Source of the DNA: a virus
Length of the DNA: 25,430 bases
Reading direction: 5' to 3' (one strand)
Virus record (IMG/VR): IMGVR_UViG_3300020466_000018
Coordinates: 1 to 25,430 of that record
Shown here: one piece after another, positions 1 to 25,430 of the stretch
Position numbering within the stretch: the first letter of the stretch is position 1
How the letters are laid out: each line of letters opens with the position of its first letter
The notes under the pieces: model-generated
Told to the model about the DNA's origin: nothing
What the model saw: only the letters and a program-made list of their open reading frames with translations
The model's database searches: none
Position numbers and translations under genes: made by a program

Positions 1-82
1 TTTCTCTAATCAAAGAAAGTATTTCATTACCTTTTATAATTTTTCCATTATTATCAATTTCTAATATGTTTTGTTTAGCCAT
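1..82 (-). CDS. Partial small gene after the integrase (5' end only)
   Basis: An ATG at 82 opens a frame of 27 codons with no stop before the window edge; the product begins MAKQNILEIDNNGK. A strong ribosome binding site, GGGAG, lies six bases upstream of the ATG. The gene starts 12 bases after the integrase stop, so it probably belongs to the integration operon. The visible peptide is too short for a family call; its position after int would suit a regulator or a small lysogeny gene, but that is a guess. Confidence 0.6.
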   Translation of the reverse strand, partial: MAKQNILEIDNNGKIIKGNEILSLIRE

Positions 83-94
83 TTTTTTCTCCCG

Positions 95-1510
95 TTAAAT
101 TTGATTATAAGCTAATTGTTCCTCAATATTAATGTCATAATCTTGGACATATATTGAGGCAGTAATTTTCTGATCACTATGTCCAAGAGTTTTGGAAACT
201 AATTGTAAGTTAGCTCCGTTTTTCAGTTTATTAGTTGTGTGATAATGTCTTAAATCATGGGGTCTAACCCAATTTTTACCACCTTCATCCAATGAACCAA
301 AAAGACTTTTGTTGGCGTTGTATAATGACTTATACAATGTGTCGCGTTTATCAACATCACCGTTTGTATTTGGAAACATTAAACCATTTGTTTGTTCACA
401 TTTTGGTTGTGACTTTTTAAGTTCCATTAATTCCAAATAAAATTCATAACTAACACCAACAGTTCTTTCTTTTTTGTTTTTTAAAGCTGTAAAATTTTCA
501 GCGCTATTATTCCATTGTCTTTCAATATGCAATAATCCAATCTTTTGACCATTCAATTCTTTCAATGTTAAATCAGACCATTTCAATGCAATTGCTTCTG
601 ATTTTCTTAATGCAGTTTCAATCAACAAACGCCAATGTAAATCAAGTTTGTTTGTCATATATTGGGCAACTTGACTTCCCCTAGCTTTAGTATTTCCATT
701 TTTGTAATTTTCAAGCATACGTGTATAAACTTTGTTTATATTTTTATCATCAATCCTATTTGCTTTTTGATTTCTTAATTTATCTTTTCCAGATGGCTCA
801 TCTACTTTTTTCAAATGAGCAAACTTGTATGGAGTTTGATATAATGTTGGTAAATCATTTTCATAATTTAATATGTCTTTAAATGCCGCCTGGATGACCA
901 TTAAATATTTATTAAAAGTTGTATATTTTTTGATTTTATTTATTTGTGGGTCGCCCCAGTCAAAACCATTTTCCATCACATACTTATATAAATCTCTTTG
1001 AAATTCATTCGCGTCAAAATCTTCATATTTCATATCGCCACATATTTTATGAAGAATTTTTAAAGCACATAAATCCCGTTCAATTGTTCTAATGGCCGGT
1101 TTATTGTAAACCAAATAATTTTGAAATCTTTCTTTTATGTAAAAGCCAGGTTTAATAGTTTGGTCATTATTGGTTTCATAGTCACTTAACATTTTTTTAT
1201 TTTGATTGCTTGTGGGGTCTTTTAAAAGCTTTCCAGGCGCAAATAAATCATCAATTGTATAAGTAACTTTCTTTGGATTGTTTTTTGCAAATTTAACTTT
1301 TTGTGCCGCTTCTTCAATCAAATTATTAACATGATCAATAGCTTGTTTTTTTGTGTATTTTTTTTGTGTTAAATCAATTCGCAAACTTTTTGAAATTAAA
1401 CCAGATTTAATTAAATTGTTTTTTACTTCTTCTGTTTCATATCTCAAATCAACAGACCAATATTTATAAATAACATTTTTTACTTTTCTATTAAGAACTC
1501 TAATTTTCAT
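95..1510 (-). CDS. int: Tyrosine recombinase (phage integrase)
   Basis: Site-specific recombinase that would join attP to a host tRNA-Lys gene. Numbered from the start chosen here (471 aa), the catalytic set is visible: Arg302 in ETALRKSEAIAL, a Lys near 344-347 in ALKNKKERTV, His418 and Arg421 in PHDLRHYH, His444 in TLGHSD, and the tyrosine nucleophile about Tyr454 in ASIYVQ. The N-terminal 230 residues are basic and fit an arm-binding plus core-binding region; the protein is rather long for the family. The start at 1510 (MKIRVLNRK) is preferred to an in-frame ATG at 1528 because GGAG sits seven bases upstream and it begins two bases after the preceding stop. It is expressed with the 133-aa gene from a promoter inside attP. 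Confidence 0.95.
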   Translation of the reverse strand: MKIRVLNRKVKNVIYKYWSVDLRYETEEVKNNLIKSGLISKSLRIDLTQKKYTKKQAIDHVNNLIEEAAQKVKFAKNNPKKVTYTIDDLFAPGKLLKDPTSNQNKKMLSDYETNNDQTIKPGFYIKERFQNYLVYNKPAIRTIERDLCALKILHKICGDMKYEDFDANEFQRDLYKYVMENGFDWGDPQINKIKKYTTFNKYLMVIQAAFKDILNYENDLPTLYQTPYKFAHLKKVDEPSGKDKLRNQKANRIDDKNINKVYTRMLENYKNGNTKARGSQVAQYMTNKLDLHWRLLIETALRKSEAIALKWSDLTLKELNGQKIGLLHIERQWNNSAENFTALKNKKERTVGVSYEFYLELMELKKSQPKCEQTNGLMFPNTNGDVDKRDTLYKSLYNANKSLFGSLDEGGKNWVRPHDLRHYHTTNKLKNGANLQLVSKTLGHSDQKITASIYVQDYDINIEEQLAYNQI

Positions 1511-1512
1511 AA

Positions 1513-1914
1513 TTATACTCCATCCCAATGATTTGGTTCAGTTTCAGATTTTCTTGGTTCAAATTTTTCAAATAAATTTTTGTATTGATCATAAGTAATA
1601 TCCAAAATAGGTAATATGACTTCTAAACTTGACCAATTATATTTCATCATTTTTTGTGCTAATTCTTTATTTTGGTTTGATAAATTAAATGATAAATCCA
1701 ATTGTGATTTTTTCATTATGCCGCTTTGGTGAAACATTTTTGGATCACTGTCATAAACATCCAAAGTTTTATTCAATTGTTTAAAATTATAATATAAATA
1801 ATCTAAACTAAATATTTCTTGTTTTGACAATTTACCATCACTAACCAAATCATAATAATTATCAATTAAAGCTTCCATAGCTTTAACTTCTTTTATTGCA
1901 AATTTAATTTTCAT
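1513..1914 (-). CDS. Unknown 133-aa protein between attP and int
   Basis: The family is not recognised. The product is mostly helical, with charged and aromatic residues (for example DNYYDLVSDGKLSKQEIF) and no membrane segment. The start at 1914 (MKIKFAIKEVK) follows GGGAG at ten bases; the frame is open upstream to 1986, but the extension would cross the promoter and touch the arm repeats. Its stop lies two bases before the integrase start, so the two genes are cotranscribed. A gene placed next to attP and before int could be a recombination directionality factor, but no excisionase motif or clear helix-turn-helix is visible, and an early regulator is equally possible. Confidence 0.7.
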   Translation of the reverse strand: MKIKFAIKEVKAMEALIDNYYDLVSDGKLSKQEIFSLDYLYYNFKQLNKTLDVYDSDPKMFHQSGIMKKSQLDLSFNLSNQNKELAQKMMKYNWSSLEVILPILDITYDQYKNLFEKFEPRKSETEPNHWDGV

Positions 1915-1954
1915 ATCTTGATTTCTCCCGTTATCAAATTGATTTATGACATCA

Positions 1955-1983
1955 ATATTACGGGGCAAAAAAGATTTTGTAAA
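1955..1983 (-). promoter_or_regulatory. Candidate sigma-70 promoter of the integration operon
   Basis: On the minus strand a -35-like TTTACA (1978-1983) is followed, after exactly 17 bases, by a -10-like TAATAT (1955-1960). Transcription would start near 1948 and produce a short leader before the 133-aa gene at 1914. The -35 box begins one base from the left pair of 11-bp arm repeats (1985-2006), so integrase bound there would be expected to affect this promoter. Confidence 0.5.
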
Positions 1984-1984
1984 C

Positions 1985-2006
1985 AAAAAAGACGGAAAAA
2001 AGACGG
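1985..2006 (+). repeat. Left pair of putative integrase arm-type sites
   Basis: Two exact head-to-tail copies of AAAAAAGACGG occupy 1985-1995 and 1996-2006. The same tandem pair, in the same orientation, occurs at 2261-2282 on the other side of the tRNA-like core. Short repeats flanking an att core are the usual layout of arm-type integrase sites. The identity of the repeats is seen directly; integrase binding is inferred. Confidence 0.7.
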
Positions 2007-2048
2007 AAGAATTTTATTTTTACGGGGATAAGTTTTTGGGGAAAATCA

Positions 2049-2075
2049 CAAAAGCCAAGGTATGCTTGACTTTTG
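2049..2075 (-). terminator. Hairpin beside the att core, possible terminator
   Basis: An inverted repeat pairs CAAAAG with CTTTTG and CAAG with CTTG around a five-base loop, with one mismatch. It begins three bases beyond the CCA of the tRNA half on the minus strand and is followed by the short T-containing stretch TGATTTTC. It could end the leftward late transcript or, after integration, the reconstituted tRNA-Lys transcript. The stem is not GC-rich and the T tract is short, so terminator strength is uncertain; a protein-binding role within attP is an alternative. Confidence 0.4.
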
Positions 2076-2078
2076 GGA

Positions 2079-2123
2079 TGGTGAGCCCGACAGGGATCGA
2101 ACCTGTGACAATCTCCTTAAAAG
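2079..2123 (-). other. attP: attP core: 3' half of a tRNA-Lys(UUU) gene
   Basis: Read on the minus strand, this is a tRNA from anticodon loop to CCA: loop CTTTTAA (anticodon TTT, Lys), 3' anticodon stem GGAGA, five-base variable loop, T arm ACAGG-TTCGATC-CCTGT, acceptor strand CGGGCTC, A73 and CCA. The sequence on the 5' side does not pair with the GGAGA stem and has no D arm, so there is no complete tRNA gene here. This is the signature of a phage attachment core that restores the 3' end of a host tRNA gene on integration. Phage genes on both sides identify it as attP rather than attL or attR. Confidence 0.88.
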
Positions 2124-2260
2124 ATAGGTATGGGGCTTATTTGGGGAATTTCAGTAACCTATTGTTTTTGAATTGTTATTCAAGGTGACCTTAGGTTTTG
2201 GTGATTTATATAATGCTAATTATGTTTTATTAAATCTTATAAGTTTAATTAAATTCAATG

Positions 2261-2282
2261 AAAAAAGACGGAAAAAAGACGG
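2261..2282 (+). repeat. Right pair of putative integrase arm-type sites
   Basis: Two further exact copies of AAAAAAGACGG, at 2261-2271 and 2272-2282, end four bases before the last late gene. The whole attP would span about 300 bp (1985-2282). The interval 2124-2260 contains no gene; its only visible structure is a short palindrome, CTTATAAG, at 2236-2243. Confidence 0.7.
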
Positions 2283-2286
2283 AAAA

Positions 2287-2586
2287 CTATTTTTGGTATT
2301 TTGTTACTAGTCCACTTTCCAACATTTGATCGTTAATAGATTTACCACCTGACATAATTTCAGCAATAATAACTCCATCTTCAAATTGAGTTTTTATTGA
2401 AAAACTTTGCGGCAAAATATTAACTAAATAATCAGTTGCTTCTTCACCTTTTATTCCACTTGGTGCCTGGATGTTTTTTAATTTGATCGTCATTGATTGT
2501 AATGACACACCAAAACCTAAATCTATCCAACAACGGATTGTGTCACCACTAACAATCCTAACCAAACGGGCTTTGTAGATATACAT
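2287..2586 (-). CDS. Degenerate staphylococcal-nuclease-like protein
   Basis: A 99-aa protein with the layout of the thermonuclease (SNase-like) OB fold: RIVSGDTIRCWIDLGFGV, then KLKNIQAPS, then a C-terminal helix NDQMLESGLV. The SGDT aspartate (Asp15) is kept. In the family motif R-L-x-G-I-D-A-P-E the arginine is replaced by Lys35, the second calcium aspartate by Gln40 and the general-base glutamate by Ser43, and the later catalytic arginine position reads GVI. The fold call is reasonable, but nuclease activity is unlikely; a structural or binding role is more probable. The ATG overlaps the stop of the upstream lipoprotein gene (TAATG), so translation is coupled. It is the last gene of the late operon before attP. 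Confidence 0.7.
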   Translation of the reverse strand: MYIYKARLVRIVSGDTIRCWIDLGFGVSLQSMTIKLKNIQAPSGIKGEEATDYLVNILPQSFSIKTQFEDGVIIAEIMSGGKSINDQMLESGLVTKYQK

Positions 2587-2720
2587 TATTCTGAAATATT
2601 ATCAGTTGAAATTTCAATTTTAATTTCTGTGTCTGTTGGAATATCTGCATTAAGCATTATTCTTGAAGAGCCACATCCAATTAAAACAAATGGTATTAAT
2701 ACCAATAGAAAATTTTTCAT
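2586..2720 (-). CDS. Small lipoprotein, candidate outer-membrane spanin
   Basis: A 44-aa ORF with a signal sequence and lipobox: MKNFLLVLIPFVLIGCGSS, with the lipidated cysteine at residue 16. The mature part would be only 29 residues and ends in an acidic stretch. A strong GGAG site lies six bases upstream of the ATG, and the stop overlaps the next gene. It directly follows a 101-aa protein with an N-terminal membrane helix and coiled coil; that pair matches the architecture of two-component spanins (inner-membrane Rz, outer-membrane Rz1). It is shorter and less proline-rich than lambda Rz1, so the lipoprotein call is firm and the spanin role tentative. Confidence 0.7.
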   Translation of the reverse strand: MKNFLLVLIPFVLIGCGSSRIMLNADIPTDTEIKIEISTDNISE

Positions 2721-2734
2721 TGTTTACTCCTTTT

Positions 2735-3040
2735 TTAATTATTAGATTTTTTAAGTTCTTTTATTTCCAGGCGCATATCATTTACATCTTCTTTTAATCT
2801 TTCAATGTAAAGGTTCTGCTCGCGGTCTAATGGGAGAATGCCCGAAGATTCCCATTCTTCTATCCAAGTGTCATTCTCTTTAATTTCACCCCATGCTCGC
2901 TCCACTTCCCCCTCTAAAGTATTTAAGCGTTCAATAATTCCAAAATAAGCATAGGTGCTTACTGTTGCGGCTGCGACAAGTGCAATTAAATTTCTTAAAG
3001 GAATTGATATTTCAGATTGATCGTTTAGTTTGACTGCCAT
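2735..3040 (-). CDS. Membrane-anchored coiled-coil protein, candidate inner-membrane spanin
   Basis: A 101-aa protein. Residues 17-37 (LRNLIALVAAATVSTYAYFG) form one membrane helix; the rest (about 38-98) is charged and heptad-rich, ending NDMRLEIKELKKSNN, so the coiled coil would extend into the periplasm. This architecture, followed 14 bases later by a lipoprotein gene, is that of an i-spanin, which fuses inner and outer membranes at the end of lysis. No sequence-level match to Rz is claimed. The start codon has only a weak GAG upstream. A tail- or virion-associated membrane protein is the main alternative. Confidence 0.65.
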   Translation of the reverse strand: MAVKLNDQSEISIPLRNLIALVAAATVSTYAYFGIIERLNTLEGEVERAWGEIKENDTWIEEWESSGILPLDREQNLYIERLKEDVNDMRLEIKELKKSNN

Positions 3041-3054
3041 TTTATTTTCTCGTT

Positions 3055-3618
3055 TTAATTGTTTTGTAAGTATAAAATTTCTGAAATTTTCATTGCTGTT
3101 GCTTTTGATGTTTTTAAATTTGGATCACCATCTGGATAAGTGACAACTAATACTCCCCAGGCGTCCTCGGAGCTCATTATGGGACATGCTATATTTGAAA
3201 TTTCTCTATCCAAAGAAGTGCATTGGCTTAAAACAAAATGTCCAATGACATATTCATCACCTTCCATAAAATACCCTGTTGGTAATAAATCTTCACTATT
3301 TCTTGGCAACATCATTAAAGGCACTACATTTCTTGCATCTACCCAATCATACAACCAAACAGACTGAATATCGCGATCTGACCTTAATAATTTATTTACT
3401 AAATCTTCAACTTCATCTTTCTTTTCTGGTTGAGCTTCAAATACTTCAATTATTGGTATGTTTTGATTATTTTCATCAGTTGTAAAATTTGCATATTGCT
3501 GAAATGCAATATAACCAATTACAGATACAACAATTAAACCAATTATTTTCATAGCAAAAGCTGACCAGTTTTGTTCTGGGCTTATTATGCTTTTAATTAT
3601 TTGAATTATTTTATCCAT
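3055..3618 (-). CDS. Single-pass membrane protein with a GAF-like domain
   Basis: A 187-aa protein with a membrane helix at about residues 22-42 (MKIIGLIVVSVIGYIAFQQY) and a soluble domain of about 120 residues. The latter has alternating hydrophobic strands and the pattern NIACPIMSSEDAWGVLVVTY, which recalls the central strand and loop of GAF sensor domains. With one N-terminal helix the domain would probably face the periplasm. It lies between a small gene after the tail tip fragment and the spanin-like pair, so a role in lysis timing or superinfection exclusion is conceivable, but nothing proves it. Start: ATG at 3618 follows GGAG at six bases, right after the upstream stop. Confidence 0.6.
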   Translation of the reverse strand: MDKIIQIIKSIISPEQNWSAFAMKIIGLIVVSVIGYIAFQQYANFTTDENNQNIPIIEVFEAQPEKKDEVEDLVNKLLRSDRDIQSVWLYDWVDARNVVPLMMLPRNSEDLLPTGYFMEGDEYVIGHFVLSQCTSLDREISNIACPIMSSEDAWGVLVVTYPDGDPNLKTSKATAMKISEILYLQNN

Positions 3619-3819
3619 TTATATCTCCACGATAGTTTGTGTGTTTAAATCGAATTTATGTGTGTTTGTATCAACGCCATTTGATGAAACAAAACCAACA
3701 GCTGAATTTTTATTTTCTAATAAATCATCCAAATTTTCTAAATCCCCATAACCTTGATACCAAATTATTAATTCTCCATCTGAATTGTAAAAATAACCTT
3801 TTAATAATTCTAAACTCAT
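3619..3819 (-). CDS. Small protein after the tail tip fragment, unknown function
   Basis: A 66-aa acidic, aromatic-rich protein (LKGYFYNSDGELIIWYQGYG) with no signal or membrane segment. The binding site AGAGG lies five bases upstream of the ATG and overlaps the last codons of the tail tip C-terminal gene, so translation is linked to it. Small proteins coded right after tail tip or fibre genes are often chaperones or accessory tip subunits. The family was not recognised. Confidence 0.6.
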   Translation of the reverse strand: MSLELLKGYFYNSDGELIIWYQGYGDLENLDDLLENKNSAVGFVSSNGVDTNTHKFDLNTQTIVEI

Positions 3820-3821
3820 GT

Positions 3822-4790
3822 TTACCTCTTTAGTTCTGTGACTGTTAAACCAGTTCCAGCAAAAACACCTAAATTGTAAGATGGTTCACTATTGGTATAT
3901 AAAAACAGAGCATATTTAGAGCCAGTAGTTCCAATAACATCACCAGAACTATCAATTGAATTAGTTGAATATGTAGCTTGTGCTCCATCCGCATAATCTT
4001 GGCTATCTGCTACATTATCACCTAAAAATGACGCTGAGCTGCCAAAACCAGTTGCTTGTTCATAGTAAGCATTTCCTGCTACTTTTTGTAAAACAACCCC
4101 AGTCACATATTTATTTGGCGACCATGTTCCTTTTTTTTGAACCATTGCTGAAGCATTTATAGCAAAACCACTAATATCAGATGAAATTGATCCTAAGGTT
4201 ATTTCAGCTGCAATTATACCTTGTAATGTAGAGGTTGATCCGCCACTATTACTTGAATAAGTTATTGAATTTGCAACTGTTGATAAACTTTGATTGTTGC
4301 TTGTAACTGCTGAATACATATTTGAAATAGCTTGTAATGTAATATCAACAGTTCCAATTGTTGAAAATTGAGCATTAATTTCAGTTGTATATGAACCAGC
4401 AACCAAACTTGTATTTACAGCCCGTAATTTGAAATAATAGGTTTGGTTTAAAGATAATGTATCTTCATAATTCCAATTAAATTCATTAACTGTGCCTGGA
4501 ACACCATCAACACTAGCTAATAAAGAAAAGCCACTTCCAGATGAAGTTGAATAATAAATTTCAACACCTTTTAAATCAGTATCACTTGGGTTAGTCCATT
4601 TAATTGTAATGCTAATTGGATCACTTGTTGCCGAATGACTGGTAACATTGCCTGGAGCAGATGTTTTGGTTGGAATTGTTATTTGGGATATTGCGGACAT
4701 TGCTGAATATTTTCCGGCCATATTCCTAGCTCTAACTTTAACATCATATTGAGTGCCTGTTGCAACACCTGAAATTACTGCTCTTGTCAT
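3822..4790 (-). CDS. C-terminal part of the split tail tip protein (FnIII domains)
   Basis: A 322-aa protein that begins in the middle of a fibronectin type III domain: residues 1-35 (TRAVISGVATGTQYDVKVRA, then RNMAGKYS) are the second half of such a domain and continue the first half found at the end of the 561-aa protein upstream. Residues 45-145 are a complete second FnIII domain (APGNVTSHSA ... IKWTNPSDTDLKGVEIYYS ... YYFKLRAVN). Residues 150-322 are a serine/threonine-rich beta region of receptor-binding type. Lambda gpJ-like proteins normally carry all these parts in one chain. The ATG overlaps the holin stop (ATGA), so the piece is translated by coupling to holin. Confidence 0.8.
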   Translation of the reverse strand: MTRAVISGVATGTQYDVKVRARNMAGKYSAMSAISQITIPTKTSAPGNVTSHSATSDPISITIKWTNPSDTDLKGVEIYYSTSSGSGFSLLASVDGVPGTVNEFNWNYEDTLSLNQTYYFKLRAVNTSLVAGSYTTEINAQFSTIGTVDITLQAISNMYSAVTSNNQSLSTVANSITYSSNSGGSTSTLQGIIAAEITLGSISSDISGFAINASAMVQKKGTWSPNKYVTGVVLQKVAGNAYYEQATGFGSSASFLGDNVADSQDYADGAQATYSTNSIDSSGDVIGTTGSKYALFLYTNSEPSYNLGVFAGTGLTVTELKR

Positions 4791-5239
4791 TTTGAAACTA
4801 ACCTATTTGCGAACCAAAAACTTATTATGCAGCTAAACAATGCCATACTTTCTTCTGACCAAGCGGCTTGAATTGCTTTTAAAGGTTCATCTCCTTCTTG
4901 TATGCCAACAACAACTTGTGCAACTGTAACAACACAAAACACACTAAACATACAATATGTAATTACTGGTCTGACACTTGCTGATAAAGCTGCAATAAAT
5001 TTGGATGGATTAGCTTTAGACAATTGTTGATCATGTTGGTAAACAGCTTTTGTTTGTTCAGTCATTGCCTTAACTGTTTCTTCTTTAATTTTTAAAGCAG
5101 AAAGCTCTTTTGCATATTTAATTTTGCTTTCTTGAAGCATTAATTCATGCTTCATATTTTGTTTTGCCTGGAAGAAATCCAATAATTTAGGTGTAAAGCC
5201 ACCAGCAAAGCCCAAAAGACTGCTTAATAATGAAATCAT
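4787..5239 (-). CDS. Holin, three-TM GTA-type family
   Basis: A 150-aa protein with the layout of the GTA_holin_3TM family: an N-terminal hydrophobic segment (ISLLSSLLGFAGGF), a long charged helical region (about 24-75, QAKQNMKHELMLQESKIKYA), the motif SASVRPVITY, and two membrane helices at about 92-113 and 130-147, ending SFWFANRLVSK. Holins permeabilise the inner membrane to trigger lysis. A good binding site (GGAG, nine bases upstream) supports the start. It is coded between the two halves of the tail tip protein rather than in a separate lysis cassette; its stop overlaps the start of the C-terminal tip piece. Confidence 0.85.
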   Translation of the reverse strand: MISLLSSLLGFAGGFTPKLLDFFQAKQNMKHELMLQESKIKYAKELSALKIKEETVKAMTEQTKAVYQHDQQLSKANPSKFIAALSASVRPVITYCMFSVFCVVTVAQVVVGIQEGDEPLKAIQAAWSEESMALFSCIISFWFANRLVSK

Positions 5240-5372
5240 AGTTTTTAACTCCTGTTTTTGAAAAAATGGCTTGTTTCAGCGAGTTTTCAGCTGTTTTAAG
5301 GGCTTTCCTAGTAGTAATTGATGTAAAACATCAACTTCTGCTGTATGAGCTTTAAAACGCTTTCTGGCTCGT
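5240..5372 (-). other. 133-bp non-coding gap with small inverted repeats
   Basis: This is the only real gap inside the tail tip/holin block. No ORF with a start site is visible. It holds a perfect six-pair hairpin at 5318-5334 (TTGATG, loop of five, CATCAA), and on the minus strand several short GC-containing motifs (AAAGCGTTTTAAAGC, CAGCTG) and GGAG before the holin start. No T run follows the hairpin, so it is not a convincing terminator. Confidence 0.4.
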
Positions 5373-5564
5373 TTATGAAAAAAAGACTATTTTTAAGAGC
5401 AATACAAGAACTGAAGCTGTGCCTGTTATCATAATTGCTTCAATTCTCTTAATTCTAACCAAAGTTAGTTCACTTGTTTTTGTGCACTCTTTTATATGAT
5501 CTTTTAAATGTGCTTCTAATACTGCCAATTTTTTATCCACTTCTGAAATTGTTGTTTTTGCCAT
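5373..5564 (-). CDS. Small C-terminally anchored membrane protein (holin accessory type)
   Basis: A 63-aa protein: residues 1-40 are a charged helix (EVDKKLAVLEAHLKDHIKEC), and residues 43-62 form a single C-terminal membrane helix (AIMITGTASVLVLLLKIVFF). Small helix-plus-anchor proteins of this kind (XhlA type) are often coded next to phage holins, which fits the holin 133 bases downstream. Its ATG overlaps the stop of the 561-aa tail tip protein (TAATG). Function in lysis is inferred from architecture and position. Confidence 0.7.
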   Translation of the reverse strand: MAKTTISEVDKKLAVLEAHLKDHIKECTKTSELTLVRIKRIEAIMITGTASVLVLLLKIVFFS

Positions 5565-7249
5565 TAATTGCTATCCCTTAAAGTTGAGATTGTTTCAAAA
5601 TTTGTGTCAGATGATTTTTTATAATAAATATCATATTCATAAATATGCCTATCATCCGTGCTGTCAGTTATATTCACTTCAATATTACTAACTACTGTTC
5701 CGTCTGTTGCTGTTGTTTCAAGCGCTGTTAATGAAAATGTTGGTATCGCAACATCATTTATTTTTGTAACAGTTGGGGCTGCTGTTTCTGTATAGCCAAT
5801 TTCTTCTGAATTTGACCAATCAAAAACTGAACTATCAATTTCTCGTAAAACAACATCACAACCAATGACAATATCACCTTTGTCACCCTGGCTTGTTCCA
5901 AATTTCCAATCAACAACTTCAAATGTTTTATTGTGTATGCCAATTGTGGGCAGATTAACTGTCACAATGTCCATTGGCTCAATTGCAAATTTTGTTAATT
6001 TTAATGGTAATGTCATTGTGTATGACTTACGCGATTTTTTTAAATAAATTTTTGCAATTCTTTCACACATAACAGCTGTGTTTGTCATAGGTAAAGCTAA
6101 ATCACTAACTAATGTTTCACCATCTGCTGTTACTGCAGCGCTGTCTGATATTTCAGGATAATCTGCGACAACCCAAGAGCTTTCTTCACCAATAAATGTT
6201 CCGCGAACTGTATTAAATGTTTCGCGTCTGCTTGGTTTTGTTACCAGTTGAATATCGCCTCGCAAATCAACTTCATTAATTGTTGTTGTTGAAGATCGCC
6301 ATTTACCAACAACAAGTTTAAATTTGCCATTTGAATATGTTAAATTACCTGCGCAACAACTTAATAAACTTTCTAAGTTTGATTTCATTGACGAAGCGGT
6401 ATCTATAACTCCATTGCAAGTGTATCTTTTTTGCGTTCCAGAAGTTAAAGTAATTGTATCATCACAATCATTCGCCGCCTGAGTAAATGTTGTAGTGTCA
6501 ATTCTGCTTGCGGCAACACCTAATCCATAATCACTATTTGTCAAATAATCATAAATACATAAAGCTGGATTATCACTCCAGGCAGTTGTGCTTGTTCGAT
6601 AATCTAAAATTTTTCTGCCGCGTATTTTTGCAGAAATGTTTGGCACACCAGATGTAAAAACTTCAGGATCATAAGCCATTGCAGTTTGTAAACAAACAAT
6701 GTCTTTAAATTGATCTGCGCTTGTTAAATCTGTATTTGTATAAGTTGTGCTATTTAATGTTTGTGTAGATGTTCCTAACATATCATTTAAGCCATAAAAA
6801 CTAAATCTATTGTCACTATTTGGATAATATCTAGCTGGACTGGTTACATGGCCTGAAACATTTATTGTTAATTCATCATCATTTGCGTAAACGGCTTGTA
6901 TGCTGTCACATTCTTTATATGCCAGGGCTAATACTAAATATAAATGCTCTCTTTTACTTGCAACTCCACTATCACCTTCTGCCATATATAAGATTGTTCC
7001 ACCAACACGTGCTTCACCATATACAATTTTTCTTGATTGAATAGGAGAACGAACCATTTGAGATCGCCCGCCCATTCCTTTTAAATCCATTTTTGGTAAT
7101 AATGCTTTACCAGCCATTATTAAAGGAACACCATATATAACTGTTGTTGCCGCCCAAACTGCCGCTTTAAAATACCAAGTTGCAGCAGCTCCTTTTCCAA
7201 ATAAAGCTGTGGCAAATGCAGTAGCTAATTGTGCAATAAAATTGCCCAT
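5564..7249 (-). CDS. Tail tip / host specificity protein, N-terminal part
   Basis: A 561-aa gpJ-like tail tip protein. Near the N-terminus is a hydrophobic stretch (TWYFKAAVWAATTVIYGVPL), then the characteristic SPIQSRKIVYGEARVGG motif and the beta-rich hub domains (for example CIYDYLTNSDYGLGVAASRI, about 230-250; YTMTLPLKLTKFAIEPMDIV, near 410). The last 55 residues are the first half of an FnIII domain (EYDIYYKKSSDTNFETIS) and stop abruptly; the second half begins the 322-aa gene at 4790. The tip ends the tail and recognises the host surface. The start at 7249 follows AGGGGA and lies one base after the upstream stop. Confidence 0.88.
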   Translation of the reverse strand: MGNFIAQLATAFATALFGKGAAATWYFKAAVWAATTVIYGVPLIMAGKALLPKMDLKGMGGRSQMVRSPIQSRKIVYGEARVGGTILYMAEGDSGVASKREHLYLVLALAYKECDSIQAVYANDDELTINVSGHVTSPARYYPNSDNRFSFYGLNDMLGTSTQTLNSTTYTNTDLTSADQFKDIVCLQTAMAYDPEVFTSGVPNISAKIRGRKILDYRTSTTAWSDNPALCIYDYLTNSDYGLGVAASRIDTTTFTQAANDCDDTITLTSGTQKRYTCNGVIDTASSMKSNLESLLSCCAGNLTYSNGKFKLVVGKWRSSTTTINEVDLRGDIQLVTKPSRRETFNTVRGTFIGEESSWVVADYPEISDSAAVTADGETLVSDLALPMTNTAVMCERIAKIYLKKSRKSYTMTLPLKLTKFAIEPMDIVTVNLPTIGIHNKTFEVVDWKFGTSQGDKGDIVIGCDVVLREIDSSVFDWSNSEEIGYTETAAPTVTKINDVAIPTFSLTALETTATDGTVVSNIEVNITDSTDDRHIYEYDIYYKKSSDTNFETISTLRDSN

Positions 7250-7250
7250 T

Positions 7251-7673
7251 TTATCCCCTAATCCTTAAACTTCTTACATTAAAAAAATATTTTCCTTTTT
7301 CGACAGGGAAAGCAATTAAACCTTTTTCTGAAACACCTAATAATTTACCTTTATAAAAAACCAATGAGCTATATTTTGAAAAACTTGTTTCATCTGGATT
7401 TTCAGCTAAAACTAAATCACCATCTTTTAATTTTTTACTGTTATTATGTTGGCGAAAGCGAACATCAAAAGCTTCAACAATATCTTTATGTTTTAAAAAT
7501 TTTATTAAAACTCTTTTCCCAGTATAAGCATTATTCCATTTTCTTATGTGTCTTAAATGGTCAATTCCAGTTGCAGCTTTAACAGCCCCCATGGCAAATG
7601 TAATACAATCATTTTTTCCCCATTCAAATTCTTTGTGCAAATGGGTTGCAATATAATCATCTAAATTATTCAT
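7251..7673 (-). CDS. DUF6950-type tail assembly protein (NlpC/P60-related position)
   Basis: A 140-aa protein with the pattern FEWGKNDCITFAMGAVKAAT (Cys23 before a helix), then DGDLVLAENP and GKLLGVSEKGLIAFP. This matches the small family that replaces the NlpC/P60 peptidase between the tail hub and tip genes in many phages. The Cys-bearing helix and GD turn resemble NlpC/P60, but the histidine normally found in the H-V-G strand is absent, so peptidase activity is doubtful. One base separates it from each neighbour's start or stop, consistent with an ordered tail tip operon. Confidence 0.75.
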   Translation of the reverse strand: MNNLDDYIATHLHKEFEWGKNDCITFAMGAVKAATGIDHLRHIRKWNNAYTGKRVLIKFLKHKDIVEAFDVRFRQHNNSKKLKDGDLVLAENPDETSFSKYSSLVFYKGKLLGVSEKGLIAFPVEKGKYFFNVRSLRIRG

Positions 7674-7674
7674 T

Positions 7675-8664
7675 TTAAAATGGTAAATCTATTTCACCAG
7701 CTAATGCTTTTCTTTGTGCTTCTTCAAGCATAGCTTCTCTATCTGCATTTGAAATAACTGGAGCCACTTGACTAAATGGAACACCCCATAATATTTCTTT
7801 ATTTTGCAATCCAGCAACATATCTTAGACTGGTATCAGTTGAATAAAGTGACCTTTGTGCTTCGTCTGTATATCTAATTAATCTATTTCTTTCAAAATCA
7901 ATTAAACTACTTTCAACAGTTGCATTTATTGTTACAACTTCACCGCCTTGTATAATATTCATTTGGTCAGTTTTTCCATAAAATAATTCATATGGTGTTG
8001 TTGTTAGAGAACCATCACTATCTAAACAACCAAAATAAATTGTTACATCCCTTCCTTGATATTCTTCTTCTAATGCTGCTGTAAGTAAGTTTGTTGGTAT
8101 TCCAGATAAGCTTAAAGTTATTCCATCTGCCGTTAAATTTCCACCTTGCTGCATATTGGAAATATTTATTAAATCTCCAAGCCCTTTATATGTATTACTG
8201 CTTATTGTAATATCACCATATCCTGTCCAGGCCCTTACTTCAGGATCAACAATATTCATTTGCATACCCATTCCAGAGTGATTTGCACATTTTATCCAAA
8301 GTGTATCTGGAGCTGTTGCGGCAACAACTAATTGAGCAACACCATTTGTTCCCGCTGAACCAGTATAAGAATAACCAGTTGTATAATCAGTTCCATCTTC
8401 TGTTGTTGAAAACTCTATTGGATGGCCGGAATTTGAACCATCACTTTGATCAAACTTAATTGTATTTCCCCTGGCAACTGTAATCACATCCTGTTGGACT
8501 TCATTTATAGCATACCTATTAACAGTTCCAGTTGATCCACCAACTTGCATAACTGTTGAATAAAATGTTCTTGTTATTGAACCTGAAAAATCTATTTCAA
8601 CAGCAAAAAATGGCTGCACTTCTGTGTCTGCTATTTCACTAGCAAAATTTATAGTTCTAGCCAT
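7675..8664 (-). CDS. Tail hub-type protein with inserted cupredoxin-like domain
   Basis: A 329-aa protein. The outer parts (1-43 and 140-329) belong to a minor tail protein family found between the distal tail protein and the tip: FFAVEIDFSG, RAWTGYGDITISS, YKGLGDLINIS, LSLSGIP, GRDVTIYFG and a C-terminal helix. Between them, residues 44-139 form a separate domain typical of cupredoxins: VARGNTIKFDQSDGSNSGHP, then STTEDGTDYTTGYSYTGSAG, then TLWIKCANHSGMGM. His81, Cys126, His129 and Met134 have the spacing of plastocyanin type 1 copper ligands (C, +3 H, +8 M). The start at 8664 overlaps the end of a small basic ORF. The copper domain is clear by pattern; actual metal binding is unproven. Confidence 0.8.
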   Translation of the reverse strand: MARTINFASEIADTEVQPFFAVEIDFSGSITRTFYSTVMQVGGSTGTVNRYAINEVQQDVITVARGNTIKFDQSDGSNSGHPIEFSTTEDGTDYTTGYSYTGSAGTNGVAQLVVAATAPDTLWIKCANHSGMGMQMNIVDPEVRAWTGYGDITISSNTYKGLGDLINISNMQQGGNLTADGITLSLSGIPTNLLTAALEEEYQGRDVTIYFGCLDSDGSLTTTPYELFYGKTDQMNIIQGGEVVTINATVESSLIDFERNRLIRYTDEAQRSLYSTDTSLRYVAGLQNKEILWGVPFSQVAPVISNADREAMLEEAQRKALAGEIDLPF

Positions 8665-8803
8665 TTAGTTTTTCTCTTTTTAATTGTTTAGCTTTTTTTC
8701 TTTGGCTTCTTTTACCAAAAATAATTTCTTGTTTAACTTTTTCAATCCAAGGGTATTTAGACGCTTTATGACTGCGTTTCCCTTTCCAATTCTTGTCTTT
8801 CAT
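8657..8803 (-). CDS. Very small basic ORF (48 aa)
   Basis: Starts MKDKNWKGKRSHKASKYPWI and ends QLKREKLNG; about one third of the residues are Lys or Arg. It begins inside the end of the preceding 52-aa ORF and ends eight bases into the start of the tail hub gene, so it fills the gap with overlaps on both sides. No membrane segment and no known motif. The binding site is weak. A nucleic-acid-binding or assembly role is only a guess, and non-translation remains possible. Confidence 0.45.
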   Translation of the reverse strand: MKDKNWKGKRSHKASKYPWIEKVKQEIIFGKRSQRKKAKQLKREKLNG

Positions 8804-8924
8804 GTTTTGATTTTCTTAAATATTTTTTCTTATTTTTAACAATTCGTGTATATGTGCCTTGTTGCTGTCTAATTGGTCTTTTTTTCTTGCATTTACAAGT
8901 CACACATTTGCAATTTTTGTTCAT
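8766..8924 (-). CDS. Very small Cys-rich basic ORF (52 aa)
   Basis: Begins MNKNCKCVTCKCKKKRPIRQ: four cysteines in a C-x-C-x2-C-x-C cluster that could bind zinc, followed by a strongly basic tail. The ATG overlaps the stop of the distal tail gene (TAATG), as in other coupled pairs in this operon, which supports translation. No family was recognised. Confidence 0.5.
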   Translation of the reverse strand: MNKNCKCVTCKCKKKRPIRQQQGTYTRIVKNKKKYLRKSKHERQELERETQS

Positions 8925-9559
8925 TAAAGAGCTTCAATAGCTGTAAATGATATTCCATAAACTGAAGCATGATTAACATTCCAATTCATCTCATTTGAAG
9001 CTAATCTAAAAACACCAGTTGCATTGCTAACAGTTATCGTTTCACTTCCTGATAAATCAGTTCTTAATGCCGGGAATATATCAACAACACAATTACCAGA
9101 AACATCTGTATTTGTGTTTTGTAAAACTTTTAATAATTGCCTAGATGTTCCAGTTCCAATTGATATGTAATCACCAGATTTGAAATAATTTGTTTGGGAA
9201 GGGCCGGCATTTGTAATTGATAGCGTATTAGCTCTTGCAGAATGAGCTCCATTAACAATAGGAGTGCCTGGAGTTACGCTACAAGTTCCCCTGGCAGTTA
9301 ATCCATTTGGGTCTGGATTTAGATAAAATGTGCCATAAATGCCTTTTAATTGGGTTAGAAAGCTAATCCAATCTTCACAAGTGTTTCTTTTCATGGGAAC
9401 TAATTGAACATCAGCTTCCCAAAATTCACCTGAAAATTTATAAACTTGTTGTTGATAAGAAAATGGACTTTGTGTTAATCCAACTGTTGTTTTAGCCATA
9501 ATTCTAACGCTAGCAAAACTTGTTGTATCAGGTAAAGATAATGGATAAGTAATCGTCAT
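8924..9559 (-). CDS. Distal tail protein-like
   Basis: A 211-aa beta-rich protein with a recognisable minor tail pattern: SFSYQQQVYKF-type strand, FSGEFWEADVQLVPMKRNTC, WISFLTQLKGIYGTFYLNPD, then YFKSGDYISIGTG and DIFPALRTDLSG, with a closing strand NVNHASVYGISFTAIEAL. Proteins of this type follow the tape measure and form the ring that joins tube and tip (Dit role). The ATG overlaps the tape measure stop (ATGA). Assignment rests on pattern and gene order; the exact Dit equivalence is inferred. Confidence 0.75.
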   Translation of the reverse strand: MTITYPLSLPDTTSFASVRIMAKTTVGLTQSPFSYQQQVYKFSGEFWEADVQLVPMKRNTCEDWISFLTQLKGIYGTFYLNPDPNGLTARGTCSVTPGTPIVNGAHSARANTLSITNAGPSQTNYFKSGDYISIGTGTSRQLLKVLQNTNTDVSGNCVVDIFPALRTDLSGSETITVSNATGVFRLASNEMNWNVNHASVYGISFTAIEAL

Positions 9560-11112
9560 GCCCTACCTCGTTTTCTATTATCAATGTATGATCCTTGTGA
9601 AACCTCTGCAATTGCTGGTAATAAATTCATTATTTCACTTCTAACAGTTGCAGCAACACCAGTTTCTATATAAACATTTTGAACAAAACCACCGCCCAAT
9701 TGACTGTTTGGAATAACTTGACCTGACGCGCCAGGTATTATGAGTTCAGGGCCGGCTTCACCAACCATGTAAGGTTTACCTTTTTGAACTGTGCCACCAA
9801 ATTGTTTTGCTGGGGCTGGTAATCCAATGCTTCCTAAAAAGTCACCAAAAGCTCCTGTAAATGGCGCTATAATGGCTCTAAATATAATCATTCGCATTGC
9901 TTCTTTTAAAAGCATTTTTCCTAAATCTTTTAAGCTTTCACCAACTGATTTTGTTCCGTCAATAATACTATCAAAAGCGCCAACCAATCCTGTTTCAAAC
10001 TTTTTAGCAAAATCCATTCCAACTTGTTCTAATGTTGGTAATTGACTTTCAATGTTTTTTAATCCAGTTTGGAAACCTTTGAAAAAGCCGGGAACTGGGG
10101 CGTCATCTTCAGTTGCTCCAACTTTCAACATTAACTCATCAATTCCAGCAATGATTTTTTCTAATGTTTCAATATCACCAAGTAATTCTTTACGATTTAA
10201 TAAATCAGCAACTTTTGTTGATGTTGCAATTTCATTAAAAGCAGCTTTGGCTTCATGCAATTGCATTGTATAATCTGCCCAGGCAGGTAAAAGTTCTTCC
10301 CTAGTTTTACCAGCTAAATCATCCAATGCTTTTTGACTGTCTGACATAAAAAACTGTCTAACAGCTTTTGTTGCACTTGCAATTTTGGTTGTGATACTGA
10401 CTAATATTTCACCAAATTCAAGAAATATTCCTTTTAGTTGAGTGTTTATTATTTGACCTTGCAATGCTAATGCTGAATTTAGTTCTTTACTTCTTAAAGT
10501 TGCTCCTTGAGATAAAATAGCCCCACTTTCTAATGCTTTGTTATAATTTTCTCTTAAAGCTTCTCCACCTTCTTTTAATAATCCAACTAAAACGGCGCCT
10601 TCACTATCAAACGCTTTAAATGCCATCATTAAAGCCCTTTGATCACTTTCTGCATTTTTTACAGCGTCAGCATATTCAAATAATACATCTTTTGTTGTTT
10701 TAATGTTCCCAGCACTATCACGTGTTGATATTCCAAGTTCTTTTAGTGTTCCTAATAGCTCGCCTGTTCCTCTATCGGCTTCGCCAAGTCGTCTGCTAAA
10801 CCTTTGCAAAGCCATATCCAATGTTGTGGATTGAACCCCAGCAACTTGTTCAGCCATTAATCTAAATGCTTGTAAAGCTTCTGTTGTAACGCCAATTTTA
10901 TCAGCTGTAATTTGTATTTGAGCTCCAAATTGTATTGCTTGTTTTGTTGCGTCTGCCAATCGCATGGCACCAACACTGGTTGCAATACCAGATAAAGCCC
11001 CTTTAAAGCTAAATAAAGATTTACTAGCGTTTTTTAAACTACTTCTAAATGAACGAAAAGCTGTTTTTGATTTATCGCGAGCTGAAATTTCAGTTACGAA
11101 TTTATTTGCCAT
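9556..11112 (-). CDS. Tail tape measure protein
   Basis: A 518-aa protein with a helical N-terminal half (RDKSKTAFRSFRSSLKNASK; IQITADKIGVTTEALQAF; MALQRFSRRLGEADRGTGEL), a hydrophobic region about 395-440 (MRMIIFRAIIAPFTGAFGDF), and the usual C-terminal module GKPYMVGEAGPELIIPGASG. It sets tail length and enters the cell envelope on DNA delivery. At roughly 1.5 angstrom per residue, a tail of about 75-80 nm is expected, so short for a siphovirus. It lies after the frameshifted chaperone gene, as usual, and its start overlaps the end of the -1 frame by 11 bases. Confidence 0.92.
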   Translation of the reverse strand: MANKFVTEISARDKSKTAFRSFRSSLKNASKSLFSFKGALSGIATSVGAMRLADATKQAIQFGAQIQITADKIGVTTEALQAFRLMAEQVAGVQSTTLDMALQRFSRRLGEADRGTGELLGTLKELGISTRDSAGNIKTTKDVLFEYADAVKNAESDQRALMMAFKAFDSEGAVLVGLLKEGGEALRENYNKALESGAILSQGATLRSKELNSALALQGQIINTQLKGIFLEFGEILVSITTKIASATKAVRQFFMSDSQKALDDLAGKTREELLPAWADYTMQLHEAKAAFNEIATSTKVADLLNRKELLGDIETLEKIIAGIDELMLKVGATEDDAPVPGFFKGFQTGLKNIESQLPTLEQVGMDFAKKFETGLVGAFDSIIDGTKSVGESLKDLGKMLLKEAMRMIIFRAIIAPFTGAFGDFLGSIGLPAPAKQFGGTVQKGKPYMVGEAGPELIIPGASGQVIPNSQLGGGFVQNVYIETGVAATVRSEIMNLLPAIAEVSQGSYIDNRKRGRA

Positions 11113-11628
11113 CTTTTAATCCTTTTTCTTGAAGTTTATAAAACGCAATCCAATGAACATATTCAGATATTGACATATCTAATATCGCGTCAAGCGGCTG
11201 GTTTTTCCTATCCGCCAAACTATAAATAGCCAGCCAATGTGGATAGGTTATAAGTTTTTTTCAGCTTGCTCTAATGTTGGTTCATCAAATAAATCATTCA
11301 ACATTTGAGTAGCAATATTCATAATGAACGCCACATCCATTCCGCGAAGTTCAAGTTTATCTGTATCATCAAATATTTTTGTGCCATCTTCATTTTCTGC
11401 TTTCATACAAATTAAATCGACCAAAGCATTCATGGATGGTATTGAACCAGATAAAACATCATCATAAAATTTAGGATGTAATCTCCTTAATTTTTCATCT
11501 TCACGAACTTTTAATTTAGAATAATAGACTTTCAAAGGTTGTCCATTTTCACCTAAACCTTCAACACTAAAGGAACTTTTCTCTTTAGATTGTTGAATTG
11601 CAATTAAGCGTTCACCAATTTTAGACAT
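11102..11628 (-). CDS. Tail assembly chaperone, -1 frameshift product (G-T type)
   Basis: The 0-frame product of 126 aa ends just after a slippery site; a -1 shift there adds about 50 residues and gives a 175-aa fusion. The added frame reads LITYPHWLAIYSLADRKNQP, then LDMSISEYVHWIAFYKLQEK, a coherent protein with the Trp/His/Tyr-rich pattern of gpT-type extensions, and stops at 11102-11104 inside the tape measure start. In lambda the equivalent gpG and gpGT coat the tape measure and recruit tube subunits. The shift is inferred from the motif, the open -1 frame and gene order; the last base of AAC is read twice. Confidence 0.85.
11207..11260 (-). promoter_or_regulatory. Programmed -1 frameshift signal
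   Basis: The slippery heptamer A AAA AAC lies at 11254-11260 in correct register with the 0-frame codons GAA AAA AAC. Six bases later a stem pairs CCTATCC (11241-11247) with GGATAGG (11207-11213), seven perfect pairs with a 27-base loop that could also form a pseudoknot. Heptamer, spacer and stem are the standard parts of a bacterial -1 frameshift site. The 0-frame stop lies in the spacer, at 11248-11250. Confidence 0.85.
11248..11628 (-). CDS. Tail assembly chaperone, 0-frame product (G type)
   Basis: A 126-aa mostly helical, acidic protein: MSKIGERLIAIQQSKEKSSF, then YYSKLKVREDEKLRRLHPKF, ending LFDEPTLEQAEKNL. Size and position between the tube protein and the tape measure are those of the shorter tail chaperone. 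The ATG lies one base after the tube gene stop. Translation terminates two codons after the AAA of the slippery site unless the ribosome shifts, in which case the longer form listed separately is made. Confidence 0.85.
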   Translation of the reverse strand: MSKIGERLIAIQQSKEKSSFSVEGLGENGQPLKVYYSKLKVREDEKLRRLHPKFYDDVLSGSIPSMNALVDLICMKAENEDGTKIFDDTDKLELRGMDVAFIMNIATQMLNDLFDEPTLEQAEKNL

Positions 11629-11629
11629 A

Positions 11630-12046
11630 TTAAGAAGCAGTTCCTTCAGTTAATGCGCCTGTGCCTTGTAAACTTATTGAAGCTGTTGCAACACCATTAG
11701 CTTCTTGACTAACAGAAAAACCAGTTACATATGCTGATCCATATAAATACTTATCAACACCTGAAGCTGTGCCTTCATAGTAGAAGTTTGCTGTTACTGA
11801 ACCCTGAGCACCAGCTGGAATACCAGCAGCAGTTTTAATAGCGCCTTGAGCAGTATCTGCTTCATCATAAAATAAATCAACTGTGGCAGTCCAGCCAGAC
11901 ATAGTTGTTTCAAATGTCTTAACTGTGCTACCTATATTTGACACTTCAACTGTGTCTTGTGTTACGTCTAAAGACCAGTTCGTTACCTGTGAAAGTGTAT
12001 CTGAACCAATCTTAATGACGGCTTCAACTCCTTTAGCGTATGCCAT
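11630..12046 (-). CDS. Major tail protein (tail tube subunit)
   Basis: A 138-aa beta-rich protein with typical tube-protein features: MAYAKGVEAVIKIGSDTLSQ, the NWSLDVTQDTVEVSNIGSTV strand pair, SGWTATVDLFYDEADTAQGA and a closing region of small residues (SVSQEANGVATASISLQGTG). It polymerises around the tape measure to form the tail tube. A strong GGAG site six bases upstream suits a highly expressed gene. It lies directly before the chaperone gene. Confidence 0.9.
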   Translation of the reverse strand: MAYAKGVEAVIKIGSDTLSQVTNWSLDVTQDTVEVSNIGSTVKTFETTMSGWTATVDLFYDEADTAQGAIKTAAGIPAGAQGSVTANFYYEGTASGVDKYLYGSAYVTGFSVSQEANGVATASISLQGTGALTEGTAS

Positions 12047-12057
12047 ATTAATCTCCT

Positions 12058-12498
12058 TTAAAGTGGGGTTGATGAATTAGTAAGCGAAGTTTTATAGCTT
12101 ACATTAAAAACCATTCTGGCAGTTCCTATTGGTTTTTCGCCCAGACTGGAATATTCGATTTCTGTTGTTGTAAGTTCACATAAAATACTTGTGCCATTTA
12201 ATGTTGGATCAGCGCCAATTGCTTCTTCAACTTCTTCACAAATATTATCCATTGTATCTTCAATGTTATTATTTTGCTCAACAAAACATTCACAAATGAT
12301 TTCTAAATTTCTAATTAAAGCGCCTGGGCTAACTTCATCCAATTCAGATGTTTCATTTTCAGCAACAACAACTAATGCTGGTAAATTGTCTTGTGTTAAA
12401 TTATATAATCTGGTGTCAAAAACATTTGATCCAGTTGTGCTTAATCCTGTTACCAAAGTAACAAATCTTTCCCTAATTGTTTGTCTTGCGTGTGCCAT
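12058..12498 (-). CDS. Tail terminator protein (gpU-like)
   Basis: A 146-aa protein with helix-strand layout of the tail terminator/minor tail U group: N-terminal helix RQTIRERFVTLVTG, strand LPALVVVAENE, the central RNLEIICECFVEQNN followed by an acidic helix (NICEEVEEAIGADP), and the closing strand GTARMVFNVSYKTS. This ring caps the tube at the head side. Gene order (joining protein, terminator, tube) supports it. Confidence 0.75.
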   Translation of the reverse strand: MAHARQTIRERFVTLVTGLSTTGSNVFDTRLYNLTQDNLPALVVVAENETSELDEVSPGALIRNLEIICECFVEQNNNIEDTMDNICEEVEEAIGADPTLNGTSILCELTTTEIEYSSLGEKPIGTARMVFNVSYKTSLTNSSTPL

Positions 12499-12501
12499 GA
12501 T

Positions 12502-12825
12502 TTATTGCTTTTGTAATTGTAATAAACTGACGCCTGTTCCATCCCTTTCAATAACTTTGACTTTATAATTAACATCAACGTCATTGACTGGTATCAACAA
12601 TGTGTCATCAACTTTGGCACCAGTTGGAATATCAGATGTTTTCATAGTGAACGTTGGACTATTGGATGAAACAGCTATTCCAAAATCATCTGGTGCTGAA
12701 AAATATGTTTTATCAAAAACACCAGTTACAACATATTTGTCTGAAGTTGCTGCAACTGTCCAAGTAACTTGAATAGCCCAATCATTCACATTGAAAAACG
12801 CATTTGAAGCACTATCAATCGTCAT
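12502..12825 (-). CDS. Head-tail joining protein candidate (gpFII-type)
   Basis: A 107-aa beta-rich protein: WAIQVTWTVAATSDKYVVTG, then PTFTMKTSDIPTGAKVDDTL and DVNYKVKVIERDGTGVSLLQ. Size, strand-rich composition and position before the terminator fit the head-tail joining proteins related to lambda FII. There is no diagnostic motif, so the assignment is mainly positional. Its ATG overlaps the end of the preceding gene by 11 bases. Confidence 0.6.
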   Translation of the reverse strand: MTIDSASNAFFNVNDWAIQVTWTVAATSDKYVVTGVFDKTYFSAPDDFGIAVSSNSPTFTMKTSDIPTGAKVDDTLLIPVNDVDVNYKVKVIERDGTGVSLLQLQKQ

Positions 12826-13030
12826 TGTGATCTTCTAAAGGTTGATCTGGGGAATAATTTTCCACAAAACTATCTTTTGGAATATCAACAACTTCGTCTG
12901 ATCCAACATATTTAGCTTTTTCATTCTGAACTAACTTATCAGCTGTTACAGTCGCTAAGTCTAAAATGTCACCAGCTTCGTATTCAACTCCAGTTATTTC
13001 AACAGCAGTTATGAGTTTAACTTTACTCAT
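12815..13030 (-). CDS. Small head-region protein, 71 aa
   Basis: Starts MSKVKLITAVEITGVEYEAG and ends in an acidic tail (PLEDHNDD). The start at 13030 overlaps the preceding stop by eight bases (ATGAGTAA); an in-frame ATG at 13102 would overlap the upstream gene much more and reads a basic peptide unlike the rest. Domain content resembles the small strand-rich proteins (with a YEAGDILDL turn) coded after phage capsid genes. Shared layout with the upstream 61-aa protein (KVQAGKTVEI versus EYEAGDILDL) suggests the two are paralogues. Confidence 0.65.
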   Translation of the reverse strand: MSKVKLITAVEITGVEYEAGDILDLATVTADKLVQNEKAKYVGSDEVVDIPKDSFVENYSPDQPLEDHNDD

Positions 13031-13208
13031 CTCTGTTATCCGCTTCGTTAACTCTTGTTGTTTTTTTTGCTCCACTAGCTTTGGCTTCAGTCGCAACGCC
13101 ACAATTTATTAAATATCTGCCGTCACTTTCGCTCTGAATTTCAACTGTTTTACCAGCTTGAACTTTTTTACCTTCAATTAGTGAATCTCTAAGTAGTGTT
13201 ATTTTCAT
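13023..13208 (-). CDS. Small head-region protein, 61 aa
   Basis: Starts MKITLLRDSLIEGKKVQAGK and continues TVEIQSESDGRYLINCGVAT, ending in a charged tail. The frame is open upstream to a TTG at 13268, but the extension would translate the GC-rich hairpin at 13219-13238, so ATG 13208 is preferred. No Shine-Dalgarno lies directly upstream; the nearest (AGGAG, 13241-13245) is on the far side of that hairpin. Compact strand-rich proteins of this size after the capsid gene are usually virion or connector accessory proteins; function unknown. Confidence 0.65.
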   Translation of the reverse strand: MKITLLRDSLIEGKKVQAGKTVEIQSESDGRYLINCGVATEAKASGAKKTTRVNEADNRDE

Positions 13209-13218
13209 GTTTTTATTT

Positions 13219-13238
13219 GGCGGGGATTGCTCCCCGCC
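13219..13238 (-). promoter_or_regulatory. GC-rich hairpin with GCAA tetraloop after the capsid gene
   Basis: Minus-strand RNA would form a perfect eight-pair stem, GGCGGGGA with TCCCCGCC, closed by a GCAA (GNRA) loop. It lies between the capsid stop (13276-13278) and the next start (13208), in strongly AT-rich surroundings. No T run follows on the minus strand (AAATAAAAAC instead), so it is not a classical terminator; mRNA 3' protection or control of the next start is more likely. The structure is seen; the role is inferred. Confidence 0.65.
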
Positions 13239-13275
13239 ATCTCCTAAAAAATTTTTAGTAAGGGTCAATTTCTAG

Positions 13276-14532
13276 TTATGAAGAAACGCAGAAACTGACA
13301 GGGTGTTTAACGCCAAAGTCCATTGAAGTTAGAACTCTTAAACGTAGTCCACCAGATAGGAAAAGAGCTTCCCTTGAAGCTTCAACTTCAAGTCCGCCGC
13401 CCCATGTAGCAACTATAAATTCACTAAAGTCACCGAGGATAGCATTGTTCGCTGGAACCTGACTTGAAATTAAAATTGGGAAACCATTTAAGAAGCCATC
13501 TCTAGCAGCAGGCGGTGAACCAGCACCAGTTGTTTGTAGAGATTTAGCACCACCATTTAACGCAGGTGTAAGAAGATAAGCAACTGAATTGCCGTCTAAA
13601 TTCTTATTGTCTGCATATATAGCGCTTTCCATTGCTATATATTCGTCAAAAGTTGGCGAACCTGAAGATGAAAATGTAGTGGTATTAACGCCAGATACAT
13701 TAACAAGTCCAGTTGGCTCTCCAGAAGAACCTGATCCATTAAGAGCGGCATTATCTAAAGCAACGCCAGTAGCTCTTAAAAGGTTATTCCGAACCATGTT
13801 TTCTGTGCTGAAGCCGTCACTATTATTTAATAGCAAACGAGTAAGATCAGTATATACCCCAAGAACTTTTTCATCCAATGAAATTGTATCTAAACTTGGG
13901 TCAGAAGCGGAAACATCTCCACCTTCTGCTGAAACCCATCCAGCAGTTGATAATGATGAAACTCTTGGAATTGATACATTACCAGTATTTCCAGTTAGTC
14001 TGGTTACTGGTAGTTGTAAAATCGTTGAAAACGGTGTTAATGCGTCAACTAAATTTCCATAAGATTGATCTGTAAATACCACTGCTGAAGAATTTGTAGT
14101 ATTCATAGTTCTAGCCATGTCACCACATACTTCTTCAGGAACAAAGAAACCTTGTGTTTCTCTGCCAACCTTTTTACCATAAGCTCTTGAAGCTTCTAAT
14201 TCAAAAGCAGCTTCACTTTCTGGAATATAACCAGCTTTAGCTTTTGCAGCTTTTAATATAGAAAATTCTCTGCTTTCTTGGTCAGTTAAACCAATGTCAT
14301 TTTTTTCCAATGGTTTGTTTTCGAGTTCTTGTAAAAGTGTTCCTCTAAATTCGTCTATTGAAACACCTTCGGCAACTGCTTTATCAGCAAGCTCCCTTTT
14401 GTTATGAGCAGTCGCTAGTGAATAAATATCACTAATTTCTTTTTCACGCTGCTTAACAGCTTTGTCTGAAGCAACTCTAATTTCTTCTTCATTGTCAATG
14501 CTGTTTTCTTTATTTTCAACTTGATCAGTCAT
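13276..14532 (-). CDS. Possible internally initiated capsid precursor (nested start)
   Basis: Met226 of the fusion (ATG at 14530-14532; MTDQVENKENSIDNEEE) is preceded by AAAAAGGA with AAGGA seven bases from the ATG, the same site and spacing as the full-length start at 15207. Initiation here gives a 418-aa scaffold-plus-capsid chain without protease, just after the protease domain ends. This would make capsid subunits in excess of protease, like the nested Nu3 start in lambda C. Sequence supports the site; use in the cell is inferred. Confidence 0.5.
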   Translation of the reverse strand: MTDQVENKENSIDNEEEIRVASDKAVKQREKEISDIYSLATAHNKRELADKAVAEGVSIDEFRGTLLQELENKPLEKNDIGLTDQESREFSILKAAKAKAGYIPESEAAFELEASRAYGKKVGRETQGFFVPEEVCGDMARTMNTTNSSAVVFTDQSYGNLVDALTPFSTILQLPVTRLTGNTGNVSIPRVSSLSTAGWVSAEGGDVSASDPSLDTISLDEKVLGVYTDLTRLLLNNSDGFSTENMVRNNLLRATGVALDNAALNGSGSSGEPTGLVNVSGVNTTTFSSSGSPTFDEYIAMESAIYADNKNLDGNSVAYLLTPALNGGAKSLQTTGAGSPPAARDGFLNGFPILISSQVPANNAILGDFSEFIVATWGGGLEVEASREALFLSGGLRLRVLTSMDFGVKHPVSFCVSS

Positions 14533-15207
14533 AATATCATCCTTTTTCTGTTGAATTTTGTTAAAAGAAATTGAACGCCCAATACCAACGCTTTGATCAG
14601 CTGCACTAGAAACTAAACTCACTTCATAAGGAGTGAATTTTGCTCTAAATACATCTGTTTCATAGTCAGTATCTTCGACTTTGTTCAATTCATTAATTTG
14701 ATAACCAATACTCACTTGTGTGCGTATGTTATCTTTTACATCTTGAAAAACTTCTTTCGCTTTTGTAGAATTTCCAAATCTTACAGTTGCATTAAGTCTG
14801 CCACGACTTTGATCCAAATAAGTGTTTTCAATAACCCCAATCATTTCATTCATGTCGTGATTTAAAAGCAATGGAGCTTTGTTATTTAGTCTGTCCAAGT
14901 TTATATCAGTTTCTCTATGACTTAGGATTTCCAATCCAAAATCACGCATTACTGGTTCTTCACTTGATACTGACATTGTGATAGTTCTGCTGTCATTATC
15001 ATCACGAGTAAATTCAATTGGGAAAACTGCACGGGTTTCCTGTGCAACTTCTTCAGTTTCTTCAACCAACTCTAAATCAATTGGTTCAGAACGCTGTTCT
15101 TCTGTTTCAGATACTTCATCTTCAACAAATAAATTTTCATCTGGAGTAAAAACAATTTCCAATTCTTCATCTTCATTTCCAAATTCTAAATCTTCATCAA
15201 TATTCAT
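13276..15207 (-). CDS. Prohead protease / HK97-fold major capsid protein fusion
   Basis: A 643-aa fusion. Residues 1-58 are very acidic. About 60-212 are an S78-type prohead protease with PLLLNHDMNEMIGVIE (His117) and RTQVSIGYQI (Ser166) as catalytic positions. About 226-345 is a charged helical delta/scaffold region (VKQREKEISDIYSLA). Residues 350-643 are the capsid domain (GFFVPEEVCG; ILQLPVTRLTGNTGNVSIPR; a C-terminal strand LRLRVLTSMDFGVKHPVSFC). The protease would cut the scaffold region during maturation. Start: AAGGA, seven bases before ATG 15207. The fusion joins what are separate genes in HK97. A second start inside is listed separately. Confidence 0.92.
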   Translation of the reverse strand: MNIDEDLEFGNEDEELEIVFTPDENLFVEDEVSETEEQRSEPIDLELVEETEEVAQETRAVFPIEFTRDDNDSRTITMSVSSEEPVMRDFGLEILSHRETDINLDRLNNKAPLLLNHDMNEMIGVIENTYLDQSRGRLNATVRFGNSTKAKEVFQDVKDNIRTQVSIGYQINELNKVEDTDYETDVFRAKFTPYEVSLVSSAADQSVGIGRSISFNKIQQKKDDIMTDQVENKENSIDNEEEIRVASDKAVKQREKEISDIYSLATAHNKRELADKAVAEGVSIDEFRGTLLQELENKPLEKNDIGLTDQESREFSILKAAKAKAGYIPESEAAFELEASRAYGKKVGRETQGFFVPEEVCGDMARTMNTTNSSAVVFTDQSYGNLVDALTPFSTILQLPVTRLTGNTGNVSIPRVSSLSTAGWVSAEGGDVSASDPSLDTISLDEKVLGVYTDLTRLLLNNSDGFSTENMVRNNLLRATGVALDNAALNGSGSSGEPTGLVNVSGVNTTTFSSSGSPTFDEYIAMESAIYADNKNLDGNSVAYLLTPALNGGAKSLQTTGAGSPPAARDGFLNGFPILISSQVPANNAILGDFSEFIVATWGGGLEVEASREALFLSGGLRLRVLTSMDFGVKHPVSFCVSS

Positions 15208-15233
15208 GGATTTTTCCTTTTTTATTATGGTAA

Positions 15234-16724
15234 TTAATCTTCGTTTTGATTGTTTTCGCCATCATCATCAAAAGGTTCCCCAGTTTGTTGATTTATTTTA
15301 GTTCCGTAGGGCTCATAGGCGAGTTCTATGTTGAATTTTTCAGCTAATGCTGCTTGGCTATCCAATTCACTAAAATGTTGGCTCAATTGCTTACCATTTT
15401 GATTTAAACAATCTTGTATTGTTAATAGTCCATTTGATAAGCCCAGCTGATTAGCTTGTGCTTCTTTTAATGGATCAACGCTATGATAACCTCTAGCGTT
15501 AAATTCGACTGGATTTGCAAATTTATCATATTTTTGTATTGGTAAATTGATATTTCCAGTTGTTAATTCTCCTAATAACCATTTTCTATAAATTGGCTTA
15601 CAAAAATGGTCTATAATAAATGTTTGCATTGTTTTAAATGCGTCACGTTCATCCAATAATCCTACTCTTGCAGAACTATATGATGTATTTGATAAATCAT
15701 TTGATAATGATGAATATGAAACACCCAGGCCAGAAGCAATTGTTCTCATCATTGCTCTATCAAAATCACCAACACCAGTATTAGGGTGGTTCCAATTGGC
15801 AAATTCAATATCTGTGCCATGTGGTAAAACATCAATTGTGCCAGGTTCAAAGTTTAATGTTGGCATATAGCCATCATCATCCAAATAACCTTCAGCAATA
15901 TCATTTTCACCAGTTGGGGTTCGTATAAATGCCATTTTACTTGCAGCAGATTTTGACGCCACAAGTTCACTTAATCTAAAATCTTGTAACCATTTTAATG
16001 GTGTCATTACAGAAGCTAACTTACTTGGATAACCTCTAGTCTGACCAAATCTTGTTGGCTCAAATAAATGTAACATTTCTTCAGCTGGAACATATGTTGA
16101 TCTATTTAATTGAGTATCAGGCCCCATTGAAGTGTTCGCATATGGCTGGTCAGTTAGCCAATATCCTAATGGTTTTTGTGTTCTTTTATCAACTTCAACA
16201 CCCATTTTAATTTGTCTGCCATTTTTTAAATCTTTATCAAGTAAAGCGTCTAAATAATCAGGTTCTAAAAATGATAATCTTAAACCTTCTGGGGTATAAA
16301 GACATTGAACAAGAATTTCACCATCTCTAATTAACCCTTCAACAATCATATTGTATAAATCAGGCATTGTGTATCTGCCTGACACTTCAGGATTTTCACA
16401 AAATTGATACCAACGCCGTTCAATTATATCATTTGCAAAATCATCCAATGATCCATCACTATCACGGGAATGAATTTGTATTTTAAAACCTTGTTGGTTA
16501 CCAATAACACCTTGCTTCAACACTTGAAAATATCTTTGAACTGTTGGATTATTACGTGCCAAATCTCTTGTGCGATTTCGCATTACAGTCAAATTTTTTA
16601 AAGTGTCATCTGGTGATGTATCATTTGCCAACCAATCTGCAAATAAGCGACTGTTACTTGTTCCAGTAAAACTTCTTTTAGCAGCAGTTGTTTTTTTTCT
16701 TTTGAAAATATCCCAAAAAGCCAT
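15234..16724 (-). CDS. Portal protein (lambda gpB type)
   Basis: A 496-aa protein with the lambda portal family pattern: MAFWDIFKRKK start, TLKNLTVMRNRTRDLARNNP, VQRYFQVLKQGVIGNQQGFK, YMPTLNFEPGTIDVLPHGTD and the region FANWNHPNTGVGDFDRAMMR to GVSYSSLSND. The C-terminus is acidic (DDDGENNQNED). It forms the ring through which DNA enters and leaves the head and to which terminase docks. Follows the gpW-like gene at two bases, as in the lambda W-B order. Confidence 0.93.
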   Translation of the reverse strand: MAFWDIFKRKKTTAAKRSFTGTSNSRLFADWLANDTSPDDTLKNLTVMRNRTRDLARNNPTVQRYFQVLKQGVIGNQQGFKIQIHSRDSDGSLDDFANDIIERRWYQFCENPEVSGRYTMPDLYNMIVEGLIRDGEILVQCLYTPEGLRLSFLEPDYLDALLDKDLKNGRQIKMGVEVDKRTQKPLGYWLTDQPYANTSMGPDTQLNRSTYVPAEEMLHLFEPTRFGQTRGYPSKLASVMTPLKWLQDFRLSELVASKSAASKMAFIRTPTGENDIAEGYLDDDGYMPTLNFEPGTIDVLPHGTDIEFANWNHPNTGVGDFDRAMMRTIASGLGVSYSSLSNDLSNTSYSSARVGLLDERDAFKTMQTFIIDHFCKPIYRKWLLGELTTGNINLPIQKYDKFANPVEFNARGYHSVDPLKEAQANQLGLSNGLLTIQDCLNQNGKQLSQHFSELDSQAALAEKFNIELAYEPYGTKINQQTGEPFDDDGENNQNED

Positions 16725-16726
16725 TT

Positions 16727-17314
16727 TTAAAATCCTGATTTAAAATAATTACGTATAGTTTGCCCTGTATGTAATCCTTGCCTGGCGCGGTTTTTTCTTA
16801 ATTCTGTAACAACTCTTTTTTGATAATAGTCTTTTGCTTCAATCAATTCTGCTGGGCTCAATTTAGTTAAAGATCGACCAGCAATTGAATAACTAGCGTC
16901 ATCTGATACAAAACGCCCTTCTAACAACGCTTTAATTTGTTCTAAAACTTTTTCAGAATGACTTCTTAAGTCTTGACCAGTTTTTTGCAAATTAAAATCT
17001 GGTAAAACTTCTAATGTGCCATCATAAATAATAAATCTTTCAGAACCTTTTGAAACAAAACCTTGTCCAGCATAAATACCTGGCGCAATGTCATCTGTAT
17101 CAGTTTTTGCATATGTTACAACATGGGTTTTGTCGTCAGCTGTTGCTGTTATATCAAAACTATATTGCCCTTTATTTTCTCGAAAATAATAAACTAATGT
17201 CCATTGATCAGCTGGATAATCGCTATTATCAATTTTCCATTTCCATGTTGTTCCAGCATAACAAACAGTTGGTTCATATTTGATATAATCAGTTCCTAAA
17301 TCTCCAATCGTCAT
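16727..17314 (-). CDS. Head completion protein with gpW-like C-terminal domain
   Basis: A 195-aa two-part protein. Residues 1-110 are a beta-sandwich-like domain (GTTWKWKIDNSDYPADQWTL, IAPGIYAGQGFVSKGSERFI, IIYDGTLEVLPDF). Residues 115-190 are helical with the pattern SYSIAGRSLTKLSPAELIEA followed by YYQKRVVTELRKNRAR, which resembles lambda gpW, the small connector under the portal. The fusion of an extra domain to gpW-type sequence is seen in other phages. Position directly before the portal gene agrees. Confidence 0.75.
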   Translation of the reverse strand: MTIGDLGTDYIKYEPTVCYAGTTWKWKIDNSDYPADQWTLVYYFRENKGQYSFDITATADDKTHVVTYAKTDTDDIAPGIYAGQGFVSKGSERFIIYDGTLEVLPDFNLQKTGQDLRSHSEKVLEQIKALLEGRFVSDDASYSIAGRSLTKLSPAELIEAKDYYQKRVVTELRKNRARQGLHTGQTIRNYFKSGF

Positions 17315-17619
17315 TTTGGTTTAACTCCTAAAACAAAAACCCTAACAAATGTCCGACTTTGGTCAGTTTGAATAGTGTTTTTCAATTCATAAAAATATCC
17401 ATTCTTGCCGCCACTTATGAACGCGCTTGTTGTTGTTCCAGATGTTGTATTACTTGCAATTGTTAAATCACTTGAACTAACTTCCCATGATGATGAACTT
17501 ATTGTTTCGCCTGAAGATACAACACTTGACCAATTAAAAGCATAATCAAGTGTTGCTCCAGAAGATTTATAAGCGTCAACTTGCGATTGTAAGGAAACAT
17601 TATTTGGTGCTCTCACCAT
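17311..17619 (-). CDS. Small beta-rich virion protein, unknown role
   Basis: A 102-aa serine/threonine-rich protein: DYAFNWSSVVSSGETISSSS, SWEVSSSDLTIASN, SAFISGGKNGYFYELKNTIQ and a final strand RTFVRVFVLGVKPK. The pattern is of a single immunoglobulin-like sandwich domain as found in small phage surface proteins. It overlaps the next gene by four bases (ATGA-type) and follows the 141-aa gene, so it belongs to the fibre/decoration group between terminase and portal. Confidence 0.6.
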   Translation of the reverse strand: MVRAPNNVSLQSQVDAYKSSGATLDYAFNWSSVVSSGETISSSSWEVSSSDLTIASNTTSGTTTSAFISGGKNGYFYELKNTIQTDQSRTFVRVFVLGVKPK

Positions 17620-17630
17620 GTTCCTACTCC

Positions 17631-18056
17631 TTAACCGCTAAGCTGCCAAACACCGTTTGCTGATAAAGTTAGCTGAAACGTGCTGTTTGTTGAAGAAACT
17701 GAGCCACCGCCAGTATCTAAATCAACATAACACATTAAAGCGTCTGAAGCGTGAGTGTCGTCATATATTGCTGCATATTTAGCAGTAATACTTACTGACG
17801 ATCCAAAGCTAATGTCGTCTGCGTCAAATTTTACTGTTCCACCAGTCTCGGTGACAGCTATATTTGCTAATGTTTGTGCTGAATAATCACTATCTGCACA
17901 TATATTTGTTAAATCACTCAATGTTGAGTGTGTTGCTGAAGGTGTATAACCTGAAGTCATTAACACACATTTAAAAGTGTCTGCATTACAATCAACATCC
18001 GCTTTTGCTAAATGCTCTTTGAAATCATTATAAAAAGTCCAATTTCCTGCTGCCAT
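17631..18056 (-). CDS. Fibre-associated virion protein, 141 aa
   Basis: Starts MAAGNWTFYNDFKEHLAKAD and continues DTFKCVLMTSGYTPSATHST, VKFDADDISFGSSVSITAKY and TFQLTLSANGVWQLSG. This pattern is shared by small structural proteins coded next to fibre genes in several phage groups; it is beta-rich without repeats. A function in fibre attachment or as a capsid surface protein is inferred only. A GGAG site precedes the start. Confidence 0.6.
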   Translation of the reverse strand: MAAGNWTFYNDFKEHLAKADVDCNADTFKCVLMTSGYTPSATHSTLSDLTNICADSDYSAQTLANIAVTETGGTVKFDADDISFGSSVSITAKYAAIYDDTHASDALMCYVDLDTGGGSVSSTNSTFQLTLSANGVWQLSG

Positions 18057-18069
18057 AATATTCTCCTAT

Positions 18070-19212
18070 TTAAGCTGCTACTGTTATAATGCGGTCTTTT
18101 TTGACTATAACAACTCTGTCATCTTTGACTAAAATTGTTCCGCCAGAACCGCCTGAGGTTGTTTGAATAGTTACTGTTTGACCATCCAAGGTTAATGTTC
18201 CCGCGCCAACAGATACATTAATTGATATTTCTAAACTTACTGATTGACCATTAATGCTTAATGACCCGTTTCCAATTGTTAAAATATCACCTTCTGAAAC
18301 TGTTACTGATTGTCCAGTAAGTGTTAAAGAAGCGCTGCCAGGTTGTGCTAGTTCATTTTCATTAAATTGAACTTGTTGCCCAGCAATTGATAACGACGCA
18401 TTACCAGTAATGATTATATCACCTTCTTCAACTGATACATCTTCACCAGATAAAGATAATGAGCCATTATTAATATCTAAATTTTCACCTAAAACTAAAT
18501 CAAGTGTTTGACCATTTATTGTTAATGTTGCCGTTCCCGGCGTTTCATCAACATCAATTTTAAATTCAACACTTTGTCCAGTTAAAGATAAACTTGCATT
18601 GTTTGGATTTACATTTAATCCAATAACATTTGTTGCATTTTGCCCAGCAATAGATAGCGAAGCATTGCTTGGGTTCGTTTGTGCTGCTGTTATAATTGTT
18701 ACAGCTTGACCAGCTATGCTTAATGAGGCATTTACTGGTGATACATTTTGACCAACATTTTCAGTTAATAGTTGGCCGGAAATTGATAATGAGCCATTTT
18801 CAACAGGAATTTGGTCACCATCTTCAACTCCAATTGTCTGACCAGCAATTGATAATGTGCCATTATTTGTATTTAAAGAATGACCTTTAACAACATTTAA
18901 TGTTTGCCCACTTATTGATAAACTAGCGTTGCCTGGGCTTGCATTAACAGCAGTTAATATTGTTGCTGCTTGACCAGATAAACTTAATGTTGCGTTGCCA
19001 GGAGATAAATTAATTCCTGAATTTTCAGTAATACTTTGACCAGCAATTGATAAAGAACCATTACCAGAAGTAATATTTAAACCAATAGCATTTGTTATGG
19101 CCTGACCAGATATTGATAGCGAACCATTTCCAATTGTTAATTCAACTGGTATCGCAACTGAACCTTCTGAAGAAAAAGTATCTTCTGAGTATGTTGTAAA
19201 CCCAAAAGACAT
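18070..19212 (-). CDS. Surface protein with fifteen 22-residue repeats
   Basis: A 380-aa protein built almost entirely of an exact 22-residue repeat with consensus G-N-(A/G)-S-L-S-I-(S/A)-G-Q followed by twelve variable residues. Residues 28-350 hold fifteen copies without any length change. The first 27 residues (MSFGFTTYSEDTFSSEGSVA) and the C-terminus (GGTILVKDDRVVIVKKDRII) differ. The regular strand-turn pattern suggests a beta-solenoid or a string of small hairpins, as in adhesins and fibres. It has no signal peptide, so it is a virion protein rather than an exported one. It lies in the fibre cluster between terminase and portal; receptor binding or capsid decoration are both possible. 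Confidence 0.75.
   Translation of the reverse strand: MSFGFTTYSEDTFSSEGSVAIPVELTIGNGSLSISGQAITNAIGLNITSGNGSLSIAGQSITENSGINLSPGNATLSLSGQAATILTAVNASPGNASLSISGQTLNVVKGHSLNTNNGTLSIAGQTIGVEDGDQIPVENGSLSISGQLLTENVGQNVSPVNASLSIAGQAVTIITAAQTNPSNASLSIAGQNATNVIGLNVNPNNASLSLTGQSVEFKIDVDETPGTATLTINGQTLDLVLGENLDINNGSLSLSGEDVSVEEGDIIITGNASLSIAGQQVQFNENELAQPGSASLTLTGQSVTVSEGDILTIGNGSLSINGQSVSLEISINVSVGAGTLTLDGQTVTIQTTSGGSGGTILVKDDRVVIVKKDRIITVAA
18163..19131 (-). repeat. Fifteen tandem 66-bp coding repeats
   Basis: The DNA behind the 22-residue repeats. Each unit is 66 bp; units are clearly diverged at third positions and in the variable half, so the array is old or diversified rather than a recent tandem duplication. 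There are no insertions or deletions between units. Confidence 0.8.
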
Positions 19213-19216
19213 TGTA

Positions 19217-19579
19217 TTATTCTTCTGTTATTTCATCATCAATCACTCTTGGATCAACCCAATCGTCATTTAAAACCCATCCATTTTCAGATGTATAGTA
19301 ATATTTATAACCATGCCATTCTACATCTGGGTAATCGTTGACATCTTCATATAATAAGGAGTTAGTATTATTAACATCACTTATTATAATTTTTTGACCA
19401 TTATCAGTAACAGTAGTTTGTGTTTCATTCATTTCAATTACAGCGTCATCAGTCAGAAAATAAATAGCTAAATTTGCTATTACTTTTCTTATTTCTGGAA
19501 TTACTTCTTCTGTATTTGGATTAACACCTTCTGGCGTTACATCATCTGGTGTTTCATTGTTCCATGTTATAACTTTCAT
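19217..19579 (-). CDS. Unknown acidic 120-aa protein
   Basis: The family is not recognised. It begins MKVITWNNETPDDVTPEGVN and has a mid region VIPEIRKVIANLAIYFLTDD; the C-terminal half is rich in Asp, Tyr and Trp (YPDVEWHGYKYYYTSENGWV). No membrane segment or signal. The gene sits four bases after the large fibre and four bases before the repeat protein, so it is probably an accessory of one of them (chaperone or fibre cap). Confidence 0.55.
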   Translation of the reverse strand: MKVITWNNETPDDVTPEGVNPNTEEVIPEIRKVIANLAIYFLTDDAVIEMNETQTTVTDNGQKIIISDVNNTNSLLYEDVNDYPDVEWHGYKYYYTSENGWVLNDDWVDPRVIDDEITEE

Positions 19580-19583
19580 TTTT

Positions 19584-22500
19584 TTATCCTTTTATTATAA
19601 ATTTAGTCGTTCCTGTTGATACTCCAATTTCTTTATCAGTTGAAGCAACTGATTGCCCTGTTGAAATAGCTCCAGTTGATTTATTTAAAGCCACTAATTG
19701 ACCAGTTGTTAAACCTGATTGATTGCTGTCCACATTGCCATAAGTTTTTAAAACAACTGAATTTGTTGCTGTGACATCAGATTGAGCTATACCAAGAAAA
19801 TTATCAGCATAATTTTCTCTTAAAATGCCAAAATCTTTAAGATTGTTTTTGCCATTTCCATAAGCGGTGTCATTGAAATTATTATATATTGCTCTGGTAT
19901 TGTTATACATATCACCACCAGCAAATCTAAAAGTTATTCTGTAAGAGCCCTCTCTACCCCAACCAGAGTATGTATCTGTATAGTTACTTGGGTTAGTGTA
20001 ATAAGGGCTTGAATTTGTAGGTTCAAAAATACCATAATGAATATCGTAATCATTATTTATTCCGTTACCATAAGCAAGAATTGCTTTATCAGCTTCGCTA
20101 TCATAAAAACAATCTACTACTTGCAAGCCGCCAGAATTTAAACTTGTTTGTATTTCAGTAGTATTACCAACTGTTTGTGGAGTGCTGTTATCAGTTGTAG
20201 ATGTAACAGGATCATAAAATAATTGGAAATCTACTATTGTTCCATATCTTGCAAATACATATTGATAACAATAAATTGTTCCGCTGGTATCTATGTTGCG
20301 TGTAAAAATACTTAAACCAGTTTGGTTACTATCACTTGCTTGATTAGCAACATGACTAGTTGAGTTCCAACTAGCAGAAGTATCACTACTCCAATACAAT
20401 TTATATATACCCCAAGTGCCAGTCCTAAATTCTCTTGGAGTGCCAATATAAACATAAGGAAGTGTTGGATGTTCTGCTACACAAACTTGATCTTTCATAG
20501 TCCAATAATATTGAATACCAGCTGAACCTAGTGAGTTCCATGAAGCACTAAGAGAATAATCTGATCCACCAAAGTAGCAGTTGCCAACATAAGCATAACT
20601 GTTGTCATACCATTGTATTCCAGCATAAGACACTAAAAACATAAATGAACCTAATGTTGTTGTGCCTGATAAAGTTCTTGCAGTGCAATCAACCCACTTA
20701 ACAATGCACATATCGTTACTGCCGTCATTACGGCTATAAGAACTACTTGCTGTAAGTGTATCTTGTAAAGTTAAAGTATTATCACTAGCTAAAGTATATA
20801 TAAATAGTTGGGCAGGAGAAGATGTTGCCCTAGTTATACCAATGCCAATAGCTTGAGTGCCATCATTCTTTTTACCTACATCAACATCAGCTCCACAATT
20901 AGTGTTACTGTATAAAACTAATTCAGTATGCAAAGTAAAACTATCGCCTGATTTTTCAACTACCCTACAAGCTTGATAGTTTGAATTATTATGATAAGTA
21001 ACAACCCATTTATTATTTCCAATATATGCTGCGCCCTGATTGCCTTGTGCTTCTTCTGCGCTTAATTGTGCGCCTGGTATAACTTCATTTGTTGAGCCAA
21101 CATTTAAACTTGATGATAAAACATTTTTAGCTAAAAATCCTGTTCCAGCTGATCCTACCCCAACTGGTTGACCTTTTAATAAATCTTCACCAGCAACTAT
21201 GCTCAATTCATTTGGATTAGGGGCATGCAATCTAACACTCGTTGCTGACATAGCTGTTCCAATATTTCTATCACCAGAAGAACCTATTGTTCCATCATTA
21301 GCAATGTATATTGGGCTTCCTTGGCTCAGTCCAGTTTGTGAATTGTTAATACTTCCATCTAAAGAAACTCTAACAGGGTTTCCAGAGGTATTACCATCAA
21401 TAGCCACTCCAAGATAATCACCAATATTTGAAGTCGTTAGTGTTTTACCGCTATAACATTCAATGTCATAAGAGCTTGTTTGAAGCCAACCAACAAAATC
21501 ATAATTACCATTTAATTGTAGATAAGCATAATTATATGCTGCGTTCGTCATATCACTTTCTTTACTCGTAATTTCGTGAATACTAGAAGAAAAACCTGAA
21601 GATGTGCTGCAAGTTATGGCGTTTACTTTCCATTTATTTGAGTCTGTTGTATCTTTAAAAGATTGATAAACTTTTCCATCTGCATTGAGATACGCTAACC
21701 AATTTCTATTCCAAGTTCCATAAGACCATGTTGATATGGCAGGAAATAATGTAGTATTATCATTTGTTTTTGTTACCCAGCTTGAACCAGAACTAGAACA
21801 TTCCAACATTGATGTTTGTATTTCATAGGGTGAACTTTCATGCTGAGTAATTATAATTGATCTGCTGATACTATCATTGTAAACAACACTAATAACATTT
21901 GATGTTCCAGAATAAGAAGTTATATCTTCCGCATATTGCCAACCATAAGTGCCATAACCACCATTTCCGTCAGCTCTTTCAACTTTAACTTCATTATCAC
22001 TACTAGAAGTAAATGCTTGAAGAACTCTATTAGCATTGTCGTCATACCACATCCAAATTTGCTTACCACTTTTAAAGCCACCGCCTTGCTGCTCATAACC
22101 CCATCCACCGCCATTCCATCTTTGTAAAGAATTGCTAGTTGGTTGAAGCCAACCAAGATTATAATAAGCTTGACCACTGCTGAAATATGTTTGGTATTGA
22201 GCAAGTAAAATTTGCTGATTTTTATCATAACAAGATATGACTGTTCGTGATGATACCTGATTGCCAAAAGATGACATCTGATATTCACTGCCACCCATCA
22301 TTGTTAAAGTAGTGCCGCTTGCAGTAAACCATCCGCTCCATATGCGAGTATAATAACTATCCCTGTTATAAGTATAAAAGTATTTAAAAGTTCCAGAGTG
22401 ATTTCCTGTTGTTAAACATTGATACCCATCATTCGTATAACAAGTGTTTGAACTGCAAATAATCTTACTTCCCCAAGTTATTACTCCAGTTGAAGTATTA

Positions 22501-23069
22501 ACTGATCCAGCTATTGCGCTTGGGTATGTGTTGGCGTCTCTAAAAAATATAACCACTACATTATTGTCTTGGTCATAATGCTGTCCTAAAATTCTTGTGC
22601 TGCTATTTCCTGCACTATCAAGAGTTGATGTTGAAGTATTGTAAGATGTTGTTTCTTTGATTTTACTAACTGTTCCATCACTATTTAAACCAACGCCATT
22701 ACCAGCAACTATTGTATCGCCAGAAACATTGTATGGTAATTCAATACCAGCGTCACTAAAGCTTGATTTTTCAGCAGAGTAAGTAGTGAAAACATTATGC
22801 GTTCCTGTGCCTAAATTAATTGCATTGCCAGAATTACTTGAACTTAATATTGTTGTTCTTGCTAATGTAGTTCCTGAAGCTGTATATGTGCCAATGCCAA
22901 CTTCCCACGCGTTGTTTCCTGATCCATCTGTAATACAATAGTATGTGGTGTTTCCATCACCTACTGCACTAAAAGATTGAAAACCATCAGCTGCACCAGC
23001 CAGGGTTATTGTTCCTGTTCCTGTTGTAGTTGTGGTTTCTTTTACTCTATCTTTAACTGTTAAAGCCAT
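19584..23069 (-). CDS. Large fibre protein with two repeated beta domains
   Basis: An 1161-aa protein. Residues 1-105 are an anchor domain common at the start of phage fibres ([40 protein letters not shown]). Two long beta-rich domains follow, about 145-530 and 660-1105, with propeller-like strand patterns and many aromatic residues. They are separated and ended by related short modules: [20 protein letters not shown] near 580 and [20 protein letters not shown] near 1120; further related pieces are [20 protein letters not shown] and [20 protein letters not shown]. It should bind a surface receptor or decorate the particle. Its start follows the terminase stop immediately (TAAATG). Confidence 0.78.
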
Positions 23070-24887
23070 TTAAATTTCCATCCATGATCCACCACGTCTT
23101 TGTGGTCGTATAGGTTTATCTTTTTTTTCTTCTGGTTTTGCTCGGTGTATTTTCTCGTGCAATATGCGTAAATTCACATTTAATAAAGCAAATGCAGCAT
23201 AGCCATAACAAAGACAATCCCATGCTTCATTTCTTTTTCTTTTTTGAACCCACTCCGTTTTTCGTATTCCACGTGTAAATCTTTCAACACGTTCTTCACT
23301 GGTAAGCTGAGCAAAATATTCAACATCCAAATGTTTTGGAAAATGTATTTGCCCAGGCCCTTCTTCAATCTTTAATCTTCCATATACATGGTTTTTGATT
23401 GTATCACTGCCAACAGGGTAAAGATGAACTCGACCAACATTGTTTTTTGATGGTCGCCCAACCATTGCCCTGTCTTTGCCGCCAACACCTTTGATTGCGA
23501 AAACGCGGCGGCTCATCCTTGTTTTACAAAATGAATATACACTATTGGTGTGATGTCCGCCGCTATCTACGCAAGTAGATTTTACAGTTAACTCAACTCC
23601 AGTTGGATGTTTGTATTTTTTTAATAATACATCATCCAAATCTTCCCAAATTTGAGCACCAGACGGATCACCATATATAATATGATGGTCAATCACATAA
23701 ACTTCTTCTGAACGTGTAAAGCCAAGAATAGTTGCTTCCACTCTATCATCTTGTGTATCAACACCAGCAACCAATAAACAAACATCATCTGGTAATTTCT
23801 TACCCCAACTTTCTGCCCGTTCCCTTAGTTCGTTTTCTTGGATTTTTTCCCCTGTTTCTTCCCAGCTTTCTGCGAGAACTGTATTGGTAAAAACTTTAAG
23901 AGTTTCTGGTAAGCTTTTTGAATTAATAAATAACTCTGCGAGCTCACCCAGCGTATTCCAAGGGCTGTATAACGCGTTAATCCAGAAACCAGCAGTTCCA
24001 TTGAACTCGCCATCTGCTTTCCAATAACCATTTTTAATTGCTGCCAACCTATTAGCTTCAGACCAAAACGACCCACAACTTTCACAAGTGTAACCAGCAT
24101 TTTTATAATCTTTTTCATTCCAATAAACATTTTTCCATTCCAATAATTGATGATGACCACATTCCTGACAGGGAACATAATATTTCCTTTGGTCAGATTG
24201 TTCATAAGCCAACTCTATTCGGCTTGAACCTTTAATTGTTGGTGTTGAAGTTAAAATAATTTTTCTATTATAGAAGTTTGAAGTTCTTCTTTTACCTAGT
24301 TGAATTATATCACCTTCAGATGTTCCCATGACACTATAACGATCCACTTCGTCACATAACAAAACACGCACGGGCCGGGAACTTACACTGCTTGCTGAAT
24401 TAGAACCAACCAAATCTAATGATCCACCTTTATAAGATTTAGCATAAATTGTGTTGTTACTATCTCTTGACCTGGCTGGTTGAACCTTATCTGTTAAAAT
24501 CGCACTATCCCTAATCATAGGGCTAATCCTATTTTTAGAAAATGTTCCAGCCATTTGCAATGTTGGCTGTATCATTAAAATTGATGTTGGATCAAATGCA
24601 ATATGATAAGCAATCATATTCAACAACAATTCAGTTTTTCCAATTTGACTTGAACTCATTATTACAATTTGTTCAACATCTGGATTGTTAATTGTGTCCA
24701 TCATTTCACGCTGAAATTCAGCGCGTGAAGTGTTCCATTTACCAGCTTCAGCAGAAGCTTCAGAACTTAAATATCTATACTGGTCAGCAAATTGACTAAC
24801 TGTTAGCTTTGGCGGTGGTCGCAGATTGTTCATTGCTTGTTGAACTATCTCCGCTGCTGCTTCCGTTGGCACTTGTATCTGGTTCAT
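23070..24887 (-). CDS. Terminase large subunit (lambda gpA type)
   Basis: A 605-aa packaging ATPase-nuclease. Walker A is SSSQIGKT (residues 78-85), Walker B is VLLCDEVD (175-182, Asp179/Glu180), followed by the coupling motif ILTSTPT (about 211-217). A zinc-binding insert has Cys240 and Cys243 (CQEC) and Cys268 and Cys271 (CESC). The nuclease domain begins at AGVDTQDDR with Asp377 as a metal ligand. It cuts concatemers and drives DNA into the prohead through the portal. The annotated start overlaps the small subunit gene by 92 bases and lacks a clear binding site; Met19 (24833) is an alternative. Confidence 0.95.
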   Translation of the reverse strand: MNQIQVPTEAAAEIVQQAMNNLRPPPKLTVSQFADQYRYLSSEASAEAGKWNTSRAEFQREMMDTINNPDVEQIVIMSSSQIGKTELLLNMIAYHIAFDPTSILMIQPTLQMAGTFSKNRISPMIRDSAILTDKVQPARSRDSNNTIYAKSYKGGSLDLVGSNSASSVSSRPVRVLLCDEVDRYSVMGTSEGDIIQLGKRRTSNFYNRKIILTSTPTIKGSSRIELAYEQSDQRKYYVPCQECGHHQLLEWKNVYWNEKDYKNAGYTCESCGSFWSEANRLAAIKNGYWKADGEFNGTAGFWINALYSPWNTLGELAELFINSKSLPETLKVFTNTVLAESWEETGEKIQENELRERAESWGKKLPDDVCLLVAGVDTQDDRVEATILGFTRSEEVYVIDHHIIYGDPSGAQIWEDLDDVLLKKYKHPTGVELTVKSTCVDSGGHHTNSVYSFCKTRMSRRVFAIKGVGGKDRAMVGRPSKNNVGRVHLYPVGSDTIKNHVYGRLKIEEGPGQIHFPKHLDVEYFAQLTSEERVERFTRGIRKTEWVQKRKRNEAWDCLCYGYAAFALLNVNLRILHEKIHRAKPEEKKDKPIRPQRRGGSWMEI

Positions 24888-25356
24888 TTATAATTATATT
24901 AGTGTCAGCTAATTCAACCAAAACATCATGTATTCCAGTTTCAAGTATTGACCTAATTCCTTTAATATCATTAGCAGCGAAAACATCTGCTGCAACTCTT
25001 GTTGGTAATCCTAATAACTTTGCCTTTATTAAAGCTGTTACAGAGTTCCATATTCTTGATATGTGATCTTTGTGAATTAATTCACTTGCTTGTTGTGCTG
25101 CTTGCAATTCTAATAATTCTGCCCTGGCTCTTTCACTTCTTAATTTTGCGTCTTTCAAATCTGTTGGTGCGTCAGCTTCAAAAGATAATTCGCGTAAGTA
25201 TTTAATGTAACCATGAATTGCTGGAATTAACTCATATCTTCCACGGGCAACTCTTGGTATGTGACCAGATTTAACTAACTGTTGAACACGTCTTAAACTT
25301 AAATCTAATATCTGGGCTATTTCTTCGCCAGACTTTGTCAAATTTGTTTTTGTCAT
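24796..25356 (-). CDS. Terminase small subunit (Nu1 type)
   Basis: A 186-aa protein with an N-terminal winged helix-turn-helix (GEEIAQILDLSLRRVQQLVK, then GHIPRVARGRYELIPAIHGY), a charged helical middle (AKLRSERARAELLELQAAQQ) and a C-terminal helical part ending in a Ser/Thr/Asn-rich tail. This is the layout of lambda Nu1, which binds cos and recruits the large subunit. It is the first gene after a GC-richer inverted-repeat segment at the right edge. AGGA lies 14 bases upstream of the ATG, a long spacing. Confidence 0.88.
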   Translation of the reverse strand: MTKTNLTKSGEEIAQILDLSLRRVQQLVKSGHIPRVARGRYELIPAIHGYIKYLRELSFEADAPTDLKDAKLRSERARAELLELQAAQQASELIHKDHISRIWNSVTALIKAKLLGLPTRVAADVFAANDIKGIRSILETGIHDVLVELADTNIIINEPDTSANGSSSGDSSTSNEQSATTAKANS

Positions 25357-25430
25357 TTGTAATTTTTTTTCCTAAGCGAAGCGAACTAAAATTTTCTGCG
25401 ACTGCTCACAGTCGTCAATCGCGAAAAACC
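25357..25430 (-). other. Upstream region of terminase with inverted repeats, cos/pac candidate
   Basis: The last 74 bases contain no ORF. A perfect hairpin CGACTG-CTCA-CAGTCG lies at 25399-25414; the motif GCGAA occurs as a tandem pair at 25375-25384 and again at 25421-25425. The segment is richer in GC than the genes around it. In lambda the cos site lies just before Nu1, so a packaging site here is plausible. The window ends before the region is complete. Confidence 0.35.

Follow-up and report, generated by a model that had tools for sequence, protein, structure and literature searches.

The closest described relatives of the tail-tip locus considered here are the baseplate hubs of siphophages, such as lambda gpJ and T5 pb3. 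The lambda protein runs in the order hub, linker, first fibronectin III domain (FNIII-1), second fibronectin III domain (FNIII-2) and central fibre (PMC10721106). Phage hubs spread over several genes are known as well, with the cuts at domain boundaries: lambda L-K-I-J are pieces of a T5 pb3-like protein that is broken at such boundaries, with gene K in between (PMC10721106). Another parallel comes from protein engineering. According to those passages of PMC11666773 that cite Dutta et al. 2005 (PMID 16199661), an engineered FNIII monobody was cut in the CD loop, and the two peptides, when mixed, refolded and bound the target; the affinity was reduced about tenfold and the melting temperature was lowered.

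Our window is the whole 25,430-base stretch of DNA analysed, taken from an uncultivated virus record. Its ORFs and profile matches identify a minus-strand region of siphophage structural genes. An integrase-like gene lies at one end of the window. The features of the tail-tip locus are as follows.

5564..7249, minus strand: A half, tail-tip baseplate hub of the T5 pb3 / lambda gpJ type, 561 aa, ending FETISTLRDSN, after predicted strand 4 of FNIII-1 (ORF, profiles, Foldseek)
5567..5743, minus strand: first half of FNIII-1, A residues 503-561, predicted strands A, B, C and C' (AlphaFold strands)
5373..5564, minus strand: small 63-aa coiled-coil/TM protein, putative member of a lysis pair, TAATG overlap with A (ORF, family A4, neighbours in other phages)
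5240..5372, minus strand: non-coding gap of 133 bp from the small gene to the holin gene (the window's subgroups keep it at 111-133 nt; other subgroups lack it)
4787..5239, minus strand: holin-like protein, 150 aa, phrog_6637 (E 7e-27; family and replacements)
3822..4790, minus strand: B half, 322 aa, starting MTRAVISGVATGTQYDVKVRA, with the second half of FNIII-1, FNIII-2 and a C-terminal fibre/receptor region (ORF, profiles)
4674..4790, minus strand: second half of FNIII-1, B residues 1-39, predicted strands E, F and G (fn3 profile 49-81 of 84; strands 535-538, 546-555 and 564-569 in the model of the unsplit homologue L063)
4410..4661, minus strand: FNIII-2, B residues 44-127 (PF00041 and PF16323)

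The B start codon overlaps the holin stop codon in an ATGA, and the interval from A to B (4788-5566) has 779 bases, which is not a multiple of 3. The overlaps, the gap and the interval given in the preliminary description of this DNA are thus correct in ORF coordinates.

A and B together have the same fold and domain order as the lambda gpJ and T5 pb3 hubs (PMC10721106; Foldseek). However, in lambda and T5 both FNIII domains lie on one chain, whereas in the window FNIII-1 is shared by two chains. The locus is also like lambda L-K-I-J in that several genes share the hub and an unrelated gene (K in lambda) separates the pieces, but the lambda breaks respect domain boundaries, while in the window a single domain is broken and the insert consists of putative lysis genes. 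The likeness to the engineered split FNIII is that two fragments re-form a working domain, as described in the cited passages of PMC11666773; in the window such re-forming would have to occur between A and B. The engineered split, as described there, was made in the laboratory by a cut in the CD loop (strands 3/4), whereas the present one is natural, is predicted to fall between strands 4 and 5, and is conserved in a virus group.

The profile search placed A in phage hub families (phrog_5616, tail fibre, E 5e-81; Phage-tail_3). Its AlphaFold model, with a mean pLDDT of 77, retrieved the hubs of DT57C, T5, T1, chi, JBD30 and lambda as Foldseek matches in the PDB (E 6e-27 for DT57C/T5 pb3), so that the best matches to solved structures are siphophage baseplate hubs of the gpJ/pb3 fold. 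B matched fn3 (E 7e-8), and its best PHROG was phrog_31, central tail fiber J (E 2e-10); it consists of an incomplete FNIII, then a complete FNIII and then a C-terminal part. Overall, A and B reproduce the lambda domain order with the cut falling in FNIII-1. The whole gpJ/pb3 domain set is present, on two chains instead of with FNIII-1 and FNIII-2 following the hub in one.

The break lies within one FNIII domain, as is evident from colinear unsplit homologues, the Pfam fn3 profile and AlphaFold models, and the ORFs agree with the preliminary claim that the 561-aa tip protein ends in mid-domain and that the 322-aa gene begins with the missing half. For the window, the joined A end and B start scored 28.6 bits against Pfam fn3 (cut-off 25) over profile positions 16-81 of 84. 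The A end alone gave no match to this profile, and the B start alone scored 17.1 bits over positions 49-81, under the cut-off of 25. The joined halves of two split relatives, L018 and L016, also scored under the cut-off. In unsplit homologues (841 to over 1,200 aa), the end of the A profile and the start of the B profile usually lie 1-8 residues from each other within one ORF, and in an independent MAFFT alignment the last A column adjoins the first B column. Unsplit proteins of 895-961 aa from the isolate phages CRP-831 and CRP-6 and the pelagiphage HTVC202P align across the junction.

The models further suggest where in the domain the cut falls. The A C-terminus is not predicted to be complete by itself; its model contains only four strands (504-513, 519-528, 538-543 and 552-557), modelled in isolation and with moderate confidence (pLDDT about 70-80). 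For the unsplit L063 protein, seven FNIII-1 strands are predicted, and the equivalent of the cut is residues 532-534, between strands 527-531 and 535-538. On this basis we assign strands A, B, C and C' to A and strands E, F and G to B. The cut site is then predicted to be the loop between strand 4 (C') and strand 5 (E), which refines the inter-strand loop proposed in the preliminary description. FNIII domains consist of two sheets, A-B-E and C'-C-F-G; therefore each sheet would need both chains.

Relatives of the locus were found by scans with the A and B proteins and with alignments built from them. Both halves are present in 22 contigs besides the window, and all 22 are split at the same residue with the same gene order, the B start being MT[RK] throughout; three of these contigs (L024, L025 and L027) are near-copies, and four truncate one end of A or B. 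Compared with the window, the hubs of the split relatives range in identity from 87% (96% over one partial hub) down to about 42%, and the split arrangement has persisted over a long evolutionary span. No unsplit hub was found in this identity range, and none among the best 80 hub loci above 37% identity; nor did any close relative carry two independent complete domains here, an arrangement that would have spoken against a shared FNIII-1. Hubs at about 37% identity and below are unsplit wherever the 3' end is readable. An unsplit gpJ homologue with both halves, as sought in the preliminary description, therefore exists, but only among distant homologues (at most 37% identity). The maximum-likelihood hub tree, in which some unsplit outgroups are long-branched, places all split sequences on one side of a 100/99 branch that is present in all bootstrap trees. 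The unsplit form is likely the ancestral state, because lambda, T5-type and Roseobacter phages are unsplit. The B half had no match in isolate phage genomes at E 1e-5, and no member of the split lineage was found in the literature as isolated or studied. Cellular genomes held two distant homologues only, apparently unsplit. The phage family that carries the split tip is probably marine.

The genes between A and B had been described as a small membrane protein and a holin; the holin identification of the window protein is weak taken alone but good by way of its family and of its replacements in relatives. The window protein itself matches GTA_holin_3TM only weakly (E=0.93), whereas 8 of the 13 members of the phrog_6637 family match it (best 6e-5), and sister cassettes match the phrog_3427 holin. 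At the same position, L021, L024/L025/L027, L031, L032 and L037 carry holins of 121-128 aa, and the two replacement holins tested are clear PF11351/phrog_3427 members. We thus regard the window protein as a putative holin. The small protein and the holin are also paired in other phage contigs, outside any tip gene. Unsplit relatives have a small coiled-coil/TM protein of 60-73 aa followed by a PF11351 holin, so that their GTA_holin_3TM/phrog_3427 cassettes likewise consist of a small coiled-coil membrane protein and then a 3TM-type holin. The same-site holins and this pairing in unsplit relatives suggest that the insert is a lysis pair. In unsplit relatives, however, the tip gene is intact and the cassette lies downstream of it, with an M15 endolysin next in order, while in the split lineage the cassette interrupts the tip gene and has no endolysin as a neighbour. 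The M15 endolysin adjoins the small-holin pair in three unsplit relatives (G006, G008 and G012); in G009 and G012 the holin is 6-7 kb downstream of the intact tip gene. M15 (PF08291) was present in four unsplit contigs, whereas the window and five split contigs gave no match, which means that the endolysin of the split lineage is of another type, elsewhere, or beyond the fragments. A search for PF05838 endolysins in split contigs, run with no positive control, gave no match. On paper, a working lysis module is not complete here, which counts against the explanation preferred below. In a scan for sigma-70 promoters and terminators around the cassette, promoter-like sites were fewer than in shuffled sequences.

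Our preferred explanation, which we consider likely, is a single ancient fission by a lysis gene pair, with FNIII-1 rebuilt non-covalently from two chains. An ancestral single-chain tip protein (hub, FNIII-1, FNIII-2 and fibre) would have been cut once by a two-gene insertion of a small coiled-coil membrane protein and a 3TM-type holin, which placed a new stop and a new start in the loop between FNIII-1 strands 4 and 5. Of the two products, A would keep the hub with strands A, B, C and C', and B would keep strands E, F and G with FNIII-2 and the fibre/receptor end. The two would reassemble in the virion by rebuilding FNIII-1, like the engineered split FNIII. The assembly would very probably contain three copies each of A and B, and the high local concentration in such a trimeric tip would favour FNIII-1 reassembly. 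Translation is probably partly coupled via the TAATG and ATGA overlaps.

This coupling raises the question of whether the nesting is itself adaptive, in that translation of the fibre half would be coupled to that of the holin and would tie lysis to tip completion. The 4-bp ATGA overlap between holin and B is invariant in the window and in all 22 relatives, and the A-to-small-gene junction in the relatives varies only between overlaps and gaps of -4 to +1 nt, as this reading would have it. Nevertheless, the link between the small gene and the holin is broken in the window's subgroup by the gap of 111-133 nt and a separate ribosome-binding site, B often has a ribosome-binding site of its own, and the holin type has been swapped without loss of the arrangement. 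Gene overlaps of this sort are also common in compact phage genomes. Overall, we judge adaptive nesting unlikely. Coupling of lysis timing to tip synthesis is possible, but two facts weaken it: a separate ribosome-binding site for the holin is frequent, and the lineage has seen its holin gene replaced; as the origin of the arrangement, a tolerated frozen accident is favoured over a regulatory purpose. A more far-reaching version takes the split FNIII-1 as a functional, non-covalent joint that links the hub to the receptor-binding fibre and that would open the tip by bending or parting once the receptor is bound; holin and fibre-half translation would be tied, with the lysis genes read only during tip completion. 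We regard this version as quite unlikely.

An alternative to the non-covalent rebuilding of FNIII-1 is that the two stubs do not re-form the domain, that their strands are leftovers, and that B is attached via FNIII-2 or other contacts. Such a reading is compatible with the A C-terminal strands, which are modelled in isolation at pLDDT of about 70-80. Leftovers, however, should decay, and codon comparison of close pairs gave dN/dS of at most 0.22 in the last 62 codons of A and the first 42 codons of B; both stubs are under strong purifying selection. Moreover, the stub end and start points are fixed across the whole group. The stubs also remain paired through swaps of the intervening gene. For A (hub or C-terminus) and the first 42 residues of B, the pairwise protein distances were correlated at 0.90-0.97. 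The correlation was only 0.08-0.60, depending on the set, for the holin against A or the B N-terminus, and only 0.07-0.39 for the B C-terminal region. In a partial Mantel test controlling for the cassette, the A C-terminus and the B N-terminus remained correlated (r 0.87-0.90, p 0.0005). A direct example is L019, whose DNA is 87-100% identical to that of L018 over the A end and about 80-95% over most of B, and about 40-63% over most of the holin. Over the part diverged from L018, the L019 holin is about 90-95% identical to that of L104, which has a different A and B. The exchange in L019 thus affected the holin gene lying between A and B: the interior of the interruption is swapped and the two stubs stay matched. 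Since the A hub correlates with the B start as strongly as the A C-terminus does, vertical inheritance of both may explain part of the co-segregation. Taken together, the leftovers reading is decidedly improbable. The earlier suggestion that the chains rejoin by strand complementation gains good support from co-segregation, purifying selection and the engineered split FNIII precedent, and from these indirect lines we infer that physical complementation between A and B is very likely.

A covalent route back to one chain, by intron splicing, ribosome bypass or frameshift, or intein trans-splicing, is very improbable. It draws on the fact that exact excision of the 779 bases gives a perfect reading frame, and the preliminary description had noted that joining the two frames would need just this; no such frame-joining route was found. 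The window interval has no Rfam intron or other Rfam match, and no conserved catalytic RNA of a self-splicing intron was found in it. In L021, L025, L031, L032 and L037, two coding genes occupy all but 0-7 nt of the interval and leave no space for a ribozyme, and across the split lineage the interval length varies from 524 to 781. The gap between the small gene and the holin showed no consensus fold in alignment folding, and single-strand folds were not significant. No intein sequence was found after A or before B; relative to unsplit homologues, the two stubs abut with none between. Splicing is thus nearly excluded. That the split is an assembly artefact, a sequencing error or a decaying pseudogene, as the uncultivated source of the window might suggest, has practically no chance, since the same arrangement occurs in 22 other contigs, nearly all independent, under purifying selection.

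Gene fission in a phage hub is already known; what is new here is the cut through a domain and the genes that make it. In agreement with the preliminary description, which knew of no such arrangement, we found no published case in which lysis genes sit within a split tail-tip gene or in which an FNIII domain is cut naturally, although absence of a precedent is not proof. If the non-covalent rebuilding of FNIII-1 is true, it would be a case of native fragment complementation in a virion, and would show how genes inserted into an essential structural gene can come to be tolerated and fixed. The split tip would also offer a ready-made system for testing whether receptor signals can pass through a non-covalent joint in a siphophage tip.

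Further features were seen in the window:

3055-3618, minus strand, 187-aa membrane protein (MDKIIQIIKSIISPEQNWSAFAMKI), L126 counterpart at 6781-7347
2735-3040, minus strand, 101-aa protein that has a membrane segment at its N-terminus and a coiled coil; weak Rz-like spanin match (E 0.04)
2586-2720, minus strand, 44-aa lipoprotein-like protein, following the 101-aa protein
5240-5372, minus strand, non-coding gap before the holin gene
18070-19212, minus strand, 380-aa protein built of many GxxSLSIxGQ-type repeats
95-1528, integrase-like gene
about 2079-2120, tRNA gene 3' end (T arm and acceptor with CCA), as read from the sequence, beside the integrase-like gene

The 187-aa membrane protein belongs to no known family. 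It is strongly conserved, and in L126, an otherwise different phage contig, its relative directly follows the small-holin pair (the small coiled-coil/membrane protein and the holin-like protein), which together suggest that it may be part of the lysis region. The 101-aa and 44-aa proteins, downstream of the split tip gene, form a candidate spanin pair.

The pre-holin gap has equivalents in the relatives L003, L011, L016, L018, L019 and L104, and it retains a conserved stretch, CATACAGCA...TTTTGATGTTTTACATCAATTA, with a short inverted repeat. A compensated change (TTGATG/CATCAA to TTAATG/CATTAA) was observed in some relatives, and the repeat was lost in others. Neither a consensus fold nor a promoter was found. 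At the place of the window's 133-nt gap, other phage contigs, namely L106, L113, L115, L121 and L125 (6001-6886), carry a third gene, for a small membrane protein of 63-67 aa, between the small-protein and holin genes. Listed with the window's 380-aa repeat protein are L106 (4103-4891), L113 and L121, other phage contigs in which ATGxIG-repeat proteins lie upstream of the small-holin pair.

The apparent tRNA 3' end beside the integrase-like gene is a likely attachment site. Residues 143-322 of B, the second tip half, are freely exchanged among the split phages (L001-L104); L011-L014 share this C-terminal region with the window and differ in the remainder. Such exchange is as expected for a receptor-binding part.

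Follow-up and report, generated by a model that had tools for sequence, protein, structure and literature searches.

What is a copper-protein-like domain doing in the tail of a bacteriophage, and does it hold copper? The locus that raises this question lies in a stretch of viral DNA of 25,430 bases (hereafter the window, meaning the whole stretch analyzed), which is an entire virus record. Because its gene set comprises terminase, portal, head, connector, tape measure and tail genes together with an integrase, the virus is most likely a temperate siphovirus. At 7675..8664 on the minus strand, the strand of every feature described below, an open reading frame (ORF) encodes a tail protein of 329 amino acids (aa). 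The original prediction held that residues 44-139 of this protein (8248-8535) interrupt a tail protein fold with a plastocyanin-like copper domain whose ligands are His81, Cys126, His129 and Met134. The ORF is present, these residues correspond exactly to those positions, and the four named residues are found where they were placed.

A gpL-type hub protein and its neighbors

The 329-aa protein is a tail hub protein of the lambda gpL type. Residues 140-306 match the tail protein family phrog_2048 at E 7.7e-41, and the predicted fold of the non-inserted part is like hub domain I of T5 pb3, RcGTA and R4C. Both this fold and the place of the gene, between the distal tail protein and the K/J genes, are those of the lambda gpL family, and Roseobacter phage CRP-406 has an equal gene order around a short minor tail protein L. 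In the window, the distal tail protein (8924..9559; phrog_1302, E 1.5e-30) holds the gpM position. The gpK position is occupied by a DUF6950 protein (7251..7673; PF22262, E 2e-20) with a weak match to NlpC/P60 (PF00877, E 0.024, under the cut-off). Next comes a short gpJ-like hub protein of 561 aa (5564..7249) that matches phrog_5616 and phrog_31, followed by a separate gpJ-like piece of 322 aa (3822-4790). The gpJ gene is split over two ORFs within 3822-7249, separated by a 150-aa ORF (phrog_6637) and by a short one that contains a hydrophobic stretch and looks holin-like by eye.

Several further ORFs of this virus deserve mention in their own right. A 52-aa ORF between the distal tail gene and gpL (8766-8924) starts MNKNCKCVTCKCKKK, with the pattern C-x-C-x2-C-x-C. 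It probably encodes a real small cysteine-rich protein that may bind metal, since it is kept in two relatives (L001 and L002) and eight of its nine differences to L002 fall at third codon positions. Directly upstream of gpL, a very basic 48-aa ORF (8657-8803; GKRSH...GKRSQRKKAK) was found by the core scan in 14 of 16 loci that bear the insert and in 0 of 64 that are free of it; family searches with it matched none. Finally, a 1161-aa ORF adjoining the terminase gene (19584-23069) has no PHROG match at E 0.001.

One insertion in one lineage

The insert itself is real, as homologues that run directly through the site demonstrate. In CRP-406 minor tail protein L and in a 228-residue frame (L013), the first strand (PF[FY]A...) leads straight into WTG. 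Comparison with such homologues widens the borders given in the original prediction: the inserted domain comprises residues about 30-142 (~113 residues; 8239..8577) rather than 44-139. Among 80 homologous gpL loci, the ~113 residues are present in 16 and absent from 64. These loci are the best 80 of 410 relatives in viral contigs, ranked by likeness to a query set that includes cores with the insert, and the proportion of 16 in 80 therefore does not represent a natural frequency; in addition, loci from the same contig or closely related ones are counted several times. That the combination is a fusion artefact was rejected, as the entire protein with its insert occurs in 12 other loci (L001-L012). 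Two loci (L014 and L015) carry a different gpL insert, a repetitive stretch of ~60 residues rich in Ser/Thr/Gly/Val that sits slightly further on, after WTGYGDLFAN.

A maximum-likelihood tree of the gpL core was built from 83 rows, 65 of them different, including 17 insert rows with the window. All 17 fall on one side of one branch (support 99/99), and since they share this branch, the insertion into gpL is a single change in one lineage. Many independent entries were considered and rejected on the same tree, in which L171 forms a long branch whose place is less sure. Judged by dN/dS, which is 0.06-0.15 in six of seven pairs and 0.45 in the seventh (L003/L004), the insert is under purifying selection.

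A shortened gpJ accompanies the insert. In the 16 insert-bearing loci, gpJ ends at 557-574 residues in all 12 that are decidable (four undecided), the length class to which the window's 561-aa protein belongs, and a short first gpJ part is common to the lineage. In the 64 insert-free loci, all 53 decidable gpJ frames are longer, 52 being open beyond 600 residues and one closed at 692 (11 undecided). The link between the insertion and the shortening of gpJ is confined to one branch, hence a correlation based on a single event, and may reflect shared ancestry only. Moreover, the separate gpJ-like piece at 3822-4790 may still supply a fiber.

Predicted fold of the insert

The AlphaFold2 model of the gpL-type protein was made from a 77-row alignment (A4: 39 of the 52 selected domain fragments, 26/26 core fragments and 12 full-length rows). 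It has a mean pLDDT of 78.8 and a pTM of 0.50, a value that leaves the mutual placing of the two domains unsure. Confidence is highest in the insert, where ten-residue blocks over 31-140 average pLDDT 80-98. A fold of the domain from its single sequence reached a mean pLDDT of 51 and was not used.

Structural comparison with VIA-align listed 50 chains, of which 38 match the insert range and 12 match phage hub or baseplate proteins, a gene transfer agent and the T6SS protein VgrG. The insert-range matches are overwhelmingly cupredoxins. Named copper proteins make up 32 of the 38 (nitrite reductases, laccases, other multicopper oxidases, rusticyanin and plastocyanin); the remainder are three chains of clotting factors V/VIII, whose A domains are cupredoxin-like, and three of SO1698. 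Nitrite reductase of Hyphomicrobium matches the insert best (Z 9.4, rmsd 2.5 over 99 residues; 24-133 of the chain), with small laccase at Z 9.0 and plastocyanin at Z 7.2, a Z of 7-8 being middling by itself. Cupredoxin matches start at residues 26-32 of the model and span about 28-141. The non-inserted part matches hub proteins, namely T5 pb3 (Z 12.4), the gene transfer agent (11.1) and marine siphophage R4C (10.8). Foldseek also matches CueO, but with an rmsd of about 20 across two domains, and these matches were disregarded as evidence. According to the model, then, the insert is a cupredoxin-type Greek-key beta-sandwich, as had been proposed for this hub protein.

The candidate copper site

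Conservation across the domain family bears on the site itself. From 149 sources, after removal of L016 (the window's own copy), 153 matches were obtained; 10 identical rows were dropped and five partial ones set aside, leaving 138 complete distinct copies. Half-copies in three loci (L020, L021 and L025) and a short piece in L018 are outside this count. Three of the four proposed ligands hold throughout, and the window and all 138 copies carry His, Cys and His in cupredoxin order: His81 (8422..8424; H-P-I-E-F), the candidate first ligand; Cys126 (8287..8289), the candidate thiolate ligand; and His129 (8278..8280), the candidate second His ligand. The last two align with the Cys and His of pseudoazurin.

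The fourth does not. Met134 (8263..8265), the axial ligand originally named, occurs in 3 of 138 copies, those of the window and its two closest relatives (L001 and L002), whereas Met132 (8269..8271) is invariant. Position 134 is Gly in 108 copies and Ala in nine, and the window, L001 and L002 carry both methionines. Selection by the scan patterns was in part for C..H..MG itself, and a separate tally was therefore made of the 27 copies outside this pattern: the His/Cys/His/Met132 set is present in 27/27 and Met134 in 0/27. The four residues are invariant although the copies differ widely elsewhere; Pro82 and Gly133 are each present in 137/138.

These counts dispose of the plastocyanin spacing H-x4-M as a feature of the family, even though the window's own letters have Met134. 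In nine of nine blue copper proteins compared (seven pseudoazurins and two phage-borne plastocyanins), the H-x4-M methionine is constant and the Met132-equivalent position varies. The spacing found here, C-x2-H-x2-M (C126, H129, M132), is that of the amicyanin loop, and the title of PDB entry 2vmj names a loop CTPHPFM as a type 1 copper loop. Because Met132 is invariant and C-x2-H-x2-M is an amicyanin-type type 1 copper loop, Met132 is more likely than Met134 to be the axial ligand, a role assigned from sequence. Nor is the site a plain copy of a known one, since Pro follows the first His and, in the loop, Asn stands where plastocyanin has Pro. The insert has a predicted cupredoxin fold and a site that is probably type 1-like.

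Sequence likeness to copper proteins

Comparison of sequences alone points in the same direction, with less force. In a profile-profile comparison, 53 domain rows matched the seven pseudoazurins at E 3e-5 (probability 48%, 109 columns), whereas the controls (the gpL core, a reversed profile and five shuffled profiles) gave E 0.63-0.99. This alignment places Cys126 and His129 on their pseudoazurin counterparts and His81 three residues away from the pseudoazurin His, an offset that a longer loop would explain. Searched with phmmer, plastocyanin 7pcy appears at E 0.028. A sequence profile against the PDB finds pseudoazurins at E 0.024-0.26, a weak result given that an echovirus capsid protein scores among them at 0.083.

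Against the Pfam copper family PF00127, the window insert scores 17.7 bits, below the gathering score of 21.2, and an NCBIfam search gave no match. Of 14 domain copies, seven match the Pfam family PF25489 (At5g54830-like) at a threshold of E 0.1, the best of them at E 3e-6; the window copy, at 15.7 bits, lies below its cut-off of 27. By spacing and Pfam score, the insert is not a member of the plastocyanin family.

Spread of the domain

A domain of this kind on a phage tail had been called unexpected. Unusual it is, yet not peculiar to this phage: the domain occurs in at least 568 stretches of viral contigs. Residues 45-138 match phrog_30742 (E 3e-15 and 1.6e-13) and phrog_27200 (E 6e-15 and 1.7e-13), families of tail fiber or structural proteins, a likeness far above chance. 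Additionally, 12 isolate records match the insert at E 1e-5, from phages of Synechococcus, Prochlorococcus, Methylophilales and Pelagibacter. On this sequence evidence, the domain is a recurrent module of marine phage structural proteins. The half-copies in three cyanophage proteins (L020, L021 and L025) are without the Cys-His-Met part, so some relatives would do without metal.

Matches to the domain also occur at 44 loci of genome contigs. Seven (L114, L117, L118, L126, L130, L137 and L149) have lipoprotein-like N-termini, with a hydrophobic stretch followed by ACGGGGG, and the protein of L118 also has a cadherin domain; others appear to be phage genes that were binned with hosts. In phages the domain would thus be an exterior module, and in bacteria, to judge by these N-termini, it would lie outside the cytoplasm. 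Similar large ORFs that include the domain occur in genome bins assigned to different domains of life, L138 (a contig of 189 kb with the label Prochlorococcus) and L145 (with the label Euryarchaeota); both are probably cyanophage contigs among host bins. A small phage-type family with a C-terminal cupredoxin domain (L106-L108, L110, L113, L120 and L147) has starts like MARFASGRKTYGISDRSGFRY...EWNG...KHPQ, some with CDRCG, and matches phrog_28581 in the two members scanned. The nirK of a marine viral contig was rejected as a domain of this kind; it is described as a complete nitrite reductase gene (PMC8115048).

What the domain may do

We give a probability of about one half to the reading that the insert is a copper-site beta-sandwich, present in three copies at the tail tip, that entered the gpL-type hub once and serves host contact. 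Insertion, predicted fold, conservation and single lineage are computed here; copper loading, exposure and a contact role are inferred. In outline, hub domain I received a cupredoxin-fold domain in its first beta-hairpin on one occasion. A domain of 113 residues would hardly fit in the DNA channel, and three cupredoxin domains would face outward from the hub ring. In each, His81, Cys126, His129 and Met132 would suit a type 1 copper centre whose loop is short and of amicyanin type, and one Cu would be taken up in the medium, once the particle is outside the cytoplasm. The scarcity of free copper in sea water counts against such loading. Once bound, the metal may stiffen the loops at one end of the domain, which would be the contact face.

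The main job of the domain would be to make contact with structures on the host surface, a role that has been suggested for Ig-like domains in the tails of other phages (PMC10721106). A host-contact role is suggested because the domain also occurs in marine phage tail fiber and baseplate families and in lipoprotein-like bacterial proteins, and because insert-bearing loci have a short gpJ (12/12, vs 0/53 of the decidable insert-free loci).

The same four residues might instead hold zinc in the particle, or no metal at all, and be kept for folding or for contact with another protein, the domain then being a cupredoxin-shaped decoration. This is unlikely, though the score under the Pfam copper cut-off, half-copies without the Cys-His-Met part and a Met position unlike that of plastocyanin speak for it. 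It explains poorly why exactly the four residues of a type 1 site are kept in 138/138 copies, and in a cupredoxin fold.

An improbable alternative casts the tail-tip copper as bait for an outer-membrane metal receptor of the host, comparable to the role of iron in the Trojan Horse (Ferrojan Horse) hypothesis. Iron-binding HxH tail fibers are discussed for marine phages (PMC11705849), and the copper-type domain is carried by phages of several marine hosts. An objection is that a type 1 site buries its copper.

There is also a small chance that the copper centre is redox active, swapping electrons with host envelope proteins or removing oxidants, and so triggers ejection or protects the tip. The cupredoxin fold with a full candidate ligand set would suit this role; against it, the ORFs examined yielded no redox partner and, with only two cysteines, this gpL lacks the [4Fe-4S] ligands of lambda. 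Lastly, an ordinary Ig-like beta-sandwich that resembles a copper motif by chance is scarcely credible and already disfavored, for although Foldseek also lists a few chains with Ig domains (E about 2e-3 to 3e-3), none is among the 50 VIA-align rows, 32/38 insert-range rows are copper proteins, and the candidate ligands are invariant.

Host contact through a copper-site domain may extend beyond this lineage, in a broader proposal that is tentative and rather doubtful. Marine tailed phages as a group would carry amicyanin-loop type 1-like copper centres on fibers, baseplates and hub rings, loaded once the particle has left the cell and serving in host contact; virions would be part of the ocean's copper ligands, and in the lineage of the window the centre would have moved into the hub ring while the fiber part was cut from gpJ.

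Significance

In its modeled form, the insert resembles the blue copper proteins of photosynthesis and respiration. If true, a strictly conserved site of copper type, in structural proteins that are widespread among marine phages, would add a new class of cofactor to virions and tie virus particles to trace-metal chemistry. The metal centres at tail tips found in the parts of the literature covered were only the gpL iron-sulfur cluster and iron on HxH fibers. In the open-access literature searched, no title or abstract opening reports a virion protein with a domain of cupredoxin or plastocyanin type, which does not imply absence from print. For annotation, there is a warning that cupredoxin matches in marine viral contigs are not necessarily electron-transfer genes taken from hosts.

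Comparison with known systems

The non-inserted part of the protein shares its fold with hub domain I of lambda gpL, RcGTA gp13 and T5 pb3, and the gene order (tape measure, distal tail, L, K-like, J) is shared with lambda gpL-type systems. Unlike lambda gpL, the window protein has a cupredoxin domain in its first hairpin. Lambda gpL has a four-Cys [4Fe-4S] domain (Cys173/182/205/212; PMC10721106). The window gpL has two cysteines in all, Cys126 and the Cys of FGC, so the C-terminal four-Cys domain of lambda type and its [4Fe-4S] cluster are absent from it. Some other gpL homologues are known to lack the [4Fe-4S] domain (PMC13243795).

Pseudoazurin and plastocyanin have in common with the insert the cupredoxin fold and the His...Cys-x2-His arrangement, and the window has M-G-M like most of the pseudoazurins compared. 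They differ in having the Met at x4, whereas the conserved Met is at x2 here, and the present domain is embedded in a structural protein. Amicyanin shares the loop C-x2-H-x2-M, in a domain context that is wholly other, and no sequence match to it was found. PF25489 (At5g54830-like) matches some copies of the domain. The direct homologues are the domains of phrog_30742, phrog_677, phrog_708 and phrog_693 from cyanophage, pelagiphage and Methylophilales phage, which have the same four residues. Those domains reside in tail fibers and baseplate proteins, whereas that of the window lies inside a siphovirus hub ring protein.
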